DNA of 64,000 bases, taken from the NCBI GenBank assembly GCA_030584085.1, contig CP129490.1:1025511-1089510 (forward strand), given 5' to 3'. The translations under genes were made by a program, and so were the position numbers. The notes under the pieces are model-generated. The model was given only the letters and a program-made list of their open reading frames with translations. It searched no databases and was not told where the DNA came from. The stretch's first letter is position 1; each line of letters opens with the position of its first letter. The stretch comes from Melioribacteraceae bacterium. Lineage in GTDB: Bacteria; Bacteroidota; Ignavibacteria; Ignavibacteriales; Melioribacteraceae. Below, piece by piece: positions 1-64,000 of the stretch.

Positions 1-2274
1 AATCAACCGATTGAGTTAAAAGCAGAACTATTTTCAACGGCTGAAATTAGTTCAATATTTATTGCTTTTAAAAATTTTGGTGAAACGGAATTCACTCGAA
101 GAGAGATGGAAATTCGCGGAACTGCAGCTTATGTTGTAATTCCAGCAGAATTCGTTACACCTCCTTCAATAGAATATTATATTCTAATTTCTCTTAGTAC
201 GGGAGAACTTTTCACATATCCTGTTGGAAGTCCGGAGCAAATTCCACCGGAAAGAATCACAGTTCAACAACAAGTTGAACAAAAGGGTGATGTATTGATT
301 TTAAGTCCGGCTGAAGGAGAAAATGTAATCACTGATGAATTGCTGATTACTTTGTCCTTCATAAATGCGTCATCAGACGTAGATGTAAATGCAACAAAAA
401 TTTATCTAAACGGAGTTGAAGTAAATCAATACGCTCTATTTGCAGAGGACTTAATAATCTTTAGCGGGGCAAACTATCCGGAGAAAATTTCTGAACAAAG
501 TCAGTTCTTGAAAATTGAGATATATGATAATCAAGATAATTTAAAGAGTACAACAGCGAGAAGTTTTAATACTATCTCAAGAAGTTATGCTGCAGCTATT
601 GAAAATCAATTTAAGTATAATGTCACCTTAAAAGGTGAATCAAGAGGTGAAACTTATAACGAGGAAACAACTTGGTATAACAATCTAGATGCACGCTTTA
701 AAGCAAATTATAGCGGCTGGGAATTTGATGCGAAAGTTTATGCAACTTCAGAAGAAAAAAGTTACAGACAACCTCAAAATAGATATTCTGCTAAAGTTAG
801 TACCGATTGGTTGAATCTATCATTTGGTGATAGCTATCCGATTTACCCCGAATTAATTTTAAGCGGTAAACGTGTTCGCGGTGTTGATGCCGGAATTAAT
901 CTTGGTTTTTTTAGTTTACAAGCGAGTTATGGACAGATTACTAAAAGCATCGAAGGTGCATTGCTTGAAACATTTTCGGCCGATCAGGTTGTATTTGGCA
1001 GTGATATCATTGCAATTGATGAAGCAAAATATGGTCAACCTTACGGAAGGGTAGCATTAGGTGAATTTAACAGAGATCTCTTAGCAATCCGACCTTCATT
1101 CAGAGCTGGTGAAACTTTTGAACTTGGGTTTACATTATTAAAAAGTGGTGATGATAAATCATCAATTGAGTTTGGTGCACGCCCTCAAGAAAACTTGGTC
1201 GTTGGAACTGATTTGAATTTACGTTTCGACAATCGCAGAATATTGATCAAAGGTGAAGCGGCAATGAGCTTTCTGAACTCAGATATAACCACAGGAACAT
1301 TATCTGATGCACAGATCGATAGCGTTTTCGGAGGTGGTGGAATAATTGATATTGATCCGGATTTAGTAAAGAAATTTAAATCATTCTTTGGCGGTTTCAT
1401 GGATATTAATCAATTTTTTGGTCCATGGAATCCTGAGGAATTGGCGTCTTTAGCAACATCAGCTTCACTTGGACTCAATTACTTTAATAACAATTTTACG
1501 GCAAGATATATCTATAGAGGTAATGATTATAATTCATTCGGTCAATCTTATCTTCGAACCGACGTTGCCGGGTTCAATTTTGTTGATCGAATTAGAATGA
1601 TAGATAACAAAGTTTTCCTCTCTCTAGGTTATGAAAGATTGCAGGATAACTTGCAAGACACGAAGATAGCAACTACAACATTTAATACAATTAATACTTC
1701 TGTCTCGGTGTATGCAGGCGATGGAATTCCAAATATCACCGTTGGTTACACGAGATATGATAATAAAAACGATTTAAGTGTTACAGATACAACTTACTAT
1801 TCCTCAGCAGTTGAAGATGCAACAAATAAAATCTATGCTCAATTAACTCATGACTTTTTATTAGAAATTCCGCATAGGGCATCATTATATCTTTCAACTT
1901 CAAATAGAGTTGACAATTCTTTGCGCAATAATGACGCTAGCAACTTTTCAATTTCATTTAATTTGAATAGTGAATGGAATAAAATGTTCAGCAGTCATGT
2001 CGGGGCAACATACTATACAAGTGAATCCTCAGCATTGCCATATGATTATTCAACCATATTCTTAGGCGGAAGTGTATATCTGCTCCAAGAAAAGCTTGAT
2101 ATCTCGGCCACTTTTAGTCCAAGTTTTGGTGATTTTGAAAGACAGGCTTTTGATTTGTTGGGAAACTATAAAGTAATTGACAATTTTATACTTTCACTTC
2201 AAGTTAGATTCTATCGAATTCCGGATATTGGCACAAATTCTATTGTTGGGATGATAGCAAGATATAGCTTTTAA
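1..2274 (+). CDS. Large outer-membrane beta-barrel-like protein (5' end outside window)
   Basis: The reading frame is open from the first base of the window, so the gene begins upstream; the first internal ATG (106) is not the start. The visible 757 residues begin with a beta-rich, Ig-like part (about residues 1-190 of the visible protein), followed by a long region of alternating hydrophobic/polar strands rich in Tyr, Asn, Asp and Phe. It ends in a terminal Phe (IARYSF), as outer-membrane barrels commonly do. I recognise no named family. It is probably a surface or outer-membrane protein of unknown function. A cyclase gene follows after 3 bases, so the two are likely co-transcribed. Confidence 0.6.
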   Translation, partial: NQPIELKAELFSTAEISSIFIAFKNFGETEFTRREMEIRGTAAYVVIPAEFVTPPSIEYYILISLSTGELFTYPVGSPEQIPPERITVQQQVEQKGDVLILSPAEGENVITDELLITLSFINASSDVDVNATKIYLNGVEVNQYALFAEDLIIFSGANYPEKISEQSQFLKIEIYDNQDNLKSTTARSFNTISRSYAAAIENQFKYNVTLKGESRGETYNEETTWYNNLDARFKANYSGWEFDAKVYATSEEKSYRQPQNRYSAKVSTDWLNLSFGDSYPIYPELILSGKRVRGVDAGINLGFFSLQASYGQITKSIEGALLETFSADQVVFGSDIIAIDEAKYGQPYGRVALGEFNRDLLAIRPSFRAGETFELGFTLLKSGDDKSSIEFGARPQENLVVGTDLNLRFDNRRILIKGEAAMSFLNSDITTGTLSDAQIDSVFGGGGIIDIDPDLVKKFKSFFGGFMDINQFFGPWNPEELASLATSASLGLNYFNNNFTARYIYRGNDYNSFGQSYLRTDVAGFNFVDRIRMIDNKVFLSLGYERLQDNLQDTKIATTTFNTINTSVSVYAGDGIPNITVGYTRYDNKNDLSVTDTTYYSSAVEDATNKIYAQLTHDFLLEIPHRASLYLSTSNRVDNSLRNNDASNFSISFNLNSEWNKMFSSHVGATYYTSESSALPYDYSTIFLGGSVYLLQEKLDISATFSPSFGDFERQAFDLLGNYKVIDNFILSLQVRFYRIPDIGTNSIVGMIARYSF

Positions 2275-2277
2275 TAG

Positions 2278-4476
2278 ATGAAAAAATTCATTTCTAAAGC
2301 TGCCCTCACAAAAATGTGGGCAGCTATACTTACCACAATATTAGTATTCGTTATAAGCCAGGATTTAATATTCCCATTATCTCCCCTCCAGCAATTAGAA
2401 CAAAAATTTATAGATTATAGATTCCAAGAGAGAGGAGAAATACCATTCAAAGATTCTGCTGATGTAATTATTCTTGAGATTACACAGGACTCATATGATC
2501 AGATACCTTCGCCTTATAATTCATGGCCTTGGCCAAGGACTTATTTTTCTAAAGTGATTGAAAACTTAAATGAAGCGGGTGTTGCAGCTATAGGAATTGA
2601 TATTGTTATGTCAAACAAAGATCAGTTTTCGGATGAGAATGATCGTGCACTTTTCGAAACAATAAAAAATTATAAAAATGTTGTCGTTGCGGGAAAGATT
2701 GATATTGAATCTGAAGCAGCTTTTGCAAACTTGAGTGAACAGTTCATTGTTCGAAATTTCAAAGAAAATTATTCAAGCTTATTTTACGATGCGGATAGTT
2801 CAGTCGGTATTGTACAAGCCGTTTCGGATAATGATGGAGTGTACAGAAGGTATGCTCCGTACATTTATTCTGCGGTCAACAATAAGAAGGTACCATCCTT
2901 TGCTTATGCTTTGTTAAATAAATATTTCAATAAAAGTTCAAATTACACCGCAGAAAAATCATCCGGAAAATTTATTTATGAGAATGTTGAGATTCCTGAG
3001 TTTGAGGAATCAACTATACTTGTTAACTATTATGGTTCGAACGGAAAATTTCCCAGAGTTAAATTTATTGATGTACTTGACGACAGTGAATTTACTACAA
3101 TCGATGAAGCTGATTTTGAAACCGAACTTAATACTTGGGATGATCCGGACTATGGACTAAAGTTCTCCAATAAGTTCAAAAATAAAATTGTATTAATCGG
3201 TTCAACCATGCCGGAAGATAAAGATCTTGTTCCCGTTTCATTTTCTCCCGGTGAAAGGGAAGGCGATAATCTTTTATACGGTGTTGAATATCATGCTAAT
3301 GCAGTTCAAAATTTTCTGGATAACAATTTCCTTTACACACTTCCAAAATCTCTGGTAATATTTTCTTTAATTATTTTAACAATGGGATTTTTTCTCTTAA
3401 CTTCATCACTTAAAAGAATCAAGTCAAAAAAAGTGTTTTATATCGAAGCGGGTATTATCGTTTTCGTTTTAATGCTTCTGTTTTTATTGTTTCAACTCGC
3501 TTTCATATTATTTGATTCACAAAACCTTATCATCCCTATTGTTGACCCGGCTATAGCAATTTTATTTGGTTATATAGGAAGTACCGCATTTGAATTTTTT
3601 GCCGAACGTAAAAAAAGTTCAATGATGAAAAGCATGTTCAGCCAATATGTTTCAACGCACTTGGTTAATGAATTAATTGCTAATCCGGATAAACTAAGGT
3701 TGGGCGGTGAAAAGAAAAATTTAACAATTCTGTTTTCTGATATTGCCGGGTTCACTTCTTTCTCGGAAGGGAAATCAGCAGAAGAAGTTGTTACATTCAT
3801 TAATCAATTCTTGGATGAGATGAGTGAGTCGGTATTGAATTTTAACGGAACTCTCGATAAGTATTTAGGTGATTCTGTTATGGCTTTTTGGGGTGCACCA
3901 ATCGAGATTAAAGATCATGCTTTGCTGGCATGTAAATGTGCCCTTGATATGAAAAAACGACTGGAAGTTTTGAATGACAAATGGAATTCCGGCAACACTC
4001 CAATTAAAATGAGAATCGGGATCAATTCGGGTGATGTAGTTGTCGGGAATATTGGCGGAAAGAAAAGATTTGATTACACAGTAATGGGAGATAATGTAAA
4101 TCTTGCATCAAGATTAGAAGGGGCAAACAAACAATACGGAACTTCTATTATGATTAATGAATCTACCTATGAAAATATTAAAGATGATTTTTTTATGAGA
4201 AGAGTAGATTGCATAAAAGTAAAAGGTAAACAAAATGCTGTTAATGTTTATGAAATCATCAGCGAGAAATCAGATTCGAACAATCACTTTGAAAGTTATG
4301 AGAAAGGATTAGAAGAGTACAAAAAAGGTAATTTTAAGGAAGCTTTAAAATTATTTAATGAACAAATCAGCAAAAACTATGATTGTGTCTCAGAAGTATA
4401 TATCAAAAGATGTGAATATTATATTGCGAATCCGCCTTTAGATTGGGAAGGGGTTACAACTCTAACAGAGAAGTAA
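2278..4476 (+). CDS. CHASE2-domain adenylate cyclase (class III)
   Basis: This is a membrane sensor that probably makes cAMP from ATP. The N-terminal membrane anchor (about 12-32) is followed by an extracytoplasmic CHASE2 sensor domain (about 40-340), three membrane helices (about 357-440) and a class III cyclase domain (about 475-655). The metal-binding Asp residues sit in LFSDIAGF (near 486) and DKYLGDSV (near 527). The Lys of DKYLGD and the Thr of DYTVMGD match ATP-selective bacterial cyclases, and NLASRLE supplies the transition-state Asn and Arg. The C-terminal 60 residues resemble one TPR-like hairpin. The gene starts 3 bases after the preceding stop. Its own stop abuts the stop of the opposing lptG-like gene with no spacer. 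Confidence 0.9.
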   Translation: MKKFISKAALTKMWAAILTTILVFVISQDLIFPLSPLQQLEQKFIDYRFQERGEIPFKDSADVIILEITQDSYDQIPSPYNSWPWPRTYFSKVIENLNEAGVAAIGIDIVMSNKDQFSDENDRALFETIKNYKNVVVAGKIDIESEAAFANLSEQFIVRNFKENYSSLFYDADSSVGIVQAVSDNDGVYRRYAPYIYSAVNNKKVPSFAYALLNKYFNKSSNYTAEKSSGKFIYENVEIPEFEESTILVNYYGSNGKFPRVKFIDVLDDSEFTTIDEADFETELNTWDDPDYGLKFSNKFKNKIVLIGSTMPEDKDLVPVSFSPGEREGDNLLYGVEYHANAVQNFLDNNFLYTLPKSLVIFSLIILTMGFFLLTSSLKRIKSKKVFYIEAGIIVFVLMLLFLLFQLAFILFDSQNLIIPIVDPAIAILFGYIGSTAFEFFAERKKSSMMKSMFSQYVSTHLVNELIANPDKLRLGGEKKNLTILFSDIAGFTSFSEGKSAEEVVTFINQFLDEMSESVLNFNGTLDKYLGDSVMAFWGAPIEIKDHALLACKCALDMKKRLEVLNDKWNSGNTPIKMRIGINSGDVVVGNIGGKKRFDYTVMGDNVNLASRLEGANKQYGTSIMINESTYENIKDDFFMRRVDCIKVKGKQNAVNVYEIISEKSDSNNHFESYEKGLEEYKKGNFKEALKLFNEQISKNYDCVSEVYIKRCEYYIANPPLDWEGVTTLTEK

Positions 4477-5562
4477 TTATTTATTGGCTCGGAAAATATA
4501 GTATAATGCCGCAGCTAAGAATAAAAAATTTGCGAACCAAGCAGTTAAGAACGGATCCAGCACACCATTTTTACCGAAAGCTTCAACAATTTTAAGAAAT
4601 ACAAGATAAACGAAGGTAATAAGTATGCTTACTCCGAACTGAATCGCCAAACCTCCGCGCCTCTTATTCACCGAAAAAGGAAGTCCAAATAAAACAACAA
4701 CAAAACTTGTAAAAGCAAACGCAATTCTTGAATGGTACTCAATTAATATCCTTGTCGGGTCATTGCCTGCCCGTTTAAGGTTTTTAGCAAATTCATCTAA
4801 TTGATCTAAAGTCATTTCAACTGGTTTACGCTGCTTCATAATAACATCGTTAGGTTGGAAGTTTAGATAATTCAGAGGATAAGAAGCAAAAGTTTCGAAT
4901 GTTTCCGATGAATCACTAAAAGTTCGTCTAAGTCCATTTAAGAGAAGCCAACTTGAGGAAGATGAATCAAATCTCATTTTATCAACATCAAATCGCTCTT
5001 TCATCTGTGTAATGTTTGTATCACTAAATTCTTGAATACTGACTCTATTGGCAACATCATCGCTAACGTCATAATAGGAAATTGTAACAATTCTAGTTTC
5101 ACTATCTTGAAAGAAAATATTATTTCCGGTAGTTATCAAATCCTTCTTCATATATTTCTGTTCGATAAATACCTTATGTGTATTTGCCATCGGAACAACA
5201 TAGCCGCCAAAATATATTGCAAATAAACTTATAATAAGTGCTGTTAGAAGAAATGGCATCATATACCGGTACAGACTAACACCTGCAGTTTTAATTGCAG
5301 TAAGTTCATTTAGCGTTTCCATTTTTCCTACAGTAAATAAGGCGGCGAGTAATACAGCAACAGGCAACATCAATCTTAGTATTTCCGGTATAAATACAAT
5401 ATAATATTGAACGATGATATCACTAGAAACGTTCTGATCAATGAAGTCATCTAAATTCTCCATCATATCGATAATTACAAAGACTAACAAAAATGCGAGT
5501 AATCCAAAGAGTATAGTTTGAATAAATTGTTTGGTGATATATTTATCAATCTTAGTTATCAT
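4477..5562 (-). CDS. lptG: LptG/LptF-family permease (YjgP/YjgQ), second of the pair
   Basis: This is an inner-membrane permease subunit of the LptB2FG ABC transporter, which extracts lipopolysaccharide and passes it towards LptC/LptA. The 361 residues show the family layout: two membrane helices at the N-terminus, another near 100-120, a soluble periplasmic beta-jellyroll (about 125-265) and three C-terminal helices. The start MITKIDKYITKQFI is typical of the family. It overlaps the upstream permease gene by 11 bases, so the two are co-translated as expected for the F/G pair. Which member is F and which is G is assigned by order and length only. The ATPase gene lptB is not in this window. 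Confidence 0.85.
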   Translation of the reverse strand: MITKIDKYITKQFIQTILFGLLAFLLVFVIIDMMENLDDFIDQNVSSDIIVQYYIVFIPEILRLMLPVAVLLAALFTVGKMETLNELTAIKTAGVSLYRYMMPFLLTALIISLFAIYFGGYVVPMANTHKVFIEQKYMKKDLITTGNNIFFQDSETRIVTISYYDVSDDVANRVSIQEFSDTNITQMKERFDVDKMRFDSSSSSWLLLNGLRRTFSDSSETFETFASYPLNYLNFQPNDVIMKQRKPVEMTLDQLDEFAKNLKRAGNDPTRILIEYHSRIAFAFTSFVVVLFGLPFSVNKRRGGLAIQFGVSILITFVYLVFLKIVEAFGKNGVLDPFLTAWFANFLFLAAALYYIFRANK

Positions 5563-6922
5563 TATTTTCTTTAACAGATCTGAATTGTTTGGGAATTAAT
5601 TTGTTCAAAAAATCAAATGATAACGTTACACGTTCTTTAGCGGCTTTAGTCAGAAGATAAATTGCAAGAATTCCGAGTACAACATTTGCTGTCCACATTC
5701 CCCAAAATGGAGAGAACATACCTCTATCAGCAAATTTTTCTCCTCCTATCAAAAATGTCCAATAGATTAAAAAGAAGAAAAGAGAAATGCCTGCCGCAAT
5801 ACCAAATCCACCTTTGCGAGTCATTGTACCGAGGGGTGCACCCAGAATAACAAAAATTATACAAGCAATTGGCAATGAAAATTTTTTGTGAACTTCAACC
5901 CAAATTCGGTTTATACTTTTTTTGTTTGCTTCAATTCTATAAACACTTGCGCGCATATTATTTTCTGCATTCTTAATTACATCCTCAACTTTATTAAAAT
6001 TGATTTTCGATTTTTGTTGCCGGACTGTTTTCAGTTGTTTTAAAGCGATACTGTCTGCAATAAAGATATTGCCGAGTTTTTGCGAATAATCAACAAGGTA
6101 TTCTTTTCTAAGAATACTTATACTATCAATTATTGCTATTAACTCTGAAGTTCCCAATTCTCTATCTCCCTTTGGACCTCCGGGAGCAGATTGCTGAAAA
6201 GTAAACTGTTCTGCAGGTAATGCAATTTTGTGTTTCTCAAATTTTAGTATTCTATATTTTGACCTATCGCCTAATTCAGATTCATGAATTTCGCCATTCT
6301 TTAAATCGAGTATCAATTTTGTTTGGTTTGAAGAAAAATAAATTCTCCCTTCCTCTGCGGTTACAATATTAGTTTTTGCAGGAATGGAATTATCATAAAT
6401 TGTAAGGTCGATCAGCTTGTTTTCGTCGCGTTCAATTTCTCGTGCAAGAATAGAATAGTTCGGTACCTCGTGTGAAAAAACTCCCGGTACTAATGAGAAT
6501 GTAGGCTTCTTCCTTGAAATGTCCTGCATTAAGACTTTTGCGGCATGATTCGCTTCCGGATAAACATAATTATTGAAAAGCATCAATAAAATTGCAATTA
6601 CAATTGATGCTAAAATCGGAGTAACCATCATTCTGTATAAACTTACTCCCGATGCTTTAAGAATTGCTATTTCATTATTCTGAGCCAAATTACCGAATGC
6701 CATTAAGGTAGAAATTAGAACAGCCATCGGAACAACAAGCACAAGCATCCATGCAAGATTAAATGCAATTAACTTAACAATAATAAAAATATCTAGTCCT
6801 TTACCAACTAGTCTATCGGCAAACTTCATTAAAAATTGCAGCAGAAAAACCGACATTAAAACAAAGGTTGAAAATAGAAAAGGAACCGCGTGATTTTTTA
6901 GTATGTATTTATCTATTATCAT
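5552..6922 (-). CDS. lptF: LptF/LptG-family permease (YjgP/YjgQ), first of the pair
   Basis: This is the partner permease of the lipopolysaccharide exporter. At 456 residues it is longer than the usual 360-370. The N-terminus MIIDKYILKNHAVPFLF, early membrane helices and C-terminal helices are typical of YjgP/YjgQ. The extra length lies in a Lys/Asn-rich, probably helical insert (about 255-340) inside the periplasmic domain, before the C-terminal membrane block. The hydrophilic C-terminal tail (about 430-456) is cytoplasmic. It is the first gene of a two-gene minus-strand operon. The 184-base spacer shared with the divergent peptidase gene should hold its promoter, but I see no clear one. Confidence is high for the family and moderate for F versus G. 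Confidence 0.85.
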   Translation of the reverse strand: MIIDKYILKNHAVPFLFSTFVLMSVFLLQFLMKFADRLVGKGLDIFIIVKLIAFNLAWMLVLVVPMAVLISTLMAFGNLAQNNEIAILKASGVSLYRMMVTPILASIVIAILLMLFNNYVYPEANHAAKVLMQDISRKKPTFSLVPGVFSHEVPNYSILAREIERDENKLIDLTIYDNSIPAKTNIVTAEEGRIYFSSNQTKLILDLKNGEIHESELGDRSKYRILKFEKHKIALPAEQFTFQQSAPGGPKGDRELGTSELIAIIDSISILRKEYLVDYSQKLGNIFIADSIALKQLKTVRQQKSKINFNKVEDVIKNAENNMRASVYRIEANKKSINRIWVEVHKKFSLPIACIIFVILGAPLGTMTRKGGFGIAAGISLFFFLIYWTFLIGGEKFADRGMFSPFWGMWTANVVLGILAIYLLTKAAKERVTLSFDFLNKLIPKQFRSVKENNDN

Positions 6923-7106
6923 GAATAATTACTTAGTTTGGACAAATTTACGAAAGATTAATGACTCTTTATAAATTTTTATTAATTCAAAAGTTGCCTT
7001 GAATGGGTAGCATTATAAATGTAAATTATACTACTAAATTTAAGTTAGTTTTTATAATATCCCCCTCGTATCAAAGGGCAAAAATTACACTTCATTTAAT
7101 GAAAGA

Positions 7107-8489
7107 ATGGGAGTATCAGTGGAAAAAGTTATTAATTATATTAAAGCCAATTCGGAAAATTATATTAATGAATTAAAAGATTATTTAAGAATTCCAAGTA
7201 TTAGTACTTCATCTAAGCATAAACAGGATATGATAAAATGTGCAAAGTTTGTATCCGGTCAATTGAAATCAGCCGGTATGAAAAAAATACAAATAATTCC
7301 TACAGAAGGACATCCTTTAGTCTACGGTGAATTGATTCATGATAAATCTCTTCCGACAGTTTTGGTTTATGGCCATTATGATGTCCAACCTGTTGACCCC
7401 TTGAATTTATGGAAAAGCCCGCCGTTTGATCCACAAATTAAATCCGGAAAGATTTGGGCGCGTGGAGCAAATGATAATAAAGGACAAAATTTTGTTCATA
7501 TAAAAAGTGTGGAAGCTTTTAAGAAGACAGGAACTAAATTGCCGGTTAACGTAAAATATTTAATTGAAGGCGAAGAAGAAATTGGAAGTGAAAACCTTCA
7601 TAAATTTTTGAAACAAAACAAAAAACTGTTGAAATGTGATGCCGTTATGATCTCGGATACTTCTCTGTATATGCCGGGTGTCCCTACAATTAATTACGGT
7701 TTGCGCGGTTTATGTTATATGGAAATTGAAGTCACCGGACCAAACAGAGATCTTCATTCAGGTTCTTTTGGTGGTGCCGTTGCAAACCCAATTAATGTTT
7801 TAGCTGAGATTATTGCAAAGCTCAAAGATAAAAATGGAAAAATAACTATCCCGAACTTTTACAAGAATGTTCAAAAGCTGACACCGCTTGAAAGAAAAAA
7901 TTATAAGAAACTTAATTTTTCCGATGCGAACTTTGCAAAAGAATTGGATGTTAAAGAACTATGGGGTGAAAAAGGATATAGTACATTAGAAAGATTATCG
8001 GGCAGACCAACTTTGGATTGCAACGGAATTTGGGGCGGTTATACTGAGGAGGGGGCTAAAACTGTTCTTCCTTCAAAAGCTACGGCAAAAATTAGTATGA
8101 GATTAGTCCCCGATCAAGATCCCAAAACAATAGCAAATGAGTTTACAAAATATATTAAGCAAATAGCTCCGAAAACTGTTAAGGTAAAAGTAAAAGCTCT
8201 GCATGGAGGCTTACCAATAGTTGTCTCTCTTGATTCGGCAGCAATAAAAGCAGCAGCTAAAGCAGCTTCAAAGGCTTTTGGTAAATCAACGGTTTATACA
8301 CGTGAAGGTGGTTCAATACCGATTGTAGTTGAGTTTGCTAGACAATTAAATGTTCCGACGGTACTTATGGGCTTAGGTCTCGATACTGATAATATTCATT
8401 CTCCGAATGAGCATTTTAGTTTGGATAGTTTTAAAAAGGGTATATTAGCTTCAGCATACTTTCTGGATGAATTTGCAAAAAATAATTAA
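7107..8489 (+). CDS. M20-family dipeptidase / metallopeptidase
   Basis: This is a cytosolic zinc peptidase or amidohydrolase of the M20 (ArgE/DapE/CNDP) clan. The metal and catalytic motifs are all visible: VYGHYDVQP (His and Asp), GANDNKGQ (bridging Asp), EGEEEIGS (catalytic Glu and metal Glu), SDTS (Asp), and the late His in DNIHSPNEHF. The dimerisation 'lid' domain occupies about residues 190-350. At 460 residues it matches the dipeptidase subgroup, but substrate preference cannot be read from sequence. The start could instead be GTG at 7119, which has a GGGAG Shine-Dalgarno five bases upstream; the ATG at 7107 overlaps that motif. A lipoprotein gene follows after 18 bases. Confidence 0.88.
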   Translation: MGVSVEKVINYIKANSENYINELKDYLRIPSISTSSKHKQDMIKCAKFVSGQLKSAGMKKIQIIPTEGHPLVYGELIHDKSLPTVLVYGHYDVQPVDPLNLWKSPPFDPQIKSGKIWARGANDNKGQNFVHIKSVEAFKKTGTKLPVNVKYLIEGEEEIGSENLHKFLKQNKKLLKCDAVMISDTSLYMPGVPTINYGLRGLCYMEIEVTGPNRDLHSGSFGGAVANPINVLAEIIAKLKDKNGKITIPNFYKNVQKLTPLERKNYKKLNFSDANFAKELDVKELWGEKGYSTLERLSGRPTLDCNGIWGGYTEEGAKTVLPSKATAKISMRLVPDQDPKTIANEFTKYIKQIAPKTVKVKVKALHGGLPIVVSLDSAAIKAAAKAASKAFGKSTVYTREGGSIPIVVEFARQLNVPTVLMGLGLDTDNIHSPNEHFSLDSFKKGILASAYFLDEFAKNN

Positions 8490-8507
8490 CCTAAAATAGG
8501 TGTTACC

Positions 8508-9344
8508 ATGAAAGTAGTAAGATATTTTATTTTAATTCTTAGTCTGATGTTAGTCTTTACCGCTTGTGAATCCGGAGACGGAGAACAGAAAACCGCTGAT
8601 GAAGAACCGAGTAAAGATAAAGAGATTCGTCAGGCTAACTTGAATATTCAGGAACAACAGGCTAAGAAACGTTTTGCATGTGATACTATTTCGGTTGAAG
8701 AACATATTATAGCTGATTTTCCGCAAGGAACATATTTGGTAGAGTTTGATCGTACCTATACATATAATGTTCCTAAACCTGCGGTTATGTATCACAGAGG
8801 AGATAAGAACTATATTTTTGCTGTTATTGCAAAATCAAAAGAAGGTGAGAGATTAATTGAGCCAAAGAATGTGGTTGGTTATAAATCAAGTTATATAAAT
8901 CTTGACAGCACCAAATTAGGGACGGCATTTTTCTATCTCACTTTGTTTGTCTGTGAAGAAAATAATTTTACTCAACTTTGGGAAGCCGAAGTTCCAATTC
9001 ATGGTGGATTCAGTAGGATGACTATGAGAAACTGGAAGACTAAAAAAATGCCTTTTATTGAATTATATTTCTCAGATGGTATAATCTCCGGACATAGAAG
9101 TTACAATTACTTTTTCGTCGATGGCATTGAAAAAAAACCTCACTTAATGGAAACCTATTTAGGAATAGTACATAAGCGAACTTTAGCAAATGTAAATAAT
9201 GATAAATTCCCGGACTATTTTGAATATAGGTTCTATGAAGATTCTCTCGGTATTAGAATCCGAGATTCAATTCCGTTTTATTGGAGTGAGCAAAGAGAAC
9301 TTTATATTACAGATGTAAACCGCAGATGGTGGCGTAAATATTAA
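8508..9344 (+). CDS. Hypothetical lipoprotein
   Basis: I do not recognise a family. The N-terminus is a lipoprotein signal peptide: two basic or polar residues, a hydrophobic core, then a lipobox ending VFTAC with Cys20 as the lipidated residue, followed by a charged linker (about 24-50) with many Glu, Lys and Asp. The remaining 220 residues are beta-rich with no known catalytic motif. The mature protein should be anchored in the inner or outer membrane facing the periplasm. It lies 18 bases after the peptidase gene and 11 bases before ygfZ, so it is probably part of the same transcript. Its position in a peptidase/YgfZ run does not suggest a clear role. Confidence 0.6.
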   Translation: MKVVRYFILILSLMLVFTACESGDGEQKTADEEPSKDKEIRQANLNIQEQQAKKRFACDTISVEEHIIADFPQGTYLVEFDRTYTYNVPKPAVMYHRGDKNYIFAVIAKSKEGERLIEPKNVVGYKSSYINLDSTKLGTAFFYLTLFVCEENNFTQLWEAEVPIHGGFSRMTMRNWKTKKMPFIELYFSDGIISGHRSYNYFFVDGIEKKPHLMETYLGIVHKRTLANVNNDKFPDYFEYRFYEDSLGIRIRDSIPFYWSEQRELYITDVNRRWWRKY

Positions 9345-9355
9345 AAAAGGAAAAC

Positions 9356-10456
9356 ATGAACAACGAAGTTGATATAGTACACGAAATAAAAAGAACATTT
9401 ATGAAACTTTTTCCCAACGCACAACCGGGAAATAACGGTAATATAAAATCATTTTCATCAATTGATAAAGAACTGCATTCGCTCGTGAAGGGTGTCGGGA
9501 TTAGAAGTCTTGCCGGTATCAACATATTAAAACTTACCGGAAATGATGTGTTGGATTTTCTTCACCGAATTTCAACAAATGATTTAAAAAACTTGGGAGT
9601 CTTCCGGCATAAAAATACTCTGTTTACTAATGAGAAGGGTAGACTGATAGATAGAACAACATTATTGAAAATGGGAGATTATTTTTTGCTTATTGGGAGT
9701 GCTGATCCGGATGAACACTTAAAAAGTTGGATTGAAAAATATATAATAATGGAAGATATCGTTGTAGAAGATGTTTCAAACAATTTTACCATTTTTGAAA
9801 TTTATGGGAATCAGGTTGAATCTTACATCCCAATGCTCTGCGGAAACAAGATATCTGAACTAAATTTTGAAAACATAATTGCCGGTGAGATTGAATCAAT
9901 TAAATCATATGTTCTAAAGTTAGAAGATGTTAATGAGTTAAAAAAATATTGGATTCTAACTCCTTCGGATGATTCAATTTCATGCATTAATTATTTAGAG
10001 GAAAACAAAAGTGCATTCGATCTAAATTTTATTGGTGACAAGGCTTTTAACCATTTTAGAATCATAAACGGAATTCCACTTTTTCCTTACGAAATAAATA
10101 CAAAATACAATCCATATGAAGTCAACTTAATTCATGAGGTTAATTTTAAAAAGGGTTGTTACATCGGACAAGAAGTAATTGCCCGATTAGATACTTATGA
10201 TAAAGTTCAGCGTTTAATGAAAGGTATAAAATTTGAGTTGACCGGAAATTTTTCTCTGCCGATCAAATTAAAAACTGAAAACAATGAAGAAGTCGGTGAA
10301 ATAACTTCTATCTCACAAACTGAACTTAATAATCAAATTATTGGTTTAGCCATAATCAGAAAGAAAGCACTCGAATCAGATAATAAAATCTTTGCTGAGA
10401 TTAACGAAACCGAAAAGGTGGATATACAAATTTTAGATTTCCCGATTGAACAATGA
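9356..10456 (+). CDS. ygfZ: YgfZ-like folate-binding Fe-S cluster protein
   Basis: This is a tetrahydrofolate-binding protein related to the glycine-cleavage T protein. Family members help make or repair iron-sulphur clusters and act on MiaB-type enzymes. The YgfZ signature is present as KKGCYIGQEVIARLDTYDKVQR (about residues 263-284), with the conserved Cys of K-G-C-Y-x-G-Q-E. The N-terminal GcvT-like fold begins with LTGNDVLDFLHRISTNDLKNL. The 366-residue length is usual for the family. The start codon follows an AAGGAAAAC Shine-Dalgarno-like stretch. The stop overlaps the start of the adenosyltransferase gene in an ATGA, implying coupled translation. Confidence 0.85.
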   Translation: MNNEVDIVHEIKRTFMKLFPNAQPGNNGNIKSFSSIDKELHSLVKGVGIRSLAGINILKLTGNDVLDFLHRISTNDLKNLGVFRHKNTLFTNEKGRLIDRTTLLKMGDYFLLIGSADPDEHLKSWIEKYIIMEDIVVEDVSNNFTIFEIYGNQVESYIPMLCGNKISELNFENIIAGEIESIKSYVLKLEDVNELKKYWILTPSDDSISCINYLEENKSAFDLNFIGDKAFNHFRIINGIPLFPYEINTKYNPYEVNLIHEVNFKKGCYIGQEVIARLDTYDKVQRLMKGIKFELTGNFSLPIKLKTENNEEVGEITSISQTELNNQIIGLAIIRKKALESDNKIFAEINETEKVDIQILDFPIEQ

Positions 10457-11010
10457 AAATATATACGAAAACAGGTGATCAAGGAATGACTTCGCTTTTC
10501 GGCGGAGAGAGAGTTTGGAAAGATAATTTAAGAATAGATGCATACGGAAGTGTTGACGAAACAAATACTTTTATTGGCTTAGCATTAACTGAAATAAATG
10601 ATGTAAAATTAATCGCGACATTAAAAAAAATTCAGTCAAAATTATTTGTTGTCGGATCTGATTTAGCTTCCCCGATTGAAACTACAAAAGACAATCCTCA
10701 TATTCCAAGAGTTCAATCCTTTTTTATTGATGAAATCGAAAAAGAGATTGATTTTTACAGTGATCAACTTCCCGAATTGAAACATTTCATTTTACCGGGC
10801 GGTACAAAGGGTGCGGCATTTTTGCACACGGCAAGAACTGTTTGTCGAAGAGCTGAAAGAAAGGTAATTGCACTTTCAAAATTTGCTGAAATTGGAAACA
10901 CAATTTCCGTATATTTGAATCGGCTTTCGGATCTTTTATTTGTTCTCGCACGTTTTGCAAATTTTGTTGACGATATACCTGATACTGAATGGATAAATCC
11001 TAAAAAGTAA
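10453..11010 (+). CDS. Cob(I)alamin adenosyltransferase, PduO type
   Basis: This enzyme transfers the adenosyl group of ATP to cob(I)alamin to make coenzyme B12. The N-terminal signature KIYTKTGDQGMTSLFGGERVWKD is the PduO/MMAB ATP-binding motif. The later R-T-V-C-R-R-A-E-R and YLNRLSDLLFVLARFAN stretches are the conserved cobalamin/ATP-site helices of the trimeric family. The 185-residue length is normal. It overlaps ygfZ by four bases. Its product is the coenzyme needed by the class II ribonucleotide reductase encoded at 54310-57900, so a salvage role feeding that enzyme is a reasonable inference. No other B12 genes are seen here. Confidence 0.92.
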   Translation: MKIYTKTGDQGMTSLFGGERVWKDNLRIDAYGSVDETNTFIGLALTEINDVKLIATLKKIQSKLFVVGSDLASPIETTKDNPHIPRVQSFFIDEIEKEIDFYSDQLPELKHFILPGGTKGAAFLHTARTVCRRAERKVIALSKFAEIGNTISVYLNRLSDLLFVLARFANFVDDIPDTEWINPKK

Positions 11011-11022
11011 TTTTTTTTTTTA

Positions 11023-11028
11023 TATAAT
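11023..11028 (+). promoter_or_regulatory. Probable -10 element of the tmRNA promoter
   Basis: A perfect TATAAT lies 27 bases before the mature 5' end of tmRNA, next to a run of 10-12 T bases. Transcription would start near 11034-11036, leaving a short leader for RNase P to remove. No good -35 hexamer is visible 17 bases upstream, so the assignment rests on the -10 and its position. Confidence 0.4.
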
Positions 11029-11055
11029 CTCACTTCTCCTCTCTCAATTAATTTT

Positions 11056-11410
11056 GGGGGTGACATTGGCTTCGACGGGGTTATTAGTTCTTTGAACTGC
11101 GCACCGTGTTCTCCGTAGACACGTTAAACGACGGTCAACGATTTAAATGGCGAATCTAATTACGCTTTAGCTGCGTAACTAACAGTTTGCAGCCGTTCTT
11201 TAAGTCCCCGCATGTCGGGATTTATATGAACGCCGCTTGACATGCTATCCAAACCGAATACTCGAATAGGTGAGGCGAAACTTTTTTCGAGTTAGCTTTA
11301 ACAATGCCCGTTTGTTGGCTCTGTTAAAGTGAAATTTAATAAGCAGACTATGTGTGTAGACGTTCCTAGAAATGTAGCTTCGGACGCGGGTTCGACTCCC
11401 GCCACCTCCA
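11056..11410 (+). ncRNA. ssrA: tmRNA (transfer-messenger RNA)
   Basis: tmRNA rescues ribosomes stalled on broken messages and tags the peptide for proteolysis. The 5' end GGGGGTGACATTGGCTTCGA is the conserved tmRNA start. The 3' end has a T-arm (GCGGG TTCGACT CCCGC, 11386-11402) and a 7-bp acceptor stem pairing 11056-11062 with 11403-11409, including one G-U pair, followed by discriminator A at 11410. CCA is not encoded (CTC follows), so it must be added by the nucleotidyltransferase. The tag frame runs from the GGC resume codon at 11149 to TAA at 11176-11178 and reads GESNYALAA, very like Bacteroidota tags and ending in the usual ALAA degron. It is a one-piece tmRNA of 355 nt. SmpB is not in the window. 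Confidence 0.97.
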
Positions 11411-11414
11411 CTCA

Positions 11415-11485
11415 GGCTTCGTTTCGAGCTAGGCGAGAAACAAGACTGAATGCGGCGTAGTCGTTGTCTGGCGAAGCCGATTTTT
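11415..11485 (+). other. Foldable GC-richer spacer behind tmRNA; possible branched terminator or small RNA
   Basis: Inside the 231-base spacer between tmRNA and the next gene, GGCTTCG (11415-11421) can pair perfectly with CGAAGCC (11472-11478). Two smaller helices fit inside: around 11422-11441 (TTTC...GAAA) and CAAGACT/AGTCGTTG (11441-11466). A run of T follows at 11481-11485. The shape is a three-way junction ending in a T-tract. It may simply terminate tmRNA transcription or be part of its 3' trailer. It is clearly GC-richer than the DNA after it, and I cannot assign it to a known RNA family. The rest of the spacer, 11486-11641, shows nothing I recognise. Confidence 0.35.
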
Positions 11486-11641
11486 GCATCTTTCTCAAAT
11501 TCGTTCTCAACCACTCATGACATTTCAAGCAGAATGAATATCTCAAACAAAAGTATTTTGTTTATAAATCATAATCAGTTTTTGATAATCCCATACCTTT
11601 TTATTGCAGACATCTGATTTATCCACTATTTTTGAAGCATT

Positions 11642-12112
11642 ATGAAACATGTTACACCCTCCACAGATAAAACATTTATACGGATCTTTATTTCGGCATT
11701 AGTATTATGTTTAGTCCCGACAATTCTCATTTTATTTGAAGCTGCTGACACAACTACATACGTAGTTGCACTTTTTGTAGTCCTGCTCATCGGTACAATT
11801 ATTTGGATGACTTTTAGAATAAATTTTATCGTTAACGATCATAACTTTTTGACAAAATTTGGTCCCTTTTCCGTTAATATCGATCTCAGAACGGTCGTTA
11901 AAATAACCGATAGATATTCACTTTTTGTAACTCCATCGGTTCTTAAAATTGCTCGATCAAACAACACGATATCTCTCCGCTATAGAAAGAAAAATAGTCT
12001 CGCACTCCATTGGCTCACAATCGGTATAGAAGAAGAGAATGAATTTATTCGAGAAGTTTTAGTTCATTCACCTAATGCAGAATTAGAATTACGACGAATA
12101 AAACTAGATTAG
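11642..12112 (+). CDS. Small membrane protein with bacterial PH-like domain
   Basis: The 156-residue protein has two adjacent membrane helices (about 13-32 and 40-58) followed by a cytoplasmic beta-rich domain of about 95 residues. The pattern (FIVNDHNFLTKFGPF...VVKITDRYS...ISLRYRKK...EFIREVLVHSPNAE) resembles the bacterial PH-like domain of the bPH_4 (PF06713) type, including the closing helix that ends in a 'NP/SPNAE'-like stretch. Function in this family is unknown. The ATG at 11642 has no obvious Shine-Dalgarno. It is followed 55 bases later by dapF and may share its transcript. The family call is by pattern only. Confidence 0.6.
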   Translation: MKHVTPSTDKTFIRIFISALVLCLVPTILILFEAADTTTYVVALFVVLLIGTIIWMTFRINFIVNDHNFLTKFGPFSVNIDLRTVVKITDRYSLFVTPSVLKIARSNNTISLRYRKKNSLALHWLTIGIEEENEFIREVLVHSPNAELELRRIKLD

Positions 12113-12167
12113 TCAAAATCGAATTTCTTTGCAAACCTATTTCTTATCAACTAAATTTCGTCTCACT

Positions 12168-13022
12168 ATGAAAACTTTTAGATATATAAAACTCAATGGT
12201 GCGGGGAATGATTTCGTTTTAATTGACGAAAAAATCAACCAAAATTTACTAATTACCCCGTCCGATGTAACAAGAATCTGCGATCGCAATAATGGAATTG
12301 GAGCGGACGGCTTAATTATTATCAAAGATGCCAAGGAAGCAAATTTTGAAATGTTATATTACAACGCAGATGGTTCTACCGGATCACTCTGCGGAAACGG
12401 TGCAAGATGTGCAGTAAAGTATGCTCAAATTTCAAATAGGATCGAGGGAAATACTGTTCAATTTTCTAGTAATAAAATCGAATACTCAGGTGAAATAATT
12501 AATGACAAAGTAATAAAATTTTACCTTCAACCGGTATCTGAAATTAAAATCAATTTCAAATTAAAAGCTTTTGGACAATTAATTAACTCGTATTATGTCG
12601 ATACCGGTTCACCTCACGTAATTATAAATATTAACGATATTTTAATAAATTCAAAGAATCCCAAAGCAGTTTTTGAGGATATTCAACTAGTGCCGGTCGA
12701 TAAAATTGGTCGAGAGATTCGAAATTTACCGGAATTCCGACCAAATGGTACAAATGTTAACTTTATTGATATAAACGAAACTCATATTAAAATTAGATCT
12801 TTTGAAAGAGGCGTTGAGGCTGAAACCTTAGCCTGCGGAACCGGTTCGGTTGCAGCCGCAATAATTGCAAAATTGGTTTATAAAAAAAATGCACCGATTA
12901 AATTAATTACTAAATCTAATGCAGAATTAATTGTAAATTTCGAGATGGGAAATAATGAAATTGTAAATGTATCTCTAACCGGTTCGGTTGAGATCGAAAA
13001 AGAGGGTCAATATTCAATCTAA
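12168..13022 (+). CDS. dapF: Diaminopimelate epimerase
   Basis: DapF converts LL- to meso-diaminopimelate for lysine and peptidoglycan synthesis. I place the start at the ATG at 12168 (MKTFRYIKLNGAGNDF), which gives the canonical N-terminus; an upstream TTG at 12129 would add 13 unconserved residues. Both catalytic cysteines are present: Cys75 in GSLCGNGARC and the second in LACGTGSVAAA near residue 223. At 284 residues the length is normal. The gene sits alone among biosynthetic genes, with no other dap genes nearby. A small monooxygenase-like gene follows after 16 bases. Confidence 0.95.
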   Translation: MKTFRYIKLNGAGNDFVLIDEKINQNLLITPSDVTRICDRNNGIGADGLIIIKDAKEANFEMLYYNADGSTGSLCGNGARCAVKYAQISNRIEGNTVQFSSNKIEYSGEIINDKVIKFYLQPVSEIKINFKLKAFGQLINSYYVDTGSPHVIININDILINSKNPKAVFEDIQLVPVDKIGREIRNLPEFRPNGTNVNFIDINETHIKIRSFERGVEAETLACGTGSVAAAIIAKLVYKKNAPIKLITKSNAELIVNFEMGNNEIVNVSLTGSVEIEKEGQYSI

Positions 13023-13038
13023 TCATAAAGAGGAGCTA

Positions 13039-13341
13039 ATGGCAAAAGTTATATTTTCGATTAAGTACAGCATCTTACCGGAAAAAAGAAATGACTATCT
13101 TGATGTTATCAGGGAGTTAAAAAATTTAGTAAAGGCAGAGGGATTAGAAAGTTATTCTGTTTTCGAAACTAAAGGCAAAGCAAACGATTTTGAAGAAATA
13201 TATATCTTTAAAGATCATCAAGCTTATGAAGATTTCGATGATCAATCCGATGAAAGAGTAGATATTCTTATGACTAAACTTTCTGATATGATTAAGCAGC
13301 AATCTACGCATTATTCAACCTTATTTGAAGTCGAAGAGTAA
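13039..13341 (+). CDS. Small ABM/dimeric alpha-beta barrel protein
   Basis: The 100-residue protein looks like the antibiotic-biosynthesis-monooxygenase (ABM) superfamily of dimeric ferredoxin-like folds: an opening beta strand (KVIFSIKYSILPEKRNDYLDVIRELKNLV), a central VFETKG strand, a FEEIYIFKDHQAYEDFDDQ segment, and a closing helix. Such proteins can be haem- or quinone-modifying enzymes or simply small binding proteins, and no catalytic residue is diagnostic here. The start ATG at 13039 has a perfect AGAGGAGCT Shine-Dalgarno just upstream. A start at 12988, inside dapF, is therefore unlikely. Confidence 0.6.
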   Translation: MAKVIFSIKYSILPEKRNDYLDVIRELKNLVKAEGLESYSVFETKGKANDFEEIYIFKDHQAYEDFDDQSDERVDILMTKLSDMIKQQSTHYSTLFEVEE

Positions 13342-13367
13342 TTACAATCCAACCAAATGATATTTTT

Positions 13368-14405
13368 ATGAATGAGTACGTTGGCGCAATACATATGCAT
13401 TCAATCTACTCGGATGGATCGGGTACTGTTGAAGAAATTGTCGGTTATGCAAATGAGGTTGGTCTTGATTACATAATGATTACCGATCATAATACACTTC
13501 GTGCTTTAAATGAAGGATATGAAGGCTGGCACAATAATACCTTATTACTTGTTGGTTGTGAGATCAATGACAAAGAAAATAAAAATCATTATTTAGCCTT
13601 TGGTATTGATGAAGCCTTTTCAACAAGATTGTCCGCAAAGGAATACGTTAAGAAAGTTAAATCAGCTGGTGGAATTGGTTTTATTGCACATCCGCATGAA
13701 AAGCGTTCATCTATGAAGGAACATCCGGCTTTTCCTTGGACTGAATGGGATACGAATGATTTTACCGGAATCGAGATTTGGAATCACATGTCAGAATGGA
13801 TGGAAGGTCTTACAGAAGAAAATAAGTATCAGCATTTTGTGCACCCACTTCGCTCGGTCGCTGGTCCGCCCGCCGAAACTCTACAAAAATGGGATGAATT
13901 AAATCAGGCAAGAAAAGTTGTTGGTATTGGCGGTGTTGATGCCCACGCACATAAAATTAATGTACTAGGTTTTTTTGAAGTAGAAGTATTTCCATATAAA
14001 GTTTTATTTAAATCAGTACGAACTCATGTTTTAATGAATGAAAAAATAGATCCGAAAGATTTTCATAAGTCTAAATCTCTTATTTATGAATCTCTGCGTA
14101 ACGGCAGATGTTTCGTTTCAAATTATTATCACGGTGATGCAACGGGATTTAGATTTTTTGCCGAATCGGATAATAAAATTTTTCAAATGGGAGATTACAT
14201 TTCGCTAAAAGGCAAAGTTAAATTAAGGGTGTTCCTTCCAAATATTTCCGGAAAAATTAACTTGATTTGCAACGGGAAATTGGTCGATGAAGTTGAAAAC
14301 AGCGATTGCGAATTCATTATTCGACAAAAAGGTGCATATAGAGTAGAGGTTTTTTTAGAAGGAAAAGCTTGGATATTCTCAAATCATATTAGAATTGGTG
14401 ATTAA
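13368..14405 (+). CDS. PHP-domain phosphoesterase-like protein
   Basis: This is a metal-dependent phosphoesterase of the PHP (polymerase and histidinol phosphatase) superfamily. The metal-binding motifs are visible in order: HMHSIYSDG near residue 9, TDHNTL near 40, a Cys/Glu pair in GCEIND near 64, AHPHE near 106, and GGVDAHAH near 195. The C-terminal 90 residues form a beta-rich domain of unknown function, which makes it longer (345 residues) than simple 5'-nucleotide or oligonucleotide PHP enzymes. The substrate is unknown. It starts 26 bases after the ABM gene and is probably co-transcribed. Confidence 0.75.
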   Translation: MNEYVGAIHMHSIYSDGSGTVEEIVGYANEVGLDYIMITDHNTLRALNEGYEGWHNNTLLLVGCEINDKENKNHYLAFGIDEAFSTRLSAKEYVKKVKSAGGIGFIAHPHEKRSSMKEHPAFPWTEWDTNDFTGIEIWNHMSEWMEGLTEENKYQHFVHPLRSVAGPPAETLQKWDELNQARKVVGIGGVDAHAHKINVLGFFEVEVFPYKVLFKSVRTHVLMNEKIDPKDFHKSKSLIYESLRNGRCFVSNYYHGDATGFRFFAESDNKIFQMGDYISLKGKVKLRVFLPNISGKINLICNGKLVDEVENSDCEFIIRQKGAYRVEVFLEGKAWIFSNHIRIGD

Positions 14406-14451
14406 GTTTTATTAAATTACCTAGCTTAAAAAAAACAGAATTGGAGCAAAT

Positions 14452-15153
14452 GTGTTAGCAAAAAAGAAAAAAATCGGTAAAAAGAATATTAAAGAAGATA
14501 AGTTAGTTACTTTTTATTCAAAAACACTGCAGTATTATGAAGTTTATAAGAATCAAGTACTTATTGGTGCAGCAGCCCTTATAGTAATAATTGCAGCAAT
14601 AGTTTATTTCGCTAATCAATCGCAAAAGACTGAAATTGAAGCCGCCTCTGCATTAGCTAAAGCTGAAAGAACATATCAATCAGGAAATTATCAAAATGTA
14701 GTTGATGGAGTTAAACCCGAAGGTTCATTATCACTTGTTGAAGTGGTTGATAAATATAGTGGCACTGAAGCGGGTGAAATGGCTCGTATTTACCTCGCAA
14801 ATTCATATTTCTATATCGGTGATTTTGAGAAAGCACTTGAAACTTATGATGACTATTCAGGGAGCAATAAATTATATAAAGCTACAGCTTTAGCCGGCAT
14901 GGCAGGATGCTACGAAGCTATGGGTCAATTCGATAAAGCAGCGAAATATTTTAGAGATGCCGCCAATACTTATTCAAATAATGCGTTAAACAGTAATTAT
15001 TTGTTGAATGCCGCAGTTAATTATATTAGCAGTGAAAAATATTCTGATGCTAAATCTATTCTCGAAACTCTTAAAGAAAAATATACATCATCCGAAGAGG
15101 CTAGAGAAGCTGATAGATATTTAGCCGAAGTTAAATTACACAGTAAATCTTGA
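14452..15153 (+). CDS. Membrane-anchored TPR protein (YfgM-like)
   Basis: The protein has a Lys-rich cytoplasmic N-terminus (residues 1-20), one membrane helix (about 37-58) and about 170 residues of extracytoplasmic TPR repeats (for example RIYLANSYFYIGDFEKALETYDDY and ATALAGMAGCYEAMGQFDKAAKYF). This layout resembles YfgM-type ancillary SecYEG chaperones, and also generic TPR scaffolds. The start is GTG at 14452 with a TTGGAG Shine-Dalgarno; the overlapping ATG at 14450 runs straight into a stop. It lies 52 bases before efp. The YfgM comparison rests on architecture, not on clear sequence identity. Confidence 0.6.
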   Translation: MLAKKKKIGKKNIKEDKLVTFYSKTLQYYEVYKNQVLIGAAALIVIIAAIVYFANQSQKTEIEAASALAKAERTYQSGNYQNVVDGVKPEGSLSLVEVVDKYSGTEAGEMARIYLANSYFYIGDFEKALETYDDYSGSNKLYKATALAGMAGCYEAMGQFDKAAKYFRDAANTYSNNALNSNYLLNAAVNYISSEKYSDAKSILETLKEKYTSSEEAREADRYLAEVKLHSKS

Positions 15154-15205
15154 TTTTAAGATTAACGGTAACTATTTTATCAAAATATAATGGATTAATT
15201 GGATT

Positions 15206-15775
15206 ATGGCGGATACATCAGATTTCAGAAATGGGTTGATTATTAAGTTCAAAAATGATCTTTATACCATTACGGAATTTCAACACGTAAAACCCGGTAA
15301 GGGCGGGGCATTTGTTCGTACGACACTTAAAAATTTAAGAACAGGCAAAGTTCTTGATAATACTTTTAGATCAGGTGAAAGTGTTGATATTGTTAGAGTC
15401 GAAAGACGTAAATATCAATTTTTATACAGAGATTCAGCTGGATTTGTATTGATGGATAACGATACTTATGAGCAATTAACGGTTCAAGAAGAATTATTTG
15501 GAGACGGAAGAAAATTTTTGAAAGAAAGTGATGAAGTGGAACTTCTTCTTGATGACAATGATAAAATTATTAATGCCGAAATTCCTATCTTCGTTAACCT
15601 CGAAGTTATAGAAACTGAACCCGGGTTTAGAGGAGACACTGCTACCAACGTAATGAAACCAGCTAAATTAGAAACGGGTGCTGAAATTAACGTACCTATA
15701 TTTGTTAATGCTGGTGACATGCTTAAAGTTGATACCCGAACCGGTGAATACGTAGAAAGAGTGAAAACAAAATAG
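15206..15775 (+). CDS. efp: Translation elongation factor P
   Basis: EF-P binds ribosomes stalled at polyproline stretches and stimulates peptide-bond formation. All three beta-barrel domains are present in 189 residues. The tip loop of domain I reads VKPGKGGAF, with Lys32 at the position that is modified in many bacteria; no modification gene (epmA or earP) is visible here. The C-terminal domain carries the conserved DMLKVDTRTGEYVERV. It stands directly upstream of accB, the stop at 15775 being 9 bases before the accB ATG. The efp-accB-accC order is common in bacteria. Confidence 0.97.
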   Translation: MADTSDFRNGLIIKFKNDLYTITEFQHVKPGKGGAFVRTTLKNLRTGKVLDNTFRSGESVDIVRVERRKYQFLYRDSAGFVLMDNDTYEQLTVQEELFGDGRKFLKESDEVELLLDDNDKIINAEIPIFVNLEVIETEPGFRGDTATNVMKPAKLETGAEINVPIFVNAGDMLKVDTRTGEYVERVKTK

Positions 15776-15784
15776 TTGGGACTT

Positions 15785-16249
15785 ATGGACCTAGATCTAA
15801 TAAAAAAACTCATCCGTGTTGTAGAAAAGAGTGAGATAACGGAATTCACTTTCCAAGAAGGTGAAATGAAAGTGAAAATATCTAAGAACTCTTATGGTGT
15901 ACAGCCGACATATACTTTGCCTCAGCAAACAATTCAACAACCGGTACCGGTAGAAAAAGAATCTAAATCTTCCGATGCTAAAAAGACGGAATCCACTGAA
16001 TCGAGCAATTTACATGAGATCAAATCTCCAATAGTTGGTACTTTTTATCGAGCACCGGCTCCGGATGCTGATCCGTATGCACAGGTGGGGGATATGATTA
16101 CTGCCGGTTCTGTTCTTTGCATTGTGGAAGCCATGAAACTCATGAATGAAATTGAAGCTGATGTTAGTGGTAAAATTGTAAAAATTTTGGTCGAGAATGC
16201 TACGCCGGTAGAATATAATCAACCCCTTTTCTTAATTGAGAAAAGCTAA
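15785..16249 (+). CDS. accB: Acetyl-CoA carboxylase biotin carboxyl carrier protein
   Basis: This is the carrier that holds biotin for acetyl-CoA carboxylase, the first step of fatty-acid synthesis. The N-terminal helix region ([21 protein letters not shown]) is joined by a Pro/Gln/Ser-rich flexible linker (about 40-80) to a biotinyl domain. The domain ends with [12 protein letters not shown], where the Lys of A-M-K is biotinylated. I take the ATG at 15785 as the start; a TTG at 15776, right after the efp stop, would add three residues. The 154-residue length is usual. accC follows after 22 bases. Confidence 0.95.
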
Positions 16250-16271
16250 ATCGCAATAAGAAAGAGCTACA

Positions 16272-17636
16272 ATGTTCAAAAAAATCTTAATTGCTAATCG
16301 CGGTGAAATAGCTCTTCGAGTAATTAGAACATGCAAAGAACTCGGAATCAAAACCGTTGCAGTTTATTCGGAAGCAGATCGAGATTCTCTTCATACAGTA
16401 TTTGCCGATGAAGCTGTATGCATTGGCCCACCGCCAAGCAATCAAAGTTATTTAAAGATACCCAACATCATGTCAGCCGCTCAAGTAACCGGCGCCGATG
16501 CTATTCATCCCGGTTACGGATTCCTTGCCGAAAATGCTAACTTTTCTGAAATCTGTATCGAAACCGGAATTAAATTTATCGGGCCTTCTCCTGATATGAT
16601 TACAAGAATGGGAGATAAAGCATTAGCTAAAGAAACAATGCGTAAGGTGGGTGTTCCTGTTGTTCCCGGAAGTGATGGTGCGGTAAAGTCGATTGCAGAA
16701 GCTAAAAAAATTGCCAGGGAAATTGGTTATCCTGTTATGCTTAAAGCTTCAGCCGGCGGCGGTGGTAAAGGTATGCGAATTGTTCTCGAAGAAGAGAATC
16801 TTGAAAAAATGTTCCAGACTGCCAGCAATGAAGCTGAAGCTGCTTTTGGAAATCCCGAACTTTATGTCGAAAAATTTATCGAAAATCCTCGTCATGTTGA
16901 AATTCAAGTTATGGGAGATCAATTCGGAAATGTATATCATTATGGGGAACGCGATTGTTCTGTTCAGAGGAGACATCAAAAATTAATTGAAGAATCACCT
17001 TCACCGATCATTACACCGGAAGTAAGACAAAAAATGGGTGATGCAGCTGTTCTAGGTTGTAAATCGGTTAATTATGAAGGAGCGGGAACAGTTGAATTCT
17101 TAGTCGATAGACACCTTAATTTTTACTTCATCGAGATGAACACAAGAATTCAAGTCGAACACCCTGTTACTGAAATGGTTCGAAATATTGATTTAATTAA
17201 ACAACAAATCTTAGTTGCAGGTGGTGAACAAATAGCCGATAAACCGCGGGATCCAACCGGTCATAGTATTGAATTTAGAATTAATGCGGAAGATCCATAT
17301 AATGGATTCAGACCTTCACCCGGCAGAATCGAATACTTACATTTTCCAGGCGGATTTGGAATTCGTGTTGACTCGCACGTTTATAATGAATATGTGATAC
17401 CGCCTTACTATGATTCATTACTCGGTAAATTAATTGTATGGGGAACCGATAGACCGCATGCAATTTCAAGAGCGTTAAGAGCATTCGAAGAATTAACAAT
17501 TGAAGGAATAAAAACTACAGCTCCATTCCATGTTCAAGTTCTAAAGAATGAACAATTTTTAAATAATGATTATGATACATCCTTTATAGATAAACACCTA
17601 AAACAATTGATGAGGTTAAATGATGGTACCGAATGA
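16272..17636 (+). CDS. accC: Acetyl-CoA carboxylase, biotin carboxylase subunit
   Basis: AccC carboxylates the biotin on AccB using ATP and bicarbonate. The 454 residues show the full enzyme: the N-terminal PreATP-grasp ([17 protein letters not shown]), the Gly-rich ATP loop [12 protein letters not shown] near 160-171, the catalytic block [17 protein letters not shown] and [19 protein letters not shown], and [16 protein letters not shown] near 290-305. The start ATG follows an AAAGAGC site. The 3' end overlaps gcvH by 17 bases. The carboxyltransferase genes accA and accD are elsewhere. Confidence 0.97.
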
Positions 17637-18000
17637 ATTAAAGTACACAAAAGATCATGAATGGATAAAAGTTGACGGCAATGTTGGAATTATTGGAGTA
17701 ACCGATTACGCACAAGGAGAACTTGGTGATGTTGTATTTGTTGATATCTCTGAAGATCTTTCTGAAATTGCTTCCGGTGAGGCTTTTGGAACAATTGAAG
17801 CAGTAAAAACAGTAAGTGATCTTTATGCACCATGTGATGGAAAAGTGATTGAGATAAACTCTGCACTTGCTGATGATCCTCAAAAAGTTAATTCTGATCC
17901 ATTTGGTGAAGGTTGGCTTATCAAAATTGAACTTACTAATCCGGCTCAGTTAGATGATCTACTCGATGCCGAAGCTTATAAATCTCAAATTGGCGAATAG
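17620..18000 (+). CDS. gcvH: Glycine cleavage system H protein
   Basis: GcvH carries lipoate-bound aminomethyl groups between the P, T and L proteins of glycine cleavage. The 126-residue sequence has the standard [25 protein letters not shown] start and the lipoylated Lys in [15 protein letters not shown] near residue 67. Two ATGs (17620 and 17623) are possible, with a TGAGG Shine-Dalgarno at 17611-17615. The gene overlaps accC by 17 bases, so a lipoyl carrier is translated with the biotin carrier operon, while gcvP, gcvT and lipoate genes are absent from the window. A terminator follows. Confidence 0.95.
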
Positions 18001-18020
18001 TCATATAAAGAATTAAAATA

Positions 18021-18047
18021 AAAGTCACTCAGCCGAGTGACTTTTTT
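18021..18047 (+). terminator. Rho-independent terminator after gcvH
   Basis: A perfect 10-bp stem (AAAGTCACTC / GAGTGACTTT) with an AGCC tetraloop is followed by T bases. It closes the efp-accB-accC-gcvH transcript, and guaA starts 14 bases beyond it. Confidence 0.9.
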
Positions 18048-18061
18048 GTATAAGGATACAC

Positions 18062-19603
18062 ATGATTCACACCGAAACAATCATCATACTTGATTTTGGA
18101 TCACAATACACACAGTTAATAGCTCGCAGAATAAGAGAGCAAAATGTTTATTGCGAAATTCACCCACACACAATTCATATTGATAGAATTAGGGAACTTA
18201 ACCCAATTGGAATAATCTTTTCCGGTGGACCAATGAGCGTGTATGATAAAGACGCTCCACAAATATCTTCCGATTATTTTGAATTAAATATTCCCATTCT
18301 AGGTATCTGCTATGGACTTCAGTTATTAGCTAAAAATTTCGGTGGTAAAGTTGAGCCTGCCGATAAACGTGAATATGGTAAAGCAGAAATAATTATTACA
18401 AAAGACTCAAAACTATTTAGGGATGTGAAAAATAAATCGGTTGTTTGGATGAGCCACGGGGATTTCATTACAAATCTTCCTAGTGATTTCCATGTAACTG
18501 CTAAAACTGAAAATTCTCCAATCTGTGCAATTGGTAATGAGAGTAAAAAAATATATGGAGTGCAATTTCATCCTGAAGTTGTTCATACCGAAGACGGAAA
18601 ACAGATCATACATAATTTTTTATTTGATATATGTAGAAGCAAAGGTGATTGGACATCTCAGCATTTTATTTCATCCACTACCGAAGAGATTAAGTCGTTT
18701 GTCGGAAATAAAAAAGTGATATGTGCTCTTAGCGGCGGTGTTGACTCCTCAGTTGCTTCCGTTCTATTGCATGAAGCAATCGGAGATAATTTAATTTGTG
18801 TCCATGTTGATAATGGATTGATGCGAAAAAATGAGAGTGCCGCAATCATTAAAATGTTTAACGAAAAATATAAGATGCATATAGTTTCAGTAGATGCCGA
18901 AGCTTTATTCTTACAAAGATTACACGGTGTTTCCGATCCCGAGAAAAAAAGAAAAATAATTGGTAACACGTTTATCGAAGTATTTGAAAGTGAAGCTAAA
19001 AAATTTGATGACGTTCAGTTCTTAGTGCAAGGTACATTGTACCCCGATGTTATAGAATCAGTACCTGTGAAGGGAGTTTCTGTTACTATCAAAACACATC
19101 ATAACGTTGGTGGTCTTCCCGAAAAAATGAATTTAAAATTAATCGAACCTTTTAGAGAACTTTTTAAAGACGAAGTTAGAGCCATTGGAAAAGAGCTTGG
19201 TTTACCAAATGAATTTATTGAACGTCATCCATTCCCCGGACCGGGCTTAGCTGTGCGTGTTCTTGGTGATGTAACACGCGAAAGACTTGATATTTTAAGA
19301 GAAGCCGATCAAATATTTATTGACAGCATAAAAGAAACAGGAATCTACAACGAAATATGGCAAGCGTTTGTGGTTTTACTCCCAGTTCAATCTGTAGGTG
19401 TAATGGGAGATTCCAGAACCTACGAAAATGTTGCCGCATTGCGTGCTGTAACTTCAATTGATGGAATGACTGCAGATTGGTACAGATTTAATCCCGATGT
19501 ACTTGAAATAATTTCAAACAGGATTATTAGAAATGTTAAAGGTATCAATAGAGTAGTTTACGATATAAGTTCAAAACCACCAGCGACAATAGAATGGGAA
19601 TAG
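18062..19603 (+). CDS. guaA: GMP synthase (glutamine-hydrolysing)
   Basis: GuaA aminates XMP to GMP with glutamine and ATP. The N-terminal class I glutaminase domain has the nucleophile Cys83 in [10 protein letters not shown] and the His/Glu of FHPEVVHTE near 168-175. The ATP pyrophosphatase domain begins with the P-loop [10 protein letters not shown] near 220-230. The dimerisation domain ends with the family C-terminus [14 protein letters not shown]. The 513-residue length is normal. It has its own upstream spacer after a terminator, so it likely starts a new transcript running through the TPR and radC genes. Confidence 0.97.
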
Positions 19604-19604
19604 C

Positions 19605-20489
19605 ATGAACGAATTTGAAATAAAATTCAATCAAGCAGATCAACTCATTCAAGAAAATAAGTATTTACATGCAATTCAAGTTTTACAATCTCTCCTAGTA
19701 GTTCCGGAATACAGCCGAAAGGTTGTCATCAAACTTGTAGAAATTTATGATTTACAAGGGCAGATAGATTCTGCATCAAAAATTCTTAATAACTATTTGT
19801 TACAAAATGACGATGATGAAAATATTCGAGCCTACTTTGCACATTTCTTGATTCGTAATGAAAAATTTAACGAAGCACACGATATACTTTCGGGACTTTC
19901 AAACAAGCATCATCCTGAGAAGAGTTTTTTAATGGGATTAGTAAACTTCTACCTAAATGATTTCGAAGTAGCTTTAATTAATTTCACAGAGTTCATCAAC
20001 AATAATAAAAATTCAGAAATACTGCCTGATGCTTATCTCTATAAAGCAAAATGTAATATTGAAAAAAGTGAGCTTGATGAAGCTATTCAAAATCTTAACA
20101 GCTCAATTAAGTTCGATAATGGTAATTCCGAAACCTATACTACTTTTGCAAAGGTTTATTATATAAAAGAGATGTATTATCACGCATTAGAAAAAATTAA
20201 AATCAGTATTGAATTAAATCCACTTGATCTAGATGCAATAGAATGGAGCGGTAGAATATTTTTTAAACTTGGCGATTTTAAAAATGCTAAAAAACAGTTT
20301 GAACTAGTCATAGAAATAGATAAATCAAACTCTGAAATTTTCGCTATTTTAGGATTGACATGCTTAAATCTGGAAGATTTTGATAGTGCAAAATATTATT
20401 TTGACGAAGCATTAAAGCTGGATTCAAGTAATGAATTAGCTCAAAAGGGAATACCTGCTTGCAATAAAAATTATTTTGATGGTATTTAG
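19605..20489 (+). CDS. TPR-repeat protein
   Basis: The protein is 294 residues with tetratricopeptide-type helical hairpins along its length (for example ADQLIQENKYLHAIQVLQSLL, AKVYYIKEMYYHALEKIKISIELNPLDLDA, LTCLNLEDFDSAKYYFDEALKLDSSNELA). It has no signal peptide or membrane helix, so it is a cytoplasmic protein-interaction scaffold of unknown partner. The ATG lies one base after the guaA stop and its own stop is one base before the radC ATG, so all three are probably translated from one message. Nothing in the sequence links it to GMP synthesis or repair. Confidence 0.75.
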   Translation: MNEFEIKFNQADQLIQENKYLHAIQVLQSLLVVPEYSRKVVIKLVEIYDLQGQIDSASKILNNYLLQNDDDENIRAYFAHFLIRNEKFNEAHDILSGLSNKHHPEKSFLMGLVNFYLNDFEVALINFTEFINNNKNSEILPDAYLYKAKCNIEKSELDEAIQNLNSSIKFDNGNSETYTTFAKVYYIKEMYYHALEKIKISIELNPLDLDAIEWSGRIFFKLGDFKNAKKQFELVIEIDKSNSEIFAILGLTCLNLEDFDSAKYYFDEALKLDSSNELAQKGIPACNKNYFDGI

Positions 20490-20490
20490 T

Positions 20491-21168
20491 ATGAAAGTTA
20501 AAGATCTACCATTAGATGATCGTCCTAGAGAAAAATTGATTTTACGAGGTGCGCAAAATTTAAGTGATGCAGAACTTTTAGCTATACTTTTACGAACCGG
20601 TTCAAAAAATGAATCTGTTATTGTAGTAGCTCAAAAATTGCTTAAAGAATTTGGAAATGTTTCTGTATTGGCATCAAAATCTGTTGAAGAGTTAACACAA
20701 ATAAAGGGTATTGGCAAAGACAAAGCAGCTGCATTAGTTGCAGCTTTTGAACTTGTAAGAAGAATTGAATTCGAGAGTAAATGGTATTCGAACAAAAAAA
20801 TAACATCACCCAAAGAAATAGCAGAACTTTACATACCTTTGCTTAGAGATGAACTACAAGAAAAATTTTATGTAGTATGCTTATCGTCTTCAAATAGAAT
20901 CATTAAGCACGAATTACTTTTTGTAGGAACTCTTAATGCAAGCTTAGTTGCACCTCGAGAAATATTTAAAACAGCATTAGCTAATAACTCCGCAAATATC
21001 ATATTAATGCATAATCACCCCAGTGGAAACCCGGAACCGAGCCAAGAGGATATAAGTATAACACGCAAAATTTCTGAGGCCGGTAAAGTATTAGAAATTC
21101 AAATATTTGATCATATAATTATAGCTGGAAATTCTTACATAAGCTTTGTCGAAAAACGAATTTTATGA
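20491..21168 (+). CDS. radC: RadC family JAB-domain protein
   Basis: RadC proteins are widespread metalloprotease-like proteins with an uncertain role, once linked to DNA repair. The N-terminal helix-hairpin-helix (ELTQIKGIGKDKAAALVAA, about 68-86) and the C-terminal JAB/MPN metal motif HNHPSGNPEPSQEDI (about 171-185) are intact, along with the conserved upstream Glu region (KHELLFVGTLNASLVAPREIFK). I place the start at 20491 (MKVKDLPLDDRPREKL), one base after the TPR stop; the TTG at 20476 is inside the previous gene. The 225-residue length is typical. Confidence 0.9.
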   Translation: MKVKDLPLDDRPREKLILRGAQNLSDAELLAILLRTGSKNESVIVVAQKLLKEFGNVSVLASKSVEELTQIKGIGKDKAAALVAAFELVRRIEFESKWYSNKKITSPKEIAELYIPLLRDELQEKFYVVCLSSSNRIIKHELLFVGTLNASLVAPREIFKTALANNSANIILMHNHPSGNPEPSQEDISITRKISEAGKVLEIQIFDHIIIAGNSYISFVEKRIL

Positions 21169-21264
21169 TGTTTATTTACGATTTTCAAACACTCTAATAA
21201 TTTTTTTATTATATTTCTCGATACGCAAAATCATAACAAATAATTTATCAATTAGGAGGAAAAC

Positions 21265-21540
21265 ATGGTTAGACTTAAAAAAGTCCTCAATTTATCAATC
21301 GCTGTATTGATGGTTGCTGGAATGATCGGTTTTGCCGGTTGTAGCGGTGTTAGCGAAGAGCAAATGGCGGAACTTCAAGCACTTAGACAAGAAGTATCAG
21401 CTCTTGAAAGTGAAACACAAGATCTGAAAAATGAAAAATCAAAATTGGAAAGAGAAATTGCAGAATTGAATGCTAAGCTTGATCAATGCGCAAAAGACAA
21501 AGAGCAAACAAAAAATAATTTAGAAAAAATGGGAATGTAA
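21265..21540 (+). CDS. Small coiled-coil lipoprotein
   Basis: This is a 91-residue lipoprotein. The signal peptide ends in the lipobox GFAGC with Cys26 lipidated. The mature 65 residues are almost entirely a heptad coiled coil (EEQMAELQALRQEVSALESE and the following stretch), ending with a single Cys near residue 77 and Lys-rich residues. This is the architecture of Lpp/OprI-like small outer-membrane lipoproteins, though there is no sequence identity I can claim and no C-terminal Lys for murein linkage. A very strong AGGAGG Shine-Dalgarno (21256-21261) suggests high expression. It is followed by a secreted LysM protein, likely a functional partner. Confidence 0.65.
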   Translation: MVRLKKVLNLSIAVLMVAGMIGFAGCSGVSEEQMAELQALRQEVSALESETQDLKNEKSKLEREIAELNAKLDQCAKDKEQTKNNLEKMGM

Positions 21541-21578
21541 TTAAAAAGAAAAGTTTAATAAATAATTGGAGGATTTAA

Positions 21579-22277
21579 ATGAAAATTCAAAAATATTTAG
21601 CTGGCTTAGTTGCTCTTCTTCTGTTGGCTAATGTTAATTTGTTTGCTCAAGAGATGACCTCAGAAGAATGGCAAAATGAAATTAACCGTTTAACAGAAAG
21701 AAAAGCTTCTCTTACTTCAGAATTAACCGCTCTTCAAAATGATGTAAATTCATTAAGAGCCACACTCGAAGGTATGCAAGCATGGGAAGATTGTCGTGAT
21801 GAATTATATGCATTAGTTGGCGCAACAAAAGCTGATGTTGATGCTTTCAGATCAGAAGTTGAAGCAGTTGAAGGAAGAATCAATCGTCAACAACTTCCTA
21901 AAGAAGATCGTCAAATGGAATTGAATACTCTTAAAGCAAATAAAATTTCTGCACTTCCTGAATTTTATGAAAAAGTTCATAATGAATTACAAAGAAAACT
22001 TGATGCATGGGATGCAAAACCATCCGAGATTATGTATACTGTAGTTAAAGGTGATCACTTATGGGGAATCGCTAAAAAGAAAGAACATTATGATAACCCA
22101 TTTGCTTGGCCAAAAATTTATCAAGCAAATAGAGATCAAATTAAGAATCCTGATTTGATTTATCCAAAACAAATTTTCAAGATTCCTAACTTGACTGAAG
22201 AAGAAAAAGCAAAATATGATAAAATTAAAAGAAACTATAAACCAGCTCCACCGGTTCAATCACAATCAACAAACTAG
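21579..22277 (+). CDS. Secreted coiled-coil protein with C-terminal LysM domain
   Basis: A cleavable signal peptide (residues 1-23, ending NLFAQ) precedes a coiled-coil segment (about 28-70, with RKASLTSELTALQNDVNSL). Next come a helical linker and a C-terminal LysM domain (about 148-198: YTVVKGDHLWGIAKKKEHY...WPKIYQANRDQIKNPDLIYPKQIFKIP), which should bind peptidoglycan. The tail is Pro/Gln-rich. It probably sits in the periplasm tethered to the wall. A strong GGAGG Shine-Dalgarno precedes the ATG, and it lies 38 bases behind the lipoprotein gene, in one transcript closed by a terminator. Confidence 0.8.
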   Translation: MKIQKYLAGLVALLLLANVNLFAQEMTSEEWQNEINRLTERKASLTSELTALQNDVNSLRATLEGMQAWEDCRDELYALVGATKADVDAFRSEVEAVEGRINRQQLPKEDRQMELNTLKANKISALPEFYEKVHNELQRKLDAWDAKPSEIMYTVVKGDHLWGIAKKKEHYDNPFAWPKIYQANRDQIKNPDLIYPKQIFKIPNLTEEEKAKYDKIKRNYKPAPPVQSQSTN

Positions 22278-22307
22278 TTTCTTAGTTTTAATAGCTTAAT
22301 TTTAATT

Positions 22308-22343
22308 AGCCCTTTTCATATTTTTGTGAGAAGGGCTTTTCTT
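22308..22343 (+). terminator. Rho-independent terminator after the LysM gene
   Basis: An 11-bp stem (AGCCCTTTTCA with TGAGAAGGGCT, including one G-U pair) with a short AT loop is followed by TTTTCTT. It separates the lipoprotein/LysM transcript from phoH. Confidence 0.85.
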
Positions 22344-22351
22344 ATTTAATC

Positions 22352-22356
22352 GGAGG
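22352..22356 (+). promoter_or_regulatory. Shine-Dalgarno site that fixes the phoH CTG start
   Basis: GGAGG sits five bases before CTG at 22362, the only initiator-like codon with correct spacing in the conserved frame. The in-frame stop at 22347 lies just before it, and no ATG, GTG or TTG occurs in this frame until 22545. Confidence 0.75.
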
Positions 22357-22361
22357 TTTTT

Positions 22362-23330
22362 CTGCAGTTAGAAAAAATATTAAACATCGATTCTGTTAAT
22401 CAGCAAGCTTTACTTGGGTTTAATGACGCGAACCTGCAACCGTTAGAAGATCGATTTAGCTCTACTATCACTGTTCGCGGTGATAATGTTTACATAAAAG
22501 GTGTTCAAGAAGAAGTTGAACTGATAGAAAAAATTTTTAAGGAAATGATTTATGTCCTCAATACAACCGGTAAACTTATCACGCAAGATGTTACCACAAT
22601 TCTGAATTTAACCGTTGAAGGAAAAGAAATAATTAGTGATAAAGAATACGACGATATAATTCTTTATACTAAACGCGATGTAATTAAGGCAAAAACTCCC
22701 ACACAAAAGATCTATGCAGAAAGTGTTGGTAAAAATGATATTTGCTTTGCTATAGGACCGGCCGGAACCGGTAAAACTTATTTGGCTGTTGCCTTTGCTG
22801 TCTCCGCACTTAAAAAAGGAATAGTACAAAAAATTGTATTGGCAAGACCTGCGGTTGAAGCTGGTGAAAGTTTAGGTTTTCTTCCGGGCGACTTAAAAGA
22901 AAAAATTGATCCTTATCTCCGTCCGTTACTGGATGCTTTACAGGAAATGCTTCCGGCAGAACAATTAAGAGGTTATTTAGAAAAAGGTGTGATTGAAATA
23001 GTCCCTTTAGCATACATGCGAGGTAGAACACTAAACTACGCCTACGTAATTCTTGATGAAGCACAGAATGCTACCGCTGTACAAATGAAAATGTTTTTAA
23101 CTCGTCTGGGTCCAAATTCAAAAGCAATAATAACGGGTGATATAACTCAAATTGATTTACCAAGTTCTAGTGCAAGCGGATTAATACAAGTTCAGCAAAT
23201 TCTTAAAAATGTTGATGGTGTTGATTTTATTTACTTCGAAAAGAAAGATGTAGTTCGTCATAAACTAGTTAAAGATATTATCAACGCCTATGAAAAATTT
23301 GGTAACGGTAATAAAAATCACCATGGTTAA
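22362..23330 (+). CDS. phoH: PhoH-family ATPase with apparent CTG start
   Basis: PhoH-like proteins are cytoplasmic P-loop ATPases linked to RNA metabolism. The Walker A motif GPAGTGKTY is near residue 132 and the Walker B DEAQNAT near 236; the block LARPAVEAGESLGFLPGDLKEKIDPYLRP is diagnostic. The first ATG (22545) would remove 61 residues (QLEKILNIDSVNQQALLGFN...ITVRGDNVYIKGVQEE), which match the conserved N-terminal KH-like region of the family. The frame is open back to 22350 with only CTG at 22362 behind a perfect GGAGG. With that start the protein has 322 residues, the normal length. It overlaps mazG tail-to-tail by four bases. Confidence 0.88.
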   Translation: MQLEKILNIDSVNQQALLGFNDANLQPLEDRFSSTITVRGDNVYIKGVQEEVELIEKIFKEMIYVLNTTGKLITQDVTTILNLTVEGKEIISDKEYDDIILYTKRDVIKAKTPTQKIYAESVGKNDICFAIGPAGTGKTYLAVAFAVSALKKGIVQKIVLARPAVEAGESLGFLPGDLKEKIDPYLRPLLDALQEMLPAEQLRGYLEKGVIEIVPLAYMRGRTLNYAYVILDEAQNATAVQMKMFLTRLGPNSKAIITGDITQIDLPSSSASGLIQVQQILKNVDGVDFIYFEKKDVVRHKLVKDIINAYEKFGNGNKNHHG

Positions 23331-24088
23331 ATAACTTTTTTACTTTCTTCCCAAAGTTTATCCATTTGCTCAAGATTTGAATCCGTTATTTTTATTCCCG
23401 ATTCGGCTAATTTTTTTTCAATATAACTGAATCGCTTAATAAATTTTTCGTTTGTTACACGAAGAGCGTTTTCCGGATTAATACCGATGAACCGTGTATA
23501 ATTCACAATTGAGAATAAGAGATCACCTAGTTCTTCTTCAATTTTAGCATGATTATCACTCTTCGAAACATCCTCGAACTCATTAATTTCTTCTTTTACT
23601 TTTTCCCAGACGCTTTGCTTTTCTTGCCAGTCGAAGCCGACTTTTGAAGCTTTCTCTTGTAATCTGAATGCTCTATGTAATTGGGGTAAAGCTTTTGGTA
23701 CTCCCTCTAATACCGAATCTCTTCCTTCCTCTAATTTAATCTTTTCCCAGTTGTACATTATTTCGTCATTATCCTTAACTTTCGTCCCTCCAAAAACGTG
23801 AGGATGTCGTCTAATGAGTTTTTCAGTAATTCTGTCAATTACGTCATCGATATTAAATTTGTTAGTCTCACTTGCCATCTGTGCGTGAAAAACAATGTGC
23901 AAAAGAATATCGCCAAGCTCACCACGCATCTCGTCAAAATCTTTTAGATCAATAGCTTCAATCAATTCGTGGGTTTCTTCCAATGTGGCTGCTTTAATTG
24001 AATCATGGGTTTGTTCTTTGTCCCAAGGACATTCGTTTCTTAGTCGTTTCATCACATCAACCAATTTTTCGAACTTTTCTCCGGTCAT
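23327..24088 (-). CDS. mazG: Nucleoside triphosphate pyrophosphohydrolase MazG
   Basis: MazG hydrolyses (d)NTPs to monophosphates and pyrophosphate, removing aberrant nucleotides and modulating alarmone-linked stress. The signature LRNECPWDKEQTHDSIKAATLEETHELIEAIDLKD contains the metal-binding E-x-x-E sites. The second half repeats the fold with EELGDLLFSIVNYTRF, giving the two-domain form. I place the start at 24088 (MTGEKFEKLVDVM), which has GAGGA upstream; the longer frame to 24139 adds 17 unconserved residues. The protein has 253 residues. It converges with phoH. Confidence 0.93.
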   Translation of the reverse strand: MTGEKFEKLVDVMKRLRNECPWDKEQTHDSIKAATLEETHELIEAIDLKDFDEMRGELGDILLHIVFHAQMASETNKFNIDDVIDRITEKLIRRHPHVFGGTKVKDNDEIMYNWEKIKLEEGRDSVLEGVPKALPQLHRAFRLQEKASKVGFDWQEKQSVWEKVKEEINEFEDVSKSDNHAKIEEELGDLLFSIVNYTRFIGINPENALRVTNEKFIKRFSYIEKKLAESGIKITDSNLEQMDKLWEESKKVI

Positions 24089-24199
24089 AATTCCTCGATT
24101 TTTGTGATCGAAATTAATACTGTTTGTATGAATTAACAAATTAACTAAAAGAAATTCATCTACTTTTTGTAATTTTATCTAATCAATTTTGGAGAAAAA

Positions 24200-24655
24200 A
24201 TGCTTGAAGAAAAATTAAAAGACTTAGGAATCGAAATCCCTGAAGCTCCTATGCCATTGGCATCTTATATTCCGTCGACAATTGTCGGAAACTTAGTTTA
24301 CACTGCTGGACAAGTTCCGCTTATTAATGGTAAACTTAAAAATGCAGGGTTGGTTGGAAGAGATATTAGTATGGCAGATGCCCAAGAAGCAGCAAAGACC
24401 TGCGCAATTAATTGTTTAGGTGCGGTAAAAAAAGCAATTGGTGATCTTAACAAAATTAAGAGAATTGTTAAACTTACGGTTTTTGTTGCTAGTGAGGATG
24501 GTTTTGTAGATCAACCGAAAGTTGCAAATGGTGCATCGGATTTATTAGTTGAAATTTTTGGAGAGAATGGCAAACACGTTAGAAGTGCTGTAGGTGTTAC
24601 GGCTTTACCGCTTAATGCTCCCGTTGAAATTGAGATGATTGTAGAATTAAAGTAA
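24200..24655 (+). CDS. RidA/YjgF-family protein
   Basis: This is a small trimeric protein of the reactive-intermediate deaminase (RidA) superfamily, whose characterised members hydrolyse enamine/imine by-products of PLP enzymes. The 151-residue form (LEEKLKDLGIEIPEAPMPLASY...GNLVYTAGQVPL) belongs to the slightly longer YjgF-like subgroup. The ligand-binding Arg is present in VRSAVGVTALPLNAPVEIEM. A GGAG Shine-Dalgarno precedes the ATG. It has its own spacer behind the divergent mazG gene. Whether it has deaminase activity on PLP intermediates cannot be read from sequence. Confidence 0.88.
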   Translation: MLEEKLKDLGIEIPEAPMPLASYIPSTIVGNLVYTAGQVPLINGKLKNAGLVGRDISMADAQEAAKTCAINCLGAVKKAIGDLNKIKRIVKLTVFVASEDGFVDQPKVANGASDLLVEIFGENGKHVRSAVGVTALPLNAPVEIEMIVELK

Positions 24656-24777
24656 AAGTGAAGCGTTTTCTCTTGATTTATCTCGGAATTCTTATATTTT
24701 TAAGCTGTTTATCAATATATCTCTGAAACTTTTTCAGAATTTTTGTGTTGAAAAGAGAATTGAAAGGGGTTTTATCG

Positions 24778-25293
24778 ATGAAAAAAATACTATTATCTTT
24801 TTTAATACTTGTGCTTTTTATTCCTGTCGATGCACAATTTAAGGAAGATCTCAATAATCAAGTAAGTATTAAAGAGGGATTCATTAATCCCGATTTGTCT
24901 AACAATATTTTCGGTTTTATTGATCCCGATAAATTTTCGATGAATCATTCGGTAAGTATGTCCTACTCTACTTTTTCCGGACAAGCCATTGCGCTCGGTG
25001 TTTACACAAACAGCTTAAGATATGATTTTAGTGATAACCTTAACTTCCAAGTTGACGCAAGTATTGTCAATTCTCCTTACAATACATTAGGTGATGGATT
25101 TACAAATAATATTAACGGAATTTACTTATCACGCGCTGCCGTCAGTTATAAACCTTCGAAAAACACACAAATTTCATTAGAGATAAGACAAGGACCCGGA
25201 GCCTATTATAACAATTATTACAGTCCATATTATTTCATGACCCCGTCATTTGACAGAGAATTAAATACCTATAAGGTTAACAATACTAAGTAA
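24778..25293 (+). CDS. Small secreted protein, possible outer-membrane beta protein
   Basis: The start at 24778 gives a clean signal peptide (MKKILLSFLILVLFIPVDAQ) that a TTG start at 24745 would spoil, and a GAAAGGGG Shine-Dalgarno lies upstream. The mature 150 residues show amphipathic strands (MSYSTFSGQAIALGVYTNSLRYDFSDNLNFQVDASIV, YLSRAAVSYKPSKNTQISLEIRQ) and a Tyr/Asn-rich tail. It looks like a short outer-membrane or surface protein; no named family is recognised. A terminator closes the gene. The neighbours (RidA and LytR_C genes) do not explain it. Confidence 0.55.
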   Translation: MKKILLSFLILVLFIPVDAQFKEDLNNQVSIKEGFINPDLSNNIFGFIDPDKFSMNHSVSMSYSTFSGQAIALGVYTNSLRYDFSDNLNFQVDASIVNSPYNTLGDGFTNNINGIYLSRAAVSYKPSKNTQISLEIRQGPGAYYNNYYSPYYFMTPSFDRELNTYKVNNTK

Positions 25294-25320
25294 ATAAATT
25301 CTATTTTTGTTAAATTTGAT

Positions 25321-25348
25321 AACCGGGCAATTGCTCGGTTATTTTTTT
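25321..25348 (+). terminator. Rho-independent terminator after the small secreted protein
   Basis: AACCGGGCAA and TTGCTCGGTT form an inverted repeat (one G-U pair) followed by a T-run. It separates the secreted-protein gene from the LytR_C gene. Confidence 0.8.
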
Positions 25349-25368
25349 ATCTATTCAGATGTGATAAA

Positions 25369-25863
25369 TTGATTAAAAGAAGAACAAAAATAAAAAAGAA
25401 TACTAATGATGTGGATTTGAGGACATCTACGCAAAACCTACTTCTCAATATTATTATTTTTGTCCTTTTAGTCGTTGTTATTTATCTGAGTTATTCAATT
25501 TTCCTAAAATTGAAACTGGAAGTGGGCACGGAGTCGGTATCACAAAAGAATAATTTAACTCCCTCAGAAATTATTCAGGTAGAAGTATTAAATGGTTGTG
25601 GTGTTTCGGGGCTTGCTGATAGATTTACTGACTACTTGCGGGATAGAGGATTCGATGTAGTAAATAAAGGCAACTATATTCAATTTGATATTGAAAAAAC
25701 TATGATAATTGATCGAATGGGAAACGCCGCCAACGCAAAGGAGATAGCTAAATCTCTCGGTGTAAATGAAAGTAATATTATTACACAGATAAATGAAGAT
25801 TATTTTTTAGATGTCTCGGTAATTATTGGTTCAGATTACTATAAACTATCACCATTAAAATGA
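25369..25863 (+). CDS. Membrane-anchored LytR_C-domain protein
   Basis: The protein starts at a TTG (25369) with no in-frame ATG before the membrane helix. Residues 1-25 are basic and cytoplasmic, 26-48 form one membrane helix, and the extracytoplasmic C-terminal domain (about 65-164: VEVLNGCGVSGLADRFTDYLRDRGFDVV...IDRMGNAANAKEIAKSLGVNESNI) matches the LytR C-terminal domain (PF13399). The LytR/CpsA/Psr catalytic domain is absent, as in many Gram-negative stand-alone forms. The role is probably in the cell envelope but unknown. It precedes rsfS by 7 bases, so it shares that transcript. Confidence 0.75.
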   Translation: MIKRRTKIKKNTNDVDLRTSTQNLLLNIIIFVLLVVVIYLSYSIFLKLKLEVGTESVSQKNNLTPSEIIQVEVLNGCGVSGLADRFTDYLRDRGFDVVNKGNYIQFDIEKTMIIDRMGNAANAKEIAKSLGVNESNIITQINEDYFLDVSVIIGSDYYKLSPLK

Positions 25864-25870
25864 GGTACGT

Positions 25871-26221
25871 TTGGATTCATTACAATTTGCAAAAGAAATA
25901 ACAGACATCATACTCACTAAAAAAGGGTTCAGTATAAAGATTCTTGATCTCAAAAAATTATCCGCATTCGCTGATTATTTTGTTATATGTTCGGCTTCAT
26001 CGGATACACAAGTAAAAGCAATCTCAGATGCAATAGAAAAAGAACTGCGTGATCGTGGTATAAAAACTTATCATCGTGAAGGTTATGAAGCATTAAATTG
26101 GGTTTTGTTAGATTACTTTGATGTTGTTGTACACATCTTTAAAACTGAAGCTAGAGATTTTTATAATCTAGAGAAACTTTGGGGTGATGCAAAAGTTACT
26201 GAAATTGAAGACGAAGATTAA
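25871..26221 (+). CDS. rsfS: Ribosomal silencing factor RsfS
   Basis: RsfS (YbeB/Iojap) binds ribosomal protein L14 on the 50S subunit and blocks subunit joining under starvation. The 116 residues carry the family core: KLSAFADYFVICSASSDTQVKAISDAIEKELRDRG and YEALNWVLLDYFDVVVHIF, with the closing REFYNLEKLWGDA-like segment (RDFYNLEKLWGDA). The start is TTG at 25871 with GAGG five bases upstream, overlapping the preceding stop region. argS follows after 11 bases. Confidence 0.93.
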   Translation: MDSLQFAKEITDIILTKKGFSIKILDLKKLSAFADYFVICSASSDTQVKAISDAIEKELRDRGIKTYHREGYEALNWVLLDYFDVVVHIFKTEARDFYNLEKLWGDAKVTEIEDED

Positions 26222-26232
26222 AGGAGTTATGA

Positions 26233-27858
26233 TTGAAAGATTATATTCTACAATTGTTTGAAACTGCCTCACAAGAGTTAGAATATCTAGCTGCTAAAGA
26301 AATTCAGTTAAGTGTTCCGGCGAACCTTGATCATGGTGAGTTATCTACAAACATTGCTATGATATTAACTAAAGAATTGAAGAAAAATCCCCGCCAGATT
26401 GCTCAAGAGATAATTGATTCTTTGAATGATTCGAAAAACTATTTAGTTAAAATTGAAATTGCCGGTCCCGGATTTATAAATTTTTATTTCAATCATAATT
26501 TTCTTACAACTATTGTTAAAGATATTTCCGTTAAAAAAAATGAATTCGGAAAATCAAAAAAGTACCATGGTAAGAAAGCAATGGTGGAATTTGTTTCAGC
26601 TAATCCAACCGGACCTCTTACGGTGGGGCATGGAAGAAATGCGGTGATTGGTGATACGATTGCGAATCTGCTTGAAGCTATTGGTTATGAAGTTGATCGA
26701 GAATACTATTTTAATAATGCTGGCAGACAAATGCGGGTTCTTGGTGATTCGTTAAGATTACGTTGTTTGGAATTACTTGGTGATATAATCGATTTTCCGG
26801 AGGATTATTATCAAGGTGAATACATAATAGACATAGCAAAACGTGTAATTAATGAGCATGGTGCAAAGTGTCGTAACTTTGAAATTGATTTTTTTAAGAA
26901 ACGCGCTGAAGATGAGATCTTTGCTGAAATAAAGATGACCTTAGAAAGACTCGGCATTATTATGGCAAATTTTTATAACGAAAATGATTTATATGAAAAT
27001 GGGAAAATTGAAGAAGTTAAAAAAATATTCTCAGAGAAAAATCTAACATACGAAAAAGACGGTGCTTTATGGTTGAAACTTAGTAAACTTGGCCGCGAAG
27101 ATGATAAAGTGATGGTCAAATCAACCGGAGAACCAACTTATAGATTGCCGGATATTGCTTATCACACAACTAAGTTTGAGAGAGGTTATGACTTTATTGT
27201 AGATCTATTTGGTTCCGATCATAATGCAACTTATCCAGATGTCATTGCCGGAGTAAAAGCACTTGGGTATGATGAAAGCAAAATTAAAGTTGTTATTCAT
27301 CAATTCGTTACAATTACCAAAGGTGGTGAAGCAGTTAAAATGTCAACGCGTAAAGCTAACTTTGTAACGCTTGATGAATTGATGGATGATGTAGGTGCCG
27401 ATGTTGTAAGATATTTCTTTTTAATGCGTGGTGTTAATACACATCTTAACTTTGATTTAGATATTGCAAAGAAACAATCTGATGAAAATCCTGTATTTTA
27501 TTTACAATATGCACATGCAAGAATTTGTTCAATTTTAAGGATGACAGAAGAACAAGGTCTTAATACTGATTTATCTAAGCTACATAAATTAACAAAGCCG
27601 GAAGAAATTAACTTGATAAAGCAGCTTCATCATTTCTCCGATGAAATAATTTTTGCAGCAGAGAATTGCGAACCGAATAAACTTGCAAATTATCTTGAAA
27701 ATTTAGCTGCCTCCTTCCATAAATTTTACACGGAATGTCGAATAATCGGTTCAGAAAAAGAAATTGCTCAAGCCAGAATCGCATTGATTGAAGCGGTGAG
27801 AATGGTTATGAAAAACGGATTAACTATAATTGGAATTTCCGCGCCGGAAAAAATGTAA
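26233..27858 (+). CDS. argS: Arginyl-tRNA synthetase
   Basis: ArgS charges tRNA-Arg. The N-terminal additional domain (1-110) is followed by the class I catalytic core, with the HIGH-type motif in ANPTGPLTVGHGRN (about 126-139) and KMSTRKANFVTLDELMDDVGADVVRYFF as the KMSKS equivalent. The C-terminal anticodon-binding domain (about 430-541) is present. In this HIGH motif the first His is replaced by Thr (TVGH). The start is TTG at 26233 with AAGGAG six bases before it; the nearby ATG at 26229 is in another frame. The gene ends 7 bases before the opposing comF stop. Confidence 0.96.
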   Translation: MKDYILQLFETASQELEYLAAKEIQLSVPANLDHGELSTNIAMILTKELKKNPRQIAQEIIDSLNDSKNYLVKIEIAGPGFINFYFNHNFLTTIVKDISVKKNEFGKSKKYHGKKAMVEFVSANPTGPLTVGHGRNAVIGDTIANLLEAIGYEVDREYYFNNAGRQMRVLGDSLRLRCLELLGDIIDFPEDYYQGEYIIDIAKRVINEHGAKCRNFEIDFFKKRAEDEIFAEIKMTLERLGIIMANFYNENDLYENGKIEEVKKIFSEKNLTYEKDGALWLKLSKLGREDDKVMVKSTGEPTYRLPDIAYHTTKFERGYDFIVDLFGSDHNATYPDVIAGVKALGYDESKIKVVIHQFVTITKGGEAVKMSTRKANFVTLDELMDDVGADVVRYFFLMRGVNTHLNFDLDIAKKQSDENPVFYLQYAHARICSILRMTEEQGLNTDLSKLHKLTKPEEINLIKQLHHFSDEIIFAAENCEPNKLANYLENLAASFHKFYTECRIIGSEKEIAQARIALIEAVRMVMKNGLTIIGISAPEKM

Positions 27859-27865
27859 GTCTTCA

Positions 27866-28558
27866 TTAATCAGTAAACGCAATTGAAGCGGCATAAATAT
27901 TCATTGCTTCTTCGCGTTTTAGTTCCCGCCCTAGTTCAATTACACTTGCCCCAGTTGTTATTACATCGTCTATAATTAAAATATTTTTGCCTGCGATTGC
28001 TCTTGGTCTTTTAACTTTGAAAGCACCGGACATATTTAATTTTCTCTCAGCAATGCTCAACTTTGTTTGTGATTGCGTAAATCTAATACGTTTAACTAAA
28101 TTAGACTGCACTGGAATAGTTAATATTCGCCCAACTGATTTTGCTATATGATCCGATTGATTATAACCTCGCTCGGCTTTTTTAATTTTATGAAGCGGTA
28201 TTGGAATTATAATATCAATATTCCACTTTTTTATCCTATGTTCTCCAAATTCTGCAAGTATTTTGCCTAAAAAATTTCCAATTCTAAAACGGGATTTGTA
28301 CTTGAGTTCATGTAAAAGAGTTTGCAAGCTGCCTTCCGGTTGGAAAACGAAGGGAGAAAAAACCCCATTAATAATTTTTTCATCGGCAAACTTATTGGAG
28401 TATTCATATTCTAACCTTTCGTTAGGCATAAGTTGAATACCAGCATAACATTCAGGACAGACAACCCTCTCTGTTGAATTTAATCTTATGTTGCAATGGA
28501 GACAAAAACGTGGAAGAAAAAAATCAATAAGGTTATTTGCGTAATGCAATAGATACAC
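27866..28558 (-). CDS. comF: ComF-family phosphoribosyltransferase-like protein
   Basis: ComF/GntX proteins have a zinc-ribbon followed by a PRTase fold, and some are needed for DNA uptake. The zinc finger (CLHCN near residue 19 and CPEC near 34) and the PRPP loop ILIIDDVITTGAS near 193-205 are intact. The middle motif IIPIPLHKIKKAERGYNQSD is the usual ComF signature. The 230-residue length is normal. The start is a GTG directly after the stop of the hemerythrin gene (TAAGTG), so translation is likely coupled. No other competence gene is in the window, so a role in transformation is only inferred. Confidence 0.88.
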   Translation of the reverse strand: MYLLHYANNLIDFFLPRFCLHCNIRLNSTERVVCPECYAGIQLMPNERLEYEYSNKFADEKIINGVFSPFVFQPEGSLQTLLHELKYKSRFRIGNFLGKILAEFGEHRIKKWNIDIIIPIPLHKIKKAERGYNQSDHIAKSVGRILTIPVQSNLVKRIRFTQSQTKLSIAERKLNMSGAFKVKRPRAIAGKNILIIDDVITTGASVIELGRELKREEAMNIYAASIAFTD

Positions 28559-28966
28559 TTATTGAGTAACTCCTTTTGATAATAAAAATTCTGCGCATTT
28601 TTTATCGTTAAGGGTAAAGTGATTGAAGAACCATCGTTTAGCACTTTTTAAAAATTCTAGATCTAGTTTGATTTTCCCTCGATCGACCTCAGTGATGTAA
28701 CTTTTTACTTTGTTGAAGAATCTGTCATGTTCTAGTTTGTGAGAAAAGTAATTTACATACTTGTGCTCTTTCATTAAATCTTCCTCGGTGTCGAAGTGTT
28801 CACGCAAGGTATCCTTTAATTCAATTAGTAGTCTCTTGGATTCTTCCTCGAATTTTGCGCCAAGTTGATCATGAAGTTTGTTAAGTAATTCTACAATCTT
28901 AATGTGTTGGGTATCAATTGTGTTAATGTTGAGAATCTCACTTTCAGTAATTTCGATAAATGTCAT
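28559..28966 (-). CDS. Bacteriohemerythrin
   Basis: This is a four-helix-bundle, di-iron, oxygen-binding protein of 135 residues. All seven usual iron ligands are in place: His21 (DTQH), His57 and Glu61 (HFDTE), His76 and His80 (HKLEH), His116 and Asp121 (HFTLND). Such proteins store, sense or carry O2 or protect oxygen-sensitive enzymes. A GGAG Shine-Dalgarno precedes the ATG. It lies between the VWA membrane protein gene and comF in one minus-strand operon, an uncommon context. The function in this setting is not known. Confidence 0.92.
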   Translation of the reverse strand: MTFIEITESEILNINTIDTQHIKIVELLNKLHDQLGAKFEEESKRLLIELKDTLREHFDTEEDLMKEHKYVNYFSHKLEHDRFFNKVKSYITEVDRGKIKLDLEFLKSAKRWFFNHFTLNDKKCAEFLLSKGVTQ

Positions 28967-28983
28967 TCTTGATCTCCGTTTAT

Positions 28984-31113
28984 TTATAACATACCTTCCT
29001 TTTTCCTAACGAACCATTCTAAACTAAGTAATAATATTAGTAATACTAAAATTATCTCTAATGAAAGCGGATCATATGTAATTGATGAAACGCTGACTTT
29101 AGTTTTATTTCGATTAAATGTCTCAATTTTATTGAATTGATTTTTTGAATCGCTTATATAAGTATAATTACCGCCGGTTAAAGATGCTATCATTTTTAAA
29201 TAATTTTTCTGCATGACGGTGTGAAGTTTTTCTAGATCAACTTCACCGATATTAAATTTTCCGGAGGTTTCGTTTATTTTCATTCCGTTAACTTGGGCGA
29301 CAGCACTAAAAGTAAAATCACCTTGTGATGAGATGTTAACTTCACCTTTGTAAATTCCATTTCCTTCATTAATCAATTTAGCCGGAATATTGTTTTGCCC
29401 GGATTTGATTTGAATAGTAATCTCGGCATTGTTTATTGGTTCAAGCTTATCATCATAAAGTTCGCCAATAAACTCTATGGTTTCTCCCGGTGCGTAAATA
29501 TCTTTATTTGTTTCAACAAAGAATTTTCGCTGTCTATCGGAAACACGCAACCATTGTATAGAATTATAAATTAACTGATCAAAAACATTTTTAGTTGTGA
29601 TCTCGGATTTGATTCGCCATTTCCAAAAGTTACTCCCGATAAAATTAATACTTCTAACTAGTGCATTATTCTGGCTAAGTATCATCGGCATATCGGTTTT
29701 AATATTATTCACTTTTGCATTAGCGATAACTTGTATCCCCGGTTTTAAATTAAAATTTCCGTTCGGATATGCGATTGGTGGAAAGTCTTGTTTATCAGAA
29801 AAATTTGTATTGGTAAAAATATTATTTGAGTTTTGATCTGAAAATTCCGGCTGTGCCAGATAAACTTCATCAAACGATCTTCCATGTGAAAACGGAAGTA
29901 TGCTATTTATCTTGTTAAGCGAGATTGAGTTAAGATCGGCACCGATTAAATTAAAAAATGGAATTTTGTCTTTGCTTATCTTACTAAGAACTTTTTTAAT
30001 AATTTCATCATTTGTATTTCCGTACGGGAAATTAATAAACACAAGAACTTGAGCACTATCTAGTTTTGCAGCGAAATTATTTCCGATGAAATCACTCTCA
30101 TTTATTTGGATAAATTTATTTACTTCGTACTCATCAACTTGTTTAAGCGAATTATACACTGCTTTAAAATCTGCAGATGGTGAACCGCTTATTACCAAAA
30201 TATTTAATTTATTTTCAAGGACATCAATAAATGTTGAGCGAATATTATTTTCAAAATTATGTTCGTTACTAATTTGGCTGACTTGAATCGTCAATTTATG
30301 TTTGCCGGATTCTTTCGGTACGTATTCAAAAGTAACGCGATTTATTCCACTTTCACTTAGTTTAATTTCCTGTGAATCGATTCTTTTATTATTTTCTAAA
30401 AAAGTAACTGTTACATTTTCATCTGCCAAATTCTCATTAGATATTTCCGCAGCAACTACGGTTGGTGTTTCTTTATAAATAAATCTGTTATTCAATATGC
30501 TGCTAACATAAATATCCGATATCTCGGAAGTGTCGCCAATACCAATAGTGTAAACGGGGAAGTTAAGATTTTCGGCTTGATAGATTGAACTGCTTCCATA
30601 GTTTATTATTCCATCAGAAATAATTACAGCAGATGTCAGATAATCATTACTGTTGGATAAATAATTGAAAACATTCTCAAAGTTTGTAATTCCTTTATCA
30701 TATCTCAGTAATCCAACCGAGTCCTTATTTATTTCATCAACACGTGAATCAAAACTGAAAAATTTGTATTGAGTATTGTTTGAAGAAGTCTGAGCATCTA
30801 TAATATCAAAAACTTTTTCGGCTACTGATGGACTAAAATTGCTCATTGATGAGGAATTGTCTATGAATATCGGGACAACAGGTTTTTCTTCATCTTCATT
30901 ATTGACTATTAATGTCGGTTCAAAAATTAGTAGTAATAAAAGAACTAAAACAAGGGAACGAGTTGTTATAAGAATAATTCGTAAAAAAACCGAAGTTTGC
31001 GGAAGTGTGCGCTTGTAAATATATAAGACATAAATAACGGCAAGCGCTATAAACAATACAAGCAAAAATGGATTGAGATTGATACTCAACTGGTAATTGA
31101 AAATATTCAGCAT
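28984..31113 (-). CDS. Membrane protein with VWA domain
   Basis: The 709-residue protein has N-terminal membrane helices (about 15-32 and 43-65), then a von Willebrand factor A domain starting at FIDNSSSMSNF near residue 84 (DxSxS metal-binding motif). A long extracytoplasmic region follows, with Ig-like segments (ETIEFIGELYDDKLEPINNAEITIQI) and a Rossmann-like stretch of the kind seen in BatA/glutamine-amidotransferase-like membrane proteins (ILVISGSPSADFKAVYNSL). The last membrane helix is near 685-705. This layout is typical of Bacteroidota aerotolerance-operon-like or GATase1-like VWA proteins. The specific function is unknown. It follows surE by 28 bases. Confidence 0.7.
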   Translation of the reverse strand: MLNIFNYQLSINLNPFLLVLFIALAVIYVLYIYKRTLPQTSVFLRIILITTRSLVLVLLLLLIFEPTLIVNNEDEEKPVVPIFIDNSSSMSNFSPSVAEKVFDIIDAQTSSNNTQYKFFSFDSRVDEINKDSVGLLRYDKGITNFENVFNYLSNSNDYLTSAVIISDGIINYGSSSIYQAENLNFPVYTIGIGDTSEISDIYVSSILNNRFIYKETPTVVAAEISNENLADENVTVTFLENNKRIDSQEIKLSESGINRVTFEYVPKESGKHKLTIQVSQISNEHNFENNIRSTFIDVLENKLNILVISGSPSADFKAVYNSLKQVDEYEVNKFIQINESDFIGNNFAAKLDSAQVLVFINFPYGNTNDEIIKKVLSKISKDKIPFFNLIGADLNSISLNKINSILPFSHGRSFDEVYLAQPEFSDQNSNNIFTNTNFSDKQDFPPIAYPNGNFNLKPGIQVIANAKVNNIKTDMPMILSQNNALVRSINFIGSNFWKWRIKSEITTKNVFDQLIYNSIQWLRVSDRQRKFFVETNKDIYAPGETIEFIGELYDDKLEPINNAEITIQIKSGQNNIPAKLINEGNGIYKGEVNISSQGDFTFSAVAQVNGMKINETSGKFNIGEVDLEKLHTVMQKNYLKMIASLTGGNYTYISDSKNQFNKIETFNRNKTKVSVSSITYDPLSLEIILVLLILLLSLEWFVRKKEGML

Positions 31114-31141
31114 GAAATAGACTTATTATTTATAATACTGA

Positions 31142-31915
31142 CTATTTTATCACCTTAAGTTCTTCTAGGTTCCAGGATTTCATTTGCTCATAGGTATCAT
31201 AATCAGTCAAATCAAAATGAATTGGTGATACGGATGCAAAATTATTTAGAATAGCAAACTGATCAGTTCCCAGTTCTTTATCAGTTTCGGTTAATGTTCC
31301 GGTTAGCCAAAAATAACTTTTACCGTAAGGATCTTTTCTCTCCTCGTAAATTTCATCCCACTTAGATTTGCCTTGTGTTGTAAGCTTCAATCCCTTTATT
31401 TCCTCACAGGGAAGATCGGGTACATTTACATTTAACAAAGTTCCTCTACTCAAACCTTTCTCAGCAACAATTTGTGCTAACTCTCTTGCCGTATTACAAG
31501 CATACTCAAAATATTGAGGATTATGGGAAGTGATTGACATCGCGATTGCCGGTATATCCATTATTGCAGCTTCACGAGCCGCGGAAACGGTGCCGGAATA
31601 AATGATATTAATCGCAGCGTTTGAACCATGATTAATTCCCGAGACTACCAAATCGGGAATTGATTTTAGAATGTTTCTCACACCAATTTTCACACAATCG
31701 GCGGGAGTACCATCAATAGCATAGCCAAAAAAATCGCCATTTTTGTAATATTCAGTTACGCGTAGCGGGATTTTCATTGTAATTGCATGTCCGACCGCAC
31801 TTTGTTCGGTTCTTGGAGCAATAACAGTTACATCACCTACTTCACTTAAAGCCATTGCTAATTTTTGAATTCCTAGGGAATCAATACCATCATCATTAGT
31901 TACAAGAATTTTCAA
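31142..31915 (-). CDS. surE: 5'-nucleotidase SurE
   Basis: SurE removes phosphate from 5'- and 3'-nucleoside monophosphates and is linked to stationary-phase survival. Metal-binding residues are present in LVTNDDGIDS (Asp8, Asp9), the Ser of TEQSAVGHAIT near 40, and Asn of SGINHGSNAAINIIYSGTVSAAREA near 95. At 257 residues it is normal length. It is the first gene of the minus-strand operon surE - VWA protein - hemerythrin - comF and shares a 127-base divergent spacer with the secreted-protein gene at 32043. Confidence 0.95.
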   Translation of the reverse strand: MKILVTNDDGIDSLGIQKLAMALSEVGDVTVIAPRTEQSAVGHAITMKIPLRVTEYYKNGDFFGYAIDGTPADCVKIGVRNILKSIPDLVVSGINHGSNAAINIIYSGTVSAAREAAIMDIPAIAMSITSHNPQYFEYACNTARELAQIVAEKGLSRGTLLNVNVPDLPCEEIKGLKLTTQGKSKWDEIYEERKDPYGKSYFWLTGTLTETDKELGTDQFAILNNFASVSPIHFDLTDYDTYEQMKSWNLEELKVIK

Positions 31916-32042
31916 TTTTACTCTCTGCTTTTTTAACAGGCAAATATACTGAAATTTGAGATCGCTTTGAAATTAAGGTGCAGATTATACAATTATAATT
32001 TTATCTCAATTCTATTATCTTTGAGTTACAAAAGGAGAATTC

Positions 32043-32870
32043 ATGAAGAAATACTTGTTTACACTTTTTCTATCAATTATATGTACATCCCAAGTATATT
32101 CACAAGAGGCAGAGGTTGAAGTTTTTGTTATTGATTCCTACGTTACACAAGAGAAACCTTATAAATTTATCCTTTCGTTATTTACTACAGAATCTGTTAC
32201 CTCTTCTGTAACGATTGAGGACAAATATATTTTTACAGTTTCGGATACTTTGGCTGTTGATCATAGAACTGAAATTGATATTTCTGAATATAATTTTGAT
32301 TCATCTTATGTGAAATTTTTTATTTCCGGTTTTGACTCACTCGGCAATAATTTTAGAAGTGATACCTTCGAAGTAGTTTTGCCTTTTGAAAACACCCTTA
32401 AATCAGATAAGAACACAAGTTTGTTAACGGTGTGTTGTTTTGGTGGAATTATTTTTGGACTTCCTTCGCCAACTTTGGTAATTAATAATAACGATAAACT
32501 CTTTAGTCTTGTTAAAGAAATTCCAATTTTATCATTTTATAGCGGAGGTTATAATTATCCTTCCGGATATTTTTCATTAGAATATGCTCATATATTTAAT
32601 GCAGATTTTAGAAACTATCTTAGAGTAGGATATAAACATATATTCGAGATTCCGGTCTTTGAGTATATCTCACCCGGAGTTTCCGGCTTTACTACTTTCG
32701 AAGGCTTTAACGGAGTTTCCCCGGAAATTACAATCGGATGGTTTAAGGTTTATAATGCATTCACAGTTTATTCAAAATATAGATTTAATTTTCAACCTTC
32801 GGTATCGGAAAGAAATTTTCATGAAATTTCAATCGGACTTTATTCGAATTTCTTCTCGTTAAATCTCTAA
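32043..32870 (+). CDS. Hypothetical secreted protein
   Basis: No family is recognised. A signal peptide (residues 1-20, ending VYSQ) is followed by a beta-rich first half and a second half with a Gly-flanked hydrophobic stretch (LLTVCCFGGIIFGLPSPTLV, about 130-149). The C-terminal amphipathic strands (YSGGYNYPSGYFSLEYAHIF, LRVGYKHIFEIPVFEYISPGV) look like a small outer-membrane barrel. AAAGGAG precedes the ATG. It lies just upstream of a TonB-dependent receptor gene with a 66-base spacer, and may share its transcript. Confidence 0.5.
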   Translation: MKKYLFTLFLSIICTSQVYSQEAEVEVFVIDSYVTQEKPYKFILSLFTTESVTSSVTIEDKYIFTVSDTLAVDHRTEIDISEYNFDSSYVKFFISGFDSLGNNFRSDTFEVVLPFENTLKSDKNTSLLTVCCFGGIIFGLPSPTLVINNNDKLFSLVKEIPILSFYSGGYNYPSGYFSLEYAHIFNADFRNYLRVGYKHIFEIPVFEYISPGVSGFTTFEGFNGVSPEITIGWFKVYNAFTVYSKYRFNFQPSVSERNFHEISIGLYSNFFSLNL

Positions 32871-32936
32871 AATTATTTTAATCAATTTGGAATGATTTCA
32901 TCAGATTAGTTGTTATTCAACTAAAGATGATAAATA

Positions 32937-35456
32937 ATGTTCAAGATAATTTTTAACATATTGTTAATATCCATTGTATTGTCAGCTCAAACAGGTGGAT
33001 TAACCGGTAAAGTGACTGAAAATAATATTCCAATTCCAGGGGTTAATATTTTAGTTACCGAAACTACACTTGGCGGAGTAACCGATGAAGAGGGGATTTA
33101 TAGAATTCAACAAATTCCTATTGGGAATAAATTAATCCGTTTCAGCGCGGTTGGATTTAAAACCAAATTTATTGAAGTGGAAATTGTTTCGGGTAAATCA
33201 CTCGAACTTAATGTTGAAATGGAAACCGAGGCGTTTCAAGTTGATCAAATTGAAATTGTTGATTCAAAAATTCAAGCACAAAGTGATCCAACCGCAAGTC
33301 TTATAGAACTAAAACCGGAGGGAGCAAGAGTACTGCCGGGTGCAGTTACAGATGTCTTCAGAACATTGCAAGCATTGCCCGGAGTTCTTGCACCGAATGA
33401 TTTCTCTTCACAATTAATTATTCGTGGAAGTGGCCCGGATCAAAATCTTATCATTATGGATGATGTTGAGATTTTTAATCCTTACAGATTATATGGCGTT
33501 ATTAGTATGTTTAACCCGGAATCGGTAACCGATATTAATTTGGTTACCGGTGGTTTTCCGGTTCAGTATGGTGACCGGCTTTCTGCAGTACTTGATGTAA
33601 CAAATAGGCAAGGTGATTTAACAAAAAATATTACCGGCAATTTGAATGCAAGTATTGTGAGTGCAAATTTAGTTTTGGAAGGTAAGAATCCGTTAAATAT
33701 TCCGGGAAGTTGGTTGATAAGTTCAAGAAGAACCTATTACGATTTAATAATAGAACCATTTGTAAAAAATGCCGGATTAGTCGAAGATAATGTTACATTC
33801 CCAAATTTTTATGATATACAAGCTAAACTTGCTTTCGGTCCTTTTAACGGACATAAGTTTTTTCTAAACGGAATTCTATCTCGCGATGGTGTTAATTTGG
33901 TCAGTACTGCAGAACGAAAAAATCCGGACAGTGTAGCTGTTATTGATGATTCAAACAATGATTTACTTTCATTCGCATGGCATTATACACCGAGTAAAAG
34001 GACACTTAATAAATTGATCGTCTCGTGGTATAGAAACGGTGGCAAGACAAATTTTGATTCGCAGCTTCTTGACCCTTCTTTAAACAGAGAAAACTTTGAA
34101 GATGCTGCTCCAGATACGCTTGCACCTTATTTAGTTGGTTTCGGTTTCAATTCTCAGTTTACTTTTCAGAAGTACTCGATTGATAATAAGTTTTATACAT
34201 ACTGGGGAAACAATAATGAGCTGAGCGCGGGAGTCGGTGTTGATTTTATGAGAACTTTACTTGAGTTTGATTTTCAATTAGATCCCGAACTTAGAGCATT
34301 CTTTGATGCTAATGCAAATATCCGAGCAGTATTTGATGATCTAGGGGATGAAAAAATCTATTCACGTTATAGAGCCTGGGCTCAAAATAAATTTGCAATA
34401 GGAGATAAACTATTCATCCAACCTGGTTTACGATTCGATTATTACAATATTTTGGGTAAGGGATATCTCTCGCCCAGGATCTCCTTGTCCTACGCATTAG
34501 ATGATATCACAACACTTCGTGCAGGCTGGGGAAAGTATTATCAATCTCCGGGCTATGAAAAATTACGTGACGGAAATAAAATACTTAATTTTGATAAAAA
34601 GTATACGGAAACACTTGAAGCTGAAAACGCAACTCATTACGTTTTAAGTTTGGAAAGATGGTTAACTAGTGAATGGCGGGCTAAGATTGAAGGTTACTAT
34701 AAAAACTTCAGTAATCTCATTGTTCAAAAAGTTTTAGAAGGTTCAAACTACTATACCGAACTCGTGCCGGGGCAAGATCCAACTCAAAGATCAGCATGGA
34801 CTCGACCCATACCCGTTAAGGGTGATTCACTTACACAAATTCCTGTTAATGCATCGAATGGTGAAGCTTTCGGTTTTGAATTTTTACTTGAAAAGAGAAA
34901 CATTGCCGGAATTTCAAAAATAGACGGCTGGATTTCTTATTCACTCGCGTGGGCTAATAGATATGAATATGGCAGAACAATTCCATTCAATTTTGATCAG
35001 CGACATACACTAAATATTGTATTAAACTATGAAGTTAACCATTGGTTTGACATAGGTGTAAGATTTCAATACGGTTCGGGATTTCCAATAACCGACCCGG
35101 TCGGGATTAAGCCGAGAATCACATTAGTCGATACCGATGGAAATGCCATCCCGGATTCTCCTGAGATTGCAACTCGTAAAGGGAGTTCAAAAGTAATTTA
35201 CGATACCGACTTTGGTGGAATCGAAAATCGTTATAATTCTCGCAAACCTGATTATCACAGACTCGACATCCGTTTATCAGCTAAAGCAGATTATTGGGAT
35301 CTTGATTGGGTGTTTTACCTGGATGTTATTAATGTTTACAACAGAGCAAACGTGATCGGATATGATTATTATGTGAACGAAGACTTAACGCTGGGCAGAG
35401 AGAAAAACTCAATGTTTCCGATTTTACCCACACTTGGATTTAATGTTCGTTTTTAA
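32937..35456 (+). CDS. TonB-dependent receptor with carboxypeptidase-regulatory-like domain
   Basis: This is an outer-membrane transporter. After the signal peptide (1-17, ending LSAQ) comes a carboxypeptidase-regulatory-like Ig domain (about 20-95: GLTGKVTENNIPIPGVNILVTET). The plug domain follows (about 120-230: PGAVTDVFRTLQALPGVL...IRGSGPDQNLIIMDDVEIFNP), then a 22-strand-type barrel ending in a terminal Phe (TLGFNVRF). At 839 residues it is close to the usual size of CarbopepD_reg-2 receptors in Bacteroidota. The substrate is unknown. There is no SusD-like gene beside it, so it is not a standard polysaccharide-utilisation pair. Confidence 0.9.
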   Translation: MFKIIFNILLISIVLSAQTGGLTGKVTENNIPIPGVNILVTETTLGGVTDEEGIYRIQQIPIGNKLIRFSAVGFKTKFIEVEIVSGKSLELNVEMETEAFQVDQIEIVDSKIQAQSDPTASLIELKPEGARVLPGAVTDVFRTLQALPGVLAPNDFSSQLIIRGSGPDQNLIIMDDVEIFNPYRLYGVISMFNPESVTDINLVTGGFPVQYGDRLSAVLDVTNRQGDLTKNITGNLNASIVSANLVLEGKNPLNIPGSWLISSRRTYYDLIIEPFVKNAGLVEDNVTFPNFYDIQAKLAFGPFNGHKFFLNGILSRDGVNLVSTAERKNPDSVAVIDDSNNDLLSFAWHYTPSKRTLNKLIVSWYRNGGKTNFDSQLLDPSLNRENFEDAAPDTLAPYLVGFGFNSQFTFQKYSIDNKFYTYWGNNNELSAGVGVDFMRTLLEFDFQLDPELRAFFDANANIRAVFDDLGDEKIYSRYRAWAQNKFAIGDKLFIQPGLRFDYYNILGKGYLSPRISLSYALDDITTLRAGWGKYYQSPGYEKLRDGNKILNFDKKYTETLEAENATHYVLSLERWLTSEWRAKIEGYYKNFSNLIVQKVLEGSNYYTELVPGQDPTQRSAWTRPIPVKGDSLTQIPVNASNGEAFGFEFLLEKRNIAGISKIDGWISYSLAWANRYEYGRTIPFNFDQRHTLNIVLNYEVNHWFDIGVRFQYGSGFPITDPVGIKPRITLVDTDGNAIPDSPEIATRKGSSKVIYDTDFGGIENRYNSRKPDYHRLDIRLSAKADYWDLDWVFYLDVINVYNRANVIGYDYYVNEDLTLGREKNSMFPILPTLGFNVRF

Positions 35457-35502
35457 TTACACAAAATTTGACAAAGCATTGATATTATGTAATTTTAGGT
35501 AT

Positions 35503-36375
35503 ATGCAGAAATTGAAAGAAGAAAAGTATATAGATTTTGGAGAACGGGGCAAATATAGTACCGCTAACAAACTAAATAATCTCACCGGTAAGGAATGGAT
35601 AAAGTTTACTAAATCATGGTTTGTTCATCGTCCGCCTCGAAGAAAAGAAGAAGAAATTTTACATCCTGCAAAATTTCCCGAATCATTAGTTAAGGAGTTT
35701 ATTGAGTTTTTCACGAAGGAAAATGAGTGGGTATTTGACCCATTTCTTGGTACAGGAAGTATGCTTATTGCTGCCGGAGAACTTCATAGAAATGGTATCG
35801 GTATTGAACTTCAAAAAAAATATTTTGAAACTGCTAAAAGAAGAATTGAGAAGAGTAAATATTCAACAACACTTCTACCGATTAAAGGTAATTCACTTTT
35901 AATCAAGGAATTGCTTACTAAAAATAAAATCAAACAGAACAAATTTGATTATACAATCACATCACCGCCTTATTGGAATCAACTAGAGCGAAATTCGATA
36001 AGACAAACAAAAAGAAAAAATAGTGGATTAGACACAAAATATTCATTCGATAATAACGACATTGGAAATGTCCCAGATTACAAAGAATTCCTTGAAACAC
36101 AAGCTAAGATTTTTGATCAAGTGTGGGATATCACAAAAGAAGGTGGTTACTTAACAATTATAACCAACAATGTTTATTTTGAAAAACAGCTTTATCCTTT
36201 GGCCTATGATACTGCCACATCGTTGACTAAAAGGGGGAAAAAAAGTTGGGTACTCAAAGATGAAAAGATTTGGTTGCAAGATGATAAACCATTGATTGCG
36301 CTTGGAGTTAATAATGCCTGGGTTGGTAACCGTCATCATCAATATTGTTTGATATTTAGGAAAGAAAATAAATAA
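35503..36375 (+). CDS. Orphan DNA methyltransferase, SPPY type (probably N4-cytosine)
   Basis: This is a solitary DNA methyltransferase. The SAM-binding motif I reads VFDPFLGTGSM (about 77-87) and the catalytic motif IV is TSPPYW (153-158). An S-P-P-Y tetrapeptide is typical of N4-cytosine enzymes, whereas N6-adenine enzymes usually have D/N-P-P-Y/F. Motif I precedes motif IV, unlike the usual beta order. I place the start at the ATG at 35503 after an AGG-containing site; the frame open from 35434 overlaps the receptor gene and adds a poor N-terminus. The protein has 290 residues. No restriction endonuclease, specificity subunit or Vsr is nearby. Confidence 0.82.
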   Translation: MQKLKEEKYIDFGERGKYSTANKLNNLTGKEWIKFTKSWFVHRPPRRKEEEILHPAKFPESLVKEFIEFFTKENEWVFDPFLGTGSMLIAAGELHRNGIGIELQKKYFETAKRRIEKSKYSTTLLPIKGNSLLIKELLTKNKIKQNKFDYTITSPPYWNQLERNSIRQTKRKNSGLDTKYSFDNNDIGNVPDYKEFLETQAKIFDQVWDITKEGGYLTIITNNVYFEKQLYPLAYDTATSLTKRGKKSWVLKDEKIWLQDDKPLIALGVNNAWVGNRHHQYCLIFRKENK

Positions 36376-37553
36376 TGCAGCAATACAAATCAGTAAGTGA
36401 ACTTACCGCATTAATTAGAGAAACTCTCGAACTTAACTTCGAATCTATCAGCGTTGAAGGAGAGATTTCGAATTTCAAAAAGCATGCCTCGGGTCATTGG
36501 TACTTTAGTTTAAAAGATTCCGGTGCACAGATAAGTTGTACAATGTGGAAAGGATTTAACAATCTTGTCTTTTTCACTCCAGAAGATGGAATGAAAATAA
36601 TTGTAAACGGAAAGATTTCCGTTTATCCGCCGCGGGGAAGTTATCAAATTGACGTTAGATCAATGAAACCTTCCGGTGTCGGAGAACTCCAAGCGGCATT
36701 TGAAAGATTAAAAAACAAACTTGCGGAAGAAGGATTATTTGATTCGGAATTCAAAAAACCAATTCCGGTTTTTCCATCTAAAATCGGAGTGATTACCGGA
36801 GCCGACAGCGCCGCTTACAGAGATATTTTAAATATTGCTCAACGAAGATATCCTTTAGCAGAGTTAATAATTGCACCAACTAAAGTTCAAGGTGATGGTG
36901 CAGCCGAATTAATTGTTAAAGCAATTGAAAGTTTTAACAAACTAGATGATATAGATACTCTAATTATCGCAAGAGGCGGTGGTTCATTAGAGGATTTATG
37001 GGCATTCAATGAAGAAATTGTTGCCCGATCAATATTTGGATCTAAAATTCCAATAGTGACCGGTATTGGACATGAAATTGATTTTACAATTGCCGATTTT
37101 GTTTCAGATTTACGTGCGCCGACACCATCGGCAGCCATTGAACTTTCAACGCCAAATAAAGATGACTTATTATTTTTGCTTGAAGAATACCGAGATGATT
37201 TTGAGGAAATAATTCTTCAAAAAATTTCCGATGGTAGTAAAGAAGTAAAGAATATCTTAACTTCATACGCCTTCAGAAATATGGAAAATAGAATTAATAA
37301 TGGTTTTCAAAAAGTTGATAATCTATACACAAGTTTTTCGAGAAGTATTCAGTTGCTTATTAATAACAAAATGCAGAGAATTTCACTCTTCGAAAAATCA
37401 GTTGAAAACTATGATATTGAAAAAACATTGAAGAAAGGTTTTACACTTATCAAACAGAACGGTAAATTTGTAAACCGTGCTCAAAAATTTTCAAATACGG
37501 AAACATTTCAAATCAAATTTTTTGACGACCAAATTGAGATAAAAAATGGCTAA
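36375..37553 (+). CDS. xseA: Exodeoxyribonuclease VII large subunit
   Basis: XseA is the catalytic subunit of ExoVII, which degrades single-stranded DNA. The OB-fold N-terminus (LELNFESISVEGEISNFKKHASGHWYFSLKDSGAQISCTMWKG, about 14-56) and the core motifs (FPSKIGVITGADSAAYRDIL; IIARGGGSLEDLWAFNEE; VTGIGHEIDFTIADFVSDLRAPTPSAAIEL) are intact. The C-terminal helical region is followed by the GFTLI end motif. The ATG overlaps the methyltransferase stop by one base (TAATG) and its 3' end overlaps xseB by eight bases. The 392-residue length is normal. Confidence 0.96.
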   Translation: MQQYKSVSELTALIRETLELNFESISVEGEISNFKKHASGHWYFSLKDSGAQISCTMWKGFNNLVFFTPEDGMKIIVNGKISVYPPRGSYQIDVRSMKPSGVGELQAAFERLKNKLAEEGLFDSEFKKPIPVFPSKIGVITGADSAAYRDILNIAQRRYPLAELIIAPTKVQGDGAAELIVKAIESFNKLDDIDTLIIARGGGSLEDLWAFNEEIVARSIFGSKIPIVTGIGHEIDFTIADFVSDLRAPTPSAAIELSTPNKDDLLFLLEEYRDDFEEIILQKISDGSKEVKNILTSYAFRNMENRINNGFQKVDNLYTSFSRSIQLLINNKMQRISLFEKSVENYDIEKTLKKGFTLIKQNGKFVNRAQKFSNTETFQIKFFDDQIEIKNG

Positions 37554-37767
37554 GAAAAAACAAACGGAATCATTCGAGAATTCTCTTAAAAGATTGGAAG
37601 AAATCTCTGAATTGCTTGAAAATGATGAGATTGGATTGGATGAATCAATAAAACTTTATGAAGAGGGAATTTTACTCTCAAAAATTTGTTATAGTAAGTT
37701 GAAAGATGCAGAACTAAAAATCACGGAATTAAAATCCCATTTTGAATCCAATTTGGGCGATGAGTAA
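37546..37767 (+). CDS. xseB: Exodeoxyribonuclease VII small subunit
   Basis: XseB is the small helical partner of XseA. The 73-residue protein shows the family pattern SFENSLKRLEEISELLENDEIGLDESIKLYEEGI...CYSKLKDAELKI, with the conserved LEExxxxL...GLDESIxxYEEG motif. It overlaps xseA by eight bases, as is usual for the pair, and dxs follows 17 bases later, an arrangement (xseA-xseB-dxs or ispA-dxs) common in many bacteria. Confidence 0.93.
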   Translation: MAKKKQTESFENSLKRLEEISELLENDEIGLDESIKLYEEGILLSKICYSKLKDAELKITELKSHFESNLGDE

Positions 37768-37784
37768 TAATTTGAGGTAAATTA

Positions 37785-39707
37785 ATGGTAGATCGATCGC
37801 AATATAATTATTTGTTTAATGTAGATTCTCCTAACGACATAAAAAACTTTTCAGTCCATGACTTAAAAGAACTTTGTTCTGAAATTCGTCAATACATGGT
37901 GGATGTAATTTCTCAAGTTGGTGGACATTTTGGCGGTGGACTCGGCTCTGTCGAACTGACAGTTGCGTTGCACAAAGTCTTTAACACTCCTAATGATTTA
38001 ATTGTTTGGGATACGGGTCATCAAGCTTACCCTCATAAAATTATTACTGGAAGACGTGATCAGCTTCATACAATTAGAAGATTTCATGGATTGAGCGGTT
38101 TCTTAAAAAGAACCGAAAGTGAATATGATGCTTTTGGTGCCGGACATGCTTCGACATCAATATCTGCTGCATTAGGTATGGCAACCGGCTCTGACTTGCT
38201 TAAGACTAACAAAAAAGTAATAGCCATAATTGGTGATGGTGCGATGACCGGTGGTATGGCTTATGAAGCAATGAATAACTCCGGTGTTCTTCAAAAGAAT
38301 TTGATTGTTGTACTTAATGATAACAATATGTCAATCGCTCCAAACGTTTGGCAAATCTCGAATTATTTCACAGAAATGATTTCTCATCCAGAGTATAATA
38401 GATTTAAAGGTGCAATATGGGATTTAACAGGTAAGCTTGATGACTTTGGTGATCGTTTAAGGAAAGTTGCTGCAAGGCTAGAATCCGGAATAAAATCTGT
38501 CATTACTCCAGGAATGCTTTTCGAAGCTCTTGGTTTCAGATATTTCGGACCTGTTAATGGGCATAATGTCGGTCAACTTGTTAAACTATTTGAGCACATT
38601 AAAGATTATAATGGTCCATTACTTGTACATGCAATAACCGAAAAAGGTAAAGGCTACAAACCGGCTGAAGGACATGTTCAGCGTTTACATGCCTCAACTC
38701 CATTTGATAAAATTACAGGTAAAGCAATAAAAAAAGGTGAAGGTGGTGCGCCTTCTTATACGGCAATTTTTGGTAATGCAATGGTTGAACTTGTAAAAGA
38801 CAATCCAAAAATTGTAGGCATTACCGCAGCTATGCCGGATGGAACAGGTATGGATAAATTACAAGCTGCATATCCGGAAAATTATTTTGATGTTGGAATT
38901 GCCGAGGAACACGCTGTTACATTTGCCGCGGGACTTGCAACGCAAGGTGTGATCCCGGTTGTTGCTATTTATTCCTCATTTTTACAAAGAGGTTTCGATC
39001 AAATAATTCATGATGTAGCACTTCAAAAATTAAAAGTGGTTTTTGCGTTAGATAGAGCCGGACTTGTTGGTGCCGATGGACCAACACATCATGGAACGTT
39101 TGATTTATCATATTTACGAATGATACCCGGTATGGTTATTATGGCACCAAAGGATGAACAAGAATTAAGAGACATGTTATATACTTCTGTTTCTGAAATT
39201 GACGGACCTTCTGCAATTCGTTATCCTAGAGGTAATGCACTTGGTGTTGAATTACGCGAAGGGTTCGAAAAAATTGTAATCGGTAAAGCTGAAACATTAG
39301 TAAAAGGCGAAGATGTCGCCTTACTTTCTGTCGGTAATATGGTTGAACACTCACTGAAAGCCTCCGAAAAACTCAAAGAAGAAGGTATTAACTCTGAAGT
39401 GATTAATATGAGATTTATAAAACCATTAGATACAAAACTATTGGATGATATTGCGTCTAGATTTGATAAGGTTGTTACAATTGAAGAAAATTCAATTGTG
39501 GGTGGATTTGGCTCCGGAGTTGTCGAATATTTCAACGATAAAAATTATAAAAACGATATTATCAGAATTGGTATTCCGGATACATTTATTGATCATGGAA
39601 CTCAGGCAGAGTTGCATAATCTTATTGGAATAGATGCAGATGGAATATTTGAAAAAGTAAAAGTATTTTGCAAGGGTAGTGGAATTAAACATGAGGTTGT
39701 TGCTTGA
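37785..39707 (+). CDS. dxs: 1-deoxy-D-xylulose-5-phosphate synthase
   Basis: Dxs condenses pyruvate and glyceraldehyde-3-phosphate to DXP, the first step of the MEP isoprenoid pathway and a precursor for thiamine and pyridoxal. The thiamine-diphosphate site is GDGAMTGGMAYEAMNNSG near 149-166. The central His/Glu region FDVGIAEEHAVTFAAGLATQG and the DRAGLVGADGPTHHGTFDLSYLRMIPG block are intact. The 640-residue length is normal. The stop TGA overlaps the following gene's TTG start by two bases. Confidence 0.97.
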   Translation: MVDRSQYNYLFNVDSPNDIKNFSVHDLKELCSEIRQYMVDVISQVGGHFGGGLGSVELTVALHKVFNTPNDLIVWDTGHQAYPHKIITGRRDQLHTIRRFHGLSGFLKRTESEYDAFGAGHASTSISAALGMATGSDLLKTNKKVIAIIGDGAMTGGMAYEAMNNSGVLQKNLIVVLNDNNMSIAPNVWQISNYFTEMISHPEYNRFKGAIWDLTGKLDDFGDRLRKVAARLESGIKSVITPGMLFEALGFRYFGPVNGHNVGQLVKLFEHIKDYNGPLLVHAITEKGKGYKPAEGHVQRLHASTPFDKITGKAIKKGEGGAPSYTAIFGNAMVELVKDNPKIVGITAAMPDGTGMDKLQAAYPENYFDVGIAEEHAVTFAAGLATQGVIPVVAIYSSFLQRGFDQIIHDVALQKLKVVFALDRAGLVGADGPTHHGTFDLSYLRMIPGMVIMAPKDEQELRDMLYTSVSEIDGPSAIRYPRGNALGVELREGFEKIVIGKAETLVKGEDVALLSVGNMVEHSLKASEKLKEEGINSEVINMRFIKPLDTKLLDDIASRFDKVVTIEENSIVGGFGSGVVEYFNDKNYKNDIIRIGIPDTFIDHGTQAELHNLIGIDADGIFEKVKVFCKGSGIKHEVVA

Positions 39708-40705
39708 ATAATTCGACAAAATTTGCTGTTATCGGTTTAGGAGGTATAGCACAGTTAGTCCATCTCCCAATACTGTCAAAATTGAAGGACGTTGAAATTG
39801 TTTCAGTTGCTGAAGTTAATAAGAATCGCTTAAATTCTGTTGCAGAAAAATTCGGTATAAAAAATAAATTTACCGATTATAAGGAACTTATTGCTAAATC
39901 AGATTTTGATGCTGCAATTATTGCGACACCAACAAATACACATCCCGATATAGCAAACGATTTTATCAAAGCCGGTAAAGATCTCTTAATTGAAAAACCC
40001 ATCGCTAGAACTTTCGCAGAAGCTAAACGTATTCATGAATTTGCCGAAAAGCATAAACGCAAAGTCATGGTTGGTATGAATCTTCGATTCCGACCGGATA
40101 CTATGCTTCTCAAGAGCTTAATCAACAATGGTGAGTTAGGAGATATTTTTTATATAAAATGCAGTTGGTTAAGAAAACAAAGCAGTGAGCAAAAATGGTT
40201 TCTTAAAAAGAGTGAAGCCGGAGGTGGAGTTATACTTGACCTTGGTATTAACTTGTTCGATTTAGCACTATGGTTAATTGATTTCCCGGAAGTAATTTCG
40301 GTATCGGTAAAGCAGTTTTATCATAATACAAAAAATGTTGAAGATTCTTCTGTCGGTTTCATCAGACTTAAAAATGAAACCGTTATCAATTTTGATGTAA
40401 GTTGGAGCTTGCATTCCGAATCGGATGGTCTTAATTTAACTACATATGGTTCTGAAGGTACTGCTCACTTGAATCCGCTTATAGCTTATAGACGTGTTGC
40501 TTCTAATCAAATTGATTTAACTTCACGAATATCCGGATCAAAAAATTTATTTAGAAAGTCCTTCGAAAATGAATTGAAACATTTTGTAGGTGTACTGAAA
40601 GGGAATTTCCCAATTATATCCTCCAGTGCAGATGCATTAAAAAGAATGAAACTTATTGAAGCCCTATATCAATCGGCAGAGAAAAATAAAGAAATACGAG
40701 TTTAG
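39704..40705 (+). CDS. Gfo/Idh/MocA-family oxidoreductase
   Basis: This is an NAD(P)-dependent dehydrogenase or reductase. The N-terminal Rossmann domain (FAVIGLGGIAQLVHLPILSKL, ATPTNTHPDIANDFIKAGKDLLIEKPIA, about 7-100) has the family E-K-P motif, and the C-terminal domain has the AGGGVILDLGINLFDLALWL catalytic-face segment near 168-190. The substrate is unknown; related proteins act on sugars, inositol or biliverdin. The start is TTG at 39704 overlapping the dxs stop, with GAGG about 8 bases upstream. The response-regulator gene follows five bases later. Confidence 0.85.
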   Translation: MNNSTKFAVIGLGGIAQLVHLPILSKLKDVEIVSVAEVNKNRLNSVAEKFGIKNKFTDYKELIAKSDFDAAIIATPTNTHPDIANDFIKAGKDLLIEKPIARTFAEAKRIHEFAEKHKRKVMVGMNLRFRPDTMLLKSLINNGELGDIFYIKCSWLRKQSSEQKWFLKKSEAGGGVILDLGINLFDLALWLIDFPEVISVSVKQFYHNTKNVEDSSVGFIRLKNETVINFDVSWSLHSESDGLNLTTYGSEGTAHLNPLIAYRRVASNQIDLTSRISGSKNLFRKSFENELKHFVGVLKGNFPIISSSADALKRMKLIEALYQSAEKNKEIRV

Positions 40706-40710
40706 ATAGA

Positions 40711-41388
40711 ATGAACAATACAATTCTAATTGTTGATGACGAGAAGGACATTGTTGAATTTTTAGAATATAACCTTCGCAATGAAGGCTTCAAAGTTATT
40801 ACTGCTCATAATGGTGAGGAAGCTTTAACAAAACTTCCAGAGAAACCCGACCTAATAATTTTGGATGTATTAATGCCAAAGATGGACGGCTATATTACTT
40901 GTGAAAGAATTCGTGAGCTTCCTGAATTTAAGAAAACACCTGTGCTTTTCCTTACGGCAAAATCAAGTGAAGTTGATGAAGTAAAGGGATTGAATCTTGG
41001 TGCCGATGATTATATTATCAAACCTATTTCAATTAAGAAACTTGTTGCAAGAGTAAAATCAAATTTAAGAAAAGCGGGAAGTTTGATCGGAGGTAATATT
41101 AAAATTGGTCCCTTGGTAATTGATCGAGATCAATACATTGTAAAACTTGAAGGAGAATCAATTATTCTTCCTAAAAAAGAATTTGAAATTCTTGCTTATT
41201 TAGCTTCGCAACCCGGTAAAGTTTTCCCTCGTGAAAAGATTTTATCTGATGTTTGGGGAAACGATGTTTTTGTCGTAGAAAGAACGATTGATGTTCACGT
41301 TCGAAAGATAAGAGAGAAGTTAAATGATTTTGCTGACTTGATTGAAACAGTAAAAGGTGTTGGTTACCGGTTTAAAAATGTGGAATAA
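40711..41388 (+). CDS. Two-component response regulator, OmpR/PhoB family
   Basis: This is a DNA-binding response regulator. The receiver domain (1-120) has the acidic pocket Asp9/Asp10, the phosphoacceptor Asp52 in LIILDVLMPKMDG, the switch Thr in FLTAK and the conserved Lys in DDYIIKPIS. The C-terminal winged-helix domain (about 130-225) ends with the PhoB-type EILAYLASQPGKVFPREKIL...VERTIDVHVRKIREKL...VKGVGYRF. It lies five bases after the Gfo/Idh gene and overlaps the sensor kinase gene. The stimulus and targets are not known; the PhoB likeness is not enough to assume phosphate control. Confidence 0.92.
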   Translation: MNNTILIVDDEKDIVEFLEYNLRNEGFKVITAHNGEEALTKLPEKPDLIILDVLMPKMDGYITCERIRELPEFKKTPVLFLTAKSSEVDEVKGLNLGADDYIIKPISIKKLVARVKSNLRKAGSLIGGNIKIGPLVIDRDQYIVKLEGESIILPKKEFEILAYLASQPGKVFPREKILSDVWGNDVFVVERTIDVHVRKIREKLNDFADLIETVKGVGYRFKNVE

Positions 41389-42409
41389 TTTTTTACAAAA
41401 TTTCGTATCAGCTCGTATATATTTTTATCATGTCTTTCTCATATCTGCAGCATTCCTTATAATTTTCTTAATATTCTTTAATCATGATCTTGCAATTTTC
41501 CTCACATTACTTCTTTCGGTATTTATATTCTCTGTAATACTTTTGTACTTTATTGGTAGTAAACGCCGAATGGAAATTACAGAAATCCGATCGATTATCA
41601 GATCTATTCGTAAAAGTGAATTCGATTCGGCAAATGAGATAAGACTTAGTAGAAGTTTAGAGGGTCTTGAAGACGAAATTAAAAAGATGTTTTTGAAAAC
41701 TAGAAGCGATATTGAAAATCTCAAAAAATTAGAACAAGTGAGAACGGAATTTTTAGGAAACGTATCGCATGAATTAAGAACTCCAATTTTTGGAATACAG
41801 GGATATTTAGAAACATTACTTAACGGCGCACTCAATGATCAAAACGTTAACAGAAATTTCTTACAAAAAGCTGCTAATCATGCGGAACATCTAAATAATT
41901 TATTGAATGATCTGATCGATATATCGATGATAGAATCCGGCCAAATGAGGATGAGTTTTCAATTTTTTTCCATTAAAGAATTTCTTGAACCAATAGTAAA
42001 CGAAATGCGACATAGAGCTCATAGAAAAGGTTTGGAATTAATACTGAGCGAAATAAGACCAAATCTTCAAGTATTTGGTGATAAAACCCGATTGCGGCAG
42101 GTTATGACAAATTTAATCTCAAATGCTATAAAATATACGGATTCCGGCTCTGTGGTTGTTGGAGCAGAGGAATATCCCAAAGCTGCTCATCTTTTTGTAC
42201 AAGATACAGGCATTGGGATAGAAGAAAGTGATATTAATCGCATTTTTGAAAGATTTTTTAGGGTTGATCGGGTCAGATCCAGGTCAATTGGAGGAACCGG
42301 GCTTGGATTGGCAATTGTTAAACACATTTTGGAAGCACACGGTACAAAGATTGAAGTTAAAAGTGAATTAGAAAAAGGGAGCAAATTCTCATTTTCTCTT
42401 AAAAAATAG
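41378..42409 (+). CDS. Sensor histidine kinase, PhoR-like
   Basis: This is the membrane sensor kinase partner of the response regulator just upstream. Residues 1-65 contain two membrane helices with almost no extracytoplasmic loop. They are followed by a short linker, the HisKA domain with the phosphorylated His in FLGNVSHELRTPIFGIQGYLE near 120-140, and a HATPase_c domain with NLISNAIKYTD (N box), DTGIGI (G1), FERFFRVDR and GTGLGLAIVKHI (G2). I take ATG 41378 (MWNNFLQNFV) as the start, overlapping the regulator gene by 11 bases. The lack of a sensor domain suggests sensing within or through the membrane. Confidence 0.88.
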   Translation: MWNNFLQNFVSARIYFYHVFLISAAFLIIFLIFFNHDLAIFLTLLLSVFIFSVILLYFIGSKRRMEITEIRSIIRSIRKSEFDSANEIRLSRSLEGLEDEIKKMFLKTRSDIENLKKLEQVRTEFLGNVSHELRTPIFGIQGYLETLLNGALNDQNVNRNFLQKAANHAEHLNNLLNDLIDISMIESGQMRMSFQFFSIKEFLEPIVNEMRHRAHRKGLELILSEIRPNLQVFGDKTRLRQVMTNLISNAIKYTDSGSVVVGAEEYPKAAHLFVQDTGIGIEESDINRIFERFFRVDRVRSRSIGGTGLGLAIVKHILEAHGTKIEVKSELEKGSKFSFSLKK

Positions 42410-42444
42410 TACTCCATAAAATAAACATTACCCAAAATTTCTTA

Positions 42445-42473
42445 TTGCGTAATTATAGATGAATAATTATATT
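42445..42473 (+). promoter_or_regulatory. Possible sigma70-type promoter of rplU-rpmA
   Basis: TTGCGT (42445-42450) and TATATT (42468-42473) are separated by 17 bases, a standard spacing, and lie 36 bases before the rplU ATG. This is pattern only. The 99-base spacer between the kinase stop and rplU shows no obvious r-protein leader fold. Confidence 0.35.
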
Positions 42474-42508
42474 TAAGGCTCTTGTTTAGAGGAATTGGAG
42501 GAAAACAA

Positions 42509-42817
42509 ATGTTTGCAGTTGTAAATATAGCAGGTGAACAGTTCAAAGTAACTGAAAACACCAAATACTATGTTCCAAGGTTAGAAGGCGATGTTAATAG
42601 TGAAGTTTCTTTCGATGAAATTTTGCTTCTCTCCGATGGAAAGAAAACCGAAGTAGGAGCACCTACAATAAACGGAAAGAAAGTTCAAGCGAAAATTCTT
42701 GAACACCTTAAAGATGATAAAGTAATAGTATTTAAGAAAAAAAGAAGAAAATCTTACAGAAGATTTAACGGACACAGACAACAACTTACTAGAATTGAAG
42801 TTACAAAAATCGGATAA
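42509..42817 (+). CDS. rplU: 50S ribosomal protein L21
   Basis: L21 binds 23S rRNA in the large subunit. The 102-residue sequence [17 protein letters not shown]... with ...[31 protein letters not shown] is the complete family, including the basic RNA-binding C-terminus. The start is at 42509 with a TTGGAGGAAAAC Shine-Dalgarno; the frame open from 42482 adds nothing conserved. It is followed by rpmA, the standard rplU-rpmA pair. Confidence 0.97.
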
Positions 42818-42831
42818 TATCCGGAGGTATC

Positions 42832-43095
42832 ATGGCACATAAAAAAGGTCAAGGTTCATCAAGAAACGGTCGTGACAGTAATCCGCAGTATTTAGGTGTT
42901 AAAACTGCCGGTGGTCAAAGAATTACAGCTGGTTCAATTATCGTTCGTCAGCGTGGTACAAAGTTCCATCCCGGATTGAATGTTATGAAAGGTAAAGACG
43001 ATACATTATTTGCTACAATTGACGGCTTTGTAAAATTTGAAACAAAAAGAAATGATCGAAAATTTGTAAATGTTTTTGCTGAAAACGTAAATTAA
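42832..43095 (+). CDS. rpmA: 50S ribosomal protein L27
   Basis: L27 reaches the peptidyl-transferase centre through its N-terminal tail. The sequence [29 protein letters not shown] is the normal bacterial form without the N-terminal propeptide that needs cleavage in Firmicutes. The 87-residue length is usual. It follows rplU by 14 bases with a GGAGG Shine-Dalgarno and is closed by a terminator. Confidence 0.98.
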
Positions 43096-43114
43096 TTCTT
43101 GATAAATTTTTAAT

Positions 43115-43143
43115 AAAAAACCCTCCGATCAGGAGGGTTTTTT
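43115..43143. terminator. Bidirectional terminator between rpmA and mdh
   Basis: AAAAAACCCTCC and GGAGGGTTTTTT form a strong stem with a 5-base loop. It has a T-run on the plus strand and an A-run in front that is a T-run on the minus strand, so it can end both rplU-rpmA and the convergent mdh transcript. Confidence 0.92.
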
Positions 43144-43168
43144 ATTTTAAACCAATTTTACAAATCTA

Positions 43169-44137
<969 letters not shown>

Positions 44138-44244
44138 TTACTCCTTCTAATTAGAATTTTAGCTTTGTTTAAAATATATGAAAAGATTAATTCAAATATC
44201 ATGAAGTGATTTGCAGATTAGAATACCGGACGTCCTGTTTTATA

Positions 44245-44655
44245 TCAGTTCAAATTTATTTCAAGAATTATTTCTGTTCCATCAGGAGTAAAATTGAATC
44301 TAAGATCATCGAGAAGAGAACGCATGATATGAACACCTCTTCCACTGTCCTTTAAAATATTTTCCGGTTTTGTGGGGTCGGGTATTAAAGCGGGATCAAA
44401 ACCCTCGCCTTGATCTTTTAGGATAACGACCATTTTTTTATCATCAGCATTAACAGTGATAAATACCATTTTTGATTTATCATTTTTATTACCGTGTTTC
44501 ATGCTGTTTGAAATTGCTTCGGCAACCGCTAAAGCAATATTATTGTACTTGTCCTCATTTAATCCGGCAGTTTCAGCAGCTTGCAATACTAGTTCTTCAA
44601 CCTCCGGCATTAAGTCCGGATCACTCGGTATAGCTTTTGTGAGGATTGTTTTCAA
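44245..44655 (-). CDS. RsbW-like serine kinase / anti-sigma ATP-binding protein
   Basis: This is a 136-residue stand-alone HATPase_c_2 domain protein. The GHKL motifs are present: IALAVAEAISNSMKHGNKNDKSK (N box), LKDQGEGFDP (G1), and SGRGVHIMRSLLDD (G2). It resembles the anti-sigma or anti-anti-sigma regulatory kinases RsbW/SpoIIAB/BtrW. The start is TTG at 44655 with AGGAG five bases upstream. No sigma factor, STAS anti-anti-sigma or PP2C phosphatase gene is beside it, so its partners must lie elsewhere. Confidence 0.85.
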   Translation of the reverse strand: MKTILTKAIPSDPDLMPEVEELVLQAAETAGLNEDKYNNIALAVAEAISNSMKHGNKNDKSKMVFITVNADDKKMVVILKDQGEGFDPALIPDPTKPENILKDSGRGVHIMRSLLDDLRFNFTPDGTEIILEINLN

Positions 44656-44742
44656 TTAATCTCCTGCTACGGTCTTTATTGATTTTAATTTTGGTAAAAA
44701 TATAAATTTGTTACTACTCAAATCAAGCTAATAGATATAATT

Positions 44743-46644
44743 TTATAAAATCCAATCAACTTGAAGATTCAGATTAGCCTGTTCTTTGCTCATTCCACTT
44801 TCACTTGTGATAAATTCATAATACCCGTAAATTTTTAATCGTAACCGATTGTTCATTATGAATCTGATATCAGTCAATGGCCCGATGCTTGAGTATTTTC
44901 CCGATAAGACTTTTTCATTTTTAGAGTTATAATTATATGTTGAAAGTTCAAAAAATCTCAAACCAATTCCGAGTTCAAGTTCTCCAATAGTATAGAATAA
45001 TTTAGGCTCGGCAAATATTTCTTCCAAAAATCTAACAGGCTGATTAGAAAAATTACTCCATTTGAAATCACCCTGTTCGGACAACTTTACATATCCTTGA
45101 ATTTCCGATTTCAATTTATTGGAAAATTTAATTACCGTAGAATCTCTAAAAGCAAATTGTCTGAATGAGAAACTTTTGAAATTGGGATTAAGTTCCTCAA
45201 AATCATAAACGGTATAGTTTGCTGAAACCTCCGCGCTGTTTGAAGAAATTATATTGCGGTTCTTAAATACGCCGCCGGAAGCTAATTTTATAAATCTTTT
45301 TATGTTATTATTGGAACTTCGCTCAGCGAAAATATAAACAATTTTATTTAAGCTGCCTTCAAGATTTATAAACAGATCAAAAAAGTAGTTTATATTTCTT
45401 AAATACCGTAATCGAACAGTTGAAAGCAGTTCATCTCTGTCGTCAAAGTTTAAGTCGCTTGGTGTATCATAAACTAATTTTCGATGAAATAAACTAAGGG
45501 TGAAATGATCTGAAGATGATAAATCATACTCAGTGTGAAGGGTTAATGTTACTAATTTTGCCGAATTATTTTTCTGTGATTCAATTTTTTCTCTTTCATC
45601 AAAAAAAATCTGATTAACTCCTTCTATTGCTTTAGGGGAATGCTTTTCGTCCTTTTCTGAATAGTTTATTTTTGCGGAAGTTCTAAAATCAGATAGCCTA
45701 TATGTACCCGAAATATTAAAATCAATTTTGAACTCCTCAATTTTTGTGTCAAAGGAAGACTGCGTTACATTTTCTATAACAACATATCTTGTAGCTCTGT
45801 CAATATTACGCCAATATATTCTTCCGTTAAGATCAACGGAAAAATTACTAAGCGGGGAGAAGTACAATAATCTATTATGTATTTGGTATTGGTCTTCGGT
45901 TCTGCTTTGAATATTATTGGTAATGTTGAATTTACTGGAGGTTATAGAATCACTCTCAAAATAAAAGTCTCTTCTTTGCTCGGAAAACCTTGCAGAAAAA
46001 TTATTAAAAATTTCTGATTCAATATCAGTTGCTATATCAAATTTTATTAATCTGAATGTGTTCTTGCGAGGTGAAATATCTTCATTTTGAAATTTAACGT
46101 CCGCTTTTAGAATAATATTATCAAAACGAAAATCCGAAAGATTTGCTAAAGTACCGTAGATTAAACCTTTATCCAACAACGCAACTTGTTGGTTGTGTGA
46201 AATTCCTCCAAAGGGAATAATTTTTAAGTGTTGTAAAGGAGAAATTTCTGCAAATACTTCACCATGTAAAACAGAGGTTTTGTTTATACTTAATCTTCTG
46301 TCATCCGAAAATGTATTGTTGTTTAGTCTAATTCCAAGTGCGAGAAAATCGAAGAATGCATACTGGTTTGAAAAAGAAAAATAATTTTCATCCTTAATAC
46401 TATTTGTGTTTGACTTAATAACAGTCGATCTAAAATTATCAAACAAGGTAAACTTATATTTATCCCAAGTATGATTATAATTAAAATTTGTATTCAGCGA
46501 ATAGGTGTTGAGTCTTTTATCGAATAGACTTGTGAGGCTTGGCTGAACTTGAATATCACCACCATATAATAGTGAATCTAGCTGTTGGGAGAAGGAACAT
46601 AAAGTAATTATAAAGAAGATCAATATTTTTAGAAAAGGCTTCAG
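44743..46644 (-). CDS. Large outer-membrane beta-barrel-like protein, possible CTG start
   Basis: No family is recognised. After a signal peptide the 610-odd mature residues form alternating amphipathic strands rich in Asn, Asp, Lys, Ser and Phe (for example FNFNYNHTWDKYKFTLFDNFRS), and the C-terminus is consistent with an outer-membrane barrel. The annotated-looking TTG at 46623 gives a signal peptide without a positive N-terminus (MIFFIITL). CTG at 46644, one base after the previous stop, gives M-KPFLKILIFFIITLCSFSQ, a proper charged signal peptide. I therefore prefer it, though no clear Shine-Dalgarno supports it. It follows the fibronectin lipoprotein gene and is probably translated with it. 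Confidence 0.5.
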   Translation of the reverse strand: MKPFLKILIFFIITLCSFSQQLDSLLYGGDIQVQPSLTSLFDKRLNTYSLNTNFNYNHTWDKYKFTLFDNFRSTVIKSNTNSIKDENYFSFSNQYAFFDFLALGIRLNNNTFSDDRRLSINKTSVLHGEVFAEISPLQHLKIIPFGGISHNQQVALLDKGLIYGTLANLSDFRFDNIILKADVKFQNEDISPRKNTFRLIKFDIATDIESEIFNNFSARFSEQRRDFYFESDSITSSKFNITNNIQSRTEDQYQIHNRLLYFSPLSNFSVDLNGRIYWRNIDRATRYVVIENVTQSSFDTKIEEFKIDFNISGTYRLSDFRTSAKINYSEKDEKHSPKAIEGVNQIFFDEREKIESQKNNSAKLVTLTLHTEYDLSSSDHFTLSLFHRKLVYDTPSDLNFDDRDELLSTVRLRYLRNINYFFDLFINLEGSLNKIVYIFAERSSNNNIKRFIKLASGGVFKNRNIISSNSAEVSANYTVYDFEELNPNFKSFSFRQFAFRDSTVIKFSNKLKSEIQGYVKLSEQGDFKWSNFSNQPVRFLEEIFAEPKLFYTIGELELGIGLRFFELSTYNYNSKNEKVLSGKYSSIGPLTDIRFIMNNRLRLKIYGYYEFITSESGMSKEQANLNLQVDWIL

Positions 46645-46645
46645 C

Positions 46646-47647
46646 CTAGCCGCCCGGAATTATTGTAAATTTCTGTAGCTTCGAAAATGAATTTGGAATA
46701 TTATTACCTTTGGTATAAGTGAATACTCTCCAATAATAATCTGCATAAGCTGCGAAAGTTATATTTTTTATAGGCACTGTAATAATTTTATTTATTTCAT
46801 TACTTGAAAAATTTATTTCAGTCAAAGGACCATAAATTTCATTTGCTTGAACCACGATTCTATAGTCCGCCGGTTTTGAACAAGTTTGAATCTTGAATTC
46901 AGCAAAATAGTCAACACTTGCATTATTTTCAGGTGAAATTTGAATCGGCTTATCTAAAAGAAAATCTCTAACTTCTACCGATGGTTGACTTTGTAAATTC
47001 CCCTTATCCACTGAAATTATTTTGTAATAATAATCTACCAATAAATCTAAATGATTTTTGTCAATAAATGATAGTTCGTTTGTAACTCCAATAAGCGAAG
47101 AATTATCAGGTGAAAAATTCGGGTTTAACGATCTATGAATTTCATAATGTTTTACATCCGTGCTGAAAGAGTTTCCGAAAGTTATTTTCATTGAAAGTGA
47201 ATCGTTCCAATTTCGTGCATTGATACTAAGATAATATGGTGGGTAGGGTGGATATAAATTTTGAGGAACCGCACTTACATATGCTGAAAAATCACTTTCG
47301 TAACCGAATAAATCAACGGCTTTAATTTTGTAATAGTAAGTTGAATCATACTCCAAACCTACATCCAAAAAATAGGTTGAAGATGTTGAATCAATAACTG
47401 CAAAATTATTCTCATTTGAGATTGATCTAAAGATTTTATAAAATTTTATATCCTTCTCCAAATTTGAGATCCACTCGATTCCGACTTCACCATCATACTG
47501 ACGAAAAACACTCAAACCAATTGGAGCAGTTGGAGGTATTCCGTCATCAATAATTTCTGTTGGAGAATTTCGCTCGCAGCTCAAAAAGATAAGTGCGGTT
47601 AACAAACTAAAAAGAAAAAGTGTCGCCTTTTTGAGGAATTGTAACAT
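46646..47647 (-). CDS. Fibronectin type III lipoprotein
   Basis: A lipoprotein signal peptide (MLQFLKKATLFLFSLLTALIFLSC) ends in lipobox FLSC with Cys24. The rest contains at least two Fn3-like domains: about 35-130 (PPTAPIGLSVFRQYDGEVGIEWISN ... YYYKIKAVDLFGYESDFSAYVSAVP) and about 140-225 (YYKIISVDKGNLQSQPSV). A C-terminal beta domain (YYWRVFTYTKGNN) follows. The repeated Y-x-Y-K-I and D-x-x-G features are typical. It probably sits on the outer membrane surface, role unknown. The start at 47647 lies inside the preceding beta-CASP gene (41-base overlap), so the two are translated together. Confidence 0.75.
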   Translation of the reverse strand: MLQFLKKATLFLFSLLTALIFLSCERNSPTEIIDDGIPPTAPIGLSVFRQYDGEVGIEWISNLEKDIKFYKIFRSISNENNFAVIDSTSSTYFLDVGLEYDSTYYYKIKAVDLFGYESDFSAYVSAVPQNLYPPYPPYYLSINARNWNDSLSMKITFGNSFSTDVKHYEIHRSLNPNFSPDNSSLIGVTNELSFIDKNHLDLLVDYYYKIISVDKGNLQSQPSVEVRDFLLDKPIQISPENNASVDYFAEFKIQTCSKPADYRIVVQANEIYGPLTEINFSSNEINKIITVPIKNITFAAYADYYWRVFTYTKGNNIPNSFSKLQKFTIIPGG

Positions 47648-49004
47648 CCTTAAATCCAAGTTCGATTAATTTTGTTCTTAACACATTCTGTTGATCACTT
47701 TCACCGTGAACTAAGAATAAATTTTGCATTCTACTTTTATCAAACTTATCACAATAATCCAGAAGCTCACTTTGATCCGCATGAGCACTAAAATAATCAA
47801 GAACAATTACTTCGGCATTAAGTTTATAAGGATCACCGAATATCTTTACTTCTGGTTCACGATCTGTAATTCTTCTTCCTAAAGTATGCTGTGCTGAATA
47901 ACCAACTATTAAAATGATATTCTTTTCATCCTCAATGTTGTTAAGCAGGTGATGTTGAATTCTTCCGGCTTCACACATACCGCTGCTGGAGATTATAATT
48001 GCTGGTTCGTTGAGTTCGTTAAGTTTTTTTGAATCTTCAGTTTCTGTTATATAATGAAGCTGATTGAAACCGAAAGGATCTTTATTCTCAACAAGAAATC
48101 GTGCAGTCTCGTTATCAAAACATTCCGGGTGCAACCTAAAAACTTCAGTAGCATTTACCGAAAGCGGACTATCGACATAAACCGGTAGTCGTTTAACTTT
48201 ATTACTTTCGAAAATTTTGTGAAGTTCAAAGACTAATTCTTGAGTCCGTCCAACACTAAAAGCCGGTATTATTATTTTGCCATTTCTCTGTATTGCCTTA
48301 TTTATTACATCAATCAATGCGTTTTCAGCATTTACCGGGTCACCATGAAGTTTGTTTCCGTAAGTACTTTCACATATCAGAATATCGACGGGTGGAATTT
48401 TTTCGGGATCCTTAAGGATCGGCAAATTTGGTCTTCCCAAATCACCTGTAAAACCAAGATTAAATCGAGTTCCATTCTCGTTTATTTCAATATGTGTGAC
48501 AGCCGATCCAAGAATATGCCCCGCATCAACAAATGAGAATGAAATGCTTTCATCAATTCGATATTTATGATAATAATTCACACCGATAAATTTTTTCAAT
48601 GCATCTTGAGCATTCTCTTGATTGTAAAGTGGTTCAAATAAATTTTTACCAAGCTTTGCCCGTTTTTTATTTACGTACTGAACGTCTTTTTCCTGAATAT
48701 GAGCGCTATCCATCAACATAATTGAGCAAAGATCTCTTGTTGCAAATGTTGAATAGATATTCCCACCAAATCCATTTTTAACAAGTGAAGGTAGATTGCC
48801 GGAATGATCAATGTGAGCATGTGATAAAATTACAAAATCAATTTCTTTTGGATCGAACTCGTCGAAATTTTTGTTGATCTCATAAGCCAGTTTTCTTTTA
48901 CCTTGATAGAGTCCGCAATCCAACAAGAATTTTTTCCCGGCAGCTTCAATTAAATGCATCGAACCTGTAACTGTTTCGGCGGCACCAATAAATTTTATTT
49001 TCAT
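47607..49004 (-). CDS. Beta-CASP metallo-beta-lactamase-fold RNase-like protein
   Basis: This is a nuclease-type MBL-fold protein of the RNA-processing CPSF-73/YsgA-like beta-CASP group. The zinc motifs are HAHIDHSG near 59, an Asp in GDLGRPNLP near 185 and late His in SAHADQSEL near 405, plus a final LVHGES (motif C). The beta-CASP insert carries PVYVDSPLSVNATEVF. The 465-residue length is typical of the bacterial YSH1-like family. It is probably an exo/endoribonuclease, but substrate and partners are unknown. The 3' end overlaps the lipoprotein gene. Confidence 0.85.
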   Translation of the reverse strand: MKIKFIGAAETVTGSMHLIEAAGKKFLLDCGLYQGKRKLAYEINKNFDEFDPKEIDFVILSHAHIDHSGNLPSLVKNGFGGNIYSTFATRDLCSIMLMDSAHIQEKDVQYVNKKRAKLGKNLFEPLYNQENAQDALKKFIGVNYYHKYRIDESISFSFVDAGHILGSAVTHIEINENGTRFNLGFTGDLGRPNLPILKDPEKIPPVDILICESTYGNKLHGDPVNAENALIDVINKAIQRNGKIIIPAFSVGRTQELVFELHKIFESNKVKRLPVYVDSPLSVNATEVFRLHPECFDNETARFLVENKDPFGFNQLHYITETEDSKKLNELNEPAIIISSSGMCEAGRIQHHLLNNIEDEKNIILIVGYSAQHTLGRRITDREPEVKIFGDPYKLNAEVIVLDYFSAHADQSELLDYCDKFDKSRMQNLFLVHGESDQQNVLRTKLIELGFKDVTIPQKGDTFSF

Positions 49005-49088
49005 AGTCTTGAGCCGTAATTGTGATATAGTATTGAATTTAAGTTGGATTCAATTTACAAAAATAGGAGAGAACTTTTTGGGGAAAAA

Positions 49089-50147
49089 CTATGCTTTAAT
49101 AATTTTGTAATTTTTGTAACCGTAATAAATTTCCCGAGCGGCTGTTTTTATTACCGTCGCAGCCGGAACTGCTAGAAGCATTCCGAGAATTCCCATAGCT
49201 TGACTTCCAACCAAAATTAAAATGATAATTAATAACGGATGAATATCTGTCCCTTTTGAAAACACATTCGGTTGGATGTAACCATTATCAATTGTGTATA
49301 TAATCACAAACATCAGTGTTATTGAAGGGAGCATTGATAAATCACCGAATTGGATTAAGGAGATTATAATTGCCGGAAGCCCACCAATTACCGGACCAAA
49401 ATAAGGAATCAAATGTCCAATGCCGGCAATCGCTCCGATAGTGATTGAATTTTGAATACCGAGTATCGATAAGCCGATTGTTGCCATTAATCCAACAATG
49501 AATGCATCAAAAATCCAGCTTCTTACATACCTTCCAAGTTGATGTGATATTTTTTTGATTACCCAATAAGAAACTTCGAAATATTTATTGGGCATTATAT
49601 CAATTATTCCTTTAACAATTCTGTGTTTGTCTTTTAATATGAAGAAGGTCATAAACGGAACAATTACTGCTATTGCAATAACGGAAATAATGCTTGTAAC
49701 AATTTCGGTAATATTATCTATTGAGTTAAAAAATAAATCGGAAAAGAAAGTGCTTAGTTGTTGTACGATTTTATCCGCACTTACAAAAGGCAAAACATTT
49801 TCGAGAGTTTGATTAAACTCACCCAAAATAGCTTCGATGTTTTCATTGCTAAGATTAACCGCAATTACATTTAGTTGCTTGACGATTTTAGGAATCAAAA
49901 AAGAAAAACCAATCACTATTGTGAACGTTGCAATTAAGAAAACTAATATGACCGAGACAAATCTATTTAGACCATTTTTTTCGAAAAACATTACTAGTGG
50001 ATTGAAAATAAAGGCTAACAAAATTGAAAGAATTAACATTACTATTATATCAGAAACTAGTATAGAGAAATAAACCAGCAGACCAAGCCCTATCAGACCA
50101 GCTGTATATTTTGTTAACTTTCTCAAAGTTAGATCAGAAAAGCTCAT
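49089..50147 (-). CDS. AI-2E/PerM-family permease
   Basis: This is an inner-membrane protein of 352 residues with about eight membrane helices in two bundles: two or three in the first 90 residues, a soluble middle section (about 90-140), and the conserved C-terminal block with GIGHLIPYFGPVIGGLPAIIISLIQFG near 242-268 and the YIQPNVFSKGTDIHPLLIIILILVGSQAMGILGMLLAVP stretch. Family members are described as AI-2 exporters or Na+/H+ antiporters, so the substrate here is not fixed. It is a single minus-strand gene between the beta-CASP gene and pta; its divergent spacer with pta is about 180 bases. Confidence 0.85.
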   Translation of the reverse strand: MSFSDLTLRKLTKYTAGLIGLGLLVYFSILVSDIIVMLILSILLAFIFNPLVMFFEKNGLNRFVSVILVFLIATFTIVIGFSFLIPKIVKQLNVIAVNLSNENIEAILGEFNQTLENVLPFVSADKIVQQLSTFFSDLFFNSIDNITEIVTSIISVIAIAVIVPFMTFFILKDKHRIVKGIIDIMPNKYFEVSYWVIKKISHQLGRYVRSWIFDAFIVGLMATIGLSILGIQNSITIGAIAGIGHLIPYFGPVIGGLPAIIISLIQFGDLSMLPSITLMFVIIYTIDNGYIQPNVFSKGTDIHPLLIIILILVGSQAMGILGMLLAVPAATVIKTAAREIYYGYKNYKIIKA

Positions 50148-50326
50148 TTTGTAAAAACCTTCACTTGTTACTTACGTTTCTAAAATTAAGTATAAATTGT
50201 GATTATTGCTTAGTAGAATTCTGAATGTTTTTTGAGATATGACAACTTTCAGAACTCTAAATTATGATAAGAATGTCTGTATTTGTTATATTTGATGATA
50301 AAATTTCAGTAAAAAAGGTGTGTAAA

Positions 50327-51310
50327 ATGGCGGAATTAGAATTATTAAATCAAATTAAAACAAACGCTTCCAAAAGAAAAAAAACTGTTGTATTGCCTGA
50401 ATCACATGACGATAGAGTTTTGTTTGCAGCGGAAAAACTTGTGAAAGAAAACGTTGCATCTGTGATCACAATTGGAAAAGAAGAACATGTAAGAAGCAAA
50501 GCATCCGAACTAAAAGTTAATTTACAAGGTGTGCGAATTATTGATCCATTAAAATCTGAAAAACATAGCGATTTTTCTAATGTGTTTTTTAACTTAAGAA
50601 AACATAAGGGATTGACAATAGAAGAATCGCGTGAGACAATGAAAAAAGATTTATTCTTCGGTGCGATGATGGTTCGTGAAGGAATGGCTGATGGATTTGT
50701 TGCCGGCTCAACTGCATCAACCGGTGACGTTCTCCGCGCCGCAATTCAATGTGTGGGAATGCCCGAAGGGATTTCGATTGTATCAAGTTTCTTTTTGATG
50801 ATTTATCCCGAAAAAACCTACAGCTTTGCCGATTGTGCGGTTGTTCCTAATCCCGATGCTTCACAACTAGCGGATATCGCTGTTACAACAGCCGAAAATC
50901 ATTTTAAGTTAACAGGTGAAGAACCATATGTTGCAATGCTATCATTTTCAACAAAGGGAAGTGCAAAACATGAGTTAGTTGATAAAGTTTTGGAAGCATT
51001 GAAAATTGCTAAAGAAAAAAGACCAAATTTAAAAATCGACGGCGAGTTACAATTTGATGCGGCAATAATCGATTCAATAGGTAAAAAGAAAGCTCCCGGT
51101 AGTGAAGTGGCTGGAAGAGCAAACGTTTTAGTTTTCCCGGATTTACAAGCCGGTAATATCGGTTATAAAATTGCACAGCGTTTAGGCGGTGCAGAAGCAG
51201 TTGGTCCGGTTGTTCAAGGATTGAAAAAACCATTGTTCGATTTAAGCCGTGGTTGCAGTGTTGATGATATCGTTAATACAGCTTCAATTTCTTGTTTAAT
51301 GGCTGATTAA
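50327..51310 (+). CDS. pta: Phosphate acetyltransferase
   Basis: Pta converts acetyl-CoA and phosphate to acetyl phosphate, the first step of acetate overflow and a source of a signalling phospho-donor. This is the short, single-domain form (327 residues): LNQIKTNASKRKKTVVLPESHDDRVLFAAEKL at the start and ADGFVAGSTASTGDVLRAAIQCVG near 126-149, ending NTASISCLMAD. I place the start at 50327 (MAELELL) with an AAGGTG site; upstream ATGs at 50264 and nearby add unconserved residues. ackA is not visible. A terminator follows. Confidence 0.92.
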   Translation: MAELELLNQIKTNASKRKKTVVLPESHDDRVLFAAEKLVKENVASVITIGKEEHVRSKASELKVNLQGVRIIDPLKSEKHSDFSNVFFNLRKHKGLTIEESRETMKKDLFFGAMMVREGMADGFVAGSTASTGDVLRAAIQCVGMPEGISIVSSFFLMIYPEKTYSFADCAVVPNPDASQLADIAVTTAENHFKLTGEEPYVAMLSFSTKGSAKHELVDKVLEALKIAKEKRPNLKIDGELQFDAAIIDSIGKKKAPGSEVAGRANVLVFPDLQAGNIGYKIAQRLGGAEAVGPVVQGLKKPLFDLSRGCSVDDIVNTASISCLMAD

Positions 51311-51320
51311 TTTTTTTAAG

Positions 51321-51351
51321 ATCCCGGGATAAATAAATTCCGGGATTTTTT
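51321..51351 (+). terminator. Rho-independent terminator after pta
   Basis: ATCCCGGGA pairs with TTCCGGGAT (one G-U) around an AT loop, followed by TTTTTTTCC. It closes the pta transcript and separates it from the peroxidase gene. Confidence 0.85.
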
Positions 51352-51411
51352 CCTTCCAATGAAACATTTCACTATATTTTTGTGTTAATCAATAAACAAT
51401 CGGAGGACTAG

Positions 51412-51975
51412 ATGAAGAAATTCGTAATTCCGTTTCTACTATTTTTTGTATTAATCAGTTTTGCACAAAATAATGAAGGTGAATCAATGTCTAATAATAT
51501 ACATGATATAAAAGTTAAAGATATTTCCGGGAAAGAAGTTTCGCTCTCGGATTATGAAGGGAAGGTGTTATTAATAGTAAACGTCGCAAGTAAATGCGGT
51601 TATACAAAACAGTATGCCGGATTGCAAGAATTGTACTCAAAGTATAAAGATAAAGGTTTTGAAATTCTTGCATTCCCTTGTAATGATTTCGGTGGACAAG
51701 AACCCGGCAGTAACAAGGAGATTGAAGAATTTTGCAGCACAACCTTCGGTGTAGAATTCCCATTGTTTGACAAAATAAAAGTTCTTGGTGACGATAAAGA
51801 ACCTCTTTATGAAAAATTGATTAACAATCCGACTACCGAGCAAGGTGATATTAAATGGAATTTCGAAAAATTCTTAATTGCTAAAAATGGTGATGTTGTT
51901 GCGAGATACCGAAGCAAAATTGAACCGTTAAGTGATGAGATCGTTAATTCAATTGAAACAGAGTTACAAAAATAA
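51412..51975 (+). CDS. Secreted glutathione peroxidase-family thiol peroxidase
   Basis: This is a Gpx-family peroxidase. The N-terminus is a signal peptide (MKKFVIPFLLFFVLISFAQ), so the enzyme acts in the periplasm or is lipid-free exported. The catalytic tetrad is present: Cys62 in VASKCGYTKQY, Gln near 96 in FGGQEPG, Trp near 149 in IKWNFEKF, and the Asn beside it. Cys near 91 (FPCNDF) may act in the thioredoxin-dependent cycle, as in most bacterial Gpx. Cys, not selenocysteine, is encoded. The strong GGAGGA before ATG suggests good expression. Confidence 0.92.
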   Translation: MKKFVIPFLLFFVLISFAQNNEGESMSNNIHDIKVKDISGKEVSLSDYEGKVLLIVNVASKCGYTKQYAGLQELYSKYKDKGFEILAFPCNDFGGQEPGSNKEIEEFCSTTFGVEFPLFDKIKVLGDDKEPLYEKLINNPTTEQGDIKWNFEKFLIAKNGDVVARYRSKIEPLSDEIVNSIETELQK

Positions 51976-51981
51976 TTCAAA

Positions 51982-52007
51982 TAGAGCTTTGATTAATCAA
52001 AGCTCTA
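51982..52007. terminator. Inverted repeat between gpx and the opposing TerB gene; possible terminator
   Basis: A perfect 13+13 base inverted repeat (TAGAGCTTTGATT / AATCAAAGCTCTA) lies between the two convergent genes. It lacks a good T-run on either strand, so terminator function is probable but not certain. Confidence 0.6.
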
Positions 52008-52016
52008 CTTAAATAA

Positions 52017-52499
52017 TTACAAACCAAGTTCTTCTTTTACTTCTAGCTTTGCAGCTATCATATCCTTGTGTTCAAGATGAAAATTATTACTGATTGTTCT
52101 AACAAAATGCTCTTCGTATTTATGAACTTTTTCATCAACCAAAATTAATCGCCACAAATTTTTGATTACTTCATATTTTTCTGCTGTATTAAAATATTTA
52201 TTTACCACATCGGTAAATTCATAAATACTAACGCTATCTTTCACTATTTCATCAGATTGTTTAATTAGTTCTTCGATTTCTTCATCATTTAATTCAAACA
52301 TATCTTTCATTAATGAAATAATTTTCTCACGCTCATCTTGATGAAACTTATCATCGGCATGTGCGACTTCTAAGAATAAAGCACATGTAGCTAATTGTAA
52401 TTTCCTTTCACTCTTTTCGGATACCGAATCCGATGAATAGTGCTGATGATTATTTTCTTTATTATCGCTTAACAAATCTCTAAAAAATTTTAACATCAT
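52017..52499 (-). CDS. TerB-like (DjlA/tellurite-resistance-type) helical protein
   Basis: The 160-residue protein begins with a Ser/Asn/Gln-rich segment and continues as a TerB-type all-helical domain: ATCALFLEVAHADDKFHQDEREKI...MKDMFELNDEEIEELIKQSDEI, with the family H-A-D-x-x-x-H/E-x-x-E metal-associated pattern, then WRLILVDEKVHKYEEHFVRTIS. TerB domains occur in tellurite/stress loci and in DjlA co-chaperones; the role here is unknown. MM at the start allows either ATG. It follows malQ by six bases on the same strand. Confidence 0.8.
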   Translation of the reverse strand: MMLKFFRDLLSDNKENNHQHYSSDSVSEKSERKLQLATCALFLEVAHADDKFHQDEREKIISLMKDMFELNDEEIEELIKQSDEIVKDSVSIYEFTDVVNKYFNTAEKYEVIKNLWRLILVDEKVHKYEEHFVRTISNNFHLEHKDMIAAKLEVKEELGL

Positions 52500-52505
52500 T
52501 ATCCT

Positions 52506-54026
52506 TTAATTATTTTCTTCCTTCTTTTTGGGAGGACGATCATACATTTCAGTCATTCTCTTATAAGTTTTTATAAGATCTTCGTTTATCTGATTCCAAG
52601 TAAAACGCCAAGTCCAATTTCCGCCGAGTTTACTTGGGAAATTCATCCTTGCTTCGGTTCCCAAATTCAATACATCTTGCATCGGGATTACAACAATATC
52701 CGCTACAGAAGAATAAGCAGTTTTGATTGTTGCAAAACACATATCATCACCATAATAGTTCAGATATTCTTGAGTCCACTCGTAAATTCCGCTGCCATTT
52801 TGTTTTTCCTTTTCGAAGAATCCGCGAGTAGTATCATTATCATGTGAACCTGTATGTACTACACAATTTTTTACATGATTGTGAGGGAGGAACTTTGTTT
52901 CGTTTCCTTCACCGAATGCAAATTGCAAAATTTTAATTCCGGGGAATTCGAATTTGTCTCTGAGTGCTTCAACTTCTTTTGTTATGATTCCTAAGTCTTC
53001 TGCTATAATAGAAAGTTTACCTAATTTTTCTCTTATAGTATTAAATAATTTTTCTCCGGGAGCTTTAATCCATTCTCCGGTCATTGCAGTTTCGGCATCG
53101 CCAGGTATCGAATAGTAAGCTTCAAAGCCACGGAAATGATCAACGCGAACTATATCAACCAATTCAAATAATTTCGCGAATCTTTGAGTCCACCAAGCAA
53201 AATTATCTTTTTCCATTACGTCCCATTTGTAAAGAGGATTACCCCAAAGTTGTCCGGTAGCACTAAAATAGTCTGGTGGAACTCCTGCAACCGTTTCAAG
53301 TTTTCCTTCATCGTTTACGGTAAACTGACTTTTGTTTGCCCATAAATCGGCTGAATCGTACGCTATAAATATCGGAAGATCACCGATAACTTTTATTCCG
53401 TGAGAATGTGCATATCTTACAACAGATTTCCATTGTTTATTAAAAGTGAACTGAACAAATTTATGATATTCAACATCATCGCTTAGTTTTTTTGACCATT
53501 TCGCGACAGCATCTCCTTCACGGAAAGCAATTTCTCTTTCCCACTCTGTCCATTGAATACCACCATGATATTCTTTACATGCCATGAAAAGGGCAAAGTC
53601 ATCTAACCATTCAGTGTTATTGCTACAGAATGCTTCATAATCAGTTTTAAACCGATTCTTATTTTCTTTGAAATTGATGTATGCTTTTTTTAGAATTCCT
53701 TTCTTCCAATTAATAATAGAACCAAAATCAATATTGATCGGATCAAAAGCCTCTTTATCTTTTAGATCATCATGTGATAATAGGTGTTCTTCAATTAATA
53801 AGTCCGGACTGATTAACAGTGGATTGCCAGCAAAAGCTGAGAAACATTGATAAGGAGAATCACCATAACCTGTTGGTCCGAGAGGGAAAACCTGCCATAA
53901 TGTTTGTCCTGCTGCTTTCATGAAATCTAAAAATTTGTAAGCATCTTTACCTAAATCACCAATTCCGTAAGGTGAAGGAAGGGAAGTTGGATGCAATAAT
54001 AATCCTGCTGAACGAGTTAATTCCAT
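52506..54026 (-). CDS. malQ: 4-alpha-glucanotransferase (amylomaltase)
   Basis: MalQ rearranges alpha-1,4-glucans in glycogen and maltodextrin metabolism. The GH77 catalytic residues are visible: nucleophile Asp in VDIVRVDHFRGFEAYY near 288-304, acid/base Glu in IIAEDLGIIT near 336-346, and the stabilising Asp in THTGSHDNDTTRGFF-type context (VHTGSHDNDTTRGFF near 389). The N-terminus is the standard R-S-A-G-L-L-L-H-P-T-S-L-P. The 506-residue length is normal for the bacterial short form. It is transcribed away from nrdJ across a roughly 280-base AT-rich spacer. Confidence 0.95.
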   Translation of the reverse strand: MELTRSAGLLLHPTSLPSPYGIGDLGKDAYKFLDFMKAAGQTLWQVFPLGPTGYGDSPYQCFSAFAGNPLLISPDLLIEEHLLSHDDLKDKEAFDPINIDFGSIINWKKGILKKAYINFKENKNRFKTDYEAFCSNNTEWLDDFALFMACKEYHGGIQWTEWEREIAFREGDAVAKWSKKLSDDVEYHKFVQFTFNKQWKSVVRYAHSHGIKVIGDLPIFIAYDSADLWANKSQFTVNDEGKLETVAGVPPDYFSATGQLWGNPLYKWDVMEKDNFAWWTQRFAKLFELVDIVRVDHFRGFEAYYSIPGDAETAMTGEWIKAPGEKLFNTIREKLGKLSIIAEDLGIITKEVEALRDKFEFPGIKILQFAFGEGNETKFLPHNHVKNCVVHTGSHDNDTTRGFFEKEKQNGSGIYEWTQEYLNYYGDDMCFATIKTAYSSVADIVVIPMQDVLNLGTEARMNFPSKLGGNWTWRFTWNQINEDLIKTYKRMTEMYDRPPKKKEENN

Positions 54027-54114
54027 TTGATATCCTATTGATTTAATTAGCTTTTACGAAAATATAAATTAAGTTAGGAAATGACGACTGTACTTTTAAA
54101 TTATTTTTCTATAT

Positions 54115-54137
54115 TAGCACCCCCGTTATTTGTGCTA
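54115..54137. other. Spacer between malQ and nrdJ, with a small hairpin
   Basis: The 283 bases between malQ and nrdJ (54027-54309) are AT-rich. They hold a TAGCAC/GTGCTA hairpin (54115-54137), a run of A near 54190, and a possible 28-codon leader ORF at 54227-54313. I find no cobalamin riboswitch and no full NrdR-box pair here. Confidence 0.4.
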
Positions 54138-54309
54138 TTTGATACACTGATATATTAATTTTTTCAAAATGTCATCAATTGATTGCTTAAAAAAAAAATA
54201 ATACTTAATTTGCTTTCCACATCGAGATGAGCAAAAAGAAAAAGCTGTTAGTAAAATTTGTTTTTATAAATAATGTTTCCAAAGATTTTAGTGTAGGGAG
54301 ATTTAATAG

Positions 54310-57300
54310 ATGAAAATTACCCGTAAGTTCACCACCGCTGGTAAAGACCCTTTCGATAGTATAGAATTTGTAAAAAGAACCTCAGAGATAAAAAATCCTG
54401 ACGGATCAATAGTTTTCAAAATGGATGATGTGGTAATTCCCAAGCAATGGTCACAAGTAGCAACCGATGTGATTGCCCAAAAGTATTTTAGAAAAGCCGG
54501 TGTCCCTAAACTTCTAAAAAAAGTTAAGGAAGACAATGTGCCTAAATGGCTACAAGCCTCCGCAGCCGACACGAAGAGACTTGAAGAGTTGCCTGAAAAA
54601 GAAAGATATTCATCCGAATCTGATTCTCGTCAAGTTTTTAATCGTTTAGCCGGTACTTGGACTTACTGGGGTTGGAAAGCCAATTACTTTGATACGGAAG
54701 AAGATGCCTTATCTTTTTTTGACGAGATGAAATATATGTTAGCCCGTCAATATTGTGCGCCTAATAGTCCGCAATGGTTTAATACTGGGCTGCACTGGGC
54801 TTATGGAATTAATGGCCCGGCACAGGGACATTATTATGTGGATTATCAAACCGGTAAACTTACAAAATCCGAAGACGCTTATACACATCCTCAACCGCAT
54901 GCATGTTTTATTCAATCCGTATCAGACGATTTAGTTAATGAAGGCGGTATTATGGATTTGTGGGTTAGAGAAGCACGACTTTTCAAATATGGTTCTGGAA
55001 CTGGAAGTAATTTCTCAAATCTTCGTGGTGCCGATGAACCGCTGAGTGGTGGTGGAAAATCTTCCGGCTTGATGTCATTTTTAAAGATTGGTGATCGTTC
55101 AGCCGGTGCTATTAAATCTGGTGGAACAACACGTCGTGCAGCTAAAATGGTAACTTTAGATATCGATCATCCGGATATAGAAGAATACATTAATTGGAAA
55201 GTTATCGAGGAACAAAAAGTTGCAGCTTTAGTAGCAGGTTCAAAAGCATGTAATTATCACCTAAATAAAATAATGAAGGCATGCTATGATGAACATCCCG
55301 AGAACGACCGCTTTAGTAAAAAAACAAATAAAAGATTAAAAGAAGCAGTTCTCGAAGCACGTAAAAGCAACGTGCCGGAAAATTATATAGAACGTGTTAT
55401 TCACTTGGCAAAGCTTGGATTTAAATCAATAGAATTTCCAACTTACGATACTGATTGGAATTCGGATGCATATGCAACTGTTTCCGGTCAAAATTCAAAC
55501 AATTCTGTTCGTGTAACAAATGATTTTATGCAAGCTGTTATTAGCGATAGCGATTGGAGTTTATATTGGAGAGTAGAATTAGAAAGAGCCAAAAAAGCCG
55601 GTAGAGTTCCGAAGCCATACAAAGCTGTAAAAGCTTCCAAACTTTGGGATGATATTGCATTTTCGGCATGGTCATCAGCTGATCCCGGATTACAATATCA
55701 CACAACAATTAATGAATGGCATACGTGTCCAGCAAGTGGCGAAATCCGTGCATCAAATCCTTGTAGTGAATATATGTTTCTTGATGACACTGCTTGTAAT
55801 CTCGCATCATTAAACTTAGTGAGATTTTACAGTGACACCGAACATAAATTTGATGTTGATGCGTTTAAACATGCCGTTAGATTATGGACTGTAGTTTTAG
55901 AAGTTAGTGTACTTATGGCACAGTACCCAAGTAAAGAAATTGCTCAATTAAGTTATGATTATAGAACACTCGGTTTAGGCTATGCGAATTTAGGTTCACT
56001 TTTAATGAGACAAGGTATTCCTTACGATAGTGATCATGCTTACGCAATTGCGGGAGCTATAACTTCGATTATGCACATGGGCGCTTATGCTGCATCAGCA
56101 GAAATGGCAAAAGAACATGGTGCATTTCCCGAATTCAAAAAGAATAAAGAACATATGCTTCGTGTGTTGAGGAACCATAGAAGAGCAGCATATAATGTTC
56201 GTAAGGAAGAATATGAAGGATTATCGATTTATCCGCAAGGTATAAATCCTGAATTTTGTCCAAACAGTCTTTTAGAAGCAGCTAGAGAAGAATCGGATCG
56301 TGCGGTTGAGCTTGGCACTAAGTATGGATACAGAAATGCACAAGTTACCGTAATTGCTCCAACCGGAACTATCGGTTTGGTTATGGATTGTGATACAACG
56401 GGAATTGAACCGGACTTCTCACTTGTGAAATTCAAAAAATTAGCAGGCGGTGGATACTTCAAAATTATTAATCAATCAATTCCGCCGGCTCTTAAGAAGT
56501 TGGAATATACGGACGAGCAAATCAAAGAAATAGTTAAATATGCAAAAGGTGCCGGTACTTTAGCCGGTTGTCCGCACATTAATAAAGAAAGTTTAAGAAG
56601 CAAGGGTTTTACCGAAGATGTAATTAAGAAAATTGAGAGTATGCTTCCGTCAGTCTTCGAAATTGGATTTGCTTTTAATAAGTTCACAATCGGAGAAGAT
56701 TTCTTAATCAACACACTTGGTTTGAAAAAAGAACTTATCAATGATTTTGACTTCGATTTATTAAAAGAACTTGGTTATACAAAAGAAGAAATTGCTGCAG
56801 CTAATGATTATGTATGCGGTACAATGACAATCGAAGGAGCACCTTTCTTAAGTCCCGAGCATTATCCGGTTTTTGATTGCGCGAACAGATGCGGGAAAAA
56901 GGGAACAAGATTCATTCAGCCCGAAGCACATATAAGAATGATGGCGGTTGCACAACCATTTATTTCAGGCGCAATTTCAAAAACAATTAACCTTCCGAAC
57001 GAAGCGACCATAGAAGATATTAAATCGGCTTATTTAGAATCATGGAGATTGGGATTAAAAGCCAACGCACTTTATCGTGATGGGTCAAAATTATCCCAAC
57101 CTCTTAATTCGATGTCTGTTGAAGAAATCGAAGAAATCTTAGAGGACAAAGAAGAAAACGATTTAGTTAAAGTTGCTGAAAGAATTATTCACCGATACAT
57201 TGCTAAAAGAAGAAGACTTCCTGATCGCAGAACCGGCTACACACAGAAAGCAAAGATAAACGGTAACACAGTTTACATTCGAACCGGTGAATATGAAAAC

Positions 57301-57900
57301 GGTCAAATAGGCGAGATCTTTATAGATATGCATAAAGAAGGCGCGGCTTTTAGAAGTCTGTTAAATAATTTTGCAATTGCAATTTCACTCGGTTTGCAGC
57401 ATGGAGTTCCTCTTGAAGAATTTGTTGATGCGTTTGTATTCACTCGATTTGAACCGAGCGGCATTGTAGTAGGCAATGAAAGAATCAAGATGTCAACTTC
57501 CGTTATTGATTATATTTTCAGAGAACTTGCAGTAACCTATCTTGGAAGAACAGACCTTGCACACGTTGACGAAGAAGAATTAAAGATGAAATCGAAAAAT
57601 AAAGTTAGAACAGAAGCTGATGATTACGAGAGTGAAGAAATTATCAGCGTTAGAATGATCGAACTTGATCCAACCTCGGATGAATACGAAGACCCGAATC
57701 ACTCCGGAACTAATGGTACTAATGGAACAAACGGACGCTCCGAAAGAAGTAAAGTTCTTGCAACTCATAAACAAATGGTGAAAGCTAAAGAAAAAGGTTA
57801 CACAGGTGATATCTGTTCCGAGTGTGGTAGTATGACCATGGTTCGTAACGGAACATGTCTAAAATGTACTACATGCGGCTCTACAACCGGATGTAGTTAA
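54310..57900 (+). CDS. nrdJ: Adenosylcobalamin-dependent ribonucleotide reductase (class II)
   Basis: NrdJ reduces ribonucleotides to deoxyribonucleotides using coenzyme B12 as radical source, independent of oxygen. The 1196-residue protein has the class II/NrdJ layout: active-site NPCSE followed by [16 protein letters not shown] near 487-505, the nucleotide-binding [31 protein letters not shown] near 683-713, and a C-terminal zinc/redox tail with Cys pairs in [17 protein letters not shown]. Between core and tail is a Gly/Thr/Asn repeat linker (near 1137-1147). TAGGGAG precedes the ATG. It depends on the adenosyltransferase encoded at 10453. A terminator follows. Confidence 0.96.
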
Positions 57901-57925
57901 TAAATATCAAATAAACTTTTTTTAG

Positions 57926-57950
57926 AGGGGCTTTTCGGAGCCCCTTTTTT
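57926..57950 (+). terminator. Rho-independent terminator after nrdJ
   Basis: AGGGGCT pairs with AGCCCCT around a TTTCGG loop, followed by TTTTTT. It closes the nrdJ transcript. Confidence 0.9.
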
Positions 57951-58039
57951 GTTTACGATATTTAATAAAAGATAATTTTATTCGGTTTTTTCGTTGACTT
58001 TTGGGGCTAAAACTAATAGATTCTCAAACTTGATTAGAA

Positions 58040-58744
58040 ATGATGATTCACGATAATATTAATAGATTACAGCAGAAAATCGATGAAATTTGCAGAAAAT
58101 GCGGAAGAAATTCATCTGAAATTTTGCTGATTGCAGTTTCAAAAAACAATCCGATTTCAGCGATTGAGGAAGTTCAAAAATGTGGACTTCTTCACTTTGG
58201 AGAAAATAAAGCTCAAGAATTACGAGATAAATCGGAGATAAAATCCGAGGGAATTTTCTGGCATTTTATAGGCCATCTTCAAACTAATAAAGTGAAGTAT
58301 GCAGTCAAATCTGCTGAAATGATTCACTCAGTTGACTCAGACAAAGTTTTGGATGAAATTAACAAAAGAGCAGAAGCAGAAAATAAAATTCAGAAAATTT
58401 TGTTTGAGGTGAATACTTCTGATGAATCAAATAAATATGGTTTGAGGGATTTTAACTCTCTCAAAAAATTAGTTGATGTAGCTGATAAATCGAGAAATGT
58501 AAAACCTATTGGTTTAATGACGATGGCTCCATATACAGACGATAAAAAAATTATCCGGGACTGCTTTGTTCAACTTAGAGAATGGAAAGAAGAATTAAAC
58601 GGAATCGGTTACAACCTGACAGAATTATCAATGGGAATGACAAACGATTTTGATTTAGCTATTGAAGAAGGATCAACAATTATCCGGATTGGGACGGCAA
58701 TATTCGGAGAACGTGATTATTCACAAAAATGGAATGAACAATGA
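58040..58744 (+). CDS. YggS-family pyridoxal-phosphate homeostasis protein
   Basis: YggS/PLPBP binds PLP without known catalysis and keeps PLP and amino-acid pools in balance. The PLP Lys lies in LIAVSKNNP near 37, and GENKAQELRDKS, WHFIGHLQTNKVKYAV, MGMTNDFDLAIEEGSTIIRIGTAIFGERDY are the standard family blocks. The 234-residue length is normal. Two start ATGs are adjacent (58040, 58043). It overlaps the DivIVA-like gene by four bases (ATGA) and leads a run of genes for growth and division functions, a common YggS neighbourhood. Confidence 0.93.
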   Translation: MMIHDNINRLQQKIDEICRKCGRNSSEILLIAVSKNNPISAIEEVQKCGLLHFGENKAQELRDKSEIKSEGIFWHFIGHLQTNKVKYAVKSAEMIHSVDSDKVLDEINKRAEAENKIQKILFEVNTSDESNKYGLRDFNSLKKLVDVADKSRNVKPIGLMTMAPYTDDKKIIRDCFVQLREWKEELNGIGYNLTELSMGMTNDFDLAIEEGSTIIRIGTAIFGERDYSQKWNEQ

Positions 58745-59283
58745 AATTCACACCTTTCAGTATAAAAAATCAAGAATTCAGTCGAACAGTTCGCGGTTTT
58801 GACAGAGATGAAGTAAAAGCATACCTCGAACAATTATCTGACGAAGTTGAGAGACTTCAAGCAGAAAATTCAAAGCTGGTTGCAGAAATCGAAAAAATGA
58901 ATTCCCAAATGGAAGGTTACAGAAGAATAGAAAAAAACTTGCAATCCACTTTATTATCAGCGCAAGAATCTTCTTCAAAAGCCGTTGAATCTGCAAAAAA
59001 ACAGACTGCTCTATTGATTAAAGAATCAGAATTGAAAGCCGCACAAATTATTGAAGAAGCAAAAGAAAAAGCTAATGATATTCGTGATGCAGTTCTAAAA
59101 CTACGTGAAGAAAAAAACTTACTCGTAGCAAAATTACGAGCAATGGTAGATACTCAATCACACCTGCTTGAATCAAGTTTTAGGGAAAGAATAATTGAGG
59201 AAACCGAAGTTGATTTTACTTCCGCAAAAAAGGATATAGATTCTAAAATTAATGCTGATGAAATATTGGAGAAACTCTTATGA
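58741..59283 (+). CDS. DivIVA-domain protein
   Basis: DivIVA-family proteins bind curved membranes and position the division or growth machinery. The N-terminal membrane-binding motif (MKFTPFSIKNQEFSRTVRGFDRDEVKAYLEQLSDEVERL) is the DivIVA domain. It is followed by a long coiled coil (about 35-150, e.g. KKQTALLIKESELKAAQIIEEAKEKANDIRDAVLKLREEKNLL). The 180-residue length is normal. It sits between yggS and the PNP gene, each overlapping by four bases, so translation is coupled. In FCB-group bacteria DivIVA homologues are less usual than in Firmicutes and Actinobacteria. Confidence 0.85.
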   Translation: MKFTPFSIKNQEFSRTVRGFDRDEVKAYLEQLSDEVERLQAENSKLVAEIEKMNSQMEGYRRIEKNLQSTLLSAQESSSKAVESAKKQTALLIKESELKAAQIIEEAKEKANDIRDAVLKLREEKNLLVAKLRAMVDTQSHLLESSFRERIIEETEVDFTSAKKDIDSKINADEILEKLL

Positions 59284-60101
59284 GTAAGTTGAAAGAAATG
59301 ATTAATGAAACATTAGAAGTAATCCGTAAACACACAAAAGATGAGTATGAAATCGGAATTATTCTCGGAACCGGACTTGGCGGATTAGTTAAGGAAATTA
59401 AAATTGATCACGAAATTGAATACGGTGATTTACCACATTTTCCTATTTCTACAGTTGAGTCTCACCATGGTAAACTGATCTTTGGATCGATTGGAAATAA
59501 AAAAGTTGTTGCTATGCAAGGAAGATTTCATTACTACGAAGGTTATACGATGAAGCAAATTACATATCCCGTAAGAGTAATGAAATTTCTTGGTGTTAAA
59601 ACTTTGCTTGTATCAAACGCATGCGGTGGGATGAATCCGATTTACAAACGTGGTGATGTGATGCTGATGCTCGATCATATAAATCTACTTGGTGATAATC
59701 CGTTGATTGGACCTAATGAAGATGATCTTGGTCCAAGATTCCCCGACATGAGTGAACCATATAATTTGGAACTAATTGAATTAGCAGAACAAGTTGCTCT
59801 TGAAAATAAGATCAAACTCCACAAAGGAGTTTACGTTGCTGTTCCGGGTCCAAACTTAGAAACCAAAGCCGAATATAGATTTTTGAGAGGAATTGGTGCT
59901 GATGTTGTAGGAATGTCAACAATTCCGGAAAATATAGTTGCCAATCACATGGGAATGAGGGTTTTAGGTTTCAGCATTATAACAGATGAGTGTTTCCCGG
60001 ATTCCTTAAAAGCAGTTAATGTTGAAGAAATAATTGCCGCCGCGATGGAAGCAGAACCGAAAATGACAAAAATTATGAAGGAAGTTATAAACAAACTATG
60101 A
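59280..60101 (+). CDS. Purine-nucleoside phosphorylase (trimeric PNP/MTAP family)
   Basis: PNP splits inosine and guanosine to base and ribose-1-phosphate for purine salvage. The motifs are: phosphate site IILGTGLGGLVKEI near 28 and ESHHGKLIFG near 61, GRFHYYEGYTMKQITYPVRVMKFLGVKTLLVSNACGGMN near 81-120, and the base-binding Glu in VAVPGPNLETKAEYRFLRGIGADVVGMSTIPENIVANHMGMRV. The 273-residue length fits the trimeric punA-like group. Both ends overlap neighbours in ATGA. The substrate range (guanosine/inosine versus methylthioadenosine) is inferred from family only. Confidence 0.92.
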   Translation: MSKLKEMINETLEVIRKHTKDEYEIGIILGTGLGGLVKEIKIDHEIEYGDLPHFPISTVESHHGKLIFGSIGNKKVVAMQGRFHYYEGYTMKQITYPVRVMKFLGVKTLLVSNACGGMNPIYKRGDVMLMLDHINLLGDNPLIGPNEDDLGPRFPDMSEPYNLELIELAEQVALENKIKLHKGVYVAVPGPNLETKAEYRFLRGIGADVVGMSTIPENIVANHMGMRVLGFSIITDECFPDSLKAVNVEEIIAAAMEAEPKMTKIMKEVINKL

Positions 60102-60709
60102 TAAACAAATTTGTGTATAAATACGCTACAGCAGTACTACTTGGATTGATAATATTTAGCTCGAATTTTCTCAGTCCAAAGCTATTTACCGGTGAAATTT
60201 TAAACTTTGCCGTCTGGTTTATTCTTTCTATTTTTGCCTTCTCTTGTGGCTGGATCATTGATAAAACACTAGGTTGGAGCCATGGCGGTAAATTAGTCTT
60301 TGCTGTTATTGTTGCTACTTCTGTAATGAGTTTGTTCCTCGTAACATTCTTCAGAAGTTATTTCGGTATCAATGATTATTTGACGGAAAACTTCATTCTC
60401 TTTTCACTCCGTAATGTAATGCTGGGTGTAATGGGAATTTTTGGATTAGCTGTTGCCGAATTGATCGCTGTCCAAAAGGAAATGGAAAATCTAAAACATC
60501 AAGTTCAGTTAAATAGAAAAATTGCCGAAGATGCCGAAAGAGAAGCACAGATAATTATTCGTGAAGCAAAATCCAAAGCAGATAGTCTTATGGTTGAAGC
60601 GGAACGCGAATCGGTTGAGATGATTAACCGTAAAAAAGAAATAGAAATGCAGTTAAAAGAATTTTTAAGAACGGAAAAAGAATTAATAAAAAAATACGAA
60701 GCTGACTAA
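60098..60709 (+). CDS. Membrane protein with C-terminal coiled coil
   Basis: This is a 203-residue protein of no recognised family. It has about four membrane helices: roughly 8-22, 35-55, 66-88 and 104-124. A charged, coiled-coil tail follows (about 128-203: EMENLKHQVQLNRKIAEDAEREAQIIIREAKSKADSLMVEAERESVEMI). The tail resembles the DivIVA-like coiled coil of the gene two positions upstream. It overlaps PNP by four bases and lies 29 bases before ileS. A role with the DivIVA-like protein at the membrane is an inference from position and shape. Confidence 0.6.
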   Translation: MINKFVYKYATAVLLGLIIFSSNFLSPKLFTGEILNFAVWFILSIFAFSCGWIIDKTLGWSHGGKLVFAVIVATSVMSLFLVTFFRSYFGINDYLTENFILFSLRNVMLGVMGIFGLAVAELIAVQKEMENLKHQVQLNRKIAEDAEREAQIIIREAKSKADSLMVEAERESVEMINRKKEIEMQLKEFLRTEKELIKKYEAD

Positions 60710-60738
60710 TCCACTAACTGAAAATTACGGTAATAATA

Positions 60739-63700
60739 ATGTTCAAGCAGTACGAAGGAAATATTTCATATCCCAAAATTGAAGAAGAAATTTTAAAGTT
60801 CTGGAAAGAAAAACAAATTTTTGAAAAATCAATTTCTACTAGAGACGAAAACAAACCATTTACCTTTTACGAAGGTCCGCCCACGGCAAACGGTAAACCC
60901 GGCATCCACCATGTTATGGCAAGAGTTCTTAAAGATTTAGTATGCCGTTATAAAACTCTACAAGGATATCACGTTAACAGAAAAGCCGGTTGGGATACTC
61001 ATGGATTACCTGTTGAAATCGAAGTTGAAAAATCTCTCGGCATAAAAAGTAAAAGTGAAATTCCCGTATACGGAATTGCAAAATATAATGCAGCATGTAA
61101 AGATTCTGTTTTCACTTATCTCGATCTTTGGGAAAAGATGACTACTCGAATGGGTTATTGGGTTAATCTTGATGATGCATATGTTACATGTACAAATAAC
61201 TATATTGAATCGGTTTGGTGGGCTTTAAAAACTCTGTTTGAGAAGGGACTCATCTATAAGGATTATAAAATTGTTCCTCAAGATCCTAAGGCGGAAACAC
61301 CGCTTTCATCGCATGAATTGGCTTTAGGTTATCGGGAAACCAAGGATCCTTCTGTTTATGTTGTGATGAAAATAAAAGAATCCGATTTGACGAAAGAAGG
61401 AGATACATTTTTCTTAGTTTGGACAACAACTCCTTGGACTTTAATCTCAAACGTTGGTTTAGCCGTCGGACCGGAAATAGACTATGTAAAAATTAAAACC
61501 GATGACGCATATCTAATCCTTGCAAAAGAAAGATTAGAAGTTATCAGAAATGAATATGAAATAATTTCCGAGTACAAAGGAAAAGATTTAGCCGGACAAG
61601 AATACGAACAATTGTTCAACTATGTGAAGTATGAAAAGAAAGCTTGTTTTGTAGTTGAAGCTGATTTTGTAAGTACAGAAGATGGTTCCGGAATAGTTCA
61701 CATTGCACCCGCATTTGGTGCGGATGACTATGAAATTTCTAAAAAATATGATCTTCCGTTTGCGCAGCCTGTAGATAGAGGAGGAAGATTTACTGCAGAA
61801 GTAACAGACTTTGTCGGGCAGTTTGTAAAAGATGCTGATGAAGGTATTATCAGAATGTTGAGAGAACGCGGTCAACTTTATAAGAAAGAAACCATAATTC
61901 ACTCTTATCCCTTCAGTTGGAGATTTGATAACGTTCCCATAATCTACTATGCCCGTGAATCATGGTTTATCAGAACAACACAAATTGCTGATCGAATGGT
62001 TGAACTAAATAAAACAATCGGCTGGCATCCGCCGGAAGTTGGAAGCGGAAGATTCGGTAATTGGTTGGATGAAAATAAAGATTGGGCTTTATCGCGTGAT
62101 AGATTCTGGGCTACGCCTTTACCAATTTGGGTAAGTGAAGACAGTGATATGTTTGCTATCGGCAGTATTGCTGAATTGAAGGAAGGTTATATTGAAAGAG
62201 ACGGAAAGAAAATTAAAGTTGCCGATTTAAAAGAAGAAGAAATCGACCTACACAGACCGTTTGTTGATGATATTAAGTTTGAGAGAAACGGAAAGATTTA
62301 TACTCGAACTCCTGAACTCATTGATGTCTGGTTTGATTCCGGTGCAATGCCGTTTGCGCAGTATCATTATCCGTTTGAAAATAAAGAATTGTTTGAAAAG
62401 AATTATCCCGCCGATTTTATCTGCGAAGGTATTGATCAAACACGAGGATGGTTCTATACACTTCATGCAATTGGAACTATGTTATTCGATAATGTTGCAT
62501 ACAAGAATCTTATAGTAAACGAATTGATTCTTGATAAAAACGGAATGAAGATGTCTAAATCAAAAGGCAATACGGTTGATCCTTTTGAATTATTCGATAA
62601 ATACGGAGCCGACGCTACTCGTTGGTATATGGTTACTACAAGTCCGCCTTGGAAACCCACATTATTCGATGAAGAGGGTATTGTTGAAGTTCAGCGTAAG
62701 TTTTTCGGAACTCTACTTAACACATATTCCTTCTTTGCACTATATGCAAACATCGACAAGTTTGATTTCAAAGAGGAAATAATTCCTTATGAAAAACGAC
62801 CGGAAATTGATCGTTGGATAATTTCAAAGCTTGGCACTTTAGTAAAAGATTTTGAAGAGTACATGAACAATTACGATGTAACAAAAGCCGCACGTGAAGT
62901 TTCCGAATTTACAATTGATCAATTATCAAATTGGTATGTTAGGAGAAGCAGACGACGTTTCTGGAAATCGGAAATGAACGAAAATAAACTTTCGGCATAT
63001 CAAACTTTATATGAATGCTTGAACACAGTTGTAAAACTAGCTTCACCGTTTGCTCCATTCTTGACTGAAGAAATTTACAACAACTTGAATAAGGCGACCG
63101 GAAAAGAAGAATTCGAATCTGTTCATTTAGTTCAGTTCCCAAAAGTCAATTATCATGATGAAGACTTAGAACTAAAGATGGATGTCGCACAAAAAGTAGT
63201 TTATATAACGAGATCAATGCGTGCAAAAAATAATTTGAAAGTTCGTCAGCCATTAAAAAAGATTCTGGTTTCGGTTTCACCATCAAAACGTGAAGCAGTA
63301 GAAAGAATGAAAGATGTTATATTGGAAGAAGTAAACATTAAAGAACTTCAAGTTTTAGAAGATGATTCCGGAATTGTCAATAAATCTGCCAAAGCAAATT
63401 TCAAATCGCTTGGTCCAAAATATGGCAAACTGATGAAATCGCTTGCTGCGGAAATTATTAAATTCAGTAAGGATGACATCGCAAAACTTGAGAGAGAAAA
63501 TAGCTTTAAAGTTACTATCGATGAAAACGAAATTAATCTTACTTTAGAAGATGTCGAAATTATAAGTACCGAAATTGAAGGTTGGTTGGTTGAAAGCGAA
63601 GAAGGTGTAACCGTTGGTATTGATACTGAATTAACTGAGGATTTAATTGCCGAAGGTTATGCGAGAGAATTTGTCAACCGGGTTCAAAACATGCGTAAAG

Positions 63701-63906
63701 ACGCTGATTTTGACGTAATTGACAAAATCCGAATTTTCTATGAATCTGACGAAAAATTAATTAAATATATAAGTCGATTTTCAGAATACATAACAAGCGA
63801 AACTTTAGCTGATGAATTAACTTCGGGTACTTCTTCCAACGGGTACCTTGAAAATTGGGACATTGGCGAATTCAGTTGCAAAATTTCAATTGAAAAAAGC
63901 CGTTAA
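60739..63906 (+). CDS. ileS: Isoleucyl-tRNA synthetase, type 2 (swapped GXHH motif)
   Basis: IleS charges tRNA-Ile and edits valine. The 1055-residue protein has the class I core: YEGPPTANGKPGIHHVMAR at the N-terminus (signature at 55-58), the CP1 editing domain (about 190-390, with WTTTPWTL), the KMSKSKG motif near 604 (NGMKMSKSKG), and a tRNA-binding C-terminus without the zinc-finger Cys cluster of type 1 enzymes. The signature reads G-I-H-H instead of H-x-G-H, the swapped form reported in some type 2 enzymes with mupirocin hyper-resistance. The length also fits type 2. A possible dksA-like gene follows. Confidence 0.97.
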   Translation: MFKQYEGNISYPKIEEEILKFWKEKQIFEKSISTRDENKPFTFYEGPPTANGKPGIHHVMARVLKDLVCRYKTLQGYHVNRKAGWDTHGLPVEIEVEKSLGIKSKSEIPVYGIAKYNAACKDSVFTYLDLWEKMTTRMGYWVNLDDAYVTCTNNYIESVWWALKTLFEKGLIYKDYKIVPQDPKAETPLSSHELALGYRETKDPSVYVVMKIKESDLTKEGDTFFLVWTTTPWTLISNVGLAVGPEIDYVKIKTDDAYLILAKERLEVIRNEYEIISEYKGKDLAGQEYEQLFNYVKYEKKACFVVEADFVSTEDGSGIVHIAPAFGADDYEISKKYDLPFAQPVDRGGRFTAEVTDFVGQFVKDADEGIIRMLRERGQLYKKETIIHSYPFSWRFDNVPIIYYARESWFIRTTQIADRMVELNKTIGWHPPEVGSGRFGNWLDENKDWALSRDRFWATPLPIWVSEDSDMFAIGSIAELKEGYIERDGKKIKVADLKEEEIDLHRPFVDDIKFERNGKIYTRTPELIDVWFDSGAMPFAQYHYPFENKELFEKNYPADFICEGIDQTRGWFYTLHAIGTMLFDNVAYKNLIVNELILDKNGMKMSKSKGNTVDPFELFDKYGADATRWYMVTTSPPWKPTLFDEEGIVEVQRKFFGTLLNTYSFFALYANIDKFDFKEEIIPYEKRPEIDRWIISKLGTLVKDFEEYMNNYDVTKAAREVSEFTIDQLSNWYVRRSRRRFWKSEMNENKLSAYQTLYECLNTVVKLASPFAPFLTEEIYNNLNKATGKEEFESVHLVQFPKVNYHDEDLELKMDVAQKVVYITRSMRAKNNLKVRQPLKKILVSVSPSKREAVERMKDVILEEVNIKELQVLEDDSGIVNKSAKANFKSLGPKYGKLMKSLAAEIIKFSKDDIAKLERENSFKVTIDENEINLTLEDVEIISTEIEGWLVESEEGVTVGIDTELTEDLIAEGYAREFVNRVQNMRKDADFDVIDKIRIFYESDEKLIKYISRFSEYITSETLADELTSGTSSNGYLENWDIGEFSCKISIEKSR

Positions 63907-63931
63907 TAAGTTCAGCAAGGGAGGATAAATA

Positions 63932-64000
63932 ATGGGAATGGCAAAAAAAACAGTTAAGAAATCCACGGCGGCTGCTAAAACTACCACAAAGAAAAAAGCT
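63932..64000 (+). CDS. N-terminus of a Lys/Ala-rich protein, cut by the window edge
   Basis: An open frame starts at ATG 63932 behind GGGAGG (63919-63924) and runs off the window after 23 codons. The visible residues are MGMAKKTVKKSTAAAKTTTK and more Lys/Ala. A Lys/Ala-rich tail of this type before a TraR/DksA zinc-finger regulator downstream of ileS is common in related bacteria, but this is inference; the remainder is not in the window. Confidence 0.5.
   Translation, partial: MGMAKKTVKKSTAAAKTTTKKKA

Follow-up and report, generated by a model that had tools for sequence, protein, structure and literature searches.

The closest described systems to the gene analysed here are type 2 isoleucyl-tRNA synthetases (IleRS2) in which the first and third residues of the class I signature HXGH are exchanged, such as those of Deinococcus radiodurans (ALHH) and Streptomyces griseus. 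We take PMC4861432, cited below, to be Cvetesic et al. 2016. The text of Brkic et al. 2023 (PMC10485003) reports a survey of 379 IleRS, in which IleRS2 comprised 86 G/AXHH and 77 HXGH enzymes whilst the exchange occurred in no type 1 enzyme (IleRS1). DrIleRS2, the D. radiodurans enzyme, has a mupirocin Ki of 6600 uM, which falls to 8.1 uM with HVGH. The reverse swap to GXHH raised the Ki of TtIleRS2 from 0.20 to 35 uM and that of PmIleRS2 from 1.08 to 460 uM, and HXGH to GXHH swaps carried a kcat or Km penalty of up to 10-fold (PMC10485003). In the account given there, the third His is tolerated because the HIGH motif of IleRS2 is shifted, and hyper-resistance results from this His clashing with mupirocin. 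Further marks of the G/AXHH class are a mupirocin Ki in the mM range with activity retained, and a displaced tip of helix alpha-1 that makes room for the third His. Activation normally depends on the first His of HXGH, one natural non-canonical IleRS2 is fully active, and antibiotic pressure is proposed as the cause of the exchange (PMC10485003). S. griseus IleRS2, with the same motif, is reported to have a mupirocin Ki of 10 mM and to lack tRNA-dependent pre-transfer editing (PMC4861432). Across the two papers, Ki among IleRS2 ranges from 0.2 uM to mM.

The exchange in a subset of IleRS2, its tie to extreme mupirocin resistance and its structural basis are thus already in print for other enzymes (PMC10485003), and the first two had been correctly stated in the initial annotation of our locus. 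The local finding is ordinary in that motif, resistance and structural reason are published. What we add is the extent of the exchange across a phylum. The word "Bacteroidetes" is absent from the text of PMC10485003. Because the taxa stand in its Figure 2 and supplements, we do not claim the phylum state as unpublished.

The window ileS and its signatures

The window, a 64,000-nucleotide stretch of the genome of a Melioribacteraceae bacterium, carries the ileS gene listed in Table 1. The in-frame codons GGC ATC CAC CAT encode Gly55-Ile56-His57-His58 (sequence context GPPTANGKPGIHHVMAR). These residues align without a gap to PHVGH of the solved IleRS chains 8c8u and 8c8v and to PGVHH of 8c8w. 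Codons, frame and alignment agree on the swap from HXGH to GXHH that had been read from the letters, and KMSKS is intact, as had also been proposed. The GIHH motif is neither chance nor a sequencing error, since the same swap was found in 119/119 phylum genomes with the motif read. The WTTTPWTL stretch is the signature of the CP1 editing domain.

Table 1. Features of the ileS region (positions in the window)
Feature	Position	Strand	Basis
ileS, assigned to IleRS2, 1055 aa	60739..63906	+	TIGR00392, 967 bits; Pfam PF00133, PF08264, DUF5915
Class I signature G55-I56-H57-H58 (GXHH for HXGH)	60901..60912	+	gap-free alignment with solved chains
WTTTPWTL, threonine-rich, intact	61420..61443	+	sequence letters, alignment
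KMSKS, residues 604-608, second class I signature, unaltered	62548..62562	+	sequence letters
DUF5915, C-terminal domain, residues 858-1053	63310..63897	+	Pfam
TraR/DksA-like gene, start	63932..64000	+	letters and annotated counterparts; no Pfam match at E 1e-5

The protein scores well above the curated cut-off of 621.4 bits for TIGR00392 (isoleucine--tRNA ligase). Pfam recognised the class I core (PF00133), the anticodon domain (PF08264) and, at the C-terminus, DUF5915 in place of a zinc finger; no zinc-finger family matched at E 1e-5, in line with the absence of a C-terminal Cys cluster noted initially. The best solved chain was 8c8w at 925 bits. The type 1 IleRS of S. aureus, 1ffy, reached 365, and 8c9e and 8c9f, whose type is itself assigned by inference, reached 369-377. 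With the window protein as query, type 1 rows scored 282-314 bits and type 2 rows at least 450 bits, and the four type 1 rows separated from all others with a support of 0.997 in a 251-row FastTree. Thr stands at the position equivalent to Tyr59 and HYPFE lies at 543. Both are type 2 elements under the published definition (no C-terminal Cys4 cluster, no Tyr59 equivalent, HYPFE; PMC4861432). Alignment with known type 1 and type 2 enzymes thus sorts the window protein with type 2, as first suggested, and on these comparisons we class it as an IleRS2. With Gly first and His third in the signature, it fits the G/AXHH class at the sequence level.

Judged from its aligned letters and PMC10485003, chain 8c8w is the GVHH mutant of Priestia megaterium IleRS2. 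It shares the motif of the window IleRS, but there the motif is laboratory-made in an enzyme that is naturally HVGH (PMC10485003), whereas that of the window is natural.

The window's genome is a single contig of 3,742,376 bases (99.35% complete), in which one gene alone, the window ileS, passes the TIGR00392 cut-off. A second ileS was considered and rejected: the remaining class I matches are ValRS, above its own cut-off, and LeuRS, MetRS, ArgRS and CysRS, identified from their letters. The apparent sole ileS of the initial annotation thus withstood a genome-wide search. Because it is the sole copy, we infer that the window IleRS is fully active. A misread or non-functional site, in which a pseudo-synthetase stands here and another IleRS does the work, has a negligible probability. 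The first His of HXGH, normally required for activation (PMC10485003), is indeed missing. However, the complete genome holds no second ileS, the frame, KMSKS and the editing signature are intact, GXHH is kept in all 119 genomes read, and one natural non-canonical IleRS is described as fully active (PMC10485003).

In the 392-genome phylum search described below, only two candidates were scored per genome, and other members of the phylum may carry a second ileS. In the search of 58 relatives and its follow-up, more or all candidates per genome were scored. A second match of 162 bits in the relative G086, considered as a possible type 1 IleRS, was rejected once its letters were read as ValRS.

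Downstream, lspA (PF01252) follows the TraR/DksA-like gene beyond the window end, giving the order ileS-dksA-lspA. The same order is found in the three named Bacteroidota records whose neighbours were annotated. A crude synteny regex over 71 loci found lspA-like neighbours at 41/71 and dksA-like ones at 4/71, and is not counted as evidence. Four genes lie directly upstream of ileS on the + strand (58040-60709): Ala_racemase_N (yggS-like), DivIVA, a PNP_UDP_1 phosphorylase and one without a Pfam match at E 1e-5. A search for an RNA element upstream of ileS, covering 54000 to 64000, gave no match in Rfam at gathering scores.

Extent of the exchange across Bacteroidota

An IleRS match was found in 57 of the 58 relatives searched and in 391 of 392 genomes across the phylum. 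The motif was read in part of the matched genomes, as 120 deduplicated rows from 119 genomes. GxHH occurred in 119 of these rows. The other, L117, ends short of the motif; its N-terminal half lies on another contig and is counted among the 119 GxHH rows. GxHH was thus present in every phylum genome with the motif read (119/119), and these genomes span 52 of the 57 family codes encountered. In G214, a fragment of 73 residues at the end of a contig is also GxHH. In G005 (94% complete, 40 contigs) no IleRS was found and the only match was ValRS-like. The swap is the rule in every phylum genome read and is not peculiar to the source organism.

Two of the family codes include proteins that match the IleRS of Bacteroides finegoldii at 91% identity and that of Parabacteroides distasonis at 89%, which bears out the placement of the organism as FCB-type. 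By these identities the phylum of the window is Bacteroidota in the GTDB sense. Among ten named records with the motif read, part of 198 plasmid records with a match, all six from Bacteroidota (Parabacteroides, Bacteroides, Phocaeicola, two Prevotella and Riemerella) carry GIHH, as in the window. Their proteins are approximately 41-47% identical to the window protein, with longer frames of 1144-1227 aa stop to stop. All six are filed as plasmids, but the three annotated ones show ordinary chromosomal genes around ileS and may be chromosome pieces. Elsewhere among the named records, the clostridial Acetoanaerobium has GIHH, Paenibacillus HIGH and Sutcliffiella HAGH.

Matches in other phyla were collected best-first against the window protein, so their counts are biased to its kind. 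The phylum of the Streptomyces genome G426 gave a match in 83/118 genomes at the threshold used, and the 67 rows read comprised 49 GxHH, 16 HxGH, 1 HxGN and 1 AxHT. In the phylum of the Clostridiales genome G424, 62/199 genomes had a match, with 21 GxHH and 37 HxGH among 58 rows read.

In the 251-row FastTree the phylum rows formed one group (118 rows, 0.996), which adjoins the 21 clostridial GxHH rows (1.0). The window IleRS falls in this Bacteroidota group, separate, here and in the tree described next, from the actinobacterial GXHH rows including the Streptomyces row L145. A 62-row IQ-TREE, a quick search in which long branches were flagged, again recovered the phylum as one group (14 rows, 100) but left its sister fork open. 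At least four motif changes were required on this tree, and a single clade of GXHH rows outside the deep actinobacterial branch described below was not rejected (p-AU 0.164). We accordingly assert neither how often the exchange arose nor in which direction it went. One row, L291 (G480:C28), has HIGH within the actinobacterial GXHH group, with Thr at the equivalent of position 61, the residue that the majority of type 2 HXGH rows have there. From its position, this HIGH is likely a natural reversion.

Positions 55 and 57 alone separate GXHH from HXGH rows perfectly. At position 61, the GXHH rows (n=190) have A in 139, S in 46, G in 4 and P in 1, and T is present in 44/55 type 2 HXGH rows. Position 61 was tried as a compensating residue and set aside: three independent pairs on supported branches, with none opposed, were not significant. 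No fixed compensating residue for the swap was found among the aligned rows.

We also scanned 84,980 genomes with a DNA pattern for an intermediate HXHH IleRS. The scan gave 14 matches, none with IleRS letters around it. In a control, putting the true motif into an otherwise unchanged frame recovered 183/189 GXHH and 49/55 HXGH type 2 genes of our set (232/244). The pattern is exact: a Pro must precede the motif, and PPx[AV] must end in Ala or Val. Contigs below 3,000 bases are not part of the collection. Unusual frames, including the deep actinobacterial clade, would escape the pattern.

Predicted mupirocin resistance and the age of the exchange

We are confident that the window ileS is the organism's housekeeping IleRS2 in a natural GXHH form that should bind mupirocin weakly, inherited with the phylum and not an acquired resistance gene. 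In this explanation the bulky third His would clash with mupirocin, so that the drug would be bound only weakly. The GXHH state would have been handed down from an ancestor within or of Bacteroidota. By analogy, mupirocin binding is probably in the millimolar range, and the organism would be intrinsically resistant at the target. For mechanism and resistance alike we rely on what has been published for other IleRS2 (PMC10485003). The exact Ki of the window enzyme is not readable from the motif and other residues matter, because the GXHH mutants made in the laboratory attain no more than 35 and 460 uM and Ki varies among IleRS2. A search of literature listings found no mupirocin MIC data for Bacteroides.

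The plasmid MupA of staphylococci is a related IleRS, approximately 42% identical to the window protein. The staphylococcal copy read has a canonical HTGH and is a plasmid gene, in contrast to the GIHH of the window IleRS. Against the curated models the window protein scored 867 bits for MupA and 848 bits for MupB, both below the cut-off of 1900. MupA and MupB are extra copies beside another ileS, whereas the window ileS is the sole copy. That the motif was acquired, or selected recently, as a mupirocin-resistance trait of this organism, like plasmid mupA, is very improbable. The motif does confer hyper-resistance in other IleRS2, and antibiotic pressure is the cause favoured in the text of PMC10485003. 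Yet GXHH is found in every phylum genome read, the gene trees hold the phylum together, ileS stands in the gene order shared with the three annotated Bacteroidota records, and the MupA read is canonical. On these grounds the window ileS is an ancestral housekeeping form and no resistance gene gained by acquisition. Resistome catalogues may be listing a housekeeping gene when they give IleRS as a mupirocin determinant for bacteria of this kind. One example is a table in an Ornithobacterium genome paper (PMC10835994).

Because the state is common to the phylum, antibiotic selection in the window's lineage is only a possible cause. GXHH could instead be an old catalytic configuration whose fixation had nothing to do with mupirocin and came, for example, from drift and lock-in, a changed editing balance or another natural inhibitor. 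This departs from the inherited housekeeping explanation in cause alone, and we hold it as a tentative possibility; an old lock-in with resistance as a by-product fits equally well. In its favour, the state is present in all members read, including the gut, oral and animal-associated Bacteroides, Parabacteroides, Prevotella and Riemerella. The HXHH intermediate was not found among IleRS at the sensitivity of our scan, and changes on the tree are few (at least four among 62 rows). The S. griseus enzyme, moreover, lacks tRNA-dependent pre-transfer editing (PMC4861432). Against it, the HIGH of L291 inside the actinobacterial GXHH group indicates that lock-in is not absolute, and the authors of PMC10485003 favour antibiotic pressure.

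With similar reserve, as an idea we find somewhat less probable than its negation, the exchange may have been present in the translation machinery of Bacteroidota from its founding, as a state that defines the phylum, and not be an antibiotic adaptation. If so, intrinsic hyper-resistance to mupirocin at the target would extend to all of the phylum, commensals of gut and mouth included. HXGH and GXHH would then stand apart as two solutions, and the HXHH step between them would be absent in living IleRS within the sensitivity of the scan. The phylum-wide reading offers a testable prediction, target-level mupirocin hyper-resistance as a Bacteroidota rule, and would place a constraint on change in the most conserved class I motif.

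Other altered class I signatures

A deep branch of Actinomycetota IleRS (L239, L240, L241; L331-L336; L359-L380) has both class I signatures altered. Its first motif reads GVHH, AVHT or GVHT, and KMSKS is replaced by DMHYS, EMHYS, EMHGS, xMHKS and similar forms. In the class of G508, deep-branch IleRS was found in 6/24 genomes. Five have GVHH with DMHYS or EMHYS; the sixth, L336, has an unambiguous GVHH but a KMSKS region that is not reliably readable. The class of G522 yielded members in 22/119 genomes when at least 55% identity was required. All 22 have xMHxS for KMSKS, with the first Lys lost in all and the second kept (MHKS) in 6. Where the sequence extends to the first motif (21 members), it reads AVHT, GVHT, GVHH or close forms. 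The deep-branch IleRS was the only ileS match (E 1e-100) in the three genomes checked; in one of these, G522, it scores 620 bits, just below the TIGR00392 cut-off of 621.4. In the passages of PMC10485003 considered, an altered KMSKS is unmentioned, and the change may already be published.

The fourth signature residue is changed in three other IleRS: L146 (HHGN, an Acidimicrobiaceae MAG), L228 (HFGN, actinobacterial) and L149 (HLGT, Haloferax marisrubri). The actinobacterial genome G856 has two full-length IleRS matches (C1:766512-769526 and 1668964-1672035). In the window's own genome, the ValRS L314 (C1:3545764-3548301) has T-L-G-H for H-x-G-H. The ValRS motif was read in 30 of 38 matched genomes, own and relatives (L301-L330), as 12 TxGH and 18 HxGH; the residue that opens the signature is thus variable inside a single order.
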